DNA of 64,000 nt from Streptomyces sp. R44 (GTDB lineage: Bacteria; Actinomycetota; Actinomycetes; Streptomycetales; Streptomycetaceae). Shown one piece after another: positions 1-64,000 of the stretch. The position numbers and the translations under genes are program-made. The stretch spans positions 6,728,501-6,792,500 of the forward strand of contig NZ_CP163444.1 in assembly GCF_041053105.1 (NCBI RefSeq), written 5' to 3'. Below the pieces are notes generated by a model. That model did no database searches. It saw only the letters and a list, made by a program, of their open reading frames with translations, and was not told the DNA's origin. Within the stretch, counting starts at the first letter, position 1; each line of letters begins with the position of its first letter.

Positions 1-419
1 GCACCTTCAACGTGATGCGGCTCGCCGCCGAGGCCATCGCCCGCCACGAGCCCGACGAGCACGGGCAGCGCGGCCTCGTCGTCAACACCGCCTCGATCGC
101 GGCCTTCGAGGGCCAGGTCGGGCAGATCGCGTACGCCGCCTCCAAGGCGGGCGTCGCCGGGATGACCGTCACCGCCGCGCGCGACCTCGCGCAGTTCGGC
201 ATCCGGGTCGTCACCATCGCCCCCGGCATCGTCGACACCCCGATGATGGCCGGGTTCGGCGAGGACGTCCGGGCCGGTCTCGCCGCGAGCGTCACCTTCC
301 CCCAGCGCCTCGCGCGCCCCGAGGAGTACGCCCGGCTCGTGACGATGATCGCCGAGCACGACTACCTCAACGGCGAGACCATCCGCATGGACGGCGCCCT
401 CCGCATGACCGCCCGCTGA
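1..419 (+). CDS. 3-hydroxyacyl-CoA dehydrogenase-type SDR (3' part)
   Basis: The gene enters from the left edge; about 138 codons are visible, read from base 3. The residues NTASIAAF (catalytic Ser region) followed by AYAASKAG (Tyr-x3-Lys) are the active-site signature of classical short-chain dehydrogenases. The C-terminal stretch with APGIVDTPM and a final [12 protein letters not shown] is typical of type II 3-hydroxyacyl-CoA dehydrogenases (HSD17B10-like), which oxidise 3-hydroxyacyl-CoA with NAD in beta-oxidation. The N-terminal Rossmann glycine motif lies outside the window. The nearby acyl-CoA dehydrogenase, ETF and TetR genes fit a fatty-acid or branched-chain acyl-CoA degradation locus. 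Substrate is inferred. Confidence 0.85.
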
Positions 420-441
420 ACCTCCGTACCCCTGTGAGAGC

Positions 442-471
442 ACTCGGTGCCGGAATTCTCCGGCACCGAGT
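442..471. terminator. 12-bp inverted repeat after the SDR gene
   Basis: Perfect 12-bp arms ACTCGGTGCCGG and CCGGCACCGAGT flank a 6-base loop (AATTCT). It lies 22 bases after the SDR stop and 36 bases before the TetR start. It can serve as a terminator, although no T-run follows. Its arms also resemble the half-site GGCACTGAGT of the palindromes at 1281 and 4796, so it may double as an autoregulatory operator; that is inference. Confidence 0.55.
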
Positions 472-507
472 TCCACGCCGACCGCGTCCGGATGTTAGGT
501 TCGGGCC

Positions 508-1215
508 ATGGGAACAGCGTCGACGAACTCCACGAAGCCCGCGATGCGGGACTCCCTCATCGCCGCGGCCTTCCAGCTCTTCCTGGAGCGGGGCTACGAG
601 CAGACCACCGTCGACGACATCGTCACGCTCGCGGGCGTCGGCCGGCGGTCCTTCTTCCGCTACTTCCCGTCGAAGGAGGACGTGGTCTTCCCCGACCACG
701 AGCAGTGCCTCGCCGACATGACCCGCTTCCTCGCCGCGAGCGCCGACTCCGACGACCCGGTCGTCCGCGTCTGCGACGCCGCCCGGCTCGTCATGCGGAT
801 GTACGCCGAGAACCCCACCTTCTCCGTGCAGCGCTACCGGCTCACCCGCGAGGTGACCGGGCTGCGCACCTACGAGCTGTCGGTGGTCTGGCGGTACGAG
901 AAGACCCTCGGCGACTACCTGCGCACCCGCTGGGCCGACCGCAAGGACGGCACCCTGCGCGCCAACGTCGTCGCGGCGGCCGTGGTCGCCGCCCACAACC
1001 ACGCCCTGCGGCACTGGCTGCGCTCGGGCGGCGAGGGCGACCCGCTGGCCGAGGTCGACGGAGCCCTGGAGTACGTGCGCGGCACCTGGGGCGGCGGGCA
1101 GGTCGCGGAGGCGCCGGCCGAGGAGAACGAGGACGTCGTCGTGGTGATCACCAAGCGGTCCACCCCCATGTGGCGCGTGGTGCGCGAGGTGGAGTCGAGC
1201 CTCGGTGAGGGCTGA
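508..1215 (+). CDS. TetR/AcrR family transcriptional regulator
   Basis: 235 aa. The N-terminal helix-turn-helix (about residues 12-58) contains RDSLIAAAFQLFLERGYEQ, TVDDIVTLAGV and RSFFRYFPSKED, the standard TetR_N pattern. The rest is an all-helical ligand-binding domain without a recognisable ligand signature. The ATG at 508 has only a weak upstream purine stretch. It sits between the SDR gene and a DUF35 gene. The palindrome TGGCACTCAGTGCCA before the DUF35 gene and related sites before the acyl-CoA dehydrogenase are candidate operators, making this a likely local repressor of acyl-CoA metabolism. The ligand, perhaps an acyl-CoA, is inference. Confidence 0.88.
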   Translation: MGTASTNSTKPAMRDSLIAAAFQLFLERGYEQTTVDDIVTLAGVGRRSFFRYFPSKEDVVFPDHEQCLADMTRFLAASADSDDPVVRVCDAARLVMRMYAENPTFSVQRYRLTREVTGLRTYELSVVWRYEKTLGDYLRTRWADRKDGTLRANVVAAAVVAAHNHALRHWLRSGGEGDPLAEVDGALEYVRGTWGGGQVAEAPAEENEDVVVVITKRSTPMWRVVREVESSLGEG

Positions 1216-1280
1216 GGGGTCACAGAAGGGCCACAGGGTTCTCAGTATCTCGAATTGAGGGAACTCAGGTCTTTATTTGA

Positions 1281-1295
1281 TGGCACTCAGTGCCA
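1281..1295. promoter_or_regulatory. Palindromic operator before DUF35 gene
   Basis: TGGCACTCAGTGCCA is a perfect 7-bp inverted repeat around one central base, 50 bases before the GTG at 1346. The same sequence with a few mismatches occurs twice before the acyl-CoA dehydrogenase gene (4796-4833). Its size and symmetry fit a TetR operator; the regulator encoded at 508-1215 is the natural candidate. Confidence 0.6.
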
Positions 1296-1345
1296 TATCT
1301 TTGCTCCATGCACGGTCGAGCCGCCGAGTGCAAGGAGAAGGCATC

Positions 1346-1729
1346 GTGTTCCACACGGGACTGAGGAGCGGGACCGCCGTCCAGGCCGAGGATTCGGCCC
1401 CCGACTCCGAGCTGTACTTCCAGCGCTGCCGCTGGTGCCACACCACCACCTTCCAGCGCCTGCTCTGTCCGACCTGCGGGTCGACCGACCTGGCGCCCGA
1501 ACTCAGCGACGGCGAGGGCGTGATCTCCGTACGCCGCGGGGTCGCCGCCGCCGATGCCGACCTCTGGCCGGTCCACATGACCGAGGGCTTCGTGGTCCGC
1601 TGCCGCGTCGACGGACCGCCGCACGCGGTGCGCCCCGGGGTCAGGGTCAAGGTCTCCGGCACCGCGGTCAACGGGCGCAGGCCGGTCGTCCGGCTCTGCG
1701 AGGAGGTCCCCCTCGACGGCTGGTACTGA
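1346..1729 (+). CDS. DUF35/OB-fold zinc-ribbon acyl-CoA-associated protein
   Basis: 127 aa from the GTG at 1346, chosen because AAGGAG lies at the correct distance upstream; an in-frame ATG at 1277 would overlap the operator. A rubredoxin-like zinc ribbon is visible near residues 25-50 (CRWC and CPTCG, two Cys-x2-Cys pairs). It is followed by an OB-fold containing VHMTEGFVVRCRVDG and VRPGVRVKVSG. Such proteins usually partner thiolases or acyl-CoA binding enzymes, though no thiolase gene is adjacent here. The gene is alone between the TetR gene and the convergent etfA, and the palindrome at 1281 suggests co-regulation with the acyl-CoA dehydrogenase operon. Confidence 0.8.
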   Translation: MFHTGLRSGTAVQAEDSAPDSELYFQRCRWCHTTTFQRLLCPTCGSTDLAPELSDGEGVISVRRGVAAADADLWPVHMTEGFVVRCRVDGPPHAVRPGVRVKVSGTAVNGRRPVVRLCEEVPLDGWY

Positions 1730-1762
1730 GCGCGACGGCCGGTACCGGGCGCGAACACGACG

Positions 1763-1797
1763 AAGGGGCGGGTGGCACAGAGTGCCACCCGCCCCTT
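1763..1797. terminator. Bidirectional hairpin terminator
   Basis: Perfect 16-bp arms (1763-1778 and 1782-1797) with a 3-base loop lie between the convergent DUF35 gene and etfA. The stem is flanked by AA and TT, so it can act on both strands. The tip contains TGGCACAGAGTGCCA, close to the operator at 1281; this may be chance. Confidence 0.8.
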
Positions 1798-1814
1798 TCC
1801 CGTCATGCGGGAGC

Positions 1815-2771
1815 TCAGCGCGCGCCGATCTCGTCCGTCAGCTGCGGCAGCACCTCGAAGAGGTCGCCGACCACGCCGTAGTCGACCAGGTCGAAGATCG
1901 GGGCCTCGGGGTCCTTGTTGACCGCGACGATCGTCTTCGAGGTCTGCATGCCGGCCCGGTGCTGGATCGCGCCGGAGATGCCCGCCGCCACGTACAGCTG
2001 CGGCGAGACCTGCTTGCCGGTCTGGCCGACCTGGTTGGAGTGCGGGTACCAGCCGGCGTCGACGGCGGCGCGGGAGGCGCCGACGGCCGCGCCGAGCGAG
2101 TCGGCCAGCTTCTCGACGACCGCGAAGCCCTCGGCCGCGCCGACACCGCGGCCGCCGGAGACCACGATCGCGGACTCGGTCAGCTCGGGGCGGCCGGTGG
2201 AGACGCGCGGAGTGCGGGAGACGACCTTGGCGGCGTTGCCGGTGAAGGCGACGGTGACGCTCTCGACCGTGCCGGCGGCCGGGGCGGCCTCCGGGGCGGC
2301 GGAGTTCGGCTTGACCGTGATGACCGGGACGCCGTGCGAGACCGTCGACTTCACCTGGTACGAGGCGGCGAAGACGGACTGGGTGGCGACCGGGCCGTTC
2401 TCGCCGGCCTCCAGCTCCACCGCGTCGGTGATCAGACCCGAGCCGAGGCGGAGCGCGACGCGGGCCGCGATCTCCTTGCCCTCGCCGGAGGAGGTCACCA
2501 GGACGGCGGCCGCCCCCTTGTCCTTCGCGATCTGGGTGAGCGCGTCGACCTTCGGGACGACGAGCTGCTCGGCGAACTCGGCGCCGTCCGCGACGTACAC
2601 GGTGGCCGCGCCGTACTCACCGGCCGTGGCGGCGATCGAGGCGGCGGACTCGCCGGCGCCGAGGACGACGGCCGTGGGCTCGCCGATACGGCGGGCCAGC
2701 GTCAGCAGTTCGAGGGCCGGCTTGCGGACCGCACCGTCGGCGTGGTCCACGAGAACCAGGATCTCAGCCAT
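1815..2771 (-). CDS. etfA: Electron transfer flavoprotein subunit alpha
   Basis: 318 aa, full family length. The C-terminal FAD-binding domain carries the ETF-alpha signature with YPHSNQVGQTGKQVSPQLY and AAGISGAIQHRAGM; the N-terminal half is the alpha/beta domain (VLVDHADGAVRKPALELL). With EtfB it accepts electrons from acyl-CoA dehydrogenases and passes them to ETF:quinone oxidoreductase. It is last in a leftward acyl-CoA dehydrogenase-etfB-etfA operon, 33 bases after etfB, and ends at a convergent terminator. Confidence 0.97.
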   Translation of the reverse strand: MAEILVLVDHADGAVRKPALELLTLARRIGEPTAVVLGAGESAASIAATAGEYGAATVYVADGAEFAEQLVVPKVDALTQIAKDKGAAAVLVTSSGEGKEIAARVALRLGSGLITDAVELEAGENGPVATQSVFAASYQVKSTVSHGVPVITVKPNSAAPEAAPAAGTVESVTVAFTGNAAKVVSRTPRVSTGRPELTESAIVVSGGRGVGAAEGFAVVEKLADSLGAAVGASRAAVDAGWYPHSNQVGQTGKQVSPQLYVAAGISGAIQHRAGMQTSKTIVAVNKDPEAPIFDLVDYGVVGDLFEVLPQLTDEIGAR

Positions 2772-2804
2772 GATTCCTTGCTCCTGAGGTGGTGTGACGG
2801 TGGG

Positions 2805-3590
2805 TCAGATGAACTTCTGGGTGGCGAGGAACGCGGCGAGCTGCTTGCCGCCGTCGCCCTCGTCCGTGACGATCGTGCCCTGCGTACGGGCCGGGCGGGC
2901 GGCCGCCGAGTCGACCAGGGTCCACGAGCCGGCGAGGCCGACCTCGTCGGCGTCGATGTCCAGGTCGTCCAGGTCGAGCTCCTCGACCGGCTTCTTCTTG
3001 GCGGCCATGATCCCCTTGAAGGAGGGGTAACGGGCCTCGCCGGACTGGTCGGTGACCGAGACGACGGCCGGCAGCGGGGCCTCCAGGTGCTCGGTGGCGG
3101 CGTCGCCGTCACGGCGGCCCTTCACGAGACCGTCCTCGACGGAGAGCTCCGAGAGCAGGGTGACCTGCGGCAGGCTCAGGCGCTCGGCGAGCAGCGCGGG
3201 CAGCACGCCCATCGTGCCGTCGGTCGAGGCCATGCCGCAGACGACCAGGTCGAAGCCGGTCTTCTCCAGGGCCTTGGCCAGGATCGCGGAGGTGGCGATG
3301 ACGTCGGAACCGTGGATGTCCTCGTCGTTGACGTGGACGGCCTTGTCGGCGCCCATCGACAGCGCCTTGCGCAGGGCGTCCTTGGCGTCGTCCGGGCCGA
3401 CCGTCACGACGGTGACCTCGGCGTCGTCGGACTCCTCGGAGATGCGGAGCGCCTGCTCGACGGCGTACTCGTCGAGCTCCGACAGCAGCCCGTCGACGGC
3501 CTCGCGGTCGGTCGTCAGGTCGTCGGCGAAACCGCGGTCGCCGGTCGCGTCGGGAACGTACTTCACACAGACAGCGATCTTCAGGGTCAC
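2805..3590 (-). CDS. etfB: Electron transfer flavoprotein subunit beta
   Basis: 261 aa, normal length. The start MTLKIAVCVKYVPD and the motifs DEYAVEQALR, DLVVCGMASTDG and LPALLAERL are characteristic of ETF beta, which binds AMP and docks with EtfA. It lies 28 bases downstream of the acyl-CoA dehydrogenase and just upstream of etfA. A GGAG-type ribosome binding site precedes the ATG. The operon order gives the dehydrogenase its dedicated electron acceptor. Confidence 0.97.
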   Translation of the reverse strand: MTLKIAVCVKYVPDATGDRGFADDLTTDREAVDGLLSELDEYAVEQALRISEESDDAEVTVVTVGPDDAKDALRKALSMGADKAVHVNDEDIHGSDVIATSAILAKALEKTGFDLVVCGMASTDGTMGVLPALLAERLSLPQVTLLSELSVEDGLVKGRRDGDAATEHLEAPLPAVVSVTDQSGEARYPSFKGIMAAKKKPVEELDLDDLDIDADEVGLAGSWTLVDSAAARPARTQGTIVTDEGDGGKQLAAFLATQKFI

Positions 3591-3618
3591 GGCCTGTCTC
3601 CTTTCGAGAGGCTGGTGG

Positions 3619-4770
3619 TTACGGGAGGTTGCGGGCCATGACGATGCGCTGGACCTGGTTGGTGCCTTCGTAGATCTGGGTGATCTTGGCGTCGCGCATC
3701 ATGCGCTCGACCGGGTAGTCGCGGGTGTAGCCGTAGCCGCCGAGGAGCTGGACGGCGTCGGTGGTGACCTCCATGGCGACGTCGGAGGCGAAGCACTTGG
3801 CGGCGGCGCCGAAGAAGGTGAGGTCGCCGTCGACTCGCTCGGACTTGGCGGCGGCGGCGTAGGTGAGCTGGCGGGCGGCCTCCAGCTTCATGGCCATGTC
3901 GGCGAGCATGAACTGCACGCCCTGGAAGTCGGCGATCGGCTTGCCGAACTGCTTGCGCTCCTTGACGTAGCCCTTGGCGTAGTCGAGGGCGCCCTGGGCG
4001 ATGCCGATGGCCTGGGCGGCGATGGTGATGCGGGTGTGGTCGAGGGTCTTCATGGCGGTGGCGAAGCCGGTGCCCTCGGCGCCGATCATGCGGTCGGCGG
4101 GGATGCGGACGTTGTCGAGGTAGACCTCGCGGGTCGGGGAGCCCTTGATGCCGAGCTTCTTCTCCGGGGCGCCGAAGGACACGCCCTCGTCGGACTTCTC
4201 CACCACGAACGCGGAGATGCCCTTGGAGCGCTTCTCCGGGTCGGTGACGGCCATCACCGTGTAGTACTCCGAGACGCCGGCGTTGGTGATCCACCGCTTG
4301 ACGCCGTTGAGGACCCAGAAGTCGCCGTCGCGCACCGCGCGGGTCTTCATGCCGGCCGCGTCCGAGCCCGCGTCGGGCTCGGAGAGGGCGTAGGAGAACA
4401 TCGCGTCGCCCTTGGCCAGCGGGCCGAGGTACTTGTGCTTGAGCTCCTCCGAGCCGGACAGGATCACCGGCAGCGAGCCCAGCTTGTTGACCGCCGGGAT
4501 CAGCGAGGAGGAGCCGCACGCGCGCGCGACCTCCTCGATCACGATCACCGTCGCGAGGGCGTCCGCGCCCGCGCCGCCGTAGGTCTCCGGGACGTGCACG
4601 GCGTGCAGGTCGTTGGCGACCAGCGCGTCCAGGGCCTCCTGCGGGAAGCGGCCCTCCTCGTCCACCGCCGCCGCGAACGGCACGATCTTCGCCTCCGCGA
4701 GGGCACGCACCGACTCCCGGAGCATGTCGTGCTCCTCGGAAGGCCGGTACAGGTCGAAGTCCTTACCCAT
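3619..4770 (-). CDS. Acyl-CoA dehydrogenase
   Basis: 383 aa from the ATG at 4770, preceded by AGGGGAG; the frame is open further upstream, but that part would cover the operator region. The family motifs are present: YALSEPDAGSDA (FAD/substrate binding), WITNAGVSEYY, QFGKPIADFQ, and YEGTNQVQR with the catalytic Glu of the short/branched-chain class. It oxidises acyl-CoA to enoyl-CoA and passes electrons to EtfAB encoded directly downstream. Paired palindromes at 4796-4833 lie over its promoter. Chain-length preference cannot be read from the sequence. Confidence 0.95.
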   Translation of the reverse strand: MGKDFDLYRPSEEHDMLRESVRALAEAKIVPFAAAVDEEGRFPQEALDALVANDLHAVHVPETYGGAGADALATVIVIEEVARACGSSSLIPAVNKLGSLPVILSGSEELKHKYLGPLAKGDAMFSYALSEPDAGSDAAGMKTRAVRDGDFWVLNGVKRWITNAGVSEYYTVMAVTDPEKRSKGISAFVVEKSDEGVSFGAPEKKLGIKGSPTREVYLDNVRIPADRMIGAEGTGFATAMKTLDHTRITIAAQAIGIAQGALDYAKGYVKERKQFGKPIADFQGVQFMLADMAMKLEAARQLTYAAAAKSERVDGDLTFFGAAAKCFASDVAMEVTTDAVQLLGGYGYTRDYPVERMMRDAKITQIYEGTNQVQRIVMARNLP

Positions 4771-4795
4771 GATGTGGAGCTCCCCTAGACGCTTG

Positions 4796-4833
4796 TGGCA
4801 CTGAGTACCCTCAGCAAAACACACTCAGTGCCA
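4796..4833. promoter_or_regulatory. Paired operator-like palindromes before acyl-CoA dehydrogenase
   Basis: TGGCACTGAGTACCC (4796-4810) and ACACACTCAGTGCCA (4819-4833) each match 12 of 15 positions of the perfect palindrome at 1281. They start 26 bases upstream of the dehydrogenase ATG. Two closely spaced copies suggest cooperative repression by the local TetR protein (inference). Confidence 0.55.
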
Positions 4834-4842
4834 TGACGCCAG

Positions 4843-4874
4843 AGCGCCCCGACGCTGTTCTGCGTCGGGGCGCT
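4843..4874. terminator. Terminator of the receptor-like gene
   Basis: Perfect 13-bp arms AGCGCCCCGACGC and GCGTCGGGGCGCT around a 6-base loop lie about 50 bases past the stop of the leftward TetR gene at 4923. It separates that gene from the acyl-CoA dehydrogenase promoter. Confidence 0.75.
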
Positions 4875-4878
4875 CAGG

Positions 4879-4899
4879 AACCGCTCGGTCGGTTTTGTT
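4879..4899. promoter_or_regulatory. Butyrolactone-receptor-box-like sequence
   Basis: AACCG-N6-CGGTT followed by TTGTT has the same core and 6-base spacing as the two palindromes at 7618 and 7825, but only the right half is extended. It lies between the 3' end of the receptor-like gene and its terminator. Whether it is bound is unknown. Confidence 0.35.
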
Positions 4900-4922
4900 G
4901 ACGGCGGATGTACGGGAGGTGA

Positions 4923-5579
4923 TCAGTCCTCGCGGCGGAGCTTGCTCGCGTCGTACTCCGCCGCCAGCTTCAGGGCGCGACCCTCGGTGAGGTCGAGCCC
5001 GGTCAGCAGGGCCGGCGTGCAGATGCTGGGCAGCAGGTACTGCAGCAGGACCGCGACCCGGTGGAGAAGATCGTTGCGATCGCACATGATCTGGGACATC
5101 GTCTGGATCCCCGCGTAGGCGCCCGCGAAGAGCTCCGCCGTGTCCGTCACGTCCACGTGGACGAGGACTTCCCCCCGTGACTTCGCGACGGTCAGGATCT
5201 CCGAGGCCTGATCCGTCCACGCCCGGAAGGGTGCCGCACGGTCCACGCTGACGGCGCCGCTGTCCAGGGTCAGTGCCACGCTCGCGCGCACGAGTGCGTC
5301 GTGCTGCAGTCGATGGGTGAGCAGGAAGGCCTGGTCCGCGAGTTCCTGGAGCTTGATGGCCTGAGGCGCCATCGGCTCGTCCAGCATCTGGGCGTCGAGC
5401 ACGCCGAGGGCGAGGTCCTCCTTGGAAGCAAAGTGGAAATAGAGGGCTCCCTTGGTCACCCCCGCGCGCACCAGGATCTCGCCGATGGTCGTCCGCTCGT
5501 AGCCGCGCTCCGCGAAGACGGCCGCGGCCGACTCCAGGATCGCCCGCCGGGTCTTGATTGCACGCGCTTGCTGAGCCAA
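4923..5579 (-). CDS. Gamma-butyrolactone receptor-like TetR regulator (ArpA/ScbR/JadR3 type)
   Basis: 218 aa from a TTG at 5579, preceded by GGGAGG at 5-base spacing; the resulting N-terminus AQQARAIKTRRAILESAAA matches the ArpA/ScbR pattern. The TetR DNA-binding domain (TIGEILVRAGVTKGALYFHF, SKEDLALGV) is typical of gamma-butyrolactone receptors. It is divergent from an AfsA-like gene, the standard arrangement of receptor and synthase. By position it corresponds to jadR3. It probably represses the AfsA-like gene and controls the cluster activator in a butyrolactone-dependent way; ligand and targets are inferred from the family. Confidence 0.88.
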   Translation of the reverse strand: MAQQARAIKTRRAILESAAAVFAERGYERTTIGEILVRAGVTKGALYFHFASKEDLALGVLDAQMLDEPMAPQAIKLQELADQAFLLTHRLQHDALVRASVALTLDSGAVSVDRAAPFRAWTDQASEILTVAKSRGEVLVHVDVTDTAELFAGAYAGIQTMSQIMCDRNDLLHRVAVLLQYLLPSICTPALLTGLDLTEGRALKLAAEYDASKLRRED

Positions 5580-5627
5580 GGCGCCTCCCGCTGTATCGCT
5601 GTCTGTGCTCGTCGTGTGACGTGAAGC

Positions 5628-5666
5628 ATTGAAAAGAAAACCGGGCTGTACGTATTCTAGGCCGGG
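5628..5666. promoter_or_regulatory. Divergent promoter region with possible receptor box
   Basis: The 129-base divergent gap between the receptor-like gene and the AfsA-like gene contains an A-rich stretch, then AACCGGGCTGTACG and TATTCTAGGCCGG. This partly resembles an autoregulatory element (AACC...GG) but lacks a clean palindrome. The location is where AfsA/receptor pairs usually carry such sites. Confidence 0.35.
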
Positions 5667-5708
5667 CGAACACGCCGCCCAGGGGCGCGGGGATGTGTAG
5701 GGGGATCC

Positions 5709-6662
5709 ATGGAGCAGAACCATCGAGGAACGACGTCGACCCGCGTCCCTGGGGAGTTCGTTCACCGAGAGGATCCCGCGGACATCATCCCCACGGGGTG
5801 GACCCAGTTGGCAGAGAACCGGTTCTCCGTCTCCGCTCGCTGGCCTGCCGCTCATCCCTTCTTCTCTCCGGTGGCAGGGGACCGACACGACCCCGTACTG
5901 GTGGCCGAGACGATACGCCAGACCGCCATGCTCGTCGCTCACGCCGAATTCGGGGTACCCGTCGAGGATCAGTTCGTCATGTGGGGCCTCCAGTACACGG
6001 CCGACGCCGCGGCGCTCGCCGTCGGCGACCTCTCCTCGGACGTCACCGTCGACGTCATCTGCTCCGATCTCGACAGCCGCCGCGGCCGCCTCCGGAACCT
6101 GCGCACGACCATGGTGCTCACCCGCGACGGCCGGCATCTCGCCACCGGTGGAGGCCTGGCGCGCTGCACCTCCGCCCTCGCCTACCGCAGGATCAGGGGC
6201 GAGCGGATGGCCGCGCTCGAACGACCCGTCCCGCTGATACCCGGGCTGGCGCCGCACCTGGTCGGCCGCGAGCACTCCAGGGACGTCGTCCTGGCCCAGG
6301 GGGCCCGCCCCGGTCAGTGGCAGCTGCGCCTCAACACGGCCCACCCCACTCTCTTCCGGCGTCCCAACGACCACGTGCCCGGCATGCTGCTCCTCGAAGC
6401 GGCACGGCAGGCGGCCACCCTGACGCTGGGAAGCGTGGCGTACGTGCCCACCGCCATGGACCTCTCCTTCCTGCGCTACGTCGAACTCGACAGCCCCTGC
6501 TGGATCGAGGCGGAGATCCTGTCCGGCCGCGCGGACGACGCGGCCACCGTCCGGGTCACCGGCCACCAGGACGGACAGCCGGTCTTCCTCTGCACGCTCA
6601 CCTCCCCCTCCCGGGACCTGGCCGTGGCCGGGGCCGGCCTCGACAGCCGCCTGGCGGGCTGA
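5709..6662 (+). CDS. AfsA/ScbA-family gamma-butyrolactone synthase-like protein
   Basis: 317 aa, close to the usual length of about 300. Two A-factor hot-dog repeats are visible, roughly residues 30-165 (HPFFSP, DPVLVAETIRQTAML) and 185-310 (HPTLFRRPNDHVPGMLLLEAARQ). AfsA enzymes condense a beta-ketoacyl-ACP with dihydroxyacetone phosphate as the first committed step of A-factor-type signals. The gene is divergent from the receptor homologue, as in scbA/scbR, and by position corresponds to jadW1. No JadW2-type reductase follows, so later steps must be encoded elsewhere or the product differs. The 148 bases after its stop hold no gene. Confidence 0.88.
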   Translation: MEQNHRGTTSTRVPGEFVHREDPADIIPTGWTQLAENRFSVSARWPAAHPFFSPVAGDRHDPVLVAETIRQTAMLVAHAEFGVPVEDQFVMWGLQYTADAAALAVGDLSSDVTVDVICSDLDSRRGRLRNLRTTMVLTRDGRHLATGGGLARCTSALAYRRIRGERMAALERPVPLIPGLAPHLVGREHSRDVVLAQGARPGQWQLRLNTAHPTLFRRPNDHVPGMLLLEAARQAATLTLGSVAYVPTAMDLSFLRYVELDSPCWIEAEILSGRADDAATVRVTGHQDGQPVFLCTLTSPSRDLAVAGAGLDSRLAG

Positions 6663-6810
6663 TCCTCGGTGAGCGTGGCCCGGACCGGCTCCGCGACGGC
6701 GGCCTGATCCTCACCATCCCCTCGGTCGTGACGCGGCACGCCCACCCCGAGTCCGTCCCCCACGGCGACCGCCGGCTCTGACGCCCCGCGCCCCGCGCCC
6801 CGCCGTGGCC

Positions 6811-7458
6811 TCAGCCGACGGGCGCGGGCGTCGTGACGATCACGGCGGTGCCCGACGGGTCGAGTCCGGCGAGCACCTCGGGGCCCGCCAGCATCGGCAG
6901 CAACGTGCGCCACAGACCGGTGACGGTCTTGGGCGCGAGCCATTCGCCGTTGTCCCGCCACAGGGCCTCCAGACCGATCGTGGCCGCCACGATCGTGCGG
7001 GCGAGGTCCTGCCGACGCCCGAGGCCGGGGGCGAGCAGGCCCTCGTCCGCCGCCTCCGCGAGCCGCTGCTGGACGCAGCTCTGCCACTCCTGGCGCAGGT
7101 TGAGCTCCGTACGGGCGTCGTCGGCGCAGCTGAGCCGGAAGCCGGCGCGGACGACGATGTCATCGCGGAGAAGCCGGGCCAGGGCGTGCGAGGTGTCGGC
7201 GAGGTTCTGCAGGGCGTTCGACCGTTGTCCGTACACGATCCGGGCGGTTCTGCGCAGGGCGGTGCAGGCCGCGCCCTCGACGGCACCGGCGACGGCCGCC
7301 TTGTTCTCGAAGTGGAAGTGGAGCGCGCCGGGGCTCACACCCGCCCCCGAGCTGATCGCGGACAATTTGGCCAGGGCGTAGCCGTGCCGGTCGAATTCCC
7401 TGGCCGCCGACTTGATCAGCGCGTCGCGGGTCCGTGTGGCCCGCTCTTGTTTGGTCAC
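6811..7458 (-). CDS. Pseudo gamma-butyrolactone receptor, TetR family (JadR2/ScbR2 type)
   Basis: 215 aa from a GTG at 7458 with GGAG six bases upstream; an in-frame ATG 21 bases earlier has no comparable ribosome binding site. The N-terminus VTKQERATRTRDALIKSAA and the segment GVSPGALHFHFENKAAVAGAVE are highly characteristic of the JadR2/Aur1R/AlpW/ScbR2 group. These bind antibiotics or other late ligands rather than butyrolactones. It faces away from the JadR1-like activator, and the 478-base gap carries two strong palindromic operators. It likely represses the activator until product accumulates (inference from the family). Confidence 0.88.
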   Translation of the reverse strand: MTKQERATRTRDALIKSAAREFDRHGYALAKLSAISSGAGVSPGALHFHFENKAAVAGAVEGAACTALRRTARIVYGQRSNALQNLADTSHALARLLRDDIVVRAGFRLSCADDARTELNLRQEWQSCVQQRLAEAADEGLLAPGLGRRQDLARTIVAATIGLEALWRDNGEWLAPKTVTGLWRTLLPMLAGPEVLAGLDPSGTAVIVTTPAPVG

Positions 7459-7617
7459 CAATGGCTCCAGTAGCACCATGCGTCTCAGCGGCAGCGGCCT
7501 GCGCCCCCTCGCGCCGCACCACCCGACGACTTTAAACCGACTGCTTGGTATTGTACGAGGTTTCGGTATGCCGTCCGGGCGCTTCGACGCCGTAAACCGG
7601 AAGTGACGCGGCCATTA

Positions 7618-7639
7618 ACAAACCGGCTCTGCGGTTTGT
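7618..7639. promoter_or_regulatory. Palindromic receptor operator 1
   Basis: ACAAACCG-GCTCTG-CGGTTTGT: perfect 8-bp arms around six bases, matching the general form of butyrolactone-receptor/pseudo-receptor boxes. It lies 160 bases upstream of the pseudo-receptor GTG and about 300 bases upstream of the activator start. Almost the same sequence recurs at 7825-7846. A weaker half-match (AAACCGACTGCTTGG) is nearby at about 7536. Confidence 0.72.
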
Positions 7640-7824
7640 CAAGCCTGCCTCACCTCGTACGGCATCCGTTTCTGTATGCAGTCATGACGCCGGCGGCTGC
7701 TTCAATAAGTGGACATACATCCTCGATCCGCTCGATTTCGTTCATCACAATGTCAAGCGGGTGTCAATTTTCTGATCCGAAACGCTCGGAAGATTTCGCG
7801 TGCCGTGGTAGTGGGCGACCTTTG

Positions 7825-7846
7825 ACAAACCGGCTCAGCGGTTTGT
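7825..7846. promoter_or_regulatory. Palindromic receptor operator 2
   Basis: ACAAACCG-GCTCAG-CGGTTTGT differs from the site at 7618 by one base in the spacer and ends 90 bases before the activator start at 7937. Centre-to-centre distance is 207 bp, which would suit looping or dual control of the divergent genes. The rest of the 7459-7936 gap has a comparatively AT-rich stretch (7680-7790) that probably contains the promoters. Confidence 0.72.
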
Positions 7847-7936
7847 AGCGTTCCGTTGCCGGTTCCCTACGGATCCGGCGACCCCGGGGCTCCCCACAGC
7901 CGCCGGGGCCGAGCGACCTAGGTGCTAGGGGGAACC

Positions 7937-8743
7937 GTGAGCCGGACCTCATTGGAACTGAAGGAGCCTCATATACCTGCCCCGCGAATCGCGGGTAGAG
8001 CGAGCGCGGCGGGCGTGATCGTCGACACATCGGGGAGAGGCCGCCCGGCCGACACACCGGGAAGGGGCCGCCCGGCCGTCACGCCGGGGTGGCGCGTCCT
8101 GGTCGTGGAGAGCTGCGGGACGGAAGCGGAAGGCCTCGTCCAGGCGCTCCGGCGGCACGGTCACGAGGTCAGCAGGGTGGCCACCGGCGGTGCCGCCCTC
8201 CAGGTCTACGACGAGGTCGACCTCGTCCTCATCGACCTGGATCTGCCGGACCTCGACGGCCTGGAGGTCTGCCGGGGAATCCGCGCCGCCTGCGACGTCC
8301 CGGTGATCGCCGTGACGGGCCGGGGGAGCGAGCTCGACCGCGTCCTCGGACTCCAGGCCGGCGCGGACCACTACCTCGTGAAGCCCTACGGCTTCCGCGA
8401 ACTGATGGCCCGTATGGAAGCCGTCATGCGCAGGACCCGGCCGAGCACCTCCGCCGCCCGTGCGGTCACCAGGGGTCCACTGCACATCGACGTCGCGGCG
8501 CGGCGGGTGACCCTCGACGGCAGGGATGTCGACCTCACGCGCAAGGAGTTCGACCTCCTCAACGTGCTCGCCTCCCATCCCGACACGGTCATCCCCCGCA
8601 AGCAGCTGATGCAGCAGGTGTGGGGCGACTCCTGGTCGCGGCGGACCGTCGACACCCATGTCAGCAGCCTGCGCCACAAGCTCGGCGCGAGCGACTGGGT
8701 GATCACGATCCGGGGAGTGGGCTTCCGCTTCGGGCGCGGCTGA
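7937..8743 (+). CDS. Atypical OmpR-type response regulator, cluster activator (JadR1 type)
   Basis: 268 aa from the GTG at 7937, chosen because AGGGGGA is just upstream; a GTG at 7922 is an alternative. After a variable N-terminus with a 27-bp period repeat (SGRGRPADTP/GRGRPAVTP), the receiver domain begins with RVLVVES. The acidic pocket pair is Glu-Ser instead of Asp-Asp, exactly the substitution known in JadR1, a regulator that binds end product rather than being phosphorylated. The phospho-acceptor-position Asp (LIDLDLPDLDG) and the Lys (LVKPYG) remain. The C-terminal winged helix (LTRKEFDLLNVL, VDTHVSSLRHKLG, IRGVGFRF) is intact. It probably activates the downstream polyketide operon. 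No partner kinase is encoded. Confidence 0.9.
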   Translation: MSRTSLELKEPHIPAPRIAGRASAAGVIVDTSGRGRPADTPGRGRPAVTPGWRVLVVESCGTEAEGLVQALRRHGHEVSRVATGGAALQVYDEVDLVLIDLDLPDLDGLEVCRGIRAACDVPVIAVTGRGSELDRVLGLQAGADHYLVKPYGFRELMARMEAVMRRTRPSTSAARAVTRGPLHIDVAARRVTLDGRDVDLTRKEFDLLNVLASHPDTVIPRKQLMQQVWGDSWSRRTVDTHVSSLRHKLGASDWVITIRGVGFRFGRG

Positions 8744-8759
8744 GCCCGGCGCCTCCCCC

Positions 8760-8811
8760 AGCGGCCTGCCCCGGCCGGCACCTCCCCAGGTGCCGGCCGG
8801 GGCAGGCCGCT
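8760..8811 (+). terminator. Strong terminator after the activator gene
   Basis: A perfect 23-bp inverted repeat (8760-8782 and 8789-8811) with a 6-base loop and a short TTT follows the activator by 17 bases. It insulates the activator from the polyketide operon. The 250 bases from here to the carboxylase start hold the operon promoter region; no further gene is seen. Confidence 0.85.
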
Positions 8812-9061
8812 TTCGTGTCACCGGGGGGCGGGCCTCTGACCGGGGGCCTGTGACGCGGTTCTGACATTCGCCTGGCGCTTTTCCCACACAACCGCCCAGG
8901 GCTTGTGAATTCTGACGGATCCCTGAACCGGCGCGTCTTGAAAGGCCGGTGAAATACCAACAAGCTTGTGGGCAAGGTCCGGTGCAGCGTCCCCGGGTCC
9001 CTTTTCCGGGAAATCGGCGAAGGGCATGGAGATGGCGAGTCGATCAGGAGTTGAAACCGTC

Positions 9062-10816
9062 GTGCGCAAGGTGCTCATCGCCAACCGTGGCGAAATCGCT
9101 GTCCGTGTGGCCCGGGCGTGCCGGGACGCGGGTATCGGCAGCGTGGCCGTGTACGCCGATCCGGACCGGGATGCTCTGCATGTCCGGGCGGCTGACGAGG
9201 CGTTCGCTCTGGGCGGTGACACTCCGGCCACCAGCTACCTGGACATGGCCAAGGTGCTCCAGGCCGCCGAGGATTCCGGTGCGGACGCGGTCCACCCGGG
9301 TTACGGCTTCCTTTCCGAGAACGCGGAGTTCGCCCAGGCGGTCCTGGACGCGGGTCTGACGTGGATCGGTCCGCCGCCGCAGGCGATCCGGGACCTGGGT
9401 GACAAGGTCGCCGCCCGGCACATCGCGCAGCGCGCCGGCGCGCCGCTGGTCGCCGGCACCCCGGACCCGGTCTCGGGTGCGGACGAGGTCGTGGCGTTCG
9501 CCGAGGAGCACGGCCTGCCGATCGCGATCAAGGCCGCCTTCGGTGGTGGCGGTCGCGGTCTGAAGGTCGCCCGCACACTCGAAGAGGTTCCGGAGCTGTA
9601 CGACTCCGCCGTCCGTGAGGCCGTCGCGGCCTTCGGCCGGGGCGAGTGCTTCGTCGAGCGGTACCTCGACAAGCCGCGCCACGTGGAGACCCAGTGCCTC
9701 GCCGACCAGCACGGCAACGTGGTCGTGGTCTCGACGCGTGACTGCTCGCTGCAGCGCCGCCACCAGAAGCTGGTCGAGGAGGCCCCGGCGCCGTTCCTGA
9801 CCGAGGCGCAGAACGCGGAGCTGTACGCGGCGTCGAAGGCGATCCTGAAGGAGGCCGGCTACGTCGGCGCCGGCACGGTCGAGTTCCTGGTCGGCACGGA
9901 CGGCACGATCTCCTTCCTGGAGGTCAACACGCGTCTGCAGGTCGAGCACCCGGTGACCGAGGAGGTCGCGGGCATCGACCTGGTCCGGGAGATGTTCCGG
10001 ATCGCGGACGGCGAGGAGCTCGGCTACGACGACCCGGCCATAAGGGGTCACTCCTTCGAGTTCCGTATCAACGGCGAGGACCCGGGCCGCAACTTCCTGC
10101 CCGCGCCCGGCACGGTCACCCTCTTCCAGCCGCCGACCGGCCCTGGTGTCCGTCTGGACGCGGGCGTGGAGTCCGGCTCGGTGATCGGCCCGGCCTGGGA
10201 CTCGCTCCTGGCCAAGCTGATCGTCACCGGCGCCACCCGCGAGCAGGCCCTGCAGCGCGCGGCCCGCGCGCTCGCGGAGTTCAAGGTCGAGGGCATGGCC
10301 ACCGCCATTCCGTTCCACCAGGCGGTCGTGGTCGACCCGGCGTTCACCGCGGACCCGTTCCGGGTCCACACGCGGTGGATCGAGACGGAGTTCGTCAACG
10401 AGATCAAGCCGTTCGCCCCGGCCGGCGCGGAGGCGGAGGAGGACGAGGCGGGCCGCGAGACGATCGTCGTCGAGGTCGGCGGCAAGCGTCTTGAGGTCTC
10501 CCTGCCGTCCTCGCTGGGCATGACCCTGGCCCGTACCGGCCTGGCGGCCGGTGCGAAGCCGAAGCGGCGCGCGGCGAAGAAGTCCGGCCCGACCGCCTCG
10601 GGCGACACCCTCGCCTCGCCGATGCAGGGCACGATCGTGAAGGTCGCGGTCGAGGAGGGCCAGGAGGTCAAGGAGGGCGACCTGATCGTCGTCCTGGAGG
10701 CCATGAAGATGGAACAGCCCCTCAACGCCCACCGCTCCGGCACCGTCAAGGGCCTGAGCGCCGAGGTCGGCGCCTCCGTCACCTCCGGCGCCGCCCTCTG
10801 CGACATCAAGGACTGA
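9062..10816 (+). CDS. Acyl-CoA carboxylase alpha subunit (biotin carboxylase + BCCP)
   Basis: 584 aa from the GTG at 9062, which gives the conserved N-terminus [18 protein letters not shown] codons at 9026 and 9032 are alternatives. The biotin carboxylase part (residues 1-450) has the ATP-grasp glycine loop ([12 protein letters not shown]), [15 protein letters not shown] and [15 protein letters not shown]. The C-terminus is a biotin carrier domain with EAMKMEQPL, the Lys being the biotinylation site. It carboxylates biotin for malonyl-CoA supply with the beta and epsilon subunits encoded at 21811 and 23430. It opens the polyketide operon, the position of jadJ. Confidence 0.95.
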
Positions 10817-10927
10817 ATTCAGGCGGCCGCACCCGGGCACACGAATTCGTTCCCCCCTTTCATCTCATTTCTCGGCCTTCTTCAGCACGTCCTTTCGCAG
10901 GACTTCTTCCGGTGAGGAGAGAAACAC

Positions 10928-11257
10928 ATGCACAGCACTCTGATCGTGGCCCGCATGGAGCCCGGATCGAGCACCGACGTCGCCAAGCTGTTCGCCGAAT
11001 TCGACGCCTCCGAGATGCCGCATCTCATGGGGACGCGCCGGCGCCAGCTGTTTTCCTACCGCGGCCTCTACTTCCACCTCCAGGACTTCGACGCCGACAA
11101 CGGCGGCGAGCTCATCGAGCGCGCCAAGTCCGACCCGCGCTTCGTCCGCATCAGCGAGGACCTGAAGCCCTTCATCGAGGCCTACGACCCGGCCACCTGG
11201 CGCTCGCCGGCCGACGCCATGGCCACCCGCTTCTACAACTGGGAGGCGAACGCGTGA
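10928..11257 (+). CDS. TcmI/JadI-type polyketide cyclase
   Basis: 109 aa, the usual length. The sequence [25 protein letters not shown] and the central LYFHLQDF belong to the TcmI cyclase family (ferredoxin-like dimeric barrel), which folds late rings of aromatic polyketides. AGGAGAG lies before the ATG. The stop overlaps the KS-alpha GTG (GTGA). In angucycline pathways this enzyme with the aromatase encoded at 14899 gives the angular four-ring skeleton; the exact ring is inferred. Confidence 0.92.
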
Positions 11258-12525
11258 CCGCGCGACGCGTCGTCATCACCGGCATCGAGGTGCTCGCCCC
11301 CGGCGGCACCGGTGCCAAGGCCTTCTGGGAACTGCTCAGCGAGGGCCGTACGGCGACCCGGGGCATCACCTTCTTCGACCCGGCACCGTTCCGCTCCCGG
11401 GTCGCCGCCGAGATCGACTTCGACCCGGCGGCCCACGGCCTGACCCCGCAGGAGGTCCGCCGCATGGACCGGGCCGCCCAGTTCGCGGTGGTCGCCGCAC
11501 GCGGCGCCGTCGCCGACAGCGGCATCGACCTCGCCGCCCACGACCCGTACCGCGTCGGCGTCACCGTCGGCAGCGCGGTCGGCGCGACCATGGGCCTCGA
11601 CGAGGAGTACCGGATCGTCAGCGACGGCGGCCGGCTCGACCTCGTCGACCACGAGTACGCGGTGCCGCACCTCTACAACTACCTGGTGCCGAGCTCCTTC
11701 TCGGCCGAGGTCGCCTGGGCCGTCGGCGCCGAGGGCCCCAACACCGTGGTCTCCACCGGCTGCACCTCCGGCCTCGACTCCGTCGGCTACGCCGTCGAGC
11801 TGATCCGCGAGGGCTCCGCCGACGTCATGATCGCGGGCTCCTCCGACGCCCCGATCTCCCCGATCACGATGGCCTGCTTCGACGCCATCAAGGCGACCAC
11901 CCCCCGGTACGACGACCCGGCGCACGCCTCCCGGCCCTTCGACGGCACCCGGAACGGCTTCGTGCTCGGCGAGGGCGCGGCCGTCTTCGTCCTGGAGGAG
12001 CTGGAGAGCGCCCGCCGGCGCGGCGCGCACATCTACGCGGAGATCGCCGGCTACGCCACCCGCAGCAACGCGTACCACATGACCGGTCTGCGGCCGGACG
12101 GCGCCGAGATGGCGGAGGCGATCCGGGTCGCGCTCGGCGAGGCGCGGATGAACCCCACCGAGATCGACTACATCAACGCGCACGGCTCCGGCACCAAACA
12201 GAACGACCGGCACGAGACCGCCGCCTTCAAGAAGAGCCTCGGGGACCACGCGTACCGGACCCCCGTCAGCTCCATCAAGTCGATGGTCGGCCACTCCCTC
12301 GGCGCCATCGGCTCCATCGAGATCGCCGCCTCGGCCCTCGCCATGGAGCACCACGTGGTGCCGCCCACCGCGAACCTGCACACCCCGGACCCCGAGTGCG
12401 ACCTCGACTACGTGCCGCTCGTCGCCCGCGAGCAGCTCACGGACGCGGTCCTGACCGTCGGCAGCGGATTCGGCGGCTTCCAGAGCGCCATGGTCCTCGC
12501 CCGTCCCGAGAGGAAGACCGCATGA
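11254..12525 (+). CDS. Type II PKS ketosynthase alpha subunit
   Basis: 423 aa, normal for KS-alpha. The start GTG at 11254 overlaps the cyclase stop. The catalytic Cys is in [14 protein letters not shown], and the two His motifs are [14 protein letters not shown] and [13 protein letters not shown]. It forms a heterodimer with the KS-beta encoded next and elongates a malonyl-ACP-derived chain. Downstream ATGA overlap couples it to KS-beta. Position equals jadA. Confidence 0.98.
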
Positions 12526-13736
12526 GCGCCTCCGTGGTGGTGACCGGTCTGGGCGTCGCCGCGCCCAACGGCCTGGGCCGTGAGGACTTCTGGGCCTCGA
12601 CCCTCGGCGGCAAGAGCGGCATCGGCCGGCTCACCCGCTTCGACCCCTCCGGCTATCCGGCGCGGCTCGCCGGTGAGGTGCCCGGCTTCGCCGCAGAGGA
12701 GCACCTGCCGAGCCGGCTGCTGCCGCAGACCGACCGGATGACCCGGCTCGCGCTCGTCGCCGCGGACTGGGCGCTCGCCGACGCGGGCGTCAGCCCCGAG
12801 GAGCAGGCCGAGTTCGACATGGGCGTGGTGACGGCCAGCTCCTCCGGCGGCTTCGAGTTCGGCCAGGGCGAGCTGCAGAAGCTGTGGAGCCAGGGCAGCC
12901 AGTACGTCAGCGCGTACCAGTCCTTCGCCTGGTTCTACGCGGTCAACAGCGGCCAGATATCCATCCGCAACGGCATGAAGGGCCCCAGCGGCGTCGTCGT
13001 CAGCGACCAGGCCGGCGGTCTCGACGCCGTGGCGCAGGCCCGCCGCCAGATCCGCAAGGGCACCCGGCTGATCGTCTCCGGCGGTGTGGACGCCTCCCTC
13101 TGCCCCTGGGGCTGGGTGGCGCAGCTGTCGTCGGAGCGGCTCAGCACGAGCGAGGAGCCGGCCCGGGCGTACGTGCCCTTCGACCGTGAGGCCCGCGGCC
13201 ACGTGCCCGGCGAGGGCGGTGCGATCCTCGTCATGGAGGCCGCCGAGGCGGCCCGGGAGCGCGGGGCCCGGATCTACGGCGAGATCGCGGGATACGGCTC
13301 CACCTTCGACCCCCGGCCCGGCAGCGGCCGCGAGCCCGGCCTGCGCAAGGCGATCGAACTCGCCCTCGCCGACGCGGAACTGACCCCGGCCGACGTCGAC
13401 GTCGTCTTCGCGGACGCCGCCGCCGTCCCCGAGCTCGACCGCGCCGAGGCCGAGGCGATCAACGGCGTCTTCGGCGCCGGGGCCGTCCCGGTCACCGCGC
13501 CCAAGACGATGACCGGCCGCCTCTACTCGGGCGCCGCCGCGCTCGACCTCGCCGCCGCGTTCCTCGCGATCGACGATGGCGTGATCCCGCCCACCGTGAA
13601 CGTCGACCCGGTGGCCGAGTACGGCCTCGACCTGGTCCTCGACCGTCCCCGTACCGCCGAGGTGCGCACCGCCCTGGTGCTCGCCCGCGGCCACGGCGGC
13701 TTCAACTCCGCGATGGTCGTCCGCGCCGCGGCCTGA
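12522..13736 (+). CDS. Type II PKS chain length factor (KS beta)
   Basis: 404 aa. The active-site Cys of ketosynthases is replaced by Gln in [12 protein letters not shown], the diagnostic feature of chain length factors, which decarboxylate malonyl-ACP and set chain length. Other KS motifs ([25 protein letters not shown]) are retained. ATG at 12522 overlaps the KS-alpha stop. Decaketide length, as for other angucyclines, is expected from synteny but not readable with certainty. Confidence 0.98.
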
Positions 13737-13778
13737 CCACCGCGTTCCCCCACCCCACGCATCAAGAGGAGAACAACC

Positions 13779-14048
13779 ATGAGCACCCAGCCCTTCACCC
13801 TCGACGACCTCAAGCGGATCCTGCGCGAGGGCGCCGGCGCCGACGAGGGCGTGGACCTCGACGGCGACATCCTCGACAGCCACTTCGAGACCCTCGGCTA
13901 CGAGTCGCTCGCCCTCCTGGAGACGGGCAGCCGCATCGAGCGCGAGTACGCCATCACCCTCGACGACGACGTGCTGTCCGACGCCGACACCCCGCGCGCC
14001 CTGATCGAGGCCGTCAACGCCCATCTGTCGGCCGTCGCCGCCTCCTGA
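13779..14048 (+). CDS. Acyl carrier protein of the type II PKS
   Basis: 89 aa, typical for aromatic PKS ACPs. The phosphopantetheine serine lies in LGYESLALLETGSRIE. A good AAGAGGAG ribosome binding site precedes the ATG, allowing high expression. It carries the growing polyketide and is probably activated by the PPTase encoded at 21086. It lies directly after the KS pair as in all minimal PKS sets. Confidence 0.97.
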   Translation: MSTQPFTLDDLKRILREGAGADEGVDLDGDILDSHFETLGYESLALLETGSRIEREYAITLDDDVLSDADTPRALIEAVNAHLSAVAAS

Positions 14049-14080
14049 ACACGCCCCCTCCGCGTAGAGAAGAGACCAGC

Positions 14081-14866
14081 ATGTCCCAGCAGGAGAAGAG
14101 GGTCGCCCTCGTCACCGGAGCCACCAGCGGCATCGGCCTCGCCGTCGCCCGGCTCCTCGCGGCCCAGAACCACCGGGTCTTCCTCGGCGCCCGCAGCGCG
14201 CAGAACGTCGCCGCCACCGTCAAGCAGCTCCAGGACGAGGGGTACGAGGTCGACGGCACGACCCTCGACGTGCGCTCCGGCGAGGACGTCCAGGCCTTCG
14301 TCCAGGCCGCCGTCGACCGCTTCGGCACCGTCGACGTCCTGGTGAACAACGCCGGCCGCAGCGGCGGCGGAGTCACCGCCGACATCGCCGACGAGCTGTG
14401 GCACGACGTCATCGACACCAACCTCAACAGCGTCTTCCGGCTCACCCGCGAGGCGCTGACCACCGGCGGGATGCGCGAGAAGTCCCGCGGCCGGATCATC
14501 AACATCGCCTCCACCGCCGGCAAGCAGGGCGTCGTCCTCGGCGCCCCCTACTCGGCCTCCAAGCACGGCGTCGTCGGCTTCACCAAGGCCCTCGGCAACG
14601 AGCTCGCCCCGACCGGCATCACCGTCAACGCGGTCTGCCCCGGCTATGTCGAGACGCCGATGGCCCAGCGCGTCCGCCAGGGCTACGCCGCCGCGTACGA
14701 CACCTCCGAGGACGCCATCCTCGAGAAGTTCCAGTCGAAGATCCCCCTCGGCCGCTACTCCACGCCCGAGGAGGTCGCCGGCCTCGTCGGCTACCTGGCC
14801 TCGGACACCGCCGCCTCCATCACCTCGCAGGCGCTCAACGTCTGCGGCGGCCTCGGCAACTTCTGA
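14081..14866 (+). CDS. C-9-type polyketide ketoreductase (SDR)
   Basis: 261 aa. NADPH-binding TGATSGIG, NNAGRSGGG and catalytic YSASKHGVVGF are present, and the overall sequence is of the ActIII/JadE type. These reduce the C-9 carbonyl of the nascent poly-beta-ketone and steer first-ring folding. A GAGAAGAG ribosome binding site precedes the ATG. Position between ACP and aromatase matches jadE. Confidence 0.96.
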   Translation: MSQQEKRVALVTGATSGIGLAVARLLAAQNHRVFLGARSAQNVAATVKQLQDEGYEVDGTTLDVRSGEDVQAFVQAAVDRFGTVDVLVNNAGRSGGGVTADIADELWHDVIDTNLNSVFRLTREALTTGGMREKSRGRIINIASTAGKQGVVLGAPYSASKHGVVGFTKALGNELAPTGITVNAVCPGYVETPMAQRVRQGYAAAYDTSEDAILEKFQSKIPLGRYSTPEEVAGLVGYLASDTAASITSQALNVCGGLGNF

Positions 14867-14898
14867 TCCGCACCCTCTGAACGCGAGGAGAGTTCACG

Positions 14899-15855
14899 AT
14901 GACGACCCGTGAGGTCGAGCACGAGATCACCGTCACGGCCCCGGCCCGGGCCGTGTACCGGCTGATCGCCGAGGTGGAGAACTGGCCGCGGATCTTCCCG
15001 CCCACCCTCTACGTCGACCACGTCGAGCGCGGCGAGCGGGAGGAGCGCATCCGGATCTGGGCGACCGCCAACGGCGCCCCGAAGAACTGGACGTCCCGGC
15101 GGACCCTGGACCCGGAGACCCTGACGATCACCTTCCGCCAGGAGGTCTCCACCCCGCCCGTCGCCGCCATGGGCGGCACCTGGATCATCGAGCCGCTCTC
15201 CGCGACCGAGTCCCGGATCCGGCTGCTCCACGACTACCGGGCGATCGACGACGACCCCGAGGGCCTGAAGTGGATCGACGAGGCCGTCGACCGCAACTCG
15301 CGCTCCGAACTCGCCGCCCTCAAGACCAACGTCGAACTGGCCCACGCCTCCGAGGAGATCACCTTCTCCTTCGAGGACACCGTGCGGGTCGACGGCTCCG
15401 CCAAGGACGTCTACGACTTCGTGAACGAGGCGAACCTCTGGCCGGAGCGGCTGCCGCACGTGGCCACGGTCCGCTTCGAGGAGGAGACCCCCGGGCTGCA
15501 GAGCCTGGAGATGGACACCCGGGCCAAGGACGGCTCCACCCACACCACGAAGTCGTACCGGGTGACCTTCCCGCACCACAGGATCGCCTACAAGCAGATC
15601 ACCCTGCCGGCCCTGATGACCCTGCACACGGGCTACTGGACGTTCACGGAGGAGGCCGACGGCGGCGTCTCCGCCTCCTCCCAGCACACGGTCGTCCTCA
15701 ACACGGCGAACATCGAGCGGATCCTCGGTGCCGACGCCACCGTCGCCGACGCCCGCGACTACGTGCGCACCGCGCTCAGCACCAACAGCCGGGCCACCCT
15801 CGGGTACGCCAAGGAGTACGCCGAGGCCAAGGCCCGTACCGAGGGCAAGGCCTGA
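14899..15855 (+). CDS. Aromatase/cyclase, two SRPBCC domains
   Basis: 318 aa containing two tandem helix-grip domains (residues about 1-145 and 155-310), as in reducing-PKS didomain aromatase/cyclases such as JadD. Characteristic segments are VEHEITVTAPARAVYRLIAE in the first and VYDFVNEANLWPERLPHVA in the second. It dehydrates and aromatises the first ring of the C-9-reduced polyketide. A GAGGAGAG site precedes the start, and the FAD monooxygenase ATG follows 3 bases after its stop. Confidence 0.95.
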   Translation: MTTREVEHEITVTAPARAVYRLIAEVENWPRIFPPTLYVDHVERGEREERIRIWATANGAPKNWTSRRTLDPETLTITFRQEVSTPPVAAMGGTWIIEPLSATESRIRLLHDYRAIDDDPEGLKWIDEAVDRNSRSELAALKTNVELAHASEEITFSFEDTVRVDGSAKDVYDFVNEANLWPERLPHVATVRFEEETPGLQSLEMDTRAKDGSTHTTKSYRVTFPHHRIAYKQITLPALMTLHTGYWTFTEEADGGVSASSQHTVVLNTANIERILGADATVADARDYVRTALSTNSRATLGYAKEYAEAKARTEGKA

Positions 15856-15857
15856 CC

Positions 15858-17339
15858 ATGGAGACGACGGTGGAGACCGACGTCGTCGTCATCGGTGCCG
15901 GTCCCACCGGCCTGATGCTCGCCGGCGAACTGCGGCTCGGTGGCGCGGACGTGATCGTCCTGGAGCGCCGTGCCACCCCCACGACCGAGTCCAGGGCCTC
16001 CACGCTGCACGCCCGCACCATGGAACTCCTCGACGACCGGGGCCTGTTGACCGCCTTCGGCAGCCCGCCGTCGGAGCCCCGCGGCCACTTCGGCGGCATC
16101 CCGCTCGACCTGACCCTGCCGAGCCCCCACCCCGGGCAGTGGAAGGTCGAGCAGACCCGCACCGAGCTGCTGCTCGCGGAGTGGGCCGGCGGCCTCGGCG
16201 CCGGACTGCGGCGCGGGCACACGCTCCGCTCCCTCACCGAGACGGACACGCACGTCGAGGCCGGGGCGGTCGGGCCGGACGGCCGTGAGGTACGGGTCAG
16301 GGGGCGGTACCTCGTCGGCTGCGACGGCGAGCAGAGCACCGTACGGGCCCTGACCGGGGCCGAGTTCCCCGGCCAGGAGGCCCGGCGCGAGCTGCTGCGC
16401 GCCGACGTCGCCGGGATCGACGTCCCGAACCGGCGCTTCCAGCGGCTGCCCGGCGGCCTCGCCGTCGCGGCCCGGCGGCCCGACGGCGTCACCCGGGTCA
16501 TGGTCCACGCCTTCGGCAGGCCCGCCGCACCCCGCACCGAGGAGCCCGGCTTCGACGAGGTCGTGGACGTGTGGAAGCGGGTCACGGGCGAGGACATCAG
16601 CGGCGGCACCCCGCTCTGGGTGAACTCCTTCCACGACGCCAACCGGCAGCTCACCCGCTACCGCGAAGGCCGCGTGCTCTGGGCCGGGGACGCCGCCCAC
16701 CAGCAGATGCCGATCGGCGGCCAGGCCCTCAACCTCGGCCTCCAGGACGCCGTCAACCTCGGCTGGAAGCTCGCCGCCACCGTCCGCGGCACCGCCCCCG
16801 CCGGGCTGCTCGACACGTACCACGAGGAGCGGCACGCCGTCGGCCGGCAGGTCCTCGCCAACATCAGGGCCCAGGCCCTGCTGCTCCTCGGCGGCCCCGA
16901 GGCGGAGCCCGTCCGCTCCCTCCTCGGCCCGCTCATCGGCCTGGACGCGGTGCGCGCGCACCTCGCCGGGAAGATCTCCGGACTCGACATCCGGTACGGC
17001 ACGGAGCACGGCGGAGTCCACCCGCTGACCGGCACCCGGCTGCCGCACACCGCCCTCGCCGGAGGCCACGCGCCCGTCACCGGGCCGCTGCGGGCGGGAC
17101 GCGGCCTGTTCCTCCTCCTGGCCGAGGAGAGCGGCGGTCCCGCCGCTCCCTGGGCGGACCGGGTCACCACGCTCGCCGCCCGGCCGGTCCCCGGCGGCCC
17201 CCTCGACGGCCTCGACGCCGTCCTCGTACGGCCCGACGGCCACGTCGGGTGGACCTCGGCGGACGACGCGGGACCGGAGACGGCCCTGCGCCGCTGGTTC
17301 GGTGCCCCCACCCACGAACTCGGACGAAGGACGCCATGA
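15858..17339 (+). CDS. FAD-dependent aromatic monooxygenase 1 (JadF/JadH/PgaE-like)
   Basis: 493 aa. The FAD ADP-binding motif VVIGAGPTGLMLAGELRLGG, the GCDGEQST motif and the flavin-binding GDAAHQQMP identify a class A flavoprotein hydroxylase of the polyketide-tailoring group. It likely hydroxylates the angucyclinone at C-12 or C-12b. It lies 2 bases past the aromatase stop and overlaps the next monooxygenase by ATGA. Whether it corresponds to jadF or jadH cannot be settled by reading alone. Unlike PgaM it has no fused SDR domain. Confidence 0.93.
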   Translation: METTVETDVVVIGAGPTGLMLAGELRLGGADVIVLERRATPTTESRASTLHARTMELLDDRGLLTAFGSPPSEPRGHFGGIPLDLTLPSPHPGQWKVEQTRTELLLAEWAGGLGAGLRRGHTLRSLTETDTHVEAGAVGPDGREVRVRGRYLVGCDGEQSTVRALTGAEFPGQEARRELLRADVAGIDVPNRRFQRLPGGLAVAARRPDGVTRVMVHAFGRPAAPRTEEPGFDEVVDVWKRVTGEDISGGTPLWVNSFHDANRQLTRYREGRVLWAGDAAHQQMPIGGQALNLGLQDAVNLGWKLAATVRGTAPAGLLDTYHEERHAVGRQVLANIRAQALLLLGGPEAEPVRSLLGPLIGLDAVRAHLAGKISGLDIRYGTEHGGVHPLTGTRLPHTALAGGHAPVTGPLRAGRGLFLLLAEESGGPAAPWADRVTTLAARPVPGGPLDGLDAVLVRPDGHVGWTSADDAGPETALRRWFGAPTHELGRRTP

Positions 17340-18895
17340 CCCCCTCGCATGCCCGCACCCCCGACACCCCCGCCGGCACCGACACCGACGTCATCGTGGT
17401 CGGCGGCGGCCCCACCGGTCTCATGCTCGCCGGTGAACTCCGCCTCGGCGGCGCCCGGGTCCTCGTCGCGGAGCGCCTGGAGCGGCCCACCGGCCAGTCC
17501 CGCGGACTCGGCTTCACCGCCCGCGCGATGGAGGTCTTCGACCAGCGCGGACTGCTGCCCCGCTTCGGACAGGGCGAGACCCTGGAGACCAGCCCGCTCG
17601 GCCACTTCGGCGGGGTGCAGTTCGACTACACCGTCCTGGAGGGCGCCCACTTCGGCGCCCGGGGCATCCCCCAGTACACGACCGAGAAGGTCCTGGAGGA
17701 GTGGGCGACCGAGCTCGGCGCGGACCTCCGGCGCGGCTGGGAGTTCACCGGCCTCACCCAGGACGCCGACGCGGTGGAGGTCACCGTCCGCACGCCCGAG
17801 GGCGAGCGGCGGCTCCGCGCCGCGTACGTGGTGGGCTGCGACGGCGGGCACAGCCCCGTCCGCAGGGCCGCCGGCTTCGACTTCCCCGGCACCCCCGCCA
17901 CCCGCGAGATGTACCTCGCGGACGTCGTCGGCTGCGGGCTGCGGCCCCGGTTCCTCGGCGAGCGGCTGCCGGAGGGCATGGTCATGGCCGCGCCGCTCGC
18001 CGAGGGCGTCGACCGGATCATCGTCTGCCCGCACGGCACACCGCCCCGCGACCGCCGCGAGGCCGAGACGGTGAGCTTCGCCGAGGTGGCCGCCGCCTGG
18101 CGGCGCATCACGGGCGAGGACATCAGCGGCGGTTCCGCCGAGTGGGTCTCCTCCTTCACCGACGCCACCCGGCAGGCCACCGAGTACCGGCGCGGCCGGG
18201 TCCTCCTCGCGGGCGACGCCGCCCACATCCATCTCCCGGCCGGCGGCCAGGGACTCAGCACCGGCGTCCAGGACGCCGCCAACCTGGGCTGGAAGCTCGC
18301 CGCCGCGGTCCGCGGCCGGGCGCCCGACGGGCTGCTCGACACGTACCACGCGGAGCGCCACCCGGTGGGCGAGCGGCTCCTCATGAACACCCGGGCGCAG
18401 GGCACGGTCTTCCTCGGCGGCGAGGAGTCGGACCCGCTGCGCGAACTGTTCACCGAACTCCTCGGCCACGACGAGGTGAAGCGGCACCTCGCCGGCGTCG
18501 TCAGCGGCCTCGACATCCGCTACGAGGTGGGCCAGGGCGACCCGGACGACCCCCTGATCGGGGCGCGGCTCGCGCACCGGGCGCTGACCACGGCGGCGGG
18601 GGAGACCAGCACCACCCGGCTGCTCCACTCCGCGCAGGGCGTGCTCCTCGACCTCGCCGACGACCCGGCGGTACGGGAGAAGGCCGCGGCCTGGAAGGAC
18701 CGGGTGCTCACCGTCACGGCCACACCGCTGCCCGCCGACGGTACGGACGTCCTCGCGGGCCTGACCGCCGTGCTCGTACGGCCCGACGGCCACGTCGTGT
18801 GGACCTCGGAGGCCGGCGGAAACCCGGAGGCGGCCCTGCGCCGCTGGTTCGGCGCCCCCGCCCTCCCGGTCTCCGACGACGGCGCGTCCCGGTGA
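17336..18895 (+). CDS. FAD-dependent aromatic monooxygenase 2
   Basis: 519 aa, clearly paralogous to the preceding gene (shared GPTGLMLAGELRLGGA, GDAAH and similar C-termini with RPDGHVVWTS). FAD motifs are VIVVGGGPTGLM, GCDGGHSPVR and GDAAHIHLPAGGQG. Angucycline clusters commonly carry two such oxygenases acting in sequence on UWM6/prejadomycin-type intermediates. The start ATG overlaps the upstream stop, and the hydrolase GTG overlaps its own stop. No separate short-chain reductase (LanV/UrdMred type) is found nearby. Confidence 0.93.
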   Translation: MTPSHARTPDTPAGTDTDVIVVGGGPTGLMLAGELRLGGARVLVAERLERPTGQSRGLGFTARAMEVFDQRGLLPRFGQGETLETSPLGHFGGVQFDYTVLEGAHFGARGIPQYTTEKVLEEWATELGADLRRGWEFTGLTQDADAVEVTVRTPEGERRLRAAYVVGCDGGHSPVRRAAGFDFPGTPATREMYLADVVGCGLRPRFLGERLPEGMVMAAPLAEGVDRIIVCPHGTPPRDRREAETVSFAEVAAAWRRITGEDISGGSAEWVSSFTDATRQATEYRRGRVLLAGDAAHIHLPAGGQGLSTGVQDAANLGWKLAAAVRGRAPDGLLDTYHAERHPVGERLLMNTRAQGTVFLGGEESDPLRELFTELLGHDEVKRHLAGVVSGLDIRYEVGQGDPDDPLIGARLAHRALTTAAGETSTTRLLHSAQGVLLDLADDPAVREKAAAWKDRVLTVTATPLPADGTDVLAGLTAVLVRPDGHVVWTSEAGGNPEAALRRWFGAPALPVSDDGASR

Positions 18896-19809
18896 CCACC
18901 ACGACGAGCGCCCCGGCGGCGCCGCGCACCGGAGGCGTGCGCCGGATCGTCCTGGACGGCGCCGGGGTCCCGATCTCCGCCCTGCTCGCCGAACCGGAGC
19001 CGGGGCCCGACTCCTTCGGGGCGCCGCGCGCGACCGTCGTCGCCCTCCACGGCGGAGGCATGAGCGCCGGCTACTTCCACGGGCAGGCCCAGCCGGGTCT
19101 CTCGCTGCTCACCCTCGGCGCCCGGCTCGGCTTCACCGTCCTCTCCCTCGACCGCCCGGGATACGGCGACTCCACCGCCCGGCTGCCGCACGGCCAGACG
19201 CTCACCGAGCAGTCGGACACCCTGCGGGCCGCCCTGGCGGACTTCTCCGCCCGGCACGCCACGGGAGCCGGCCTCTTCCTGCTCGCCCACTCCTACGGCG
19301 GGAAGCTCGCCCTGACCGCCGCCGCGCGCGACACCGGCGCGGCCGGCGCCCCGCTCCTGGGACTCGACGTCTCCGGCTGCGGCCAGGAGTACGCGGTGGG
19401 GCCCGAGGACCTGCCGGGCAGCCGGGGCCACGGCCACTGGACCCGGAACTGGGGCGCCCTGCGCCTCTACCCGCCGGGCACCTTCCGGGCCAGCGGCGCG
19501 CTCGTCGCCCCGATGCCGGAGCGGGAGCGGGCCGAGGCCCTGCGCTGGCCCGGCCTCTTCCCGGAGGTGGCGGCCCGCGTGCGGGTGCCCGTCCGGCTGA
19601 CGTTCGCGGAGTACGAGTCGTGGTGGCGGCACGACGAGGCGGCGCTCGCCCGGCTGACCGGACGATTCACCGCCGCACCCCGTGTCCTCGTCGAGCGGCT
19701 CCCGGACGCCGGACACAACATAAGCCTGGGCCTCGCGGCCCGTACGTACCATCTGCGGGCCCTCGCGTTCCTGGAGGAGTGCCTCGCGACCCTGCGACCC
19801 GAGGTGTGA
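18892..19809 (+). CDS. Alpha/beta hydrolase in polyketide operon
   Basis: 305 aa from a GTG that overlaps the upstream stop. The nucleophile elbow LLAHSYGGKLAL, the oxyanion region ALHGGGMSAG and the late His in DAGHNISLG form a plausible hydrolase triad. Substrate is unknown; it may cleave the ACP- or CoA-bound chain, or act in tailoring. It occupies the place between the oxygenases and the exporter where jadK lies, but I cannot confirm homology to JadK. Confidence 0.85.
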   Translation: MTTTTSAPAAPRTGGVRRIVLDGAGVPISALLAEPEPGPDSFGAPRATVVALHGGGMSAGYFHGQAQPGLSLLTLGARLGFTVLSLDRPGYGDSTARLPHGQTLTEQSDTLRAALADFSARHATGAGLFLLAHSYGGKLALTAAARDTGAAGAPLLGLDVSGCGQEYAVGPEDLPGSRGHGHWTRNWGALRLYPPGTFRASGALVAPMPERERAEALRWPGLFPEVAARVRVPVRLTFAEYESWWRHDEAALARLTGRFTAAPRVLVERLPDAGHNISLGLAARTYHLRALAFLEECLATLRPEV

Positions 19810-19818
19810 CCCGCGCTC

Positions 19819-21114
19819 ATGGTGAAGGCCCGACCGACCACGTTCCGCTCCCTGTCCGTCCGCAACTTCCGGCTCTTCGCGGCCGGACAGGTGGTGTCCG
19901 TGGCCGGGACCTGGACGATGGTCGTCGCCCAGGACTGGCTCGTCCTCGGCATGACCGGCGACTCCGGCACGGCCCTGGGGACCGTGACCGCCCTGCAGTT
20001 CGCCCCCATGCTGCTCCTCACCCTCTACGGGGGACGGCTCGCCGACCGGTACGACAAGCGGACGCTGCTCACCCTCGCCAACCTGGCGGCGGGGGCGCTC
20101 GCCCTGACCCTGGCCTTTCTCGACCTGACCGGCACGGTACGGCTCTGGCACATCTGGCTGCTCGCCCTCGGCCTCGGGATCGTCAACGCGGTCGAGGTCC
20201 CCACCCGGATGTCCTTCGTCGGCGAGCTGGTCGGCAACGAGCTGCTGCCCAACGCCTCCGCCCTGAGCGCCGCCTACTTCAGCGTCGCCCGGGTGGCGGG
20301 CCCGGCCCTCGCCGGACTCCTCATCACCGGCTTCGGCACCGGCTGGGCCATCGCCCTCAACGCGGTGAGCTACCTCGCGACGGTGGCGGGGCTGCGCCTG
20401 ATGCGGCCGGAGGAGAACCGAGGGGCCGGCCGCGGAGCGGCGCCGAGCGAGGCGCGGGTCGTCGACGGCCTGCGCTACACCGCCTCCCGCGCCGACCTCA
20501 CCCTCCCGATGGCGCTCGTCGCCGTCATCGGCCTGTTCGGCATGAACTTCCAGCTCACCCTGCCGCTGCTCGCCAAGACGGTCTTCCACGCCGACGCGGC
20601 CTCCTTCGGCCTCCTCACCACCGCCTTCGCCGCCGGCTCCCTCCTCGGCGCCATCGCCGGCACCCGGCGCAGCGGGCGCCCCGCCGCCCGCACCGTCATC
20701 GGCTCGGCCCTCGCCTTCGGGGCCCTGGAGACGGCGGCGGGACAGGCGCCCGGCTTCCTCGGCGCGCTCCTCCTCCTCACGCTCACCGGCTTCGCCTCGA
20801 TCTACTTCGTCCAGGCCGCGAACCACCGCATCCAGCTCGGCAGCGACCCCCGCTACCGGGGCCGGATCCTCGCCCTCTACACCCTGATCCTCCAGGGCAC
20901 CACCCCGCTCGGCGCGCTGCTCGTCGGCCTGCTCGCCGAGCACCTCGGCGCCCGCGCGGGCCTCTGGCTCGGCGGCCTCGTCTCGCTGGCCGCGGCCCTC
21001 GCCGCCCTCGCCTTCGAGCACCGCGGGAAGCGGGCGGCGGGGGACGGCACCGATCCGTCCGAGAACGACGAAAGGCCGATACGCGATGCCGCTCCTGAGG
21101 GCCGGGGACGATGA
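19819..21114 (+). CDS. MFS exporter, probable product efflux (JadL position)
   Basis: 431 aa with about 12 membrane segments. It is of the DHA3-like MFS type (FRLFAAGQVVSVAGTWTMVVAQDWLVL, GGRLADRYDKR, a loop-2/3 Asp-Arg motif). It begins 9 bases after the hydrolase stop and overlaps the PPTase start by 29 bases. Its place in the operon suggests export of the polyketide product and self-protection. Substrate is inferred. Confidence 0.9.
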   Translation: MVKARPTTFRSLSVRNFRLFAAGQVVSVAGTWTMVVAQDWLVLGMTGDSGTALGTVTALQFAPMLLLTLYGGRLADRYDKRTLLTLANLAAGALALTLAFLDLTGTVRLWHIWLLALGLGIVNAVEVPTRMSFVGELVGNELLPNASALSAAYFSVARVAGPALAGLLITGFGTGWAIALNAVSYLATVAGLRLMRPEENRGAGRGAAPSEARVVDGLRYTASRADLTLPMALVAVIGLFGMNFQLTLPLLAKTVFHADAASFGLLTTAFAAGSLLGAIAGTRRSGRPAARTVIGSALAFGALETAAGQAPGFLGALLLLTLTGFASIYFVQAANHRIQLGSDPRYRGRILALYTLILQGTTPLGALLVGLLAEHLGARAGLWLGGLVSLAAALAALAFEHRGKRAAGDGTDPSENDERPIRDAAPEGRGR

Positions 21115-21810
21115 CCTCCACCTCTGGACGCTCCGCCCGCCCCCGCCGGACTCCGTCCTGCCGACCGGGGAGCTCGACCGCCACGAGCGGCGCCGGGCCG
21201 CCGCGTTCGTACGGCCGGCGGACCGCGTCCAGTACCTCGCGGCGCACCTGGCGCTGCGCCGGATCCTCGCCCGGTACACCGGCGTCGCGGCCGGGCGACT
21301 GCGCTTCGCCAGGGCGGCCTCGGGGCGGCCCGTGCTGCTCGGCCTGCCGGAGCCGCCGTCCTTCTCGCTCTCGCACAGCCACGGCCTGGTGCTGCTCGGC
21401 GTGGCGGCGTGCCCGGTGGGCGTCGACGTACAGCGCGTCCCCTCGTACGCCACGGCCGAGCTGTGCCGTACGGCGCTCCACCCGGCCGAGGCCGAGGATC
21501 TCGCCGCGCTGCCCGGGGACCGGCTCGCCGAGGGCTTCGCCCGCCTGTGGACCCGCAAGGAGGCCTATCTGAAGGGCCTCGGCACCGGACTCGCCCGGGG
21601 CCTCGCCGCCGACTACCTGGGCGCGGCCGAGCGCGCGGGCGCCCGGCGGCCCGCCGGATGGGCCGTCCTCGACCTGCCGGGCGGGCCGGACCACGCGGCG
21701 GCGGCCGCGCTGCGTACGGACGGCACCCCGCGCGTCACGACGCGGACGGTGCGGCCGGAGGACCTGACCACCACGCACGAGTTGTTCACCGAAAGGGGAG
21801 TGGGGAGCGC

Positions 21811-21814
<4 letters not shown>
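21086..21814 (+). CDS. Sfp-type 4'-phosphopantetheinyl transferase
   Basis: 242 aa. The Mg-binding and catalytic motifs are GVDVQ and FARLWTRKEAYLKG, and FSLSHSHGLVLLG is the usual upstream His motif. It transfers phosphopantetheine from CoA to the ACP serine. It overlaps the exporter by 29 bases and the carboxylase beta start by ATGA. A dedicated PPTase at this position matches jadM. Confidence 0.95.
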
Positions 21815-23421
<1,607 letters not shown>

Positions 23422-23429
23422 GAGTCCCG

Positions 23430-23645
23430 ATGACCGCTCCCGCGCACCTCGTCCGCGTCGAGAAGGGTGCCCCGAGCCCCGAGGAACTCGCCGCCGTGAC
23501 CGCCGTCCTGCTCGCCCGCGCCCAGGAGCCGGCCACCGCCGCCGCCGCACCCCGGGCCGTCGCCGGCTGGCGCCGCCTGGAACGCACGGGCGGCTTCGAC
23601 GGGCCCCGCACCTGGCACTCCGTACTCCCCGCCCGCCACCGCTGA
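23430..23645 (+). CDS. Acyl-CoA carboxylase epsilon subunit
   Basis: 71 aa. The first part VRVEKGAPSPEELAAVTAVLLAR and the C-terminal GPRTWHSVLP are typical of actinobacterial AccE/PccE proteins, which stabilise the alpha-beta carboxylase complex. The ATG at 23430 follows GGAG and lies 8 bases after the beta subunit. Its presence completes an alpha/beta/epsilon carboxylase within one polyketide operon. Confidence 0.88.
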   Translation: MTAPAHLVRVEKGAPSPEELAAVTAVLLARAQEPATAAAAPRAVAGWRRLERTGGFDGPRTWHSVLPARHR

Positions 23646-23677
23646 CCCGCCCTCCCGCACCGGGAAAGGAACCCGCC

Positions 23678-24163
23678 ATGACCACGACCGCGCCCGGCGA
23701 ACTCGCCGAACTCCGCGCCACCGTCCGTACCCTCTCCGACCGTGCCGAGATAGCCGCCGTGTGCGAGCGGTACGCCATGCACCTCGACAGGGACCGGGGC
23801 AACGACGACTGGTTCGGCCAGGTCTTCACCGACGACGTCCACCTCGTCTTCCCGATGGGCGAGTACAAGGGCATGGAGGGCCTCGCCGCCTTCCAGCAGA
23901 TGGCCCGCACGACCTTCGCCCGCACCCACCACCTCACCGGCGCCTACGCCATCGACCTCGACGGCGACGAGGCCCGGGTCCGCGCCCACCTCACCGCCTT
24001 CCACGTCCGCGAGCCCGCCGAGCCCTCGGCCCACTTCGCCATCGGCGGCCACTACGACGCCCACGTCGTCCGCACCCCGGCGGGCTGGCGCATCCGCTCC
24101 TTCGTCTTCGACCTCGTCTGGAACGCGGGCGAGGCCCCCGGCGCGAAGGGCCACTCCCGATGA
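23678..24163 (+). CDS. SnoaL/NTF2-like protein (JadX position)
   Basis: 161 aa from the ATG at 23678 with a GGAAAGGA site. The NTF2-like pattern is seen in EIAAVCERYAMHLDRD, WFGQVFTDDVHLVFPMG and GGHYDAHVVRTPAGWRI. Relatives include polyketide cyclases, dehydratases and catalytically silent accessory proteins. Its stop overlaps the 2,3-dehydratase ATG. In the jad cluster a protein of this class (JadX) lies at the same place; function is not established from sequence. Confidence 0.85.
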   Translation: MTTTAPGELAELRATVRTLSDRAEIAAVCERYAMHLDRDRGNDDWFGQVFTDDVHLVFPMGEYKGMEGLAAFQQMARTTFARTHHLTGAYAIDLDGDEARVRAHLTAFHVREPAEPSAHFAIGGHYDAHVVRTPAGWRIRSFVFDLVWNAGEAPGAKGHSR

Positions 24164-25557
24164 GCGCCCCCACCCTGACCCCGCGCCGGCCCGCCGGGCT
24201 CGCCGAGCGGATCGCGCTCTCGGCCGCCACCACCCGCGGCGCCCACCTGTCCACCGAGGACTTCCACACCTGGCTCGACGGACGCCGCCGCGCCCACACC
24301 TTCCGCGTCGACCGGGTCCCCTTCGGCGCCCTCGACGGCTGGTCCTTCGAGGAGCACAGCGGCAACCTCGTCCACCGCAGCGGCCGCTTCTTCACCGTCG
24401 AGGGCCTGCACGTCGTCGAGGAGGCCGGACCGTACGGCGACGGCCCGTACCAGTCCTGGCACCAGCCCGTCATCAAGCAGCCCGAGGTCGGCATCCTCGG
24501 CATCCTCGCCAAGGAGTTCGACGGCGTCCTGCACTTCCTCATGCAGGCCAAGATGGAGCCCGGCAACCGCAACCTGCTCCAGCTGTCGCCGACCGTCCAG
24601 GCCACCCGCAGCAACTACACCAAGGCCCACCGCGGCGGCGACGTGAAGTACATCGAGTACTTCACCGACCCCGGGCACGGCACCGTCGTCGCCGACGCCC
24701 TCCAGTCCGAGCACGGCGCCTGGTTCTTCCGGAAGTCCAACCGCAACATGATCGTCGAGACCACCGGCGAGGTCCCCCTCCTGGACGACTTCTGCTGGCT
24801 CACCCTCGGGCAGATCGGCGAACTCCTCCACCAGGACAACGTCGTGAACATGGACGCGCGGACCGTGCTGTCCTGCGTGCCCCACCAGGACACCGCCCCC
24901 GGCGCCCTGCTCTCCGACGTACGCCTGCTCTCCTGGTTCACCGGCGAGCGCTCCCGCCACGACGTCCGGGCCCGCCGGGTCCCGCTGCGCGAGCTGCCCG
25001 GATGGAAGCGGGGCGAGGAGACCATCGAGCACGAGGAGGGCCGCCACTTCAAGGTCGTCGCCGTCTCCGTCCAGGCCGGGAACCGCGAGGTGGCCCGCTG
25101 GACGCAGCCACTGATCGAACCCGTCGGCCTCGGCGTCACCGCCTTCCTCACCCGCGCCTTCGACGGGGTCCCGCACTACCTCGTGCACGCCCGCGTCGAG
25201 GGCGGCTTCCTCGACACCGTCGAACTCGCGCCCACCGTCCAGTACACCCCCGGGAACTACGCCCACCTGCCCGCCGGCGAGCGTCCCCTCTTCCTCGACC
25301 AGGTCCTCGGCGCCGACCCCTCCCGCATCCGCTACGAGGCCGTCCACTCCGAGGAGGGCGGCCGCTTCCTCAACGCCGAGAGCCGCTACCTCCTCGTCGA
25401 GGCAGACGAGGAGCAGGCTCCGGCCGACCCGCCGCCCGGCTACGCCTGGGCGACCGCCGCCCAGCTCACCTCCCTGACCCGGCACGGCCACTACCTCAAC
25501 GTGCAGGCCCGCACCCTGCTCGCCTGCCTCAACGCCCAGGCGGTGCACGCCCGATGA
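24160..25557 (+). CDS. NDP-hexose 2,3-dehydratase
   Basis: 465 aa with the internal duplication typical of this family: residues about 20-235 and 245-460 each contain W-x-F/W, GILxKEFDGVLHFL or AFLTRAFDGVPHYL, and an SPTVQ/APTVQ-x-TxxNY motif. It removes water from NDP-4-keto-6-deoxyglucose at C-2/C-3, the first step toward 2-deoxysugars. It starts by ATGA overlap. Its substrate normally requires a 4,6-dehydratase, which is not encoded here. Position equals jadO. Confidence 0.95.
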   Translation: MSAPTLTPRRPAGLAERIALSAATTRGAHLSTEDFHTWLDGRRRAHTFRVDRVPFGALDGWSFEEHSGNLVHRSGRFFTVEGLHVVEEAGPYGDGPYQSWHQPVIKQPEVGILGILAKEFDGVLHFLMQAKMEPGNRNLLQLSPTVQATRSNYTKAHRGGDVKYIEYFTDPGHGTVVADALQSEHGAWFFRKSNRNMIVETTGEVPLLDDFCWLTLGQIGELLHQDNVVNMDARTVLSCVPHQDTAPGALLSDVRLLSWFTGERSRHDVRARRVPLRELPGWKRGEETIEHEEGRHFKVVAVSVQAGNREVARWTQPLIEPVGLGVTAFLTRAFDGVPHYLVHARVEGGFLDTVELAPTVQYTPGNYAHLPAGERPLFLDQVLGADPSRIRYEAVHSEEGGRFLNAESRYLLVEADEEQAPADPPPGYAWATAAQLTSLTRHGHYLNVQARTLLACLNAQAVHAR

Positions 25558-26534
25558 CCACCGCAGCCCCCCTGCGGATCGGGGTCCTCGGCTGCGCCGA
25601 CATCGCCGTCCGCCGGATGATGCCCGCCATGGCCGCGCTCCCGGAGACCGAGGTCACCGCGGTCGCCAGCCGCGACCCGGAGAAGGCCGCCGCGGCCGCC
25701 GCCCCCCACGGAGCCGCGGCCGTCCACGGCTACGAGGCCCTGCTGCGGCGCGAGGACGTCGACGCCGTGTACGTACCGCTGCCCGCCGCCCTGCACGCCG
25801 AGTGGACCGAGGCCGCCCTGCGCGCGGGCAAGCACGTCCTCGCCGAGAAGCCGCTCACCACCGACCCGGAGCGGACCGCCGCCCTGCTCGACCTGGCGGC
25901 CCGCTCCGGGCTCGCCCTGATGGAGAACGTGATGTTCGTCCATCACCGGCTCCACACCGACGTCCGCAAGCTCGTCGCCGACGGCGCCATCGGCGAACTC
26001 CGCGCCCTGCACGCCTCGTTCGGCATCCCGCGGCTGCCGGCCACCGACATCCGGCACGACCCCGAGCTCGGCGGCGGCGCCCTCGGCGACGTCGGCGTCT
26101 ACCCGCTGCGGGCCGCCCTGCACCTGCTCGGCGACGAGCTCGACGTGCTCGGCGCGCACCTCGTCCGGGGCGCCGGCAGCCGCGTCGAGACCGCCGGCGG
26201 GGCGCTGCTCGCCACCCCTTCCGGAGTGACCGCGCATCTCGCCTTCGGCATGGACCACGGCTACCGCTCGGCGTACGAACTGTGGGGGAGCGAGGGCCGG
26301 CTCATCGTCGAGCGGGCCTACACCCCGCCCGCCGACCACCGTCCGGTCGTCCGCCTGGAGACCCGTACCGGCACCGAGGAACGCCTCCTGGACGCCGACG
26401 ACCAGGTCCGCAACACGGTCGCCGCCTTCGCCGCCTCCGTACGCGCCGGGGCGGGCGTCGCCCACGACCGGGAGACCCCGCTCCGCCAGGCCCGCCTGCT
26501 CGACGCCGTCCGCCGCCGGGCGGCTCCTTCCTGA
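25554..26534 (+). CDS. NDP-hexose 3-ketoreductase (Gfo/Idh/MocA family)
   Basis: 326 aa. The Rossmann start IGVLGCADIAVRRMMPAM and the motif GKHVLAEKPLTTD are those of Gfo/Idh/MocA dehydrogenases; such enzymes next to 2,3-dehydratases reduce the 3-keto group to give a 2,6-dideoxy-4-keto sugar. The ATG overlaps the dehydratase stop. Position equals jadP. Stereochemistry of the reduction cannot be read. Confidence 0.92.
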   Translation: MTTAAPLRIGVLGCADIAVRRMMPAMAALPETEVTAVASRDPEKAAAAAAPHGAAAVHGYEALLRREDVDAVYVPLPAALHAEWTEAALRAGKHVLAEKPLTTDPERTAALLDLAARSGLALMENVMFVHHRLHTDVRKLVADGAIGELRALHASFGIPRLPATDIRHDPELGGGALGDVGVYPLRAALHLLGDELDVLGAHLVRGAGSRVETAGGALLATPSGVTAHLAFGMDHGYRSAYELWGSEGRLIVERAYTPPADHRPVVRLETRTGTEERLLDADDQVRNTVAAFAASVRAGAGVAHDRETPLRQARLLDAVRRRAAPS

Positions 26535-26585
26535 CCGACCCCCCACCGGGCCCCGTGACCAGGGGCCCCGACAGAGGAGAGAACC

Positions 26586-27455
26586 GTGAAAGGCATCGTC
26601 CTGGCCGGAGGCCACGGCACCCGGCTGCACCCGATCACCCTCGGCACGTCCAAGCAGATGCTGCCGGTCTACGACAAGCCGATGATCTACTACCCGCTCT
26701 CGGTGCTGATGCTCGCCGGCATCCGCGACATCCAGATCATTTCCTCGCCCGACGACATCGACAACTTCCGCCGTCTGCTCGGCGACGGCGCGCCGCTCGG
26801 CATCTCGCTCAGCTACGCGGTCCAGGAGGAACCGCGCGGCCTCGCCGAGGCGTTCCGCATCTCCGCCGACCACATCGGCGACGACTCCGTCGCGCTCGTC
26901 CTCGGCGACAACATCTTCCACGGCCCCGGCTTCTCCGCGATCCTCCAGGAGAAGGCCCGGAGCGTCGACGGCTGCGTCCTCTTCGGCTACCCGGTGCGCG
27001 ACCCCGAGCGCTACGGCGTCGGCGAGGTCGACGCCGACGGACGGCTCCTCTCCCTGGAGGAGAAGCCCGAGCACCCCCGCTCCGACCTCGCGATCACCGG
27101 CCTCTACCTCTACGACAACAGCGTCGTCGACATCGCCAAGAACCTCACGCCCTCCGCGCGCGGCGAACTGGAGATCACCGACGTCAACCGCGAGTACCTC
27201 GCGCGGGGCAAGGCCGAACTGGTGTCCCTCGGACGGGGATTCGTCTGGCTCGACGCCGGCACGCACGACGCGCTCACCGAGGCCGGCCAGTACGTGCAGA
27301 TCCTGGAGCACCGCCAGGGCGTACGGCTCGCCTGCCTGGAGGAGGTCGCCTGGCGCATGGGCTTCATCGACCGCGAGGCCTGCCTGCGGCTCGGCGCGCG
27401 CCTCGCGAAGTCCCCGTACGGCCAGTACGTCATGGAGATAGCCCGAGCGGGCTGA
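26586..27455 (+). CDS. Glucose-1-phosphate thymidylyltransferase
   Basis: 289 aa, complete RmlA length. MKGIVLAGGHGTRLHP (nucleotide loop), SKQMLPVYDKPMIYYPLS, VLGDNIFHG and EITDVNREYL are all conserved. It makes dTDP-glucose from glucose-1-phosphate and dTTP, the entry to deoxysugars. A GAGGAGA site precedes the GTG-type start. It is the last gene of the cluster; a jadQ-like position, after which the expected glycosyltransferase and 4,6-dehydratase genes are absent. Confidence 0.95.
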   Translation: MKGIVLAGGHGTRLHPITLGTSKQMLPVYDKPMIYYPLSVLMLAGIRDIQIISSPDDIDNFRRLLGDGAPLGISLSYAVQEEPRGLAEAFRISADHIGDDSVALVLGDNIFHGPGFSAILQEKARSVDGCVLFGYPVRDPERYGVGEVDADGRLLSLEEKPEHPRSDLAITGLYLYDNSVVDIAKNLTPSARGELEITDVNREYLARGKAELVSLGRGFVWLDAGTHDALTEAGQYVQILEHRQGVRLACLEEVAWRMGFIDREACLRLGARLAKSPYGQYVMEIARAG

Positions 27456-27489
27456 ACCGCCCATGGCGAAACCTGAACCGCCCCTGGCG
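27452..27489. repeat. 17-bp direct repeat at the cluster end
   Basis: CTGAACCGCCCATGGCG and CTGAACCGCCCCTGGCG (16 of 17 identical, 21-base period) begin at the stop codon of the thymidylyltransferase gene and end before the alkane monooxygenase stop. This marks the exact border where the syntenic jadomycin genes cease. Confidence 0.7.
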
Positions 27490-27501
27490 CAACGGACACG
27501 C

Positions 27502-28674
27502 TCAGCCGGCCGTGGCGCCGTACCGCGCGAGCAGGCGGGCCCGGCGGGACGGCTGGAGGTTCGCGCGGGTCACGTCCCCGTCGTAGTGGGCGAGGACCCG
27601 GGGGTCCATGACGCGGCGCCAGAGCGGCGGCACGTACGCGAGGACGATCATCCCCGCGTACCCCGTCGGCATCTCGGGGGCCTCGTCGAAGTGGCGCAGC
27701 GACTGGTAGCGCCGGGTGGGGTTGGCGTGATGGTCGCTGTGCCGCTGGAGGTGGTAGAGGAAGACGTTCGAGGCGATGTTGTCGCTGTTCCAGCTGTGGC
27801 GCGGGGCGCAGCGCTCGTACCGGCCGCTCGCGGTGACCTCCCGCTTGAGGCCGTAGTGCTCGGTGTAGTTGATGACTTCGAGCAGGCAGAAGCCGAAGAC
27901 CGCCTGGACCGCGAGGTACGGCAGGACCCCGGGCCCGAAGGCGAGCGCGAGCCCCGCGAAGAGGGCGAACGACAGCGCCCAGGAGCCGAGGACCGTGTTC
28001 CGCGGGCTCCACACGGACCGGCCCCTGCGGCCGAGCCGCCGCTTCTCCAGGCGCCAGGCCGAGGTGAGGCTGCCGAGGACCGTCCGGGGCAGGAAGCGCC
28101 AGAAGCTCTCGCCGAGCCGGGCGCTCGCCGGGTCCTCGGGGGTGGCGACGCGGATGTGGTGGCCGTGGTTGTGCTCGACGTAGAAGTGGCCGTACCAGGT
28201 CTGGGCGAGCGCGATCCGGGAGAGCCGGCGCTCCAGGGCCTCCGTCTTGTGCCCGAGTTCATGGGCGGTGTTGATGGCGATGCCGGCGACCCCGCCGAGG
28301 GTGAACGTGAGCCCGATCCGGTCGACGAGGGCGAGGTCGCCCCGGGTGATCAGCCAGCAGCCGAGGACGAGGCCCGCGTACTGGAGCGGGAGGTAGAGGT
28401 AGGTGCACCACCGGTAGTAGCGGTCCTGCTCCAGGCGGGCGATCGCGCTGTCCGGCGGGTTGGCGGAGTCCTTGCCGATGAGGTGGTCGACGACCGGGAA
28501 GAGCACGTACAGGACGAGGACCCCGGTCCACCAGAACAGACGGAGCCCGGTGGCGTTCACCAGTCCCCAGGAAAGGAAGGGGAAGGCCGGGATGAGCAGG
28601 CCGAGCAGCCAGAGCCAGCGCTTGGGGTCGCGCCAGGCGGCGGGGGCTTCGGGGGAGTCGCTGTGCAGGGCCAA
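27502..28674 (-). CDS. alkB: Alkane 1-monooxygenase (AlkB family)
   Basis: 390 aa integral membrane di-iron hydroxylase. The eight-histidine set is present: HELGHK, EHNHGHH and LQRHSDHHA, plus the NYTEHYGLKR motif. Six membrane segments are predicted by eye. It terminally hydroxylates medium or long-chain alkanes and needs rubredoxin and rubredoxin reductase, neither of which is encoded nearby. It is divergent from a TetR gene with a 138-base gap containing a palindromic operator. Confidence 0.95.
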   Translation of the reverse strand: MALHSDSPEAPAAWRDPKRWLWLLGLLIPAFPFLSWGLVNATGLRLFWWTGVLVLYVLFPVVDHLIGKDSANPPDSAIARLEQDRYYRWCTYLYLPLQYAGLVLGCWLITRGDLALVDRIGLTFTLGGVAGIAINTAHELGHKTEALERRLSRIALAQTWYGHFYVEHNHGHHIRVATPEDPASARLGESFWRFLPRTVLGSLTSAWRLEKRRLGRRGRSVWSPRNTVLGSWALSFALFAGLALAFGPGVLPYLAVQAVFGFCLLEVINYTEHYGLKREVTASGRYERCAPRHSWNSDNIASNVFLYHLQRHSDHHANPTRRYQSLRHFDEAPEMPTGYAGMIVLAYVPPLWRRVMDPRVLAHYDGDVTRANLQPSRRARLLARYGATAG

Positions 28675-28714
28675 GACCGGCTCCTCGGAGAGGTGGACAC
28701 TTCACATGCGTTCT

Positions 28715-28729
28715 GTCCATTTGATAGAC
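28715..28729. promoter_or_regulatory. Operator between alkB and TetR genes
   Basis: GTCCATTTGATAGAC forms a 6-of-7 matched palindrome (GTCnATnnnATnGAC) at the middle of the divergent gap, where a TetR dimer could block both promoters. The binding protein is presumably the TetR encoded at 28813. Confidence 0.5.
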
Positions 28730-28812
28730 GGATCCCTTGTGAGGTGTCAATGCTCTGGACGGAGACCGGTGTGCGAGGACGGAGGGGGGTCGGTGGATAA
28801 AGTGGGGGCACG

Positions 28813-29406
28813 ATGACACGTTTCCGCGAGAGTGTTCGGTCCCTCCTCCGCGAGCAGGTGCTCGACGCCGCCTACCGGCTCGTCGCCGCCGACGGCTGGG
28901 GCGTGCTCCGCATGGCCGCCGTCGCACGGGCCGCCGGCATCAGCCGCCAGACGCTCTACAACGAGTTCGGCTCGAAGGAGGCCATCGGCAACGCCCTGGT
29001 CCAGCGCGAGCTGGAGGGCTTCCTCCTCGGCATCCAGCGCGAACTCGACGCCCACCGGGGCGAGCTGGAGGCGGCAGCGGCGGCGGGCGTCGGCTACACG
29101 CTCCAGCAGGCCGTGGACAACCCCCTCATCAAGAGCGTCCTGCTCGCCGCGCGCGGCGGCGAGGACGACCTCCTCGCCTACCTCACCACACGCCCGGAGC
29201 CGGTCTTCGGCACGGCGATGGCGATGCTCGACGCGTACGCGATCGAGGCCTGGCCCGACGTCGACGAGGAGTCCCGGGGCCTGGCCGTCGAGACGATCGT
29301 GCGGCTCACCGTCAGCCACATCGTCCAGCCGGTGGCCGCGCCGGAGGAGTCGGCCCGGCGCATCGCCAGGATCACGGCACGGATCGCCTACCCGGGCGGC
29401 ACCTGA
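28813..29406 (+). CDS. TetR regulator of the alkane monooxygenase
   Basis: 197 aa. HTH-containing N-terminus: EQVLDAAYRLVAADGWGVLRMAAVARAAGISRQTLYNEFGSK in pieces, with the LYNEFGSK variant often found in AlkX-type regulators beside alkB. The C-terminal domain is helical and hydrophobic, compatible with fatty acid or alkane ligands. It is divergent from alkB, and the operator at 28715 suggests local control. The ligand is inferred. Confidence 0.88.
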   Translation: MTRFRESVRSLLREQVLDAAYRLVAADGWGVLRMAAVARAAGISRQTLYNEFGSKEAIGNALVQRELEGFLLGIQRELDAHRGELEAAAAAGVGYTLQQAVDNPLIKSVLLAARGGEDDLLAYLTTRPEPVFGTAMAMLDAYAIEAWPDVDEESRGLAVETIVRLTVSHIVQPVAAPEESARRIARITARIAYPGGT

Positions 29407-29493
29407 CCGACCGCCGGGAACCCGTGGGCGGTGGCAGCCGACTTCCTCGACGCGACACAGAACGTCGGGCCCTGCCATCCCCTGGGGAGAACC

Positions 29494-30222
29494 ATGAACC
29501 GCCGCAACCTGCTCCGCACCACCACCGCCCTCGGTGCCGCGGGCGCGCTGGGAACCAGTACCGCCGCCCACGCCGCTCCCGTCGAGGCGCCGGCCGCGCG
29601 CCGCCCGCTCCGCGTCCACCTCGTGCTCTTCGACGGCGTCGAGGAGATCGACTTCGCCGCCCCCTACGAGGTGCTCTCCGCCGCCGGCTTCTTCTCCCGG
29701 CGTCCGGTGGACGTCCGGTACGTCTCCGTCGACGGGCCCGGCACCGTCACCGCCGCCTACGGGACGGAGGTCCGCGTCGACCACCCCTGGGCCCCGCGCG
29801 AGGCCGACCTGCTCGTCGTGCCGGGCGGCGGCTACGCGCGCCGGGACAGCCCGGGCGTCCGGGCCGAGATCGACCGGGGCACCCTGCCCCGCGCCCTCGC
29901 GGCGGCGGTCCGGCCGGGGCTCACCGTCGCCGCGCTGTGCACCGGCGTCATGCTGCTCGCCGCCGCCGGACTGACCCGGGGCCGCCCCTGCACCACCCAC
30001 CACAAGGCCCGGCCGGACCTGGAGCGGCAGGGCGGCGTCCTGAAGGGGGCCAGGGTGGTGGACGACGGCGACCTGGTGACCGCCGGGGGCGTCACCTCGG
30101 GTCTGGAGCTCGCGCTCTGGCTCGTGCGCCGGGAACTCGGCCCCGACGCGGCGAACGGCCTGGAGGCCATGCTCGAGTACGAGGCGCGGGGCACGGTCCG
30201 GGTCCGGCCGGACCGGCTCTGA
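29494..30222 (+). CDS. Tat-exported DJ-1/PfpI family protein
   Basis: 242 aa from the ATG at 29494, preceded by GGGGAGA. The N-terminus MNRRNLLRTTTALGAAGALG and the following AHAAP form a twin-arginine signal peptide. The mature part has the class I glutamine-amidotransferase-like fold with the nucleophile elbow VAALCTGVMLLAAAG and VPGGGYARRD. Relatives include isonitrile hydratase-like and ThiJ/PfpI proteins; the substrate is unknown. Export of such a protein is less common than cytoplasmic forms. It is flanked by its own hairpin at 30287. Confidence 0.85.
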   Translation: MNRRNLLRTTTALGAAGALGTSTAAHAAPVEAPAARRPLRVHLVLFDGVEEIDFAAPYEVLSAAGFFSRRPVDVRYVSVDGPGTVTAAYGTEVRVDHPWAPREADLLVVPGGGYARRDSPGVRAEIDRGTLPRALAAAVRPGLTVAALCTGVMLLAAAGLTRGRPCTTHHKARPDLERQGGVLKGARVVDDGDLVTAGGVTSGLELALWLVRRELGPDAANGLEAMLEYEARGTVRVRPDRL

Positions 30223-30227
30223 CGGAC

Positions 30228-30276
30228 GGCTCCGGCGGACCGGCTTCGGTGGACCGGCTCCGGCGGACCGGCTTCG
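30228..30276. repeat. 21-bp direct repeat downstream of PfpI gene
   Basis: Two identical 21-bp units at 30228-30248 and 30256-30276 (starting GGCTCCGGCGGACC, ending GGCTTCG), 28-base period, lie just after the stop codon. No function is apparent. Confidence 0.75.
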
Positions 30277-30286
30277 CGGACGCGGC

Positions 30287-30329
30287 GAGGCCCGCTGACG
30301 GACACGGGGGATCTCCGGCAGCGGGCCTC
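30287..30329 (+). terminator. Terminator of the PfpI gene
   Basis: GAGGCCCGCTG (30287-30297) pairs with CAGCGGGCCTC (30319-30329) around a 21-base loop, followed by TGTTG. It lies 65 bases after the stop. Confidence 0.65.
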
Positions 30330-30489
30330 TGTTGAATATTGTACGAGATCGTTCGGCGTGGTTCACCACGGCCGGCGGCGGTGGCGAAGGGCGGGCGCCC
30401 GGGGTACATCTCCCCTGAGGCGCGGACACGGCCCGCCCGGGGCCGGACACCCTCGACCGCGCCCCCCCCGTGCCGACGAGGAGGCCGCC

Positions 30490-30696
30490 GTGGAAGGCAG
30501 AAGCAAAGGGTTCGTGCAGTCCTTCAACCGTCTCGGCGGGTACGGCTTCGTCGTCCCCGTGGGCTCCGAGGAGCAGGTGTACTTCAGCGCCGAGGACATC
30601 GAGAGCGAGGAGCGGACGGTCTCCGAGGGGCAGCAGGTCTCCTTCGTCCTGGTCCTCGGCGACGGCCGCTTCGAAGCGAAGGAACTGCGCGTCTGA
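30490..30696 (+). CDS. Small cold-shock-domain protein
   Basis: 68 aa from a GTG with GAGGAGG five bases before it. The sequence EGRSKGFVQSFNRLGGYGFVVP and VYFSAEDIESEERTVSEGQQVSF has the layout of a CspA OB-fold: RNP1-like GYGFVVP and RNP2-like VYFSAEDI, though more divergent than housekeeping cold shock proteins. It is probably a nucleic-acid-binding chaperone. It stands alone between the PfpI gene and the cobalamin riboswitch. Confidence 0.8.
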   Translation: MEGRSKGFVQSFNRLGGYGFVVPVGSEEQVYFSAEDIESEERTVSEGQQVSFVLVLGDGRFEAKELRV

Positions 30697-30759
30697 CAGC
30701 GGCGGGCGCCCCCGGGTGCGGCGGCCTGCCGGTGGTACTGTGCCGAGGCCAGTCGCACC

Positions 30760-30930
30760 TTTGTACGCACCTGAACGGGTACGTCCACGGGTCAGGGAAT
30801 CCGGTGCGAGACCGGAACTGACGCGCAGCGGTGAGGGCGACGGGCGGAGCATCGGCCACTGGGCGGCACGCGAGCCCGGGAAGGCGCTCCGTCCGGCTGA
30901 CCCCGAGTCCGAAGACCTGCTGGCGGCCCC
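30760..30930 (+). promoter_or_regulatory. Cobalamin riboswitch (B12 box)
   Basis: The order of conserved elements matches the cobalamin riboswitch: GTCAGGGAATCCGGTGCGAG, then ACCGGAACTGACGCGCAGCG and GTGAG, later GGCCACTGGG, GGGAAGGCG, and the 3' box GAGTCCGAAGACCTGC. It lies 76-246 bases before the substrate-binding protein gene of a BtuFCD-like ABC system, so B12 probably reduces their expression. Boundaries are approximate. Confidence 0.88.
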
Positions 30931-31005
30931 GGCGGCACGCTGCCGTCCGGGGAGCACCGTACGACAGGCTCCGCGTATGAGCCGTGGACGCAGAGGAAGT
31001 CCCCC

Positions 31006-32052
31006 GTGCCGCTCGCACACCCCGTCCGCTCCGCCGTGCCCGCCCTGGCCGGCGTCCTGCTGCTCCTCGCGACGGCGACCGGCTGCGGGCCCTCCGCATC
31101 CTCGTCGAAGGGCGCACCGGAGCGCGGCTACCCCGTGACCCTCGACGACAACTGCGGACGGCAGGTCCGCGTCGACCACGCCCCGCGCCGCGCCGTCGCC
31201 CTCGACCAGGGAGCGGCGGAGATCATGCTCTCCCTCGGCCTCGCCGACCGCATGGTGGGCACCGCGACCTGGACGGACCCGGTGCTCAAGGGCCTGGAGA
31301 AGGAGAACGCCAAGGTCCCGCGCCTCGCCGACCGCTACCCCTCCTTCGAGAAGGTCCTCGACACCGAACCCGACTTCGCGGCCGCCTCGTTCGCGTACAC
31401 CCTCGGCAAGGGCGGGGTCGCGCCCCGCGAACGCTTCGAGCAGCTCGGGGTCCCCACGTACCTCTCGCCCACCGACTGCGTCGGCAAGGACGACAGCGGC
31501 GACGGCGACGGCGTCCGCACCCGCCCCCTGGCCATGGACACGGTCTACGGCGAGATCCGCGACCTGGCCCGGGTGTTCGGGGTCCCCGAGCGCGGCGAGA
31601 AGCTCGTCGCCGGGCTCAAGGGCCGGGTCGCGAAGGCCACGGCGGCGGCCGACTTCACCGACGCCACCGTCCTCTACTGGTACTCCGACGCCAAGGCGCC
31701 CTACATGGCGGGCTGTTGCGGGGCGCCGGGGATCGTCACGCACGCGCTCGGCGCGAAGAACGTCTTCGACGACACCCGCGAGGAGTGGCCCCAGGTCAAC
31801 TGGGAGACCGTCGCGGACCGCGACCCCGACGTCCTCGTCATCGGCGACCTGACGCGCCGGGCGCAGTCCGCCGAGAGCGCGGCGAAGAAGGTCGAGTTCC
31901 TGGAGTCCGACCCCGTCACCCGGAACATGACGGCCGTGAAGCACAAGCGGTACGTCCTGCTCAGCGGGCAGGCGATGAACCCCACCCTCCGCACCGTCGA
32001 GGGCGTCGAGAAGGTGGCGGCCGCGCTCCGCTCGTACGGTCTCGCCAAGTGA
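31006..32052 (+). CDS. Cobalamin/corrinoid ABC transporter substrate-binding lipoprotein
   Basis: 348 aa, GTG start after GAGGAAG. The N-terminus is a lipoprotein signal with lipobox TATGC near residue 29. The body is a helical-backbone-type binding protein (TroA/BtuF-like): VTLDDNCGRQVRVDHAPRR, ALDQGAAEIMLSLGLADRMVG and a C-terminal PTLRTVEGVEKVAAAL. The riboswitch just upstream points to corrinoid rather than siderophore as the ligand. It is coupled by GTGA overlap to the permease. Confidence 0.88.
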   Translation: MPLAHPVRSAVPALAGVLLLLATATGCGPSASSSKGAPERGYPVTLDDNCGRQVRVDHAPRRAVALDQGAAEIMLSLGLADRMVGTATWTDPVLKGLEKENAKVPRLADRYPSFEKVLDTEPDFAAASFAYTLGKGGVAPRERFEQLGVPTYLSPTDCVGKDDSGDGDGVRTRPLAMDTVYGEIRDLARVFGVPERGEKLVAGLKGRVAKATAAADFTDATVLYWYSDAKAPYMAGCCGAPGIVTHALGAKNVFDDTREEWPQVNWETVADRDPDVLVIGDLTRRAQSAESAAKKVEFLESDPVTRNMTAVKHKRYVLLSGQAMNPTLRTVEGVEKVAAALRSYGLAK

Positions 32053-33086
32053 CGGCCGCCCGGCGGGAGATCACGTCCGCCAAGGTGCTCCTGCGGGCGG
32101 CGGCCGGGATCGCGCTGCTCGGCCTCTCCGTGGCCGTGGCCGTCACCATCGGCCCCGCGGACATCGGCGTCGGCGAGGCCGGTTCCGTGATCGCCGCCCA
32201 CCTCGGCGGCGACGCCTCCGGCCTCTCGCCGATCCGCGACGGGATCGTCTGGGACCTGCGGCTGCCCCGTACCCTCCTCGCCGCCGTCTGCGGCGCCGGA
32301 CTCGCCGTCTGCGGGGCGGTGATGCAGTCCCTCCTGCGCAACCCGCTCGCCGACCCCTTCGTCCTCGGCGTCTCCTCCGGCGCGTCCACCGGCGCGGTCG
32401 CGGTCGTCGTCCTGGGCATCGGCGGCGGCGTCCTCTCCGTCACCGGCGGGGCGTTTCTGGGGGCGGTGGTCTCCTTCGCGCTCGTCCTGCTGCTCAGCCA
32501 CACCCTCGGCGGCTCCACGGACCGCGTGGTCCTCGCGGGCGTCGCCGCGATGCAGCTCTTCTCCGCCCTCACCTCCTTCGTCGTGATGACCGCCGCCGAC
32601 GCCGAGACCACCCGGGGCGTCCTCTTCTGGCTGCTCGGCTCGCTCGCCGGGGCGGGCTGGGGCGACGTGTGGCTGTGCCTCGCCGTCCTCGCGGCGGCCC
32701 TGCTCGTCTGCGGCGGGTACGCGCGGACCCTGGACGCCTTCGCCTTCGGCGAGGAGGCCGCCGCCTCCCTCGGCGTCGCCGTCGCCCGGACCCGGCTCGT
32801 CCTGCTGTGCGTCACCGCGCTCCTGACGGCCGCCCTGGTCTCCGCCGCCGGCGCGATCGGCTTCGTCGGCCTCGTCCTGCCGCACGCCGCCCGCGCGCTC
32901 GCGGGTCCCGGGCACGCCCGCCTCCTGCCGGTCACCGCCCTGGCCGGAGCGGTGTTCCTCGTCTGGGCCGACACGCTCGCGCGCACGGTCCTCGACCCGC
33001 AGGAGGTGCCGGTGGGCGTGGTGACCTCGCTGATCGGCGTCCCGGCCTTCGTCCTCGTCCTGTACCGCACCAGGAGCGCACGATGA
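32049..33086 (+). CDS. BtuC/FecCD-family ABC permease
   Basis: 345 aa with about ten membrane helices. Family motifs are LRLPRTLLAAVCGAGLAVCGAVMQSLLRNPLADPFVLGVSSGAS in pieces and GAIGFVGLVLPHAAR near the C-terminus. It forms the dimeric channel of the cobalamin/iron-complex uptake system. The GTG start overlaps the binding protein stop, and the ATPase ATG overlaps its own stop. Confidence 0.93.
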   Translation: MTAARREITSAKVLLRAAAGIALLGLSVAVAVTIGPADIGVGEAGSVIAAHLGGDASGLSPIRDGIVWDLRLPRTLLAAVCGAGLAVCGAVMQSLLRNPLADPFVLGVSSGASTGAVAVVVLGIGGGVLSVTGGAFLGAVVSFALVLLLSHTLGGSTDRVVLAGVAAMQLFSALTSFVVMTAADAETTRGVLFWLLGSLAGAGWGDVWLCLAVLAAALLVCGGYARTLDAFAFGEEAAASLGVAVARTRLVLLCVTALLTAALVSAAGAIGFVGLVLPHAARALAGPGHARLLPVTALAGAVFLVWADTLARTVLDPQEVPVGVVTSLIGVPAFVLVLYRTRSAR

Positions 33087-33895
33087 CCGCGACCGCCGGT
33101 TCCCCGGGCGCCGGGCTCCACGCCGACCGGGTCTCGCGCACCGCCGGAGACACCGTCGTCCTCGACGGGGTCAGCGTCTCCCTCGCCCCGGGCACCGTCA
33201 CCGGGCTGCTCGGGCCCAACGGTTCGGGCAAGTCCACGCTGCTGCGCCTGCTCGCCGGCGTCCTCGCCCCCGACTCCGGAGTCGTCACCCTCGACGGCGA
33301 ACCGCTGGGCGGGCTCGGCCGCCGCGCCGTCGCCCGGCGCCTCGCCACGGTCGAGCAGCAGGCCGACACCCAGACCGACCTGACCGTCGCCGACGTCGTA
33401 CGCCTCGGCCGCGTCCCGCACCGCAGGGCCTGGACCCCGCCCTCGGCGGCGGACGAGACCGCCGTCCGCACCGCCCTCGAACGGACCGGGCTCACCGACC
33501 GCGCCCGGCAGCCCTGGCGCACCCTCTCCGGCGGCGAACGCCAGCGCGTCCAGATCGCCCGGGCCCTCGCCCAGGAACCGCGCGAACTCCTCCTCGACGA
33601 ACCCACCAACCACCTCGACATCCAGCACCAGCTCGACCTCCTCGCCCTCGTCTCCGGCCTCCGCCTCACCGCCGTCGTCGCCCTGCACGACCTCAACCTC
33701 GCGGCGATGCACTGCGACCGGCTCGTGGTCCTCGCCCGGGGCCGGGTGGTGGCGAGCGGCCCACCGGAGGAGGTCCTCACCGAGGAGCTCATCGCCGAGG
33801 TGTACGGGGTCCGCAGCGCCGTGACCCGGCCGGGACCCGACGGGCGCCCCCACATCCGCTTCCTGGGTACGGTGGGCCCATGTCCGAGCCCGTAG
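33083..33895 (+). CDS. BtuD/FecE-type ABC transporter ATPase
   Basis: 270 aa. Walker A GPNGSGKST, signature LSGGERQRVQIARAL, Walker B LLLDEPTNHLD and the H-loop ALHDLNLAAMHCD are intact. It powers the upstream permease. It overlaps the permease by ATGA, and the ArsR gene starts 16 bases before its stop, so all four genes form one transcript under the riboswitch. Confidence 0.94.
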   Translation: MTATAGSPGAGLHADRVSRTAGDTVVLDGVSVSLAPGTVTGLLGPNGSGKSTLLRLLAGVLAPDSGVVTLDGEPLGGLGRRAVARRLATVEQQADTQTDLTVADVVRLGRVPHRRAWTPPSAADETAVRTALERTGLTDRARQPWRTLSGGERQRVQIARALAQEPRELLLDEPTNHLDIQHQLDLLALVSGLRLTAVVALHDLNLAAMHCDRLVVLARGRVVASGPPEEVLTEELIAEVYGVRSAVTRPGPDGRPHIRFLGTVGPCPSP

Positions 33896-34242
33896 ACCCC
33901 GCAGCCGCTCCCTCCCGCCCGCACGAGCGGACCCCGGGACCGCGTGAACTCGCGGCGGCGGCCGAGGTGTTCGGTCTGCTCTCCGATCCCACCCGGCTCC
34001 ATCTGGTCTGGCTGCTCACCCGGGGCGAGGCCGACGTCACCGCCCTGACCGAGGCGTGCGGGGCCGCGCGCCCCGCGGTCAGCCAGCACCTCGCCAAGCT
34101 GCGCCTCGGCGGTCTCGTCACGAGCCGCAAGGACGGCCGCCGGGTCGTGTACGCGATGCCGGACGGACATCTGAAGCGCCTGGTCGTCGAGGCGATCAGC
34201 CGGGCGGACCACCAGGTGACCGGGGAGCCCTGGCACGACTGA
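33880..34242 (+). CDS. ArsR/SmtB family regulator
   Basis: 120 aa. Winged-helix features: VFGLLSDPTRLHLVWLLTRGE, DVTALTEACGAARPAVSQHLAKL, GLVTSRKDGRRVVYAM. The alpha-3 helix has one Cys (EACGAA) but not the classical CxC metal site; alpha-5 has scattered His residues (GHLKR, DHQ, WHD). It overlaps the ATPase gene by 16 bases and ends 8 bases before a palindrome upstream of an MFS gene. It probably represses that exporter in response to a metal, which would link uptake and efflux genes (inference). Confidence 0.85.
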   Translation: MSEPVDPAAAPSRPHERTPGPRELAAAAEVFGLLSDPTRLHLVWLLTRGEADVTALTEACGAARPAVSQHLAKLRLGGLVTSRKDGRRVVYAMPDGHLKRLVVEAISRADHQVTGEPWHD

Positions 34243-34250
34243 CGTCAACA

Positions 34251-34268
34251 TGTGCGCACGCGTGCACA
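34251..34268. promoter_or_regulatory. ArsR-type operator before the MFS gene
   Basis: TGTGCGCACGCGTGCACA is an 18-bp palindrome with 7 of 9 paired positions, between the ArsR stop and the MFS start. ArsR proteins bind such 12-2-12-like dyads. It covers an in-frame ATG at 34250, supporting the later start at 34334. Confidence 0.5.
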
Positions 34269-34333
34269 CGTCGGCTACGGTGGAGGTGTCGGAGACAACC
34301 AGCCGTCCGCCGTGGCCCACCGGGGGCGCCCCC

Positions 34334-35760
34334 ATGCTGTCCGTCCTGCGCAACCGCACCTACCGGCGCCTGTTCGGCGCGCAGGTCGTCGCCCTCGCGG
34401 GTACCGGCCTCGCGACCGTGGCGCTCAGCCTCCTCGCGTACGACCTGGCCGGGGCGGACGCCGCCGCCGTGCTCGGCACCGCCCTCGCCCTCAAGATGGC
34501 CGCGTACGTGACGATCGCCCCGCTCGCGGGCGCCCTCGCAGGCCGCGTGCCCCGGCGCACGCTGCTCGTCTCGATGGACCTGGCGCGGGCGACGGTCGTG
34601 CTCGCCCTGCCGTTCGTCACGCAGGTGTGGCAGGTCTACGTCCTGATCCTCCTGCTCCAGGCCGCATCGGCCGCCTTCACCCCGGCGTTCCAGGCCACGA
34701 TCCCGCAGGTGCTCCCCGAGGAACGCGCCTACACGGACGCCCTCTCCCTCTCCCGGCTCGCCTACGACCTGGAGAGCCTGGTCAGCCCCGTCCTGGCCGC
34801 CGCACTGCTCACGGTCGTCCCGTACGCCTGGCTCTTCACCGGCACGGCCCTCGGCTTCCTGGCCTCGGCCCTCCTCGTCAGGACGACCACCCTGCCCGCG
34901 CCTCCGGAACCCGGAGCGGGCGGTCCGCGCCGGCTCCACGCCAAGGTCGCCTTCGGCGTCCGGCTGCTGCTCGCCACCCCACGGCTGCGCGCCCTCCTCG
35001 CCCTCGACCTCGCCGTCGCGGCGGCCGGGGCCGTGGTGCTCGTCGACACCGTGCTCCTGGTCCGTGACACCCTCGGCCGCCCCGCCGGTGACGTCCCCCT
35101 CGCGCTCGGCGCCTACGGGGCCGGGTCCATGGCCGTGGCGCTGCTGCTGCCCCGCGTCCTGCGCCGGGCGGACGACCGTGCCGTCATGGTGCGGGCGGCC
35201 TTCGTCCTGCCCGGAGCCCTCGTGCTCCTCGCCCTCGGGCTCACCGCCGCGCCCGGCGCCTGGTCCTGGCCCGCGCTGCTCGCGGTCTGGCTGCTCGTCG
35301 GCTCCGCCGGCTCGGCCGTCCTCACCCCCGGCGGCCGGGTGGTGCGCCGCTCGGCCGCCGGCGACGACCTGCCGGCCGCCTTCGCGGCCCGGTTCTCCCT
35401 CTCGCACGCCTGCTGGCTGCTCGCCTACCCGCTCGCCGGCGCGCTCGCCGCCTGGGCCGGGCCCGCCGTCTCGGCGGCCGTGCTCGCCGCGCTCGCCCTC
35501 CTCGGGGCCGTGGGCGCGGCGTGCCTCTGGCCCCGCGAGGACCCGGCCGAGCTGGAGCACGTCCACCCCGAACTCCCGGCCGGCCACCCGCATCTGGCCG
35601 GGGTCGGGGCCGGAGCCGGAGCGGGGTCCGGGGCCGGCGGTCGGCACGCGCACGCGTACCACATCGACGCGCTGCACCAGCGGTGGCCGTCGGCACCGGG
35701 CCGGGCGTCCGGCCGGGCGTCCGGACGTGCTTCCCGGCCGTGCGTCCGTTCGCGCCTCCG
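34334..35760 (+). CDS. MFS transporter with His-rich tail, natural stop codon missing
   Basis: The transporter core spans about 420 residues from MLSVLRNRTYRRLFGAQVVALAG, with 12 membrane segments and the AGRVPRRTLL loop. A Gly/Ala linker follows, then a histidine-rich tail (HVHPELPAGHPHL, RHAHAYHIDALHQRWP). Relatives usually end just after this RWP motif. Here the frame has no stop and stays open through the region complementary to the TetR gene and into the next MFS gene, ending only at 38146. The listed end is the point where homology should stop. A lost stop or an indel in the CCGGGCGTCC repeats near 35697-35730 is likely. The ArsR gene and operator upstream suggest metal or drug export. 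Confidence 0.7.
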
Positions 35761-35761
35761 A

Positions 35762-36487
35762 TCAGCGCGGGAGCCGCATCTCCAGACCGTCCAGGACCAC
35801 GTCGAGGCCGTAGGCGAACTTGGCGTCCCGTGTGGCGGCCGGGTCGACCGCCGCGTGGGCGGCGGCCTCGGCGTACGACTCGGCGAGGTGGTCGTGGTCG
35901 GCTGCCGCCTGCTGGGCGGCGGGCATGAGACGGGCGATGAACGCGGCCTCGGTCTCCCCGGAGCGGGCGACCGTGGTGAGCCAGGCGGCCTCGGTGGTGC
36001 TCATGCCGATGACGTACGACAGGAGGGTGTCGATCGCCCGGCTCGGCTCGGGGAACCCGGCGGCCGTGAACAGGGCGGCGAGCCGCTCCGAGTACGACAT
36101 CAGGTTGGGGCCCAGATAGGCGAGCCCCGCCTGTCCGAGGGTCGACGAGAGCCAGGGGTGGCGCAGGGCCGTCGCGCGGAAGGACGCGGCGGCCTCGGTG
36201 GCGGCGGCCCGCCAGGGGCTGCCCGCGGGCGGGACGGTGATCTCGCCGGCGACCTCGTCCACGGCGAGCTCCATCAGCTCGTCCTTGGTGGCGACATGGC
36301 GGTAGAGCGAGGTGGCCCCGGCGTTCAGACGGGCGCCGAGCTTGCGCATGCTGAGCGCCTCGATGCCGTCGGCGTCCAGCATGACGACGGCCTCGCGGAC
36401 GATCGCGGCCCGGCTCAGCGCGGGCTGGTCGGGGGCGGCCTGCTCGCGGGCCCATACGGACGGGACGGGGTTCGCCTTGGCGGCCAT
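35762..36487 (-). CDS. TetR family regulator with TetR_C-type effector domain
   Basis: 241 aa. The HTH reads ALSRAAIVREAVVMLDADGI, LSMRKLGARLNAGATSLYRHV and KDELMELAVDEVAGEI, the class typical of tetracycline-repressor-like proteins with a C-terminal TetR_C domain (residues about 85-235). It is divergent from an EmrB/QacA exporter at 36638, and three palindromes lie between them. It converges on the stop-less MFS gene with no gap. It likely controls the exporter in response to a drug-like ligand. Confidence 0.88.
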   Translation of the reverse strand: MAAKANPVPSVWAREQAAPDQPALSRAAIVREAVVMLDADGIEALSMRKLGARLNAGATSLYRHVATKDELMELAVDEVAGEITVPPAGSPWRAAATEAAASFRATALRHPWLSSTLGQAGLAYLGPNLMSYSERLAALFTAAGFPEPSRAIDTLLSYVIGMSTTEAAWLTTVARSGETEAAFIARLMPAAQQAAADHDHLAESYAEAAAHAAVDPAATRDAKFAYGLDVVLDGLEMRLPR

Positions 36488-36513
36488 GGTCCTCCTTCAC
36501 TGCGACAAGCACT

Positions 36514-36587
36514 GCGTACGGCGTGCGCATCCAGCGTACAGGTCTCCGGGGTTGCGAACAGTGTGCGCAGATGCGTACAGTGTTCGC
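36514..36587. promoter_or_regulatory. Three copies of a 15-bp palindromic operator
   Basis: GCGTACGGCGTGCGC (36514), GCGAACAGTGTGCGC (36554) and GCGTACAGTGTTCGC (36573) share the dyad GCGnACnnnGTnCGC. Centres are 40 and 19 bases apart in the gap between the TetR and MFS starts. The arrangement fits autorepression plus control of the exporter. Confidence 0.65.
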
Positions 36588-36637
36588 ATCGAAGGGCGCT
36601 CCGAGGGGAGCGAACGAGACCCGAGGGGGAACTCCCG

Positions 36638-38146
36638 ATGGAAAGCCGCAACCCACGCCGCTGGTGGATCCTGGTCGTGCTCTGCCTCAGCACCCTGGTC
36701 CTGGTCGTCGACAGCATGGCGCTCACGGTCGCCGTACCGTCCATGACCGAGGACATCGGCGCGAGCGCCCAGGACATCCAGTGGATCCTGGACTCCTACA
36801 TCCTGGTCTTCGCGGGACTCCTGCTCACCTCGGGCAGCCTCGGCGACCGCTTCGGCCGCCGCAAGGTCATGGTCGTCGGCCTGCTGCTGTTCGGCGCGGC
36901 CTCACTCGCCGCCACGGTCTGCACCAGCCCCGGCGAGGTCATCGCCGCCCGCATCACCATGGGCGTCGGCGGCGCCCTGATCATGCCCTCGACGCTCTCC
37001 ATCCTCATCACCGTCTTCGACGAGGACGAGCGGCCCCGCGCCATGGCCGCCTGGGGCTCCGTGTCCATGCTCGGCCTCGTCGGCAGCCCCGTCCTCGGCG
37101 GCGTCCTGATCGACCACTTCTCCTGGCACTCGATCTTCTTCATCAACGTCCCGGTCGTCGCCCTCGCCGTCCTCGCCGCCCTCACCCTCATGCCCGAGTC
37201 GAAGGGCCCCTGGCAGAAGCCCGACCCGCTCGGCGCGATCCTCTCCGCCGTCGGCATGACCGCGCTGATCTGGTGGATCATCGAGATCCCGCAGCACGGC
37301 GCCTTCGAGGGCCGCTCGCTCCTCACCCTGGCCGTCGCGGTCGTCACCCTCGGCGGGTTCGTGATCTGGGAGAACGTCACCCCCGAGCCGATGGTGCCGC
37401 TGGTCCTCTTCAAGCACCGCAACTTCAGCGGCGGTTCGCTCTCGCTGACGCTCGTGCAGATCGCCAACGGCGGACTGCTCCTCGTCCTCACCCAGTACCT
37501 GCAGTTCGTCCTCGGCTACTCGCCCGTCAAGGCCGGCCTCGCCTTCGTCCCGCTCGCCGTCGCCGCCCTCATCGGCAACGGCGCCGGCGCCGGCCTCGCC
37601 GCCAGGATCGGCAACCGGCTCCTGATCCTCGCCGGCATGCTCGTCATGGCCGCCTCCTTCGCCCTGCTCACCACCGTCGACGCCCACTCCGGCTTCACCG
37701 TCCCGGCCATCGCCCTCGGCCTGCTCGGCCTCGGCGCCGGCCTCGCGATGCCCGCCGCCGTCGGCGCGCTGATGAGCACCATCCCCCAGGAGAAGGCCGG
37801 CGTCGGCTCCGCCCTCAACGACACCATCCAGCAGGCCGGCACCGCCCTCGGCATCGCCATCCTCGGCTCGCTCCTCACCAGCACCTACTCCTCCGAGATG
37901 CCGGCCGACGCCCCCGAGCAGGCCAAGCAGTCCATCGGCGGCGCCCTGGCCGCCGCCCAGGGCGACGCCGGACTGATCACCGCCGCCCGGGACGCCTTCA
38001 CCTCCTCGATGTCCACCACCTTCACCATCAGCGCCATCGGCGTCCTCGCGGCGGCCGTCCTCGCCACCCTGGTCATGCGGAACACCAAGCCCGCCGCCGG
38101 AGCCGACGAGGCCGAGGAGACCGAGGGGAAGGAACTCGTCGCCTGA
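36638..38146 (+). CDS. EmrB/QacA-type MFS drug transporter
   Basis: 502 aa from the ATG at 36638 with GAGGGGGA upstream. About 14 membrane segments; the DHA2 motifs are LVLVVDSMALTVAVPSM, QWILDSYILVFAGLLL and GSLGDRFGRRK (motif A), with GSPVLGGVLIDHFSWHSIFFINVP (motif C) in pieces. It exports lipophilic compounds by proton antiport. It is divergent from the TetR gene at 35762, shares its reading frame with the upstream stop-less MFS frame, and is followed by a strong terminator. Confidence 0.93.
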   Translation: MESRNPRRWWILVVLCLSTLVLVVDSMALTVAVPSMTEDIGASAQDIQWILDSYILVFAGLLLTSGSLGDRFGRRKVMVVGLLLFGAASLAATVCTSPGEVIAARITMGVGGALIMPSTLSILITVFDEDERPRAMAAWGSVSMLGLVGSPVLGGVLIDHFSWHSIFFINVPVVALAVLAALTLMPESKGPWQKPDPLGAILSAVGMTALIWWIIEIPQHGAFEGRSLLTLAVAVVTLGGFVIWENVTPEPMVPLVLFKHRNFSGGSLSLTLVQIANGGLLLVLTQYLQFVLGYSPVKAGLAFVPLAVAALIGNGAGAGLAARIGNRLLILAGMLVMAASFALLTTVDAHSGFTVPAIALGLLGLGAGLAMPAAVGALMSTIPQEKAGVGSALNDTIQQAGTALGIAILGSLLTSTYSSEMPADAPEQAKQSIGGALAAAQGDAGLITAARDAFTSSMSTTFTISAIGVLAAAVLATLVMRNTKPAAGADEAEETEGKELVA

Positions 38147-38159
38147 CACCCGGCCCCAC

Positions 38160-38195
38160 GGAAGAGCCGGCACCCCCAGGGGTGCCGGCTCTTCC
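38160..38195 (+). terminator. Terminator after the drug transporter
   Basis: Perfect 17-bp arms (38160-38176 and 38179-38195) with a minimal 2-base centre lie 13 bases after the stop. Confidence 0.85.
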
Positions 38196-38278
38196 ACCTG
38201 CCCCAGATGGATGCCTCTCGCCCCGACTGTGGAGTGTTCGACCGGGTCACGGGGGCTCTTCCGGCCATAGTGCGGCCC

Positions 38279-39520
38279 ATGACCCCCACCACCCCCAGCA
38301 GGAACCGGGCCCGCGCGGCCCTCCTCTGCGCCGCTCTCCTCGCCCTCACCGTCCAGACCGCTGCCGCCGCCCCCGCGGTCACATCGGACCCCGGCGGCCC
38401 CGGACATGGCGGCCGGGACTGCGTGCGGACCGAGCGGCCCCTCGACGGCAAGGCCCGCCGGATCCTGGACATCACCCGCAAGGCCAAGGCCGACCTCAAG
38501 CTCAAGTCCGTCGAGCTGCGCGTCACCATCGACGGCCGCGAGGTCGTCACCGACGCCCTCGGCGAGTCCATGACCGGCGTCCCCGCCGAGCCGGACATGC
38601 ACTTCCGGGCAGGCTCCGTCGCCTTCGCCCACATCGGCACCGCCCTCCTCCAACTGGTCGAGGAGGGCAGGGTCGACCTCGACGACACCGTGGAGCAGTG
38701 GCTGCCCACCGTGCCGAAGGCGGACCGGATCACCCTGCGGATGCTGGCCACCAACACCACCGGACTCCACGACTACGTCACCGACCCGGCCTTCGACGCC
38801 GAGCTGACGGCGCACCCGTTCCGCCAGTGGACCCCGGCCCAGCTCCTCGCGTACCCCTACAGCCACTCCTTCTGGTACGAGCCGGGCAAGAGCTGGAGCT
38901 ACTCCCACGCCAACTACCTCCTCCTCGTCGCCGCGCTCGAGAAGATCACCGGCACCCGCATCGACGAGCTCGTGAGGGAACGCGTCACCGGCCCCCTCGG
39001 CATGCGCGACACCCGGAACAACTTCACCCCCGACATCCCGCGCCCCGTCCTGCACGCCTTCACCTCGGACCGCGGCTTCTACGAGGAATCCACCTTCTGG
39101 AACCCCTCGTGGACCACCGCTCCCGGCGCGGTCATCACCACCCACATCTGCGACCTGGCCACGTCGGCGCGGGCCATCGGCAGCGGCGAACTCCTCTCGT
39201 ACCGCTCGTACCGCACACTGCTCGACCCGGGCACGGTCGGCCTCGGCGGCGCGTCCGCCACCTGCCCCGCCTCGATCTGCCTCAAGCAGACCGAGGCGAA
39301 GCACTTCGGCCTCGGTGTCATCGTCGTCAACGGGTGGGTGCTGCAGAACCCGTCGTTCTCCGGGTACGCGGCGATCCAGGCGTACCTTCCGTCGAAGGGG
39401 CTCGCCCTCGCGGTCTCCGCGACGAAGAACCCCGGCACCCCCGACGGCAACATGGCCGAGGTGGTCGCCCAGCGCATCGCGGCCGCGCTGGCCCCGAACG
39501 ACCCGCTGGCGATCACCTGA
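38279..39520 (+). CDS. Secreted beta-lactamase/DD-peptidase-fold protein, probably inactive
   Basis: 413 aa with an N-terminal Sec signal peptide (ALLCAALLALTVQTAAAAPA). The fold of the serine beta-lactamase/D-Ala-D-Ala carboxypeptidase family is clear: LLQLVEEGRVDLDDTVEQWLP, LATNTTGLHDYV, LLVAALEKITGT, VTGPLGMRDT. All three catalytic motifs are altered, however. SxxK reads Ser113-Val-Ala-Phe116, the YxN tyrosine motif reads Tyr-Ser-His near 208-210, and the expected HTGG/KTG near the C-terminus is replaced by NPSFSGY. It is therefore more likely a binding or regulatory protein than a hydrolase. It is transcribed alone. Confidence 0.85.
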   Translation: MTPTTPSRNRARAALLCAALLALTVQTAAAAPAVTSDPGGPGHGGRDCVRTERPLDGKARRILDITRKAKADLKLKSVELRVTIDGREVVTDALGESMTGVPAEPDMHFRAGSVAFAHIGTALLQLVEEGRVDLDDTVEQWLPTVPKADRITLRMLATNTTGLHDYVTDPAFDAELTAHPFRQWTPAQLLAYPYSHSFWYEPGKSWSYSHANYLLLVAALEKITGTRIDELVRERVTGPLGMRDTRNNFTPDIPRPVLHAFTSDRGFYEESTFWNPSWTTAPGAVITTHICDLATSARAIGSGELLSYRSYRTLLDPGTVGLGGASATCPASICLKQTEAKHFGLGVIVVNGWVLQNPSFSGYAAIQAYLPSKGLALAVSATKNPGTPDGNMAEVVAQRIAAALAPNDPLAIT

Positions 39521-39550
39521 TCCATCGTCAGGAGCGTGACGAGGCACGCC

Positions 39551-39573
39551 CGGTCCCGGGCGAACCGGGACCG
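39551..39573 (+). terminator. Hairpin after the beta-lactamase-fold gene
   Basis: CGGTCCCGG and CCGGGACCG flank a GCGAA loop, 31 bases past the stop. The remaining bases to 39739 show no gene. Confidence 0.55.
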
Positions 39574-39739
39574 TACCGTGCCCCTGGGACTCCCCGCGAC
39601 GCGGCCACGCCGGCCTCGGGGGGATGCGGGCCCGGCAGCCGGTGCCGTCCGCACCTTGCCGGGATCCGGCATGACGTACGCCAGTGGATCCCGGCTAGCG
39701 TGCCCGCGGCGCATGGGGTGCCGGTGAAAGGGGGGCGTG

Positions 39740-40255
39740 ATGTTTCTGCTGGTGTGGGGGGTGTTCGCGACGGCCTTCGGCTGGGTCGTCGCGACGGATT
39801 TCCGGGGTGCGGCCCGCCGCCTGCACGCGATGTCCCGCGCGGCCACGCCCTTCGGGGGCGCCGGGACATCGACCCCGGGAGTCGGCTTCCTCCGTCTCCT
39901 GGCGGGAGTGTTCGCCCTGGTCGGTCCCGTAGTCCTGGGCTCCGGGCTCGTCGGCCTGTGGCGCGGCGAGGAGGGGCCGGGGAAGATGCCCGCGCCCCCC
40001 GTCGAGTTCGTCGTGGTGGAGGCGCTCGTCGCCGGTGTCTTCCTGTGGAGGGCATGGCGCCGCTCCGGCCTGCTGCGCCGCGCGTGGGACGCCGGCACCG
40101 GTCCGCGGCGGGCCGCCGTGGCCGGCCTCACGACGGCGTTCCTCGCCTTCGTCGTGACGCTCGGCCTCGGCTGGGGGACCTGGATGATGACGAGCTGGCT
40201 GGTCGGCGGCCTGTGCGGGGTCTCTCTGCTGGTGGGCGGTCGCGGGCAGCGGTGA
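39740..40255 (+). CDS. Small membrane protein of unknown function
   Basis: 171 aa; ATG at 39740 or the adjacent GTG at 39737, both after AAAGGGGGG. Hydrophobic segments at about residues 2-20, 50-72, 84-100 and 122-165 suggest four to five membrane helices with a basic loop (WRAWRRSGLLRRAW). No family is recognised. It stands alone; the following 290 bases hold a short hairpin and no gene. Confidence 0.6.
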   Translation: MFLLVWGVFATAFGWVVATDFRGAARRLHAMSRAATPFGGAGTSTPGVGFLRLLAGVFALVGPVVLGSGLVGLWRGEEGPGKMPAPPVEFVVVEALVAGVFLWRAWRRSGLLRRAWDAGTGPRRAAVAGLTTAFLAFVVTLGLGWGTWMMTSWLVGGLCGVSLLVGGRGQR

Positions 40256-40258
40256 GGT

Positions 40259-40276
40259 CTCGCCCGGGTGGGCGAG
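40259..40276 (+). terminator. Short hairpin after the membrane protein gene
   Basis: CTCGCCC and GGGCGAG around GGGT follow the stop by three bases. The stretch 40277-40549 shows no other gene or clear signal. Confidence 0.4.
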
Positions 40277-40549
40277 GTGCGCCCGGACCCCGCTGTCCAG
40301 CGGCACGACGGCCCCTCGTCGCCGGGCGGGCGCCAGGACGCGCCGGTGAGGGGGTGACGGGGGGACGACCAGGACGGCGGGGCGTGGCCGGGCTCGCGCC
40401 GACGAGCAGCGCGAGCCCGGCCCGCTGCGCGGGGAGCAGTCGGAGCGGGGTGCCGGGAGGAGTCGTACGCGGGGCGTGTCGGCTCCCGCGCGCCGGCGGG
40501 CAGGTGGTTACGTGGCCGCGAACCCGTCGAGCCCAGCGAGGAGAACACC

Positions 40550-40936
40550 ATGCGGATCCACGTGACCAGCGTCTTCGTCGACGACCAGGACAAGGCCCTG
40601 AGCTTCTACACGGAGAAGCTGGGCTTCGTGAAGAAGACCGAGGTCCCCCTCGGCGACTACCGCTGGCTGACCGTCGTCTCGCCGGAGAACCCGGACGGCA
40701 CCGAGCTGCTCCTGGAGCCCGACGCGCACCCCGCCGCCAAGGCGTACACGAGGGCGCTCGTCGCGGACGGCATCCCGGCCACCTCCTTCGCCGTGGACGA
40801 CGTCCGCGCCGAGTACGAGCGGCTGCGTGCCCTCGGTGTCCGCTTCACTCAGGAGCCGACGGAGGCGGGCCCGGTCACCATCGCGGTGCTGGACGACACC
40901 TGCGGCAACTTCATCCAGATCGTCCAGCTGTCCTAG
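40550..40936 (+). CDS. VOC (glyoxalase/bleomycin resistance) family protein
   Basis: 128 aa, one VOC module of two beta-alpha-beta-beta-beta units: HVTSVFVDDQDKALSFYTEKLGF, then VDDVRAEYERLRALGVRFTQEP and DTCGNFIQIVQ. Metal-binding positions are plausible at His4 and Glu near the middle (TELLLEP) but the enzyme type cannot be assigned. A GAGGAG site precedes the ATG. It converges with the deiminase gene, the stops 11 bases apart. Confidence 0.85.
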   Translation: MRIHVTSVFVDDQDKALSFYTEKLGFVKKTEVPLGDYRWLTVVSPENPDGTELLLEPDAHPAAKAYTRALVADGIPATSFAVDDVRAEYERLRALGVRFTQEPTEAGPVTIAVLDDTCGNFIQIVQLS

Positions 40937-40947
40937 CCGTCCCGCGA

Positions 40948-42120
40948 TCAGGCGGCCGGCTTGCCGGGCTGGTCGTGGGTCGAGCAGTGGATGCCACCGC
41001 CGCCGGACGCGATCGTGTCGATCGGGATCTGCACGACCTCGCGCTTGGGGAAGTGGTCCTGGAGGATGCCGCGGGCGCGGTCGTCGGCCTTCTCGTCACC
41101 GAACTTCGGCATGAAGACGGAGTCGTTCGCGACGTAGAAGTTGGCGTACGTCGACACGAAGTCGTCGCCCTGGCCGGTGATCCGGTCGAGGTCGGGCTGC
41201 GGCAGGTCGATGATCTCGAAGCGCCGGCCGCGGGCGTCGGTGGCCTTCTCCAGGACCGCGCGGGCCTGGTCCGCCGAGCGGGACCAGGAGTCCGGGGGAG
41301 TGCCGGGGAAGGCCTGGTCGAGCAGGACCACACCGGGCGCGGTGAACCGCACGAGGCTGTCGACGTGCGCGTCGGTGATGTCCTGGCCGCGGACGCCCGC
41401 GAGCCAGACCACCTTCTCCACGCCGAGCGTCTCGATCAGCTCGTCCTCGATCTGGTCCCGGGTCTTCCCGCGGTTGCGGTTGTTGTTGACGATCGAGCTC
41501 TCGGTGACGAGGAGGGTGCCCTCGCCGTCGGTCTCGAAGGAGCCGCCCTCGGCGGTGAGCGGCGCCACCTCGCGGGGGATGCCGTACTTGGCGAGGAGCC
41601 TGCGCCCGACCAGGGCGTCGTTGTCGTGCGTCTGCTTGTTGCCCCAGCCGTTGAAGTTGAAGTCGATGCCGACGAGCTCGCCGTCGTCCTCCACGAAGAC
41701 GGGGACGATGTCGCGGGCCCACAGGTCGTCGACGGGCATCGGGATGACCTCGACCTGCGAGCCGCAGGCCTTCTGGGCCGCGGCCTGCTGGGCCGGGCGG
41801 GCCATCATCACGACCGCCTCGTACTCGGACACGGCCCGGGCGATGCGGGCGATGTCCTCCCGTACGGAGGGGAGCTCCTCCCCCCAGACGGAGTCGAGCG
41901 CCGGCCAGGACATGAAGGTCCGGGTGTGGCTCTCCCATTCGGCGCCGAAGCGGCGCACGCCGTCCGCGGTGGGGGAGGCCGGAGTGCGGCTCGTGCCGGG
42001 GGCGGTACCGCCCTGCGCGGCCTCCTCGGGGCCGCAGGCGGCCGCGCCGAGGGCGAGGGCTCCGCCGATTCCGGCGAAGGCCCGCAGGGCGGTGCGGCGG
42101 GAGGGGGAACGGTGGGACAC
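40948..42120 (-). CDS. Exported agmatine deiminase/peptidyl-arginine deiminase-family lipoprotein
   Basis: 390 aa. The N-terminus has SRRTALRAFAGIGGALALGA followed by AAC, a twin-arginine signal with lipobox, so the enzyme is attached outside the membrane. The mature part is a guanidino-group-modifying enzyme: PVDDLWARDIVPVF, EGGSFETDG, TDAHVDSL (His) and GGGGIHCSTHDQP (nucleophilic Cys). It probably converts agmatine to N-carbamoylputrescine. The gene is divergent from a Ser/Thr kinase with matching operator-like sequences on both sides. Export of this enzyme is unusual compared with cytoplasmic AguA. Confidence 0.9.
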   Translation of the reverse strand: MSHRSPSRRTALRAFAGIGGALALGAAACGPEEAAQGGTAPGTSRTPASPTADGVRRFGAEWESHTRTFMSWPALDSVWGEELPSVREDIARIARAVSEYEAVVMMARPAQQAAAQKACGSQVEVIPMPVDDLWARDIVPVFVEDDGELVGIDFNFNGWGNKQTHDNDALVGRRLLAKYGIPREVAPLTAEGGSFETDGEGTLLVTESSIVNNNRNRGKTRDQIEDELIETLGVEKVVWLAGVRGQDITDAHVDSLVRFTAPGVVLLDQAFPGTPPDSWSRSADQARAVLEKATDARGRRFEIIDLPQPDLDRITGQGDDFVSTYANFYVANDSVFMPKFGDEKADDRARGILQDHFPKREVVQIPIDTIASGGGGIHCSTHDQPGKPAA

Positions 42121-42283
42121 GGTGTACTCCGATCATGGGCTGGCGAGACTGTCCGGCGGCGGGCGGATCGCGTGACGCGCGCGGCGGCGGGAATCGCGGG
42201 CCTGGCCTCACACGGTGGCGGGCGCCCGGGGACGGGCGTCGCGGGAGGCGTGAGTGGGGGTGGCCGTCGACGCCACTCTGACA

Positions 42284-42303
42284 CTGACCGGATTTTCAGT
42301 CAA
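42284..42303 (-). promoter_or_regulatory. Operator-like palindrome before the deiminase gene
   Basis: On the minus strand this reads TTGACTGAAAATCCGGTCAG, with TTGAC/GTCA symmetry, 163 bases upstream of the deiminase start. It shares TTGACTGAAA-N4-GGTCA with the site at 42413. Confidence 0.5.
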
Positions 42304-42412
42304 ATGGCCGCACCGTACGGCGAGCATGGTGTCGCCCGGTCGGCGCAGGGGTCCTCGGACGCGTCCGCATGCACTTTGATCAGCCCTTCCGTACCGATCC
42401 GTCCCTCTCGTA

Positions 42413-42432
42413 TTGACTGAAACTTTGGTCAA
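42413..42432 (+). promoter_or_regulatory. Operator-like palindrome before the kinase gene
   Basis: TTGACTGAAACTTTGGTCAA, paired at 7 of 10 positions, lies 15 bases before the kinase ATG. With the inverted copy at 42284 it brackets the 327-base divergent promoter region. The TetR encoded at 44060 is a candidate binder. Confidence 0.5.
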
Positions 42433-42447
42433 CGGCACGATCGAGCC

Positions 42448-43992
42448 ATGTCCTCCACGTATCCACCCGGGCCGCGGCCGGCCCACGCGCCGCCGACGCC
42501 CGACGACCCCCGAGAGATCGGCGGCTACCGGATCCAGGCCCGGCTCGGCGCCGGTGGCATGGGTGTCGTCTACCTCGCCCACACCCCGGGCGGGCGGCCC
42601 ATCGCCCTCAAGGCGGTGCGCGAGGACTTCGCCGCCGACCCCGAGTTCCGGCGGCGCTTCGCCCAGGAGGTCGCCAGCGCGAGCCGCATCCACGGCCTCT
42701 TCACCGCGCAGGTGGTGGACCACGGAGCCGACGACCGCGTCCCCTGGCTCGCCACCGCCTACGTCCCCGGCCCCTCCCTCCAGCAGGTCGTCGAGCGCCA
42801 CGGCCCGCTCCCCGTCCGTACGGTGCTGCTCCTCGTCGCCGGGATCGCGGAGGCCCTCCAGGCCATCCACAGCGCGGGCGTCGTCCACCGCGACCTCAAG
42901 CCGGCCAACGTCCTGATCGCCGAGGACGGCCCCCGCGTCATCGACTTCGGCATCGCACGGGCCGCCGACGCCACCGGGCTCACCGGCACCGGCCTGCGGA
43001 TCGGCACCGCCGCGTACATGGCGCCCGAGCAGGCCCTCGGCCTCGCCGTGACGCCCGCGACCGACGTCTTCGCGCTCGGCGCGCTCGCCGCGTACGTGGC
43101 CGGGGGCGCGCTGCCGTTCGGCACCGGCCCCGAGTCGGCCGCGCTGTACCGCGTGGTCCACGAGCCGGCCGACCTCTCCCACGTGCCCGCCGAGCTGCAC
43201 GCCCTCCTGGAACGCTGCCTCGCCAAGCACCCCGAGGAGCGCCCCGCCCCCGCCGAACTGATCGCCGCCGCGCACGCGCACCCGGCCGTCGGCCCCGCCC
43301 CGGAGTTCACCGAGGGCTGGCTGCCGGGCGCGGTACGACGGGAGCTGCCGGGCGGGTCCGGCTGGGGGGCGCCCGACTCCACCCGTACGCCGGCGCCCAC
43401 GCTCCACGACCGGCCCACCCACGTCGCCGCGGCCGTCCCCGTACCCACGCAGCGGGTCCCGGAGCCCCGCCCCGGGGACGACCGCACCCCGGCCGAACCC
43501 CCCTCGCGCCGGTCGCGTCGCCGTCGCGGGCGTACGGCCCTGATCGCGGGCGCCGCCGTCGGCCTGCTCGCGGTCGCGGCCGGGGCCGTGTACTACCTCG
43601 ACGGGACCGGGGAACCGTCCTTCACACCGGGATACGCCGACGTCGAACTGACCGCCGCCGACGACGGGTACGAGTTCGACCTCGGCGCCGGGAAGGTGGT
43701 CCCCGCCGAGTCCTCCGACTGGTACCTGACGCGCGAGAAGGGGGCCTTCGTGCTGCCCGAGGAGGCGGACGCCTTCGTCGCCTCCGGATACGTGCTGAGC
43801 GCCGAGGACTGCGAGCGGGGCATCGAGACGGAACCCGTCACGAGCCTCCCCCTCGACGACCTCGGCGACGACCGGCCCTTCTGCGTCCGCAGTCCCGACG
43901 CCCGGCGGCTCGTCATCGCCCGGCTCGTCGAAGGAGCGCCGGGCCAGGGCCCGGTCACCGTGGTCCTGAGCCAGTACCGGAAGGACGGCTGA
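42448..43992 (+). CDS. Membrane Ser/Thr protein kinase
   Basis: 514 aa. The catalytic domain (residues about 25-290) has LGAGGMGVVY, the ATP Lys in IALKAV, VVHRDLKPANVLI, VIDFGIARA and MAPEQ, all active-type. A Pro-rich juxtamembrane linker leads to one membrane helix (about 365-387, TALIAGAAVGLLAVAAGAVYY). An external domain of roughly 125 residues follows, without PASTA repeats. The external domain is unrecognised and has two Cys (EDCERG, PFCVRS) that could form a disulfide. The gene is divergent from the exported deiminase. Confidence 0.92.
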   Translation: MSSTYPPGPRPAHAPPTPDDPREIGGYRIQARLGAGGMGVVYLAHTPGGRPIALKAVREDFAADPEFRRRFAQEVASASRIHGLFTAQVVDHGADDRVPWLATAYVPGPSLQQVVERHGPLPVRTVLLLVAGIAEALQAIHSAGVVHRDLKPANVLIAEDGPRVIDFGIARAADATGLTGTGLRIGTAAYMAPEQALGLAVTPATDVFALGALAAYVAGGALPFGTGPESAALYRVVHEPADLSHVPAELHALLERCLAKHPEERPAPAELIAAAHAHPAVGPAPEFTEGWLPGAVRRELPGGSGWGAPDSTRTPAPTLHDRPTHVAAAVPVPTQRVPEPRPGDDRTPAEPPSRRSRRRRGRTALIAGAAVGLLAVAAGAVYYLDGTGEPSFTPGYADVELTAADDGYEFDLGAGKVVPAESSDWYLTREKGAFVLPEEADAFVASGYVLSAEDCERGIETEPVTSLPLDDLGDDRPFCVRSPDARRLVIARLVEGAPGQGPVTVVLSQYRKDG

Positions 43993-44059
43993 GCGGACGG
44001 CGGGCGGACGGGCGCCATGGTCGATCACTCCGTGCGCCGCTCCGGATAGGGTTCACGGC

Positions 44060-44665
44060 ATGGCGTCTCGTAGTACTCAGATCCTTGAAGCGGCCGCCCG
44101 GGTGATCGCCCGGCGCGGGGTCCGAGGGCTCCGCGTGGAGGAACTGGCCGCCGAGGCCGGGGTCTCCACCGGCCTGATCTACTACCACTTCAAGGACCGC
44201 ACCGGAATCCTGCGCCACACGCTCGAGTTCATCAACGACCGCGCCGAGCGCTACACCACCGAGCGGGGCGCCGACGCCGAGCCCCTCGGCCCGCGCGAGG
44301 AGCTCGACCAGGTCCTCCTCCTGGAGCTCCAGGACATCCCGGTGGTGCGGGAGAACAGCTCGGCCTGGGGCGAGCTGCGGGCGAGCGCCGTCTTCGACCC
44401 CGTCCTGCGCGAGGACCTCACCCGCGCGACCCTGGTGTGGGTCCAGGAGGTGGCCGGGCTCCTGGGGCAGGTGCGGCCCATGGCGTCCGCTGCCGCGCTC
44501 GCCGCCGCGGCGGAGCGGCTGACCGCCCTCCTCGAAGGCCTGAGCATGCGCTGGCTGAGCGGCGGCCTGATGATCGACCACGCGCGCACCCTCATGCGGG
44601 AGGCCGTCGAGGTGGAACTGGCCCGGCTGGGCGGGCCCTCCGAGGAGCCCGGCCCGCGCCCGTAG
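44060..44665 (+). CDS. TetR family regulator
   Basis: 201 aa. HTH: QILEAAARVIARRGVRGLRVEELAAEAGVSTGLIYYHFKDRTGIL, read in pieces, is standard TetR_N. The ligand domain is helical with no named subfamily. It follows the kinase gene by 67 bases and converges with the permease gene. TetR genes close to polyamine or amino acid genes often respond to such compounds. It may bind the two TTGACTGAAA sites upstream (inference). Confidence 0.85.
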   Translation: MASRSTQILEAAARVIARRGVRGLRVEELAAEAGVSTGLIYYHFKDRTGILRHTLEFINDRAERYTTERGADAEPLGPREELDQVLLLELQDIPVVRENSSAWGELRASAVFDPVLREDLTRATLVWVQEVAGLLGQVRPMASAAALAAAAERLTALLEGLSMRWLSGGLMIDHARTLMREAVEVELARLGGPSEEPGPRP

Positions 44666-44676
44666 GACGTCCCGGC

Positions 44677-46632
44677 TCAGCCGACGTGGACCCGCGGGCG
44701 CAGGTCCCGGTCCGACTCCGCCTCCCGCAGGACCTCGCGGGTGACCGGGGCGACCTCGCCCTGGCCCAGGAGGAAGAAGCGGAGGAAGTTCGCGAAGGGG
44801 TTGCCCTCGGTCCACTCGAAGTAGATGTGCGGGCGGACGCCGGTGACGTCGCGCGCGTGCAGGAGGAGGGCGGCCAGCGCGTTCGGGATCGAGGACGACT
44901 CGACGGTGAGGACGCGGTAGCGGTCGTGCATGACCTCGCCGCGTACGGTCAGGCCCGCCTCGAACTCCGAGGGGTCGGTGACCGTCACCTCGATGAAGAC
45001 GAAGTCCTCGGTGGTCGGCAGATCGTTGTCGGCGCGGATCTGCTCGATCTTGTCGCGGTACTCGGCGATGTCCCGGTTGTCCGGCTCGTTCGCGATGAAC
45101 CGGGGCGTGCGGCGCGAGATGTCCTGGATGAACCGCTCGGCCATCTCGTCGAGATCGATGTGGGTGACCCGCAGCTCGAAGGCGCGGCCGAGCCGGGAGA
45201 GGAGGGAGATGAGGATGATGCCGGCGATGAAGCAGGCACCGATCTTCACGCCGTCCGGGCGCTCGATGACGTTGACGACGGTGGTGTAGAGGAAGACGGC
45301 GGAGATGACGCCGAAGCCGATCGTCCAGCCGCGCTGGCCGGCCTTGCGGGCGGCGATCGTCACCGCGATGGCGGCCGAGCAGATCAGGACGAGGACACCG
45401 GTGGCGTACGCGCCGCCCTGGGCGTCGACGTCGGCGTCGAAGATCCACGTCACGAGGAAGGCGACCAGGGTGAAGACGATGACCATCGGACGCACCGCGC
45501 GGGCCCAGTGCGGGGCCATGCCGTACTTGGGCAGATAGCGCGGCATCAGGTTCAGCAGGCCGGCCATGGCGGAGGCGCCCGCGAACCAGAGGATCGCGAT
45601 GGTGGAGATGTCGTAGATCGTGCCGAAGGTGTTGCCGAGGTACTCGTGGGCCAGATAGGCGAGGGCACGGCCGTTGGCCTGGCCGCCGGACTCGAACTCC
45701 TTCTCCGGGATGAGGACCGTGGTGATGAAGCTCGTGCAGATCAGGAAGACGCTCATGATCAGCGCGGCCGTGGTCAGCAGCTTCTTCGTGTCCCGGATGC
45801 GGCCCGTGGGCTTCTCCTCGGTGTCGCCCGGGTCGCCCTGGACGTGCGGCATGACGGCGACGCCGGTCTCGAAGCCGGACAGGCCGAGCGCGAGCTTCGG
45901 GAAGACCAGCAGGGCGACGCCGACCATGGCGAAGACGTTTCCGTGCTCGGCGGTCAGGGCGGCGGTCCAGTCGGTGACCACATGGCCCTCGGTGAGGACG
46001 TGCCACAGGCCGCTGATCACGACGACCACGTTCAGGGCGAGGTAGATGCCGACCAGGAAGACGGCGACGCCGACGGCCTCCAGGAAGCCCTTGAGGAACA
46101 CCGCACCGAGCAGGGCGATCAGCACGAGCGTGATGATCATCTGCTTGTTGTGCAGCGCCTCCTCCAGATGCGGGTTCTCGACGAGGTGGGTGGAGGCGTC
46201 GGCCGCCGACAGGGTGATGGTGATCAGGAAGTCGGTCGCGGCGAAGCCGAGGAGGGTCAGGACGAAGAGCTTGCCCTTCCAGAAGGACAGCAGGCGCGAC
46301 AGCATCGCGATCGAACCCTCGCCGCGCGGGCTCTCCTCCGCCACCCGCCGGTAGACGGGCAGGGCGCCCGCCAGGGTGACGATCACCAGGACGATCGTCG
46401 CGACGGGCGAGAGCAGCCCGGCGGCCAGGGCCGCGATGCCGGGCTGGTAGCCGAGGGTGGAGAAGTAGTCGACACCGGTCAGGCACATCACCCGCCACCA
46501 GCGCTGCCCCTGGTGCCCGGCGTCCGCGGCCGGTTCCTTGGGGCGCGAGGGCTTGCCCTTCCCCATGTCGGAGAGGCCCTCCAGCATCCACGCGCGCAAT
46601 CGTCCGGAGCGGGCGTCCTGTTTGGTGGCCAT
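44677..46632 (-). CDS. APC-superfamily permease with cytoplasmic C-terminal domain
   Basis: 651 aa from the ATG at 46632; the frame is open for 40 codons more, but [11 protein letters not shown] is the natural start. Roughly 12 membrane helices are seen from [22 protein letters not shown] in pieces to [13 protein letters not shown] soluble C-terminal region of about 150 residues ([50 protein letters not shown]) follows. The [11 protein letters not shown] motif is shared by a group of APC transporters that includes potassium and amino acid permeases; the substrate is uncertain. It converges with the TetR gene. Confidence 0.85.
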
Positions 46633-46842
46633 CGGGTGTCCCTGGGGTGTTGGTGGGGGCGACTCGGCGGTCGAGCTGACTGTCGACTTTCGGCCATCAG
46701 ATCGACGGCCGGGCAAGCCTAAACAGACGGCGAGCCGCCGACCGGGGGTCACGCGTCAGGGAAGCGTCAAGATCCCCCTGTCGGACGTCGTACTTGTCAC
46801 ACCGGAGACGCTTGTGGGGCTCGGCGCAGGCGCCTGTGGCCC

Positions 46843-48561
46843 TCAGCGGCTGCCGAAGGCCTGGGTCCAGTAGGGGCCGCCGGAGGTGTGGAGCCCGATG
46901 CCGATCTCCTTGAAGTCGCAGTTGAGGATGTTCGCCCGGTGACCGGGGCTGTTCATCCAGGAATCCATCACCTGCGCCGCGGTGGTCTGGCCCTTCGCGA
47001 TGTTCTCGCCGTAGGACGACCATGCGTATCCGGCGGCCGTGATGCGCTCGCCCGGGCCGTCGCCGTCGGGGTTGGTGTGGTCGAAGAAGTCCCGCGCGGC
47101 CATGTCGTCGGAGTGCCCCTGGGCGGCCTTGGTGAGCAGGGGGTGCTCGGTCAGCGGCCCGCAGCCGGCCTTGGCCCGTTCCGAGTTCACGAGGCTGATC
47201 ACCTGCTGCTCGGTGGAACCGGAACCGGAACCGGAACCGGAACCAGATCCGGATCCGGGCGCTGTCGGTGTGGTGCGCGTGGGCTCGGGCGCGGACGTGG
47301 CCGTACGCGTCGGGCGGGGCGATGCGGGCGGCGAGGTGCGGGAAGCGGTCGGGGTGGGACGCGAGGGCGCGGGGGTCTTGAGGGGGGTCTTCGACGCCCC
47401 GGCCGACGGGGAGGGGGTGGCCGAGGCCGTGGCGGTCGCGCTCGACTCCTGCGCGGCGGGCAGTCCGGCGTCGGCGGTCGTGGCGAGGGTGGTGTCCCTG
47501 GCCTCCGTACCCTCGTCGGGGCCGCTGGTCAGGGTGAAGGCGCCGCCGGCGACCGCCACCACGGCTATGCCCGCCGCGACGACGAGACGCCTGCGGCCGC
47601 GCTGCCGCTGCTGCCGGCGCCGACGGCGGGTGGCGCGGGAACTGCGGGGGCCGCGGCCGGCGGGGGCCGCGCCGGGCCCGGACGGGGCTCCGGCGCTCTG
47701 CGGTGGCGCCGCCTGCCGGGAGCTCGCGGCGACGGTCTCGAAACCGGAATCGGGATCGGAACCGAGACCGGCGCGCTCGCGGACGCCCGCGAGGAGCAGC
47801 GCGGCCGGAGGTACCAGGAGCAGTCCGGCGAGCAGCCCCTCGGCCGGTACGAGCCCGCTCCACAGACCGGCGCAGTGCGCGCACGCGCGCGCGTGACGGG
47901 CGATGCGCTTGCGCCAGAGGGCGGACGGCCGGCCGTCCCAGGCGTCGGTCTCGTACCGCAGCGTGGCGCAGGGCGGGTTCTGCGACAGGGCCCGCACGAC
48001 GACCCGCGCACCGTCGAGACGGTCCTTCATCCGCTGGACCCGCACCGCGGTGTGCTGCGGGGACAGCTGCAGGGCGGCGGCCACCTCGTGGCGGCTGAGC
48101 TCGCCGGCGCACTCCAGCCACCACAGGGAGAGCAGCTCCCGGTCGTCGGGTTCCAGCCAGCGGGTGGCCTCGGCGGTCTCGCGTCGCTGGCCGGAAAGGT
48201 TCAGCCGGACCACGGCCAGCTCCACGAAATCGGACCCGGGCTGCGCGATCTCGCGGGCGTCGTCGAGGCCGCCCGCGGGGAGCCCGGTCCGCTGCTGCCG
48301 GTGCCAGTGGCTGCGGACGCCGTTCATGGTGATGGCGACCAGCCAGGACCTGAAGCTGTCCGGGGAGCGCAGGTCGCCGAGTCCGGCGAGCGCCCGCAGC
48401 ATCGTCTCCTGGACGACGTCGTCGACGTCGTGGTGACCGTTCATCGCCCGGCCCACGATGTTGTAGACCAGCGGCAGGTGGAGGGCGAGGAGCCGGTCCT
48501 GCGCCCGAGGGTCTCCGCTCTGTGCCGCCCTGACCAGTTCCGTACCGTGCTGTGCGCCCAT
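46843..48561 (-). CDS. ECF sigma factor fused to zinc motif, membrane helix and extracellular CAP/SCP domain
   Basis: 572 aa from the ATG at 48561 (GGAG upstream). Residues about 1-90 are sigma-70 region 2 (HHDVDDVVQETMLRAL, SFRSWLVAITMNGVRSH) and 130-190 are region 4. His223-x3-Cys227-x2-Cys230 (HARACAHC) resembles the zinc motif of anti-sigma domains. A hydrophobic stretch at 239-259, a basic patch and a membrane helix at 324-346 follow. Next come a Pro/Thr/Ser linker, (Gly-Ser)7 at 436-449, and a CAP domain at 452-572 with QGHSDDMAARDFFDH, YGENIA and SWMNSPGHRANIL. One chain thus links an external CAP domain to a cytoplasmic sigma factor, implying transmembrane control. No separate anti-sigma gene is adjacent. 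Confidence 0.92.
   Translation of the reverse strand: MGAQHGTELVRAAQSGDPRAQDRLLALHLPLVYNIVGRAMNGHHDVDDVVQETMLRALAGLGDLRSPDSFRSWLVAITMNGVRSHWHRQQRTGLPAGGLDDAREIAQPGSDFVELAVVRLNLSGQRRETAEATRWLEPDDRELLSLWWLECAGELSRHEVAAALQLSPQHTAVRVQRMKDRLDGARVVVRALSQNPPCATLRYETDAWDGRPSALWRKRIARHARACAHCAGLWSGLVPAEGLLAGLLLVPPAALLLAGVRERAGLGSDPDSGFETVAASSRQAAPPQSAGAPSGPGAAPAGRGPRSSRATRRRRRQQRQRGRRRLVVAAGIAVVAVAGGAFTLTSGPDEGTEARDTTLATTADAGLPAAQESSATATASATPSPSAGASKTPLKTPAPSRPTPTASRTSPPASPRPTRTATSAPEPTRTTPTAPGSGSGSGSGSGSGSTEQQVISLVNSERAKAGCGPLTEHPLLTKAAQGHSDDMAARDFFDHTNPDGDGPGERITAAGYAWSSYGENIAKGQTTAAQVMDSWMNSPGHRANILNCDFKEIGIGLHTSGGPYWTQAFGSR
47215..47256 (-). repeat. GGAACC hexamer tandem repeat in sigma factor-CAP linker
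   Basis: Five perfect GGAACC units (47215-47244) followed by AGATCC and GGATCC encode the Gly-Ser linker before the CAP domain. Copy-number change would keep frame and alter linker length. Confidence 0.85.
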
Positions 48562-48806
48562 GCTCCGAATCACCCTGCCTGTTCCCGCTGTCGTCGACGG
48601 CCAACACGTGGGAGATCACGCGGGGGCGGCCCGATAACAGAAACCTGCGGAGCGGTTCCGGAAGAACCTCCTTCCGTACGGCAGGCCAGGAGGATCTCCG
48701 GGTCTTCGTGGCTTCTGCCAATACGAGCTCGCGTCATGATCCGGCAAGACTGCCAGGGCATGACGGATCACCAGGCACATGACCGAGCACTGGGGAGGAC
48801 CGCGCG

Positions 48807-49547
48807 ATGAGCGTGCAGCAGTACGACGAGATCGGTGAGGCGTTCGAGGGCTTCAAGTCCCTGCCGCTGACGCAGTACGGGGAGGTGCCCAGCTTCCTGG
48901 GCCTGGTGGGTGACGTCCGGGGCAGGTCGGTCCTCGACCTCGCCTCCGGCACGGGTTTCTACAGCAGGGAGTTCAGGCGGCGGGGCGCCTCCGAGGTGCT
49001 CGGCATCGACATCTCGGGCGAGATGGTCGCGGCGGCGCGGGCCTTCGAGGAGAGCGATCCGCTGGGCGTGCGCTACGAGGTGGGGGACGTGTCCGAGCTG
49101 CGCGCCCTCGAAGAGCGCTTCGACATCGCGCTGGGGGTCCAGCTGCTCAACTACGCGCCGGACATCGCCACCATGGAGCGGATGTGCCGCCATGTGCACC
49201 GGAGCCTGAAGCCCGGTGCCGAGTTCTTCGTGCTCGCGCAGAAGCCGGACTATCGCTTCGACGGGCCGTCCCTCGCCAAGTACGGCTTCCTCTGCGAGGC
49301 GACCGGCGAGGAGATCGAGACGGGACCGCGCGTCCGGATCACCGCGCTGCTCGACCCGCCGATCTCGTTCGTCGGCGCCTGCCCGCGCCGCGAGGTGTAC
49401 GAGGACTCCCTGCGTGCGGCGGGCTTCGGGGACCTGACCTGGGTGCCGCTGGAGATCTCCGAGGCGGGCGTCCGCGAGTTCGGCGAGGAGTTCTGGGCGG
49501 ACTGTCTCGCCAACCCGCCGTTCGAACTCCTGCGCTGCCGCGCCTGA
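48807..49547 (+). CDS. Class I SAM-dependent methyltransferase
   Basis: 246 aa with GGGAGG upstream. Motif I is VLDLASGTGFYSREF, followed by GIDISGEMVAAAR and YEVGDVSELRAL. The C-terminal part (QKPDYRF, FVGACPRREVYEDSLRAAGF) recalls small-molecule O/N-methyltransferases. Acceptor unknown. It is divergent from the sigma factor gene, with a 245-base gap, and has no obvious partner. Confidence 0.9.
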   Translation: MSVQQYDEIGEAFEGFKSLPLTQYGEVPSFLGLVGDVRGRSVLDLASGTGFYSREFRRRGASEVLGIDISGEMVAAARAFEESDPLGVRYEVGDVSELRALEERFDIALGVQLLNYAPDIATMERMCRHVHRSLKPGAEFFVLAQKPDYRFDGPSLAKYGFLCEATGEEIETGPRVRITALLDPPISFVGACPRREVYEDSLRAAGFGDLTWVPLEISEAGVREFGEEFWADCLANPPFELLRCRA

Positions 49548-49690
49548 CGGCCGCAGCCGCTCGAACGGCCCGCGCCCGGATGCCCTCGCGGCGGAACACG
49601 GGCAGGCTGGTGCTCCGGACCGGGCGCGCGCCCCACAGGCGCCGCCCGGCCGGGAGGCACGGTCGCGGGAACAGGGCAGGGGAGGACGGC

Positions 49691-51013
49691 ATGACAGGGT
49701 CGGGCCCCGGAACACGTCCCGCCGCGCGGCTCCTCGCGCGGCTCGCCCTGCTCGCGGCCCTCGGCTCGCTGGTCGTTCTCCTGCTCGCGCTGGGCGACGG
49801 CGGCCTCCTGGTGGTGGGGGCGGGGTTCCTCGGCCTGGTGCTCTGCGCCGCCGGCATCTGGTGGTTCGTCGCGCACCGAGGCGCGGTACGCCTCATCGGG
49901 CTGCTCCTGGCGATCGCCGCGCCCATCGGCGTCGTGGTCCTCTTCGCCTACGGCGGGCTGTGGCTGACGGCCCTGATCCTGTGCCTGTGCTGGGGCGTGG
50001 CGCTGGCCTGCGCGAGGCAGGCGCTGCGCAGATCGCGGCCGAAGCGGTCCATGCGGGCGGTGGCGGCGGAGCCGCCGAAGAACCCGGTCCTGATCATGAA
50101 CCCGAAGTCCGGGGGCGGGAAGGTCGGCCGCTTCCACCTGGTCGAGCGGGCGGAGGAGCTCGGGGCGCGGGTGATCCTGCTCGACCCGTCCGCCCCGGCG
50201 GACGTCGCCGAACTGGCCCGCGGGGCGGTGACCGAGGGCGCGGACCTCCTGGGCGTCGCGGGCGGCGACGGCACCCAGGCCCTGGTCGCGGCGGTCGCAG
50301 CCGAGCACGACCTGCCGTTCCTGGTCATCTCGGCCGGCACCCGCAACCACTTCGCCATGGACCTGGGCCTCGACCGCTCCGACCCGTCCCGCTGCCTCGA
50401 CGCGCTGACCGACGGCGAGGAACTCCGGATCGACCTGGGCGACGTCGACGGCCGGGCCTTCGTCAACACGGTGTCCTTCGGCGTCTACGCCGACGTCGTC
50501 CAACACCCCGAGTACCGGGACGCCAAGGCGGGCACGGCACTCACCCTCATGCCGGACCTCCTCCTGGGCGACGGCGTACGCCGCCTGGACGCACGCATCG
50601 ACGACACGATGCTCTCCGCCCAACAGGCCCTGCTGATCAGCAACAACCCCTACGTCTCGCCCGACGAACTGACCGGCGGCGGCCGCCGTCCCACCCTCGA
50701 CGACGGCGAACTGGGAGTCCTCGGCATCCGGGTGGAAGACGCGGCCCAGGCCGCCGACCTGGCCGTACGGGGCTCGCAGTCCACGGCCCTGACCGTCCGC
50801 ACGGCCCACCGCGTCGAAGTGACCGCCCACACGGCCGAGATCCCGGTGGCAGTGGACGGCGAGGCCCTCCGCATGCCCACCCCGGTCACCTGCACCCTCC
50901 GCCCCGGCGCCCTCCGCGTCCGAGTCCCCCGCAACCGCCCGGGCGTCCCCGCACCCGTACCGCCCGTGAGATGGCGCCGCATCTTCGACCTGGCGTTCGG
51001 CCGCCGTATCTGA
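49691..51013 (+). CDS. Diacylglycerol kinase-family membrane protein
   Basis: 440 aa; ATG at 49691 with GGGGAGGA. The N-terminal 115 residues contain about four membrane helices (LLARLALLAALGSLVVLLLAL and following). The rest is a lipid-kinase catalytic domain: VLIMNPKSGGGKVGRF, LGVAGGDGTQALVAAV (ATP site GGDGT), ISAGTRNHFAMDLGL, and a C-terminal YGFF-less LSAQQALLISNNPYV. It probably phosphorylates diacylglycerol or a related lipid; substrate specificity is not readable. Confidence 0.88.
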   Translation: MTGSGPGTRPAARLLARLALLAALGSLVVLLLALGDGGLLVVGAGFLGLVLCAAGIWWFVAHRGAVRLIGLLLAIAAPIGVVVLFAYGGLWLTALILCLCWGVALACARQALRRSRPKRSMRAVAAEPPKNPVLIMNPKSGGGKVGRFHLVERAEELGARVILLDPSAPADVAELARGAVTEGADLLGVAGGDGTQALVAAVAAEHDLPFLVISAGTRNHFAMDLGLDRSDPSRCLDALTDGEELRIDLGDVDGRAFVNTVSFGVYADVVQHPEYRDAKAGTALTLMPDLLLGDGVRRLDARIDDTMLSAQQALLISNNPYVSPDELTGGGRRPTLDDGELGVLGIRVEDAAQAADLAVRGSQSTALTVRTAHRVEVTAHTAEIPVAVDGEALRMPTPVTCTLRPGALRVRVPRNRPGVPAPVPPVRWRRIFDLAFGRRI

Positions 51014-51026
51014 GGGAGGGCGACAG

Positions 51027-51046
51027 CGGTATTCGGTCAAATACCG
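51027..51046. promoter_or_regulatory. Inverted repeat before the RHIM-like module
   Basis: CGGTATT-CGGTCA-AATACCG has perfect 7-bp arms and lies 14 bases after the lipid kinase stop, 100 bases before the next gene. It could be an operator or a weak terminator. Confidence 0.4.
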
Positions 51047-51145
51047 TTCCAAGTTCACCAGTGGGGTGATTGTCGCTCTTGTGGTCTGGCGACTCCCGGG
51101 GTTCACCGTGAGGATGCCCGCCGTAACGGTGAACGGGGGAGCGGC

Positions 51146-52897
51146 GTGAAGCAAGGTCGGGGTTCGGGCGTGCGGGAGCGTTCCGAAGAGGGGGAGCCCG
51201 ACGGGCCGGCGGTGCCGGCGCAGGCAGGTTCAGGGGCACCGGCCGAGGAGCACCTCAGGGGGGTCGATCCGTCCGAGTCCGAGGTGACCCGGCTGCTCTG
51301 CCAAGCGCTCCACGCGCGTCCCGACCGGGTGCGGGCCGTCAAGGCATGGTGGGTGAAGGTTCGAGGCCGGGGTGAGAAGCAGGCCAAGCCCCGTCGCAGT
51401 AGTCGACGGCGCATCTACCTGGAGGGCGGGGACGACTGCCCGCCCCTGGGCGAGCCCATGGCGCAATGGGTACTGGACCATGTGCTGCACGGGCCACGGC
51501 TGCCGGTACCGTCCTACGGCTTCGACGCCATGCCGGTTCTCGCGCACAGTCTGCGAGCGAGACGGCGACGACGGGTGCGACGTATCGCGGTGCTTGTACT
51601 GGTGGTTTCCGTGGCGTGCGCGGTGCCCCGACCTGCCGCCGTCTGGGGGCTGGCTCTCCTCGTCGCGCTCGTCATGTGGTGGGCCGCTCTGCGAGCGGCC
51701 CGGAACGGGAAAAGGTCGAGGCTCGCGCGGTCGCCTCGCGTGGCGTATTTCGTGTTGTCCGTTCCGCTGCTCTGCGCTCTGGTCCCTTGGAAAGCATCGG
51801 GCTCGGTGATCTCCATGCGCGCCGGGATTCTCCTCTTGCCGGTGGCCTGGTTGGCGGCGGCCGCGCTCGCTTGCACGGTGGACCGGATGGCGGCCCGGGC
51901 CGCGATGGCCCGGACCGTTCGGAACGGCGCGGCGACCGACTGCCTTCCCTGGTCTGCTGTCAGGGCGAGGCGACGGGCCGCGTCGCTCGAAGAGGGTCAG
52001 GCCAGGAAGGAATTGCCCTACGACCAACCTGAGCGCTTCGTGGGGGCCGGGCGGGACGTGTGGGGCGTGGCTGACATCAGTATTCCGCTGAAACACAAGG
52101 ACCCGCTCGGACGGATCGAGCTCTCCGGCGAGACCGAGCTGCTCGACCGAGTGGGTGCCGCACTCGACGAACTGGGCGGATCCGGGGACATCACCGATCC
52201 GCTGCCCGGCTTCTCTGTCGCGCAGGTACTGGGCCTTCCGTCGGCTCTGTGGCTGCAGCGCATCGGTGCCCCGAAGGTCACGCTCCCGGACCTTCGGGGC
52301 CGGGGCCGTCGCTCGCCTTCCAGCGTGCCGGACCGGCTGTACCTGCGGGCGCAGTGCGTCAGCTGGGCCGGTCAGATCGTGGTCAATGTGTTCGTCCACG
52401 CGGCCCTGGAGGCCGGAGAACTGCGGCTCACCGTGCGGCCGCACGTGATGACACCTCTCTACAACGAACTGCGGGTGGCCGACGCACCCTTGTCCAAGAG
52501 GGGAGTGCGACTCCTCGGCTGGGTGGCTCTGCAGGGGTTGCTGGACGCGGCCGGAGGGCCGTTCGCGCTCTTCCGGTTCGTGAGGCGCCTCGCGCTGCGC
52601 GAGCCGGGCGTGGCGCGCACCGAGGAGAAGGATCCGGTGAGCCTCCGCGACCGCTACTCCATGGAGGAGATCACGGACATGCACCAGAGCGACGACGCGA
52701 AGAGGCACGTCGTGCTGATGCAGACGTGCATCTTCCGCTCGGTCGCCGCCTACCTCGAAGAACTGGGAATCGATACCGCCCGATATCACGAGCAGGTGGC
52801 GATGGTCATCACCAACATCCAGGTCTACGGCGACAACAACGCGCCGATCCAGAACGTTGCAGGTAGCGGCATCAGCCAGGTAGGTCAGGAAAACTAG
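51146..52897 (+). CDS. Four-helix membrane protein with C-terminal RHIM/amyloid-signalling-like motif
   Basis: 583 aa, GTG start after GGGGGAG. No known enzyme domain is recognised. Residues 1-140 are polar with a basic patch (RGRGEKQAKPRRSSRRR). Four membrane helices lie at about 146-160, 164-183, 198-214 and 225-244, and residues 260-555 form a soluble domain. The last 20 residues contain NNAPIQNVAGSGISQVG. A closely similar motif (IAPVQNVVGQNISNV) opens the protein encoded 18 bases downstream. This pseudo-palindromic Q-N-V-x-G pattern recalls RHIM and bacterial amyloid signalling motifs that assemble partner proteins through cross-beta fibrils. Base composition is slightly less GC-biased than its neighbours. 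Confidence 0.7.
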   Translation: MKQGRGSGVRERSEEGEPDGPAVPAQAGSGAPAEEHLRGVDPSESEVTRLLCQALHARPDRVRAVKAWWVKVRGRGEKQAKPRRSSRRRIYLEGGDDCPPLGEPMAQWVLDHVLHGPRLPVPSYGFDAMPVLAHSLRARRRRRVRRIAVLVLVVSVACAVPRPAAVWGLALLVALVMWWAALRAARNGKRSRLARSPRVAYFVLSVPLLCALVPWKASGSVISMRAGILLLPVAWLAAAALACTVDRMAARAAMARTVRNGAATDCLPWSAVRARRRAASLEEGQARKELPYDQPERFVGAGRDVWGVADISIPLKHKDPLGRIELSGETELLDRVGAALDELGGSGDITDPLPGFSVAQVLGLPSALWLQRIGAPKVTLPDLRGRGRRSPSSVPDRLYLRAQCVSWAGQIVVNVFVHAALEAGELRLTVRPHVMTPLYNELRVADAPLSKRGVRLLGWVALQGLLDAAGGPFALFRFVRRLALREPGVARTEEKDPVSLRDRYSMEEITDMHQSDDAKRHVVLMQTCIFRSVAAYLEELGIDTARYHEQVAMVITNIQVYGDNNAPIQNVAGSGISQVGQEN

Positions 52898-52914
52898 TGG
52901 TCAGGAGTGTACGG

Positions 52915-53319
52915 ATGATCGTGGGACGTCGTCGCCAGGAGCCCGAAGCGGGGCACGGCTCGGGGATCTCCATCGGGGGCAGCAACATCGCTCCGGTGCA
53001 GAACGTCGTAGGGCAGAACATCTCGAACGTCCACCAGTCCGCCGCGATCGAGGGCAGCGCTGTCGTCGACCGCGCAACCGTGCGCGAGCTCCTGGAAGGC
53101 TTGCGCGCCGATGTGGAGCGCCATGAGGCGGAACTGCCGAACGTGTCGCTGATCCGCGGCGTGGTGGACTCGATCGACACCGCGCTCGTAGCCCCTGACG
53201 TGCGAGAGACAGGGGCGCTGACCGGTGTCGCGCACGCGCTGCCGGCCCTGGTGGCGGGAACCGCGGTACAGCAGGCGGGAGAGGCGCTTGCCCAGGCCAT
53301 CGCGGGATGGGCGGGGTGA
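52915..53319 (+). CDS. Small protein with N-terminal RHIM/amyloid-signalling-like motif
   Basis: 134 aa from the ATG at 52915 (GGAG 8 bases upstream); a GTG at 52897 overlapping the upstream stop is an alternative. Residues 14-42 (GSGISIGGSNIAPVQ, NVVGQNISNVHQS) repeat the C-terminal motif of the preceding protein. The remaining 90 residues are helical: DRATVRELLEGLRADVERHEAEL, LIRGVVDSIDTALVAP, and a hydrophobic C-terminal helix (GVAHALPALVAGTAVQQAGEA). The pair fits a sensor or effector and adaptor that meet through the shared motif; which is which is unknown. Confidence 0.7.
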   Translation: MIVGRRRQEPEAGHGSGISIGGSNIAPVQNVVGQNISNVHQSAAIEGSAVVDRATVRELLEGLRADVERHEAELPNVSLIRGVVDSIDTALVAPDVRETGALTGVAHALPALVAGTAVQQAGEALAQAIAGWAG

Positions 53320-53330
53320 GATATCGCCCC

Positions 53331-54320
53331 TCACCTACTACGGCGCGTGCGGGAGGAGTGACGGGTGGGGGAGGCGGCGCCCGAGGAGTCGCGAGAGCGT
53401 CCCGTCAAGGAGCGGGTCAGGCCGTAGGCGGTGGTGAGCCAGGCGGCCACCGCGATCCACAGGAGGGCTCGGCCCAGGGTGTCCAGCCAGGTCGTCCCGG
53501 TGGCCGTCGCGGTCGACAGGGACGCCACCGCCGTCATGCCGAGGGGGAAGACCGTCGCCCACCGGAGGACGTCGTAGCCGGGGCGCCGGTGGGCGAGTTC
53601 GCCGTGGAGCAGCAGGGCGTACCAGGCCAGGGCGAGCGCGAGCAGGGCGAACGTGGTCGTCCGCAGCGCCGTCTCCGCGCCGCCCGACCACACGCCCGAG
53701 GCGAGCAGCTTGGAGGCGGCGAGCGCCGAGATCGCCAGGGCGCCGGCCGCGATCCAGTGGTCGCCCGCGCCCCTCACGACCTCGCGGACGTCGAAGCGGG
53801 TCAGCGCCTCCGCGTACAGCAGGAGCCCCAGGAGGAAGAGGGCGAGGGCCGCGTCGGCGAGCCAGTCGCCGGCCTTCGGCGCGAGGAGGGCGGACAGGAC
53901 CGCGAGGCCCTCGGTGGCCACGCAGATCAGGAACGCGGCTCCCGGCGCCCGCCGCGGCAGATGCCGGAGCACGGCCGCCAGCAGCACCGGCCAGGCCGCG
54001 GCGGCCAGGACCAGGAGCGATACGGCCACCGGAGTGAGGCCGAGGAGTGCGAAGCGGGCGCCGAGCACCGTCGAGGCGGCCACGGCGGTGAGCGCCGCAG
54101 GGGTGTCGGCGGTCGTCGCCCAGGCCCGGCGGTCCCCCAGGAGCAGCGTCGAGAAGTCGAACGCGAGCAGCAGCCACAGCGCCACGGCCAGGCACAGCGC
54201 CACCACCGAGACCGTCTCGAAGCCCGTCAGGTGGAGGCCGACCGACAGGATGCCGGTGGCCAGGACCCCGGCTCCGGCCGCCGGTGGCAGCGCCGCCCAC
54301 CGTGGCCCGAGGTGCGTCAC
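53331..54320 (-). CDS. TDT/SLAC1-family membrane transporter
   Basis: 329 aa from a GTG at 54320 that overlaps the phosphatase stop (GTGA). About ten membrane helices: PPAAGAGVLATGILSVGLHL, VALCLAVALWLLLAFDFSTLL, and the late RWATVFPLGMTAVASLS, which is the tellurite-resistance/dicarboxylate transporter signature (VFPLGM). Substrate could be a C4-dicarboxylate, sulfite or anion. The C-terminal tail is Ser/Arg-rich. It is translationally coupled to the histidine phosphatase. Confidence 0.82.
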   Translation of the reverse strand: MTHLGPRWAALPPAAGAGVLATGILSVGLHLTGFETVSVVALCLAVALWLLLAFDFSTLLLGDRRAWATTADTPAALTAVAASTVLGARFALLGLTPVAVSLLVLAAAAWPVLLAAVLRHLPRRAPGAAFLICVATEGLAVLSALLAPKAGDWLADAALALFLLGLLLYAEALTRFDVREVVRGAGDHWIAAGALAISALAASKLLASGVWSGGAETALRTTTFALLALALAWYALLLHGELAHRRPGYDVLRWATVFPLGMTAVASLSTATATGTTWLDTLGRALLWIAVAAWLTTAYGLTRSLTGRSRDSSGAASPTRHSSRTRRSR

Positions 54321-54922
54321 GCGCCGGGGAGGGGCCGCTGGTTCCAGCCCGCGACCACCGGAAGACCGTGCTCCGTCGACAGCCGGCCGACCGTCGCCGT
54401 CGTCAGGAGGAACAGCCTCCCCTCGGACGCCGGCAGGCCCAGATACCGGGCCGTGAGGACCCGCAGCAGATGCGCGTGCGCCACCAGCACACCGTCCTCC
54501 CGTGAGCCCGCCAGGAGCGGCGCGACGCGTGCCAGGACCCGGTCGGCCCGCCGCCCCACGTCCTCGGCGGACTCGCCCGGCCGCCCGTCCGGGTGCGGAG
54601 GCACCCCGTCCCGCCACAGCGACCAGTCCGGCCGGCCCTCGTGGATCCGGGCCGTGGTCAGCCCCTCGTACCCGCCGTAGTCCCACTCGCACAGGTCCTC
54701 GTCCGTCTCCGCGCCCCGCAGCCCGGCCAGCTCGGCCGTGTCCCGGGCCCGCCGCAGCGGACTCGTGCGGACGAAGGCGAACGACCGGCCCGCGAAGAAC
54801 GGCGCGAGCGTCCGCGCGCCCGCCTCGCCCTCCCGCGTGAGCGGCAGATCCGTACGGCCGGTGTGCCGTCCGGCGGCGCTCCACTCCGTCTCACCGTGGC
54901 GGATCAGGAGGAGGTCACCCAT
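54317..54922 (-). CDS. Histidine phosphatase family protein
   Basis: 201 aa. The catalytic motif is LLLIRHGETEWSAAGRHTGRTDLPLT, seen in pieces, with RTSPLRRARDTAEL, the acid motif CEWDYGGYEGLT and a second His in VLVAHAHLLRVL. It is a phosphoglycerate-mutase-like acid phosphatase; substrate unknown. The ATG at 54922 follows GGAGGAGG-like sequence on the coding strand, and its stop overlaps the TDT transporter start. Confidence 0.9.
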   Translation of the reverse strand: MGDLLLIRHGETEWSAAGRHTGRTDLPLTREGEAGARTLAPFFAGRSFAFVRTSPLRRARDTAELAGLRGAETDEDLCEWDYGGYEGLTTARIHEGRPDWSLWRDGVPPHPDGRPGESAEDVGRRADRVLARVAPLLAGSREDGVLVAHAHLLRVLTARYLGLPASEGRLFLLTTATVGRLSTEHGLPVVAGWNQRPLPGA

Positions 54923-55100
54923 GGCCCGCTGCTCCTTCCGCTCCCGCCGGTCCTTCGTCCCGAAGACGGCACACCGCCATGATCGGCGCGAGCCGCCGCC
55001 GTCGCCACCGCCGACGGACCCCCGCCCGCCCGGTGCCGACCCGGATTCGACCCGGATTCGACCCGGAAGCGGCCGGGGACCGACCAGGGCGTTCGATGTA

Positions 55101-55724
55101 ATGGAGAAGGAAGAGGCCAGGCTTGTGGGCGTGCTGTCGTGGTGCGATCCTTCCGCCGTGCGAGCGCACTCGGTCCTCGCGGAGGTGAGGCAGGTGAGGC
55201 GAGCAGGCCTCGTCCGGCTGCGCGAGCTGCACCTGCCCGAACTCGCCCGTCTGTCCCTGGACGCGTCCGAGAACCCGGTGGGGGACGGCGACCGGGGCAC
55301 CGTCGCCGCCATCGAGCGCCTGTTACGGACCGCGGTCTCCCGGATCGGTGGCGGAAGTCTGCAGACGGCCGCCGAGTACAGCCTCGGCCTGGCCCAGGGC
55401 ACCCGCGACTGGCCGGCCTCCGAGCGCCGCCGCCTGGCGGCCCAGGTCTACGGCGTCAGCGTGGAGCGCTTCCGCAAGCACCACGAGCTGATGGTGCTCG
55501 GACAGATCACCGAACAGGTCCTCGGCCTCGCCAGCCGCCCCCTCCCCGGCGGACCGAACGGCTTGAACCACCCGAGCGGCCCGGGTGGCCCCAATCGCCC
55601 GAACCACCCGAGCGTCCCCGGCGGCCCGACCAGCCGGACCGAACCCCCGCCCGACGCCACCGCCCCCTGGCGCCCGTCCACCGCTCGCTCCGTCTGCGCC
55701 TCCCCGGCCGGGCCGCGCCGGTGA
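55101..55724 (+). CDS. Helical protein of unknown function, probably truncated by frameshift
   Basis: 207 aa. The N-terminal 140 residues look genuine: a conserved-looking helical unit with LQTAAEYSLGLAQGTRDWPA and RRRLAAQVYGVSVERFRKHHE. After residue 150 the sequence becomes a Pro/Gly/Asn repeat (GLNHPSGPGGPNRPNHPS) and ends abruptly. In another frame the downstream DNA encodes RSLRLRLPGRAAPVTVRIHV and FLALHIFGVIPPSR (about 55670-55800), which looks like a continuing beta-strand region. A frameshift between 55560 and 55680 is likely. The gene opens a stretch of decayed DNA reaching 57112. Confidence 0.55.
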   Translation: MEKEEARLVGVLSWCDPSAVRAHSVLAEVRQVRRAGLVRLRELHLPELARLSLDASENPVGDGDRGTVAAIERLLRTAVSRIGGGSLQTAAEYSLGLAQGTRDWPASERRRLAAQVYGVSVERFRKHHELMVLGQITEQVLGLASRPLPGGPNGLNHPSGPGGPNRPNHPSVPGGPTSRTEPPPDATAPWRPSTARSVCASPAGPRR

Positions 55725-55932
55725 CCGTGCGGATCCACGTGATTCACGCCTTTCTCGCCCTGCACATCTTCGGCGTCATCCCGCCCTCCCGGCCGACCGG
55801 ACACGACCTCCTGCTCGTCCTGATCAAACTCGCCGAGAGCCAGGCCCCGCACACGGCGCTCGACACCTTCGTCACCACCACGCAGGCACCTCACCCCCAC
55901 CTCGGTGAACAGAGCAGCAGTGTCCCTGCGCC

Positions 55933-56283
55933 GAGATCGGCCGAGCGCTCGCCACCGCCGGGGAGCGACCGTCGCGATCAACCATCTCGGCCAGGACCCC
56001 GACGCCCACGCCCTCCTCGCCGCCTTCGAACGCGCGGGCAGCCCCGGGATCGCGCTCAACGCCGACCTGACCGACCCGGGCTCCGTCCGGACCATGGCCG
56101 ACCTCGTCCGCACCGAGATGGGGCCCGCCGACATCCTGGTCAACAACGCCGGCTCCTACCCCCGCGTCGCCTGGCAGGACACCGACGAGGTCGCCTGGAC
56201 CTCCTTCCTCGACGTGAACCTCACCGCCCACTACCGTCACGGGGCAATCCGTCCACGTCGACGGCGGCTGGCTGCTCCACTGA
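55933..56283 (+). pseudogene. SDR pseudogene with frameshift and internal deletion
   Basis: Translation gives EIGRALATAG, then after a frame change ATVAINHLGQDPDAH, ALNADLTDPGSVRTM and PADILVNNAGSYPRVAW up to DVNLTAHYR. The sequence then jumps to TGQSVHVDGGWLLH and a stop at 56283 in a third frame. These are the start, NNAG motif and C-terminal end of a short-chain dehydrogenase. The catalytic Ser-Tyr-Lys portion (roughly 90 residues) is deleted, and the Rossmann start is frame-shifted and incomplete. No functional product is expected. Confidence 0.8.
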
Positions 56284-56313
56284 GACCGTCAACAAGCAAG
56301 GAGACGAACCGAA

Positions 56314-56751
56314 ATGATCGAACGAGTCCGAGCCGTCCTCGTCACTGCGGACGACACGATGCTGGTCATCCGCCGCACCAGGCCCGGCATCCCCGAGTAC
56401 TGGGTCTTGCCCGGCGGCGGCGTCGAACCCGACGACGAGTCCCGGGAGGCCGCTCTCCATCGGGAGATCCACGAGGAGATCGCGGGGAAGGCCGACATCA
56501 TCCGCCTCCTCCACACGGTGGAGTCCGACGACGAGCGCCAGCTCTTCTACCTCGCCCGCATCGCGACCTGGTCCTTCGAGGACCGCACCGGCCCCGAGTT
56601 CAGTGCCGAAGGCCGCGGTGAGTACGCGCTGGAGGAGGTCCCACTGACCCTGGAGGGACTCGACGGCATCGACCTCAAGCCCGAGGAGATCGCCCACGTG
56701 CTGAGGGGAGCCGTCGGCGCCGGAAGCCTCGGAGTCGAGGCGTCGCTCTGA
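56314..56751 (+). CDS. Nudix hydrolase
   Basis: 145 aa. The Nudix box GGGVEPDDESREAALHREIHEEIAG (given here in the G-x5-E-x7-R-E-x2-E-E-x-G pattern, residues about 34-58) is complete, so it should hydrolyse a nucleoside diphosphate derivative. It starts at an ATG with AAGGAG 11 bases upstream and ends at a strong hairpin. It lies intact within an otherwise decayed stretch. The substrate is unknown. Confidence 0.9.
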   Translation: MIERVRAVLVTADDTMLVIRRTRPGIPEYWVLPGGGVEPDDESREAALHREIHEEIAGKADIIRLLHTVESDDERQLFYLARIATWSFEDRTGPEFSAEGRGEYALEEVPLTLEGLDGIDLKPEEIAHVLRGAVGAGSLGVEASL

Positions 56752-56774
56752 GCCGGCGTGTACGTCGTCCTGCC

Positions 56775-56808
56775 GCAGGGACCGGCTCTGAGATGAGCCG
56801 GTCCCTGC
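56775..56808 (+). terminator. Terminator of the Nudix gene
   Basis: Perfect 14-bp arms GCAGGGACCGGCTC and GAGCCGGTCCCTGC with a 6-base loop, 24 bases past the stop. Confidence 0.8.
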
Positions 56809-56820
56809 AGCCTTCCGAGG

Positions 56821-57112
56821 TCAGCGCGGGGAGCCCGGAGGCGGCTCCTCGTCCTGCCCCGGCAGCAGCCGCGGGGCGAGGACCGATCCGTCGGCATGGA
56901 CGGAGAGGGGCCGCCCCAATCCTTGTCGAAGGTGAGGCGGGGGCGGACGTGGCGGCTCGCGTGGACGAGGGCGTGGTACTCCTCGACGTCGCCCCGGGCG
57001 AGCAGACGGAAGACCTCCGCGTCCACGCCGGAGAACGCCTCGACGCGAGGGCCGTTCAGACGGAGGACGTGATCGGTGCCGACGTACTCGTCTGCCGACG
57101 AGAGTGTGGGCT
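56821..57112 (-). pseudogene. Remnant of an unidentified gene, start lost and frameshifted
   Basis: On the minus strand one frame gives ADEYVGTDHVLRLNGPRVEA, FSGVDAEVFRLLARGDVEEY and HALVHASRHVRPRLTFDKDW, then runs out of sense. A neighbouring frame continues RPLSVHADGSVLAPRLLPGQ to a stop at 56821. A TGA precedes the first part with no start codon between. One base is missing or extra near 56910. I do not recognise the family. Together with the SDR remnant it marks local decay. Confidence 0.5.
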
Positions 57113-57159
57113 GTCACAGCACACGCTGTGCCCCGTTGCCGTTGGGCTGTCTCCCGGAT

Positions 57160-57711
57160 TCAGCCGGTGAGGCTTTTGCGGCGGACCCGCATTCCGTACT
57201 TCGTTCCCTCAGGTCCACCGCTGCTGCCCCAGCCGACGCTCGTGGCGACGTCCCATCCTCTCTGTGCCTCCATCTGGGCCGCGAAGGTTCGGAGGTCGTG
57301 GATTGTGCAGCCGCAGTCCAGTGAAACGTCGATGCTCAGGTACGGGCTGCGGGGATTGTCGTTTCCGTACGAGGTCTCCTCCCACCGCACGTCGTGGACG
57401 TGCTCCTTGAGGCCGGTCCGCACCTCGTCGTGCTTGATGCCGTGGGCCTTGGCGTACTCGTCCAGGTCGTCGATCACGAACAGGTGGCTGGACCACTCAC
57501 CGGGCCAGACCGCGAAGAGCCGCGAACTGCCGGTCAGAGCCCGTTCGTAGGCGGCCCGGTCTGCCCCGTGTGTCACCCTGCCGTTTTCGTGGACCTCGAT
57601 GTAGCACGTCGTACGTGAGGTGTACGGGAAGTCCTTCCCCGCAGCCGCTGCACTCCTCGGTTCCAACGGGCCCTCCCTGTGTGCGATGCCCTGCGCGGAA
57701 GTCAACAGCAT
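57160..57711 (-). CDS. Conserved actinobacterial protein of unknown function
   Basis: 183 aa with the ATG at 57711 chosen, but the start is uncertain: the frame is open to 57888 and no candidate has a good ribosome binding site. The core TSRTTCYIEVHENGRVTHGA, LFAVWPGEWSSHLFVIDD, YAKAHGIKHDEVRTGLKEHV and VSLDCGCTIHDLRTFAAQM reads like a real, conserved protein. It has an internal aromatic-rich region and a CxC motif. No function can be given. It lies between decayed DNA and corA; the 220 bases to corA show nothing further. Confidence 0.65.
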   Translation of the reverse strand: MLLTSAQGIAHREGPLEPRSAAAAGKDFPYTSRTTCYIEVHENGRVTHGADRAAYERALTGSSRLFAVWPGEWSSHLFVIDDLDEYAKAHGIKHDEVRTGLKEHVHDVRWEETSYGNDNPRSPYLSIDVSLDCGCTIHDLRTFAAQMEAQRGWDVATSVGWGSSGGPEGTKYGMRVRRKSLTG

Positions 57712-57931
57712 CCAGGGAGCGGCCCGCAGGGCTTCGCCCGACACCCTCGGTGACCGCCGACCCTCACCCTTGCCCTGGGATCGTTCCCGTGGTGGCCGCA
57801 GTACTGCAAGCGGGGGGCAGGCGTTCACTCCCCAGCGCCGCGCATTCTCCCCAGATTCCCCCCAGGGGTACGGAACACTCTCTTCCATGCGTTCGCGTCT
57901 GTGAAGTTGATCAGATGGTGCCCGGGTTCTG

Positions 57932-59038
57932 CTACAGCCAGTCCTTCTTCTTGAAGACCACGTACAGACTCGTGCACACCACCGCCATCAGCACCACCGC
58001 GAACGGATACCCGCCCGCCCAGTGCAGCTCCGGCATGTGGTCGAAGTTCATTCCGTAGATCGTTCCCACCAGCGTGGGTGCAAACAGAATGGCCGCCCAC
58101 GAGGAGATCTTCTTGATCTCCTCGTTCTGCTGGAAGCCGGCCTCCGCCAGTGCTCTCATCTCGGCGTTCTGCTGCTGGGTGACCAGGGTCGCGTTGACCG
58201 TGAGGATGTCCGTGAGGGCCTGGCGGAAGCCGTCGACGCGTTCGCTGGTGTGGGTGACGTGGTCGGCGACGTCGCGGAGGTAGCGCTGGAGTTCCTCGTC
58301 CGTGCCGTACTTCGCGAAGCCCGCCATCAGGGCGTGGAGCATGCCGACCAGGGGGCGGGTCGCGCGCTGGAACTCGACCATTTCGCGGGAGAGTTCGTAG
58401 ATGCGGCGGGAGACCGCCGGGTCGCCGCCGAAGACCTCCGTCTCGATCTCGTCGATGTCGTTCTGGACGCCCGCCACCACCGGCGCGTAGCCGTCGACCA
58501 CCGCGTCGAGGATCGCGTACAGGACCGCCTCCGGTCCCAGGGCCAGCAGGTCCGGGTTCTCCTCCATGCGGCGGCGGACCGCCGAGAGGTCCGGGGCGGC
58601 GCCGTGCCGGACCGTGATCAGGAAGTCCGGGCCCACGAAGACATGGAGCTCGCCGAAGTCGACCTCCTCCGGGGCGTCCAGGTAGCGCGCGGCGCGCAGG
58701 ACGACGAACAGCGTGTCGCCGTACCGCTCCAGCTTGGGGCGCTGATGGGCCTCCATCGCGTCCTCGACGGCCAGCTCGTGCAGGTCGAACTCGGCGGCCA
58801 GGGAGTGGAGTTCCTCCTCGGTCGGGCGCTGGAGGCCGATCCAGGCCATGCCGTCGGGGTGTTCGCGCAGCTGGCGGAACGTCTCCGCGAGGGTGCTGGG
58901 GGAGGCGACCCGGCGGCCGTCGCGGTAGAGCGTCGACTGCACGACGCTCGGCTCCACCGAGGGCGGCCGCGCGTCCGAGGTCTCGGGCGGCGGCTCGGGC
59001 CGGCGGCGCCAGGCCGCGCGGGGGCGGCGGTCGGACAT
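57932..59038 (-). CDS. corA: CorA-family magnesium/cobalt transporter
   Basis: 368 aa from the ATG at 59038 (GGAGGTG upstream). The large N-terminal cytoplasmic domain contains LHELAVEDAMEAHQRPKLERYGD, seen in pieces. The C-terminus has two membrane helices with the pore signature YGMNFDHMPEL between them (GMN motif) and the basic end VVFKKKDWL. It forms a pentameric channel for Mg2+ or other divalent metals. It is divergent from the winged-helix gene at 59173. Confidence 0.95.
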   Translation of the reverse strand: MSDRRPRAAWRRRPEPPPETSDARPPSVEPSVVQSTLYRDGRRVASPSTLAETFRQLREHPDGMAWIGLQRPTEEELHSLAAEFDLHELAVEDAMEAHQRPKLERYGDTLFVVLRAARYLDAPEEVDFGELHVFVGPDFLITVRHGAAPDLSAVRRRMEENPDLLALGPEAVLYAILDAVVDGYAPVVAGVQNDIDEIETEVFGGDPAVSRRIYELSREMVEFQRATRPLVGMLHALMAGFAKYGTDEELQRYLRDVADHVTHTSERVDGFRQALTDILTVNATLVTQQQNAEMRALAEAGFQQNEEIKKISSWAAILFAPTLVGTIYGMNFDHMPELHWAGGYPFAVVLMAVVCTSLYVVFKKKDWL

Positions 59039-59172
59039 CGTCGGGCACCTCCACCTCGGGCTGCGGGTCGGTCGGGAGCAGGATATATGGGGTGAATCCC
59101 TCGCGTACGGATCTCGGTCCCGTACGCAGTTCAGGACCGATGTCGTCCGCAAGCCTCGGTAGCGTGCCTGCC

Positions 59173-60285
59173 ATGGCCCTCAAGACGACCCACCCCGTGC
59201 TCGGCCCCCGCGCCCTGAACCGCGCCACCCTCGACCGGCAGCTGCTCCTGCGCCCCGCCCCGCTCGGCGTCGAGGAGGCCGTCGGTCATCTCCTCGGGCT
59301 CCAGGCCCAGAACACCAAGCCCCCGTACTACGCGCTCGCCGCCCGGCTCGACGGGTTCCGGCCCGAGCGGCTGTCCGCCCTCATGGAGTCCCGGCGGGTC
59401 GCCCGGATCGTCTCGCTGCGGTCCACCGTGCACACCCACACCGCCCGCGACGCGGTCGGCCTCCGCCGGCTCGTGCAGGCCGGGGCGATCGAACGGGAGC
59501 TGAAGATGTTCCGCAAGGGGCTCGACGGCGTCGACCTCGACCGGCTCACCGCCCTGGCCACCGCGTACGTCGAGGAGCGGCCCCGCACCCCCAAGGAGCT
59601 GCGGGAGCACCTCCTCCGGGAGTGGCCCGACGCGGACCCGCAGGCGCTCACCATCGCCGCCCGCTGCCTGCTCCTGATGGTGCAGGTCACCCCGCGCGGT
59701 CTGTGGGGGCGCAGCGGGCAGGTCGCGCTCACCACCGTCCGTACGTGGTTCGACGGGATCGAGGACGAGGCCGCCGACCTCGACGAGACCGTGCTGCGCT
59801 ACCTCGGCGCCTTCGGCCCCGCCTCCGTCAAGGACATGCAGACCTGGTGCGGCCTGACCCGGCTGCGCCCCGCCTTCGAGCGGCTGCGGCCCGGGCTCCT
59901 CGTCTTCCGGGACGAGCAGGGCACCGAGCTCTTCGACCTCCCCGACGCGCCCCGCCCCGACGAGGACACCCCGGCCCCGCCCCGCTTCCTCCCCGAGTTC
60001 GACAACCTGCTCCTCTCGCACGCCGACCGCACCCGCGTCGTCCCCGCCGAACACCACGGCCGCACCTGGACCGGCAACCAGGCGCACCGCACGTTCCTCG
60101 TCGACGGCTTCCTCGCCGGGATCTGGCACCTCGACGAGGCGAAGGACCGCACGACCCTCACCGTCGATCCCTTCGCGCCCGTGACGCGAGCGACGCGCAC
60201 CGCGCTGACCGCCGAGGCCGAGCGGATCCTCCGGCTCATGACACCGCCCGGCACCCCGTACGACATCGTGTACGAGGGAGAGTGA
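59173..60285 (+). CDS. Winged-helix DNA-binding domain protein (HTH_42/YcaQ-like)
   Basis: 370 aa from the ATG at 59173. The N-terminal RQLLLRPAPLGVEEAVGHLLGLQAQ and the central SLRSTVHTHTARDAVGLRRL match the winged-helix family that includes YcaQ and AlkZ interstrand-crosslink DNA glycosylases, which use a QxQ/QxD catalytic motif. Here LQAQN lies at the usual position, supporting a possible glycosylase role. In Streptomyces AlkZ-like proteins protect against DNA-crosslinking antibiotics; a repair function for this one is inference. Confidence 0.85.
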   Translation: MALKTTHPVLGPRALNRATLDRQLLLRPAPLGVEEAVGHLLGLQAQNTKPPYYALAARLDGFRPERLSALMESRRVARIVSLRSTVHTHTARDAVGLRRLVQAGAIERELKMFRKGLDGVDLDRLTALATAYVEERPRTPKELREHLLREWPDADPQALTIAARCLLLMVQVTPRGLWGRSGQVALTTVRTWFDGIEDEAADLDETVLRYLGAFGPASVKDMQTWCGLTRLRPAFERLRPGLLVFRDEQGTELFDLPDAPRPDEDTPAPPRFLPEFDNLLLSHADRTRVVPAEHHGRTWTGNQAHRTFLVDGFLAGIWHLDEAKDRTTLTVDPFAPVTRATRTALTAEAERILRLMTPPGTPYDIVYEGE

Positions 60286-60303
60286 CGCCGTCGGAAACCC
60301 CGC

Positions 60304-61128
60304 CTACGGCAGCGCCCCCGCCCTCCGGGCCGCCACCACCGCCTCCAGGCGGGTGTGGGCGCCCAGTTTGCGCATCGCCGAGCGGAGGTAGCCCTTCACC
60401 GTCTCCGGGCGCAGGCCAAGACGCTCCGCCGCCGTCGCGTTCGTCACGCCGGAGGCGATCGCCGCCAGGACGTCCGTCTCGCGGGGGGTGAGGGAGACGC
60501 CGGGGGGCGCGGGGGCGGCGCCGGAGGCCGATTCGAGACGGCCGCAGACGGCGAGGAGGCGCTCCCGGAGCGCGGGGTCGACGACCTTCGGCGCCAGTTC
60601 GCGCAGCTCCCCGTACGCCTGCCGCACCTCCTCCCAGGACGGGCCCGGCGGCGGGGGCGCGAGCAGCTGCCGTACCTCGTCCCGTACCGCCAGGGCCTGC
60701 TCCACGTCACGGGCCGCCGCCATCGCCGCGTCGAAGACCCGCTCGCCGATCGGCAGGGACTCCCGCAGCGCCCCGTACAGCACCCCGCGCACCTTGCGCC
60801 GCACGACCACCGGGACGGCGATCACCGCGCGCAGGCCCTCCGCCGAGACCGGTACGTCGTACTCGTGGGTGATGTGCCGCGACGCCGGGTAGTCCGTGAC
60901 CGCGCACGGCCGCGACAGCGCCAGGCACTTCCCGCCCAGGCCCGAGCCCGCCGAGATCGTCAGACCGCCCAGCGCGGGCGTCATCGCCCCGCTCAGCTCG
61001 GCGATCCGCACCGTGCGGCCCGTGGCCCCCTCCTGGAGCAGTCCGCCGAAGGCGACGGGCAGCCCGCTGGCGCGCCTCAGCCGCAGCAGCGCCGTACGCA
61101 ACTCCACCGCTTCCACCATCTCGGGCAC
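60304..61128 (-). CDS. GAF-LuxR transcriptional regulator
   Basis: 274 aa. Residues about 10-145 form a GAF domain (GLLQEGATGRTVRIAELSGA, VIAVPVVVRRKVRGVLYGAL), and the C-terminus is a LuxR HTH (LTPRETDVLAAIASGVTNATAAERLGLRPETVKGYLRSAMRKLG, in pieces). It is divergent from two acyl-CoA synthetase genes with a 91-base gap, so it likely regulates them in response to a small molecule bound by the GAF domain. It converges with the winged-helix gene. Confidence 0.9.
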   Translation of the reverse strand: MPEMVEAVELRTALLRLRRASGLPVAFGGLLQEGATGRTVRIAELSGAMTPALGGLTISAGSGLGGKCLALSRPCAVTDYPASRHITHEYDVPVSAEGLRAVIAVPVVVRRKVRGVLYGALRESLPIGERVFDAAMAAARDVEQALAVRDEVRQLLAPPPPGPSWEEVRQAYGELRELAPKVVDPALRERLLAVCGRLESASGAAPAPPGVSLTPRETDVLAAIASGVTNATAAERLGLRPETVKGYLRSAMRKLGAHTRLEAVVAARRAGALP

Positions 61129-61219
61129 GGGAGCACTCCTTCACCCCCGAACGGGGGTAGTGAGACCTGGGTCACCGATTACACGATGTCCGGGACAGGT
61201 CCCGCAATGAGGAGGACAC

Positions 61220-62905
61220 ATGACGCCCACGAGCGCGACCGGCGCGACGGAGAGGTTCCGGGCCGCCCGGGACTTCCTGCTGCAGCATCGCGAGGACTAC
61301 GAGACGGCCTACGAGGGCTTCGCCTGGCCCCGCCCCGACCGTTTCAACTGGGCGCTCGAATGGTTCGACGTCATCGCACGGGACAACGACCGGACCGCCC
61401 TGCACATCGTCGAGGAGGACGGCTCCGAGACGCGGGTGAGCTTCGCCGAGATGTCCGCCCGCTCCAACCGGGTCGCGAACTGGCTCCGCGCCCAGGGCGT
61501 CCGCGCCGGCGACCGGATCATCCTGATGCTCGGCAACCAGGTCGAGCTGTGGGAGACCGTGCTCGCCGCGATGAAGCTGCGCGCCGTCCTCATCCCCGCC
61601 ACCCCGCTCCTCGGCCCCGCCGACCTGCGCGACCGCGTCGACCGGGGCCGCGCCCGGCACGTGATCGTGCGCGCCGGGGACACCGCCAAGTTCGACGACG
61701 TCCCCGGGGAGTACACCCGGATCGCGGTCGGCGGCGACGGGGTGAACTGGCTGGGGTACGAGCTCGCCGACCAGGGGTCGGACGTGTTCGAGCCCGACGG
61801 CGCCACCCTCGCCGACGACACCCTGATGCTGTACTTCACCTCCGGCACGACCGCCCGCCCCAAGCTGGTCGAGCACACCCACATCTCGTACCCCGTCGGC
61901 CACCTCTCGACGATGTACTGGATCGGCCTCAAGCCCGGCGACGTCCACCTCAACATCTCCTCGCCGGGCTGGGCCAAGCACGCCTGGTCCAACCTCTTCG
62001 CCCCGTGGAACGCCGAGGCGACCGTCTTCATCCACAACTACACCCGCTTCGACCCGGCCCGCCTCATGGACGAGATGCAGCGCAACGGCGTCACCAGCTT
62101 CTGCGCCCCGCCGACCGTCTGGCGGATGCTGATCCAGGCCGACCTCGGCCAGCTGAAGACCCCGCCGCGCGAGGTCGTCGCCGCCGGCGAACCGCTCAAC
62201 CCCGAGGTCATCGAGTCGGTGCGGCGCGCCTGGGGCGTCACCATCCGGGACGGCTTCGGACAGACCGAGACCGCCGTCCAGGTGTCCAACAGCCCGGGCC
62301 AGCGGCTCAAGGAGGGCTCCATGGGCCGCCCGAGTCCCGGCTTCCGGGTCACCCTCGTCGACCCGGTGAGCGGCACGCCGGACGTCGAGGAGGGCGAGAT
62401 CTGTCTCGACCTCTCCGTCAACCCGGTGGGCCTCATGACCGGCTACCACGGCGACCCGGAGCGTACGGCGGAGGCGATGGAGGGCGGCTACTACCGCACC
62501 GGCGACATCGGCTCCCGGGACGCGGACGGCTACATCACGTACATCGGGCGCGCCGACGACGTCTTCAAGGCGAGCGACTACAAGATCTCGCCCTTCGAGC
62601 TGGAGAGCGCCCTCCTGGAGCACGAGGCCGTCGCCGAGGCGGCCGTCGTCCCCGCCCCCGACCCGCTGCGGCTCGCCGTCCCCAAGGCGTACATCGTCCT
62701 CGCGGCGGGCTGGGAGCCGGGCGAGGAGACCGCGAAGGCCCTGTTCGCCCACTCGCGGGCGGTCCTCGCGCCGTACAAGCGCGTCCGCCGCATCGAGTTC
62801 GCCGACCTGCCCAAGACCGTCTCCGGCAAGATCCGGCGCGTCGAGCTGCGCCGGCTGACGGCGGAGGGCGGCGGCAAGGAGTACGTGGAAGGGGACCTCG
62901 CGTGA
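61220..62905 (+). CDS. AMP-binding acyl-CoA synthetase
   Basis: 561 aa with AGGAGG before the ATG. P-loop-like [17 protein letters not shown], the GFGQTE adenylate motif, [15 protein letters not shown] and the C-terminal Lys motif [13 protein letters not shown] are intact. It resembles medium-chain (MACS-type) or benzoate-type CoA ligases, activating a carboxylic acid with ATP and CoA. It is under the divergent GAF-LuxR regulator and is followed after 37 bases by a second synthetase. Confidence 0.93.
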
Positions 62906-62946
62906 CCGCCGTGACTCTCTCCTCCGCGGAAGGGGGCCTCGCGTGA
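62887..62946 (+). repeat. 19-bp duplication at the synthetase gene junction
   Basis: GGAAGGGGACCTCGCGTGA (62887) and GGAAGGGGGCCTCGCGTGA (62928) differ at one base, 41-base period. Each contains a ribosome binding site, a GTG and a TGA. Between them lies a 14-codon mini frame (GTG at 62902 to TGA at 62946) chained by GTGA overlaps to both synthetase genes. Confidence 0.7.
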
Positions 62947-64000
62947 ACCTGTCCTACTCCCACGGGACCTCCACCACCGGACTCCTCGGCGACACCATCG
63001 CCGACAACCTCGACCGCGCTGTCGCCGCCTGGCCCGATCGCGAGGCCCTCGTCGACGTCCCCACCGGACGCCGCTGGACCTATGCCGCATTCGGCGCGGA
63101 CGTGGACCGGCTCGCCGGCTCCCTGCTCGGCAGCGGGGTCCGCAAGGGCGACCGCGTCGGGATCTGGGCGGTGAACTGCGCCGAGTGGGTCCTCGTCCAG
63201 TACGCCACCGCCCGCATCGGCGCCATCATGGTCAACATCAACCCCGCCTACCGGGCCCACGAGTTGGCGTACGTCCTCCAGCAGGCCGGGGTCTCGCTGC
63301 TCTTCGCCTCCCTCGCCCACAAGACGAGCGACTACCGGGCGATGGTCGAGCAAGTCCGGGCCGACTGCCCGGAGTTGCGCGAGGCGGTCTACTTCGGCGA
63401 CCCGACCTGGGACGCGCTGCTCGCCCGGACGCCCGGGGAGCTCCGCCCGGAGCCGCTCTCCTGCGACGAGCCCGTCAACATCCAGTACACCTCGGGGACG
63501 ACGGGCTTCCCGAAGGGAGCCACGCTCTCCCACCACAACATCCTCAACAACGGTTATTTCGTGGGCGAGATGATCGCCTACAGCGAGCAGGACAGAATCT
63601 GCATTCCTGTCCCGTTCTATCACTGTTTCGGCATGGTGATGGGAAACCTCGCGGCCACCTCGCACGGCGCCTGCATGGTGATCCCGGCCGCCTCCTTCGA
63701 CCCCGCCGCCACCCTGCGGGCGGTCCAGGAGGAGGGCTGCACCTCCCTGTACGGGGTGCCGACGATGTTCATCGCCGAGCTGAACCTCCCCGACTTCGCC
63801 GGGTACGACCTCTCCACGCTCCGCACCGGGATCATGGCGGGCTCGCCGTGTCCGGTCGAGGTGATGAAGCGGGTCGTCGCCGAGATGAACATGGCGGAGG
63901 TGTCGATCTGCTACGGCATGACCGAGACCTCGCCCGTCTCCACCCAGACCCGCCGCGACGACGACCTGGAGCGCCGCACCGGCACGGTCGGCCGGGTCAT
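62943..64000 (+). CDS. FadD-like acyl-CoA synthetase (5' part, runs off the window)
   Basis: About 352 codons are visible from the GTG at 62943, preceded by GGAAGGGG. AMP-binding motifs: [20 protein letters not shown] (P-loop), [13 protein letters not shown] and [11 protein letters not shown]. The sequence is of the long or medium-chain fatty acyl-CoA ligase type (AMP-binding protein family often beside acyl-CoA dehydrogenases). The ATP-hinge and C-terminal Lys domain lie beyond the window. It is coupled through the duplicated junction to the upstream synthetase. Confidence 0.9.

What the first reader, a model, noticed from the sequence alone, without database searches (positions are those of the whole stretch)
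51146..53319. Two-gene module with a shared RHIM/amyloid-signalling-like motif
A 583-aa four-helix membrane protein ends with NNAPIQNVAGSGISQVG, and the small protein encoded immediately downstream begins with GSNIAPVQNVVGQNISNV. One motif is at a C-terminus and the other at an N-terminus, the classic arrangement of amyloid-signalling partners in NLR-type and RHIM systems. The membrane protein may be an effector or sensor of a defence or cell-death pathway. Neither protein has a recognised domain. I see no NLR or known effector, so this may be an undescribed pair.
Basis: partly seen in the sequence, partly recalled or inferred. Interest (0 to 1): 0.82.

Follow-up and report, generated by a model that had tools for sequence, protein, structure and literature searches.

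The report
Motif-matched membrane sensor and effector pair
Two neighbouring Streptomyces genes make a membrane protein and a small partner that carry the same short sequence tag, and in relatives the tag changes in both partners together and the partner is sometimes a known type of cell-suicide enzyme, which points to an undescribed family of bacterial alarm switches.

Summary
The shared motif is real. Membrane protein A (51146-52897) ends with TNIQVYGDNNAPIQNVAGSGISQVGQ; the next gene, B (52915-53319), begins with SGISIGGSNIAPVQNVVGQNISNVHQ (score 64; 0 of 5000 shuffles reach it). Three database proteins are natural A-B fusions with both motifs. A belongs to a large unnamed family of membrane proteins. 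In 105 of 111 pairs examined, A's tail matches the N-terminus of the next gene; 0 of 154 control neighbours do. The motif differs between loci (roughly 14-23 classes by clustering method; 7 at the loosest) but matches within the locus, so both partners change together. In 10 loci the partner carries a TIR-like domain instead of the small helical bundle; all 9 that could be tested match the CAP12/Pycsar TIR family. Best reading: a receptor-effector cassette coupled by a homotypic, probably amyloid-like motif, used in defence or cell death. The RHIM label is not supported by sequence, no NLR is involved, and the motif polarity is the reverse of described NLR systems. Amyloid formation and function are inferred, not shown. 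An unrelated beta-helix protein with the same design lies elsewhere in this genome.

The parts
51146..52897 (+). Gene A: 583-aa membrane protein with cytosolic domain and C-terminal motif (stop codon included)
   Evidence: GTG start with GGGGAG at 51136-51141 read directly
51584..51880 (+). Four transmembrane helices of A; preceded by an Arg-rich stretch, so N- and C-termini are probably cytosolic
   Evidence: hydropathy peaks; model helices 120-151, 153-178, 190-204, 211-252; topology is inference
51959..52828 (+). Conserved cytosolic alpha/beta domain plus C-terminal helices of A (P0001 residues 264-553); weak START/PR10-like resemblance
52811..52888 (+). C-terminal motif of A, TNIQVYGDNNAPIQNVAGSGISQVGQ (P0001 residues 548-573)
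   Evidence: residues 559-575 below pLDDT 50
52915..53319 (+). Gene B: 134-aa partner (alternative upstream GTG at 52897); AGGAG at 52903-52907
52960..53037 (+). N-terminal motif of B, SGISIGGSNIAPVQNVVGQNISNVHQ (residues 16-41)
   Evidence: residues 1-35 and 38-48 below pLDDT 50
53071..53313 (+). Four-helix bundle of B (residues 53-133), distantly related to DUF5955-type bundles by profile comparison

Best explanation
The pair is a two-gene signalling cassette. A is a membrane-anchored receptor (four TM helices, conserved cytosolic domain) whose flexible C-terminal tail carries a homotypic motif; B is the response protein, carrying the same motif at its N-terminus in front of a small helical bundle. 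On activation, A's tails are clustered or exposed and recruit and template B's motif into a shared beta-rich, probably amyloid-like assembly, which brings B's bundles together and switches on its action, probably at the membrane. Relatives use a TIR NADase-type domain in the same slot. The likely purpose is defence or controlled cell death; motif identity would keep parallel cassettes separate. SHOWN by sequence: matched motifs, conservation, joint replacement, a TIR domain in the partner's place in relatives, variable genomic location. INFERRED: direct motif-motif binding, amyloid state, B as effector, trigger, cell-death outcome.
For: Homologues: 104 of A (only the 7992 best candidates were scored) and 106 of B. 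Fusions P0102-P0104 hold both motifs. Of 111 A-next-gene pairs (110 fetched loci plus the window; fusion loci L028, L029 set aside), 105 score >=45; of 154 control adjacent pairs 0 do, max 40; the 105 have 103 distinct partner bodies. Among 32 representatives (<60% identity) cognate mean is 71.1 against 29.9 non-cognate; the cognate partner ranks first for 23 and in the top three for 27; 0 of 20000 permutations reach the observed sum. A motifs score on average a median of 24.7 against other loci's A tails, i.e. background (28 representatives). Motif classes: 14 at the middle setting of single linkage (7 and 17 at the others), 17-23 by average or complete linkage. TIR-like partner in 10 loci; PF10137 at 74.8-100.9 bits, cut-off 24.7, in 9 of 9 tested. 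Their A proteins are homologous to the window's A: hhalign 98.1%, E 8e-14, 291 columns, six sequences. Motifs of 28 representatives are rich in N/Q/G (37.7% against 13.2%) and poor in charge and Leu. Same codon at identical motif residues in 930 of 1526, expected 796. Matched pairs outside the order: L141, L147. Type-1 flanks differ.
Confidence: 0.6

Rival explanations
1. Stoichiometric docking: the two motifs pair as a short beta-zipper that tethers B to A one to one (scaffold, chaperone or regulatory subunit), with no amyloid and no polymer.
For: Matched motifs and joint replacement would arise from any specific homotypic interface; fusions of A and B fit a constant complex.
Against: A hetero-interface need not be made of near-identical sequences on both sides; the median 52% identity between partners over 28 representatives and the N/Q/G-rich composition suit self-like stacking better. 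Both motifs are mostly of very low model confidence, though no partner was present in the models.
Confidence: 0.25
2. The cassette is not defence but a housekeeping or developmental membrane module (for example envelope stress or differentiation), B being a regulator.
For: The A-like fold family is nearly universal in the order: 284 of 293 genomes have a match, including a motif-less paralogue in front of a channel-like gene in this genome (L138). I did not identify a defence gene around the window pair (neighbours were not systematically annotated).
Against: The motif-bearing pairs are patchy: full-length matches to the type-1/type-2 partner profile (E < 1e-40) in 4 of 61 related genomes. Type-1 pairs lie in different places: of 171 pairs among 19 loci, 1 shares the upstream and 8 the downstream flank. 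TIR domains occupy the partner's place in 10 loci.
Confidence: 0.2
3. True RHIM/BASS3 family member.
For: Resemblance by eye of IQV-YGDNN and ISIGGNN to the tetrad followed by GDNN (recalled for mammalian RHIM; Frankia peptide GVQVGDGN in PMC8086366, section 13).
Against: No RHIM model among the Pfam matches; tetrad broken in both copies; not clearly above shuffles.
Confidence: 0.1
4. Concerted evolution by recombination: the tail and the head of adjacent genes are kept alike by gene conversion, without functional meaning.
For: The genes are adjacent; codons at identical residues agree somewhat more often than expected (930 of 1526 against 796).
Against: Most of the codon agreement is what codon usage alone predicts; window 8 of 13 against 7.3 expected. 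The match is found in 105 of 111 pairs and 0 of 154 control neighbours, and again with an unrelated beta-helix protein.
Confidence: 0.05

Closest known systems
BASS (bacterial amyloid signalling sequence) signalosomes, NLR plus Bell-domain protein
   Same: About 25-residue motif shared by products of adjacent or overlapping genes, several unrelated motif families, small helical-bundle partner, occasional TIR partner (PMC7889193, passages; PMC12261475, introduction)
   Different: No NLR: the upstream protein is a membrane protein with a cytosolic domain. Polarity is reversed (C-terminus of the receptor-like protein, N-terminus of the partner). No clear similarity to the two BASS3-type peptides tested
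RHIM systems (RIPK1/RIPK3) and fungal PP motif
   Same: Short homotypic motif outside folded domains
   Different: Tetrad not intact; no sequence support
CAP12/Pycsar TIR effectors (PF10137)
   Same: Nine tested partners of relatives carry this domain behind the N-terminal motif
   Different: Known members (recalled) are triggered by cyclic nucleotides through other domains; here a motif stands in that place. The window's B has no TIR
EACC1 two-gene membrane conflict system (Kaur et al. 2020, PMC7159879)
   Same: Actinobacterial two-gene membrane-associated system
   Different: EACC1 is a single-TM domain with a partner that often has a caspase domain (passages); here four TM helices and no caspase; only a sub-threshold EACC1 hit in one type-2 partner (E 0.0066)
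DUF5955 (PF19380)
   Same: Family of the small partner in some relatives (68.6 bits in L100, cut-off 27.1)
   Different: Window B itself has no direct hit; link only by profile comparison (97.1%)

Membership tests
RHIM (PF12721) | Profile match / I-V-Q-V-I-G type tetrad | tested here: not met
   No RHIM model among Pfam matches at E<=10 for A (0 matches) or B (one sub-threshold match, DNA_ligase_OB); A has IQVYG, B has ISIG. Tetrad and accession recalled
BASS signalosome | Short motif shared by products of adjacent genes | tested here: met
BASS signalosome | One partner is an NLR with the motif at its N-terminus | tested here: not met
   A has no Pfam domain, no NTPase, and carries the motif at its C-terminus
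BASS signalosome | Sequence membership in BASS1-10 | tested here: inconclusive
   Only two published BASS3-type peptides were compared; the family profiles were not available
BASS signalosome | Amyloid formation of the motif | not testable with these tools
   needs peptides
Bell domain | Small helical bundle with hydrophobic helix, membrane-targeting | tested here: inconclusive
   B is a predicted four-helix bundle; highest 19-residue hydropathy 1.44 at residue 100; no Bell profile available
CAP12/Pycsar TIR effector (relatives' partner) | PF10137 above cut-off | tested here: met
   9 of 9 tested partners, 74.8-100.9 bits; L110 not tested (masked); not the window's B
EACC1 two-gene system | EACC1 domain plus caspase-type partner | tested here: not met
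   Neither model among the matches of A or B
START/PR10-like fold of A | Helix-grip fold match | tested here: inconclusive
DUF5955 (B bundle) | PF19380 above cut-off | tested here: not met
   No hit for window B; a related bundle, L100, hits at 68.6 bits, others sub-threshold; profile link

The most novel reading that the evidence does not exclude
Streptomyces and some other actinobacteria use a large, undescribed class of NLR-free signalosomes: a membrane receptor family whose flexible C-terminal tail is one of many mutually insulated self-templating motifs, each wired to its neighbour's N-terminal copy, with the effector slot filled either by a helical bundle or by a TIR NADase-type domain, and with the receptor slot itself exchangeable (beta-helix version in the same genome). 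One genome would run parallel, non-cross-seeding amyloid alarm lines.
Probability: 0.5. Interest if true: 0.92.

Novelty: new variant of a known kind. Interest (0 to 1): 0.82.

Why it matters
Bacterial amyloid signalling has been described around NLRs. A family with a membrane receptor, reversed motif polarity and 14 or more motif classes among 105 matched pairs would extend it to a new receptor type. It would also give ready material for the open question of how short amyloid motifs achieve specificity: within each locus the two copies match, between classes they do not, so cross-seeding rules can be tested directly. The TIR-bearing members offer an enzymatic read-out.

Tried and rejected
Rejected: RHIM/BASS3 membership by sequence. 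EACC1 membership. Chance or compositional origin of the motif match. Gene conversion as the main cause. The own-genome hit L002 lies in a frame antisense to an aldo/keto reductase-like frame and was dropped as chance.

Led nowhere: PDB fold searches of B (generic four-helix bundles); A's cytosolic domain resembles START/PR10 folds only weakly; PADLOC for the window proteins (one relative's bundle partner, L104, gave a weak candidate-defence match, E 1.6e-4); PLSDB plasmid and phage records; paper searches for this cassette or DUF5955. For L132 an 85-codon frame about 1.3 kb further on aligns at 55 with A's tail, but not recognisably over the motif, and I did not count it. L038, L083 and L117 look matched by eye but score under 45 and are counted as misses. 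Single linkage puts the window's class at 38 members, but 13 of these (L123-L131, L133-L136) are visibly different motifs chained in; 25 A tails hold APIQ.

Rows dropped: four truncated or frame-shifted A homologues (P0042, P0094, P0098, P0100); loci L001, L003, L046-L054 and L057; fusion loci L028 and L029 from the pair counts; L110 from the codon test. One search looked at 124 loci: 114 had an A frame, 112 gave a candidate partner. The partner taken was the best-scoring downstream candidate; the control used the same rule. The 40 weaker loci were chosen by me from the listing, not at random.

Full report
OBSERVATION. The window lies in an 8.89-Mb single-contig genome whose close homologues, where named, are mainly Streptomyces. 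The shared motif aligns over 26 residues, TNIQVYGDNNAPIQNVAGSGISQVGQ against SGISIGGSNIAPVQNVVGQNISNVHQ, score 64; 5000 shuffles give mean 24.9, sd 4.7, max 57.

THE PAIR ITSELF. A protein search found 104 A homologues (only the 7992 best candidates were scored) and 106 B homologues; sources call them mostly hypothetical or uncharacterised (exceptions: P0104 'Integral membrane protein', P0136 'EF-hand domain-containing'; one A homologue, P0101, is filed under Mycobacterium tuberculosis). In B the motif is the most conserved stretch (lowest-entropy 25-residue windows start at residues 12-19); in A the GDNNAPIQ core is nearly invariant among 100 homologues. AlphaFold models give A long helices in the membrane part, an alpha/beta cytosolic domain and C-terminal helices (mean pLDDT 78.4), with residues 559-575 below 50, which covers the later two thirds of the motif. 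B is a four-helix bundle with residues 1-35 and 38-48 below 50. Three database proteins (P0102-P0104) are A-B fusions that keep both motifs, separated by a linker; L028 and L029 encode similar fusions, of which I saw the ends only. Type-1 pairs sit in different places: of 171 pairs among 19 loci, 1 shares the upstream and 8 the downstream flank.

JOINT CHANGE OF THE MOTIF. A scan of reference genomes gave 42 loci, including divergent A proteins at about 30% identity. Their tails end in a different motif (for example NFISGDNNQVNTGNMGGGMQQ), and the gene behind begins with the matching variant (NVTGSGNQVNTGRVGGDMRQV). Searching relatives with the partner profile found two further, more remote A proteins with two further matched motifs, L059 and L065. 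A profile from these two matched 284 of 293 genomes of the order; this counts the whole fold family, including a motif-less paralogue (L138 in this genome), not cassettes. I took the 30 loci returned by that call and 40 weaker ones chosen from its listing.

STATISTICS. Of 124 loci examined, 114 had an A frame and 112 a downstream candidate. Leaving out the two fusions and adding the window gives 111 pairs: 105 score >=45 and 90 score >=60 between A's last 70 and the partner's first 80 residues. The same procedure on 154 other adjacent gene pairs gave none >=45, maximum 40. The 105 have 103 distinct partner bodies. With 32 representatives (<60% identity in the domain before the tail), cognate pairs average 71.1, non-cognate 29.9; the cognate partner ranks first for 23 of 32 and in the top three for 27; no permutation of 20000 reaches the observed sum. 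For 28 representatives scoring >=45, an A motif scores on average a median of 24.7 against other A tails, which is background, so most tails share no recognisable sequence yet match their own partner. Against this stands that several representatives share a class: the cognate score beats the best other A tail in 17 of 28, the best other partner head in 16, and both in 13. The number of classes depends on the method: single linkage 7, 14 or 17 by threshold, average or complete linkage 17 to 23. The window's own class holds 25 of the 105 by the APIQ core; single linkage chains 13 further, visibly different ones to it. Failures: L038, L083, L117 score under 45 though they look matched; L097, L122, L132 have no convincing partner. 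Of 1526 identical motif residues, 930 use the same codon in both genes against 796 expected from codon usage, so conversion may contribute a little but does not explain the match. The genes are close: in 106 of 110 loci the start taken lies within 50 bases of, or before, A's stop, and in 47 they overlap by 4.

EFFECTOR SWAP. In 10 loci (L105-L111, L114, L118, L119) the partner is 230-290 aa and carries, behind the motif, a TIR-like domain. Pfam PF10137, 'CAP12/Pycsar effector protein, TIR domain', hits 9 of 9 tested at 74.8-100.9 bits (cut-off 24.7); part of L110 is masked in the source, so it was not tested. Three were also scanned against PADLOC and match a candidate defence family (PDC-S35), two of them weakly a TIR effector model. 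The A proteins of six of these loci are homologous to the window's A (hhalign 98.1%, E 8e-14 over 291 columns). The other partners are small proteins; one tested matches DUF5955 outright (L100, 68.6 bits) and several sub-threshold, some not (L113, L125); the window's B relates to such bundles by profile (97.1%, E 7e-11).

BREADTH. Of 296 genomes drawn across the phylum, 12 have a match at E<=1e-6, nine in this genus and three outside it; some of the nine are motif-less paralogues only. L141 and L147, outside the order, again show matched tails and heads (76 and 74); for L145 none was found, and L151 was not resolved. The type-1/type-2 partner profile matched 10 of 61 related genomes at E<=0.01, but only 4 with full-length matches below 1e-40 (G000, G007, G032 type 1; G010 type 2). 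In this genome the deep A profile finds clearly only the window's A and the motif-less L138. A second design exists here: a right-handed beta-helix protein (PF13229) ending in GPVFHRDVHGAQFAWNNDHVTQNQQ, followed by a small protein beginning GPVFNHGVSHSQFAWNNETVTQNQQ. That small protein occurs in 7 of 61 genomes and the matched motif in 5 of those 7 loci, own included.

MECHANISM. Shown: matched motifs, conservation, joint replacement, a TIR domain in the partner's place in relatives. Inferred: A senses something at the membrane or through its cytosolic domain, its tails cluster, and they template B's head into a beta-rich, amyloid-like stack that activates B. The composition of the motifs in 28 representatives (N 10.6% against 1.5% elsewhere, G 20.2 against 8.4, Leu 1.2 against 12.1, charged 9.0 against 24.7) fits signalling amyloids but proves nothing. 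Defence or cell death is inferred from TIR partners and patchy occurrence.

COMPARISON. [quoted passage not shown] a 2025 paper repeats the N-NLR/C-effector rule (PMC12261475, introduction; section 3.3). Here the receptor is not an NLR and the polarity is reversed. The RHIM label fails: no RHIM match and no clear similarity to two BASS3-type peptides (sequences from PMC8086366 section 13). The EACC1 two-gene system was compared from passages of PMC7159879 and PMC8195603. I found no description of this cassette in the held library; the key 2020 paper on BASS motifs (doi 10.1016/j.jmb.2020.10.004) was seen only as a reference, so overlap with its tables cannot be excluded.

VERDICT. A real, conserved, motif-matched pair, member of a large family of such pairs that I could not find described; function by inference.

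Noticed in passing
L053:2489-4596 (own genome, G000:C1 about 2859988-2862095): Second motif-matched pair of unrelated ancestry: beta-helix protein plus small bundle-like protein, overlapping by 4 bases; matched motif in 5 of 7 loci found.
   Followed up: partly
L138 (own genome, G000:C1:1719680-1720528): Paralogue of A's cytosolic domain without the motif, with a channel-like frame (TVGYGD) downstream; L154 has a similar motif-less tail, and other hits end at the same profile position.
   Followed up: partly
L054 (own genome, about G000:C1:6820696): Stand-alone DUF5955 protein (129.8 bits) without an obvious motif, in front of a 922-codon frame with a LuxR-like C-terminus by eye.
   Followed up: no
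L105-L111, L114, L118, L119: CAP12/Pycsar-type TIR proteins with an N-terminal matched motif; seen here behind A-family genes because that is how they were sought. Whether they occur elsewhere was not tested.
   Followed up: partly
P0101: A-family protein filed under Mycobacterium tuberculosis (one 85-kb contig); possibly a mislabelled or contaminated record.
   Followed up: no
P0026: A homologue whose source name says it is on a plasmid of Streptomyces sp. WAC07094, although PLSDB gave no match.
   Followed up: no
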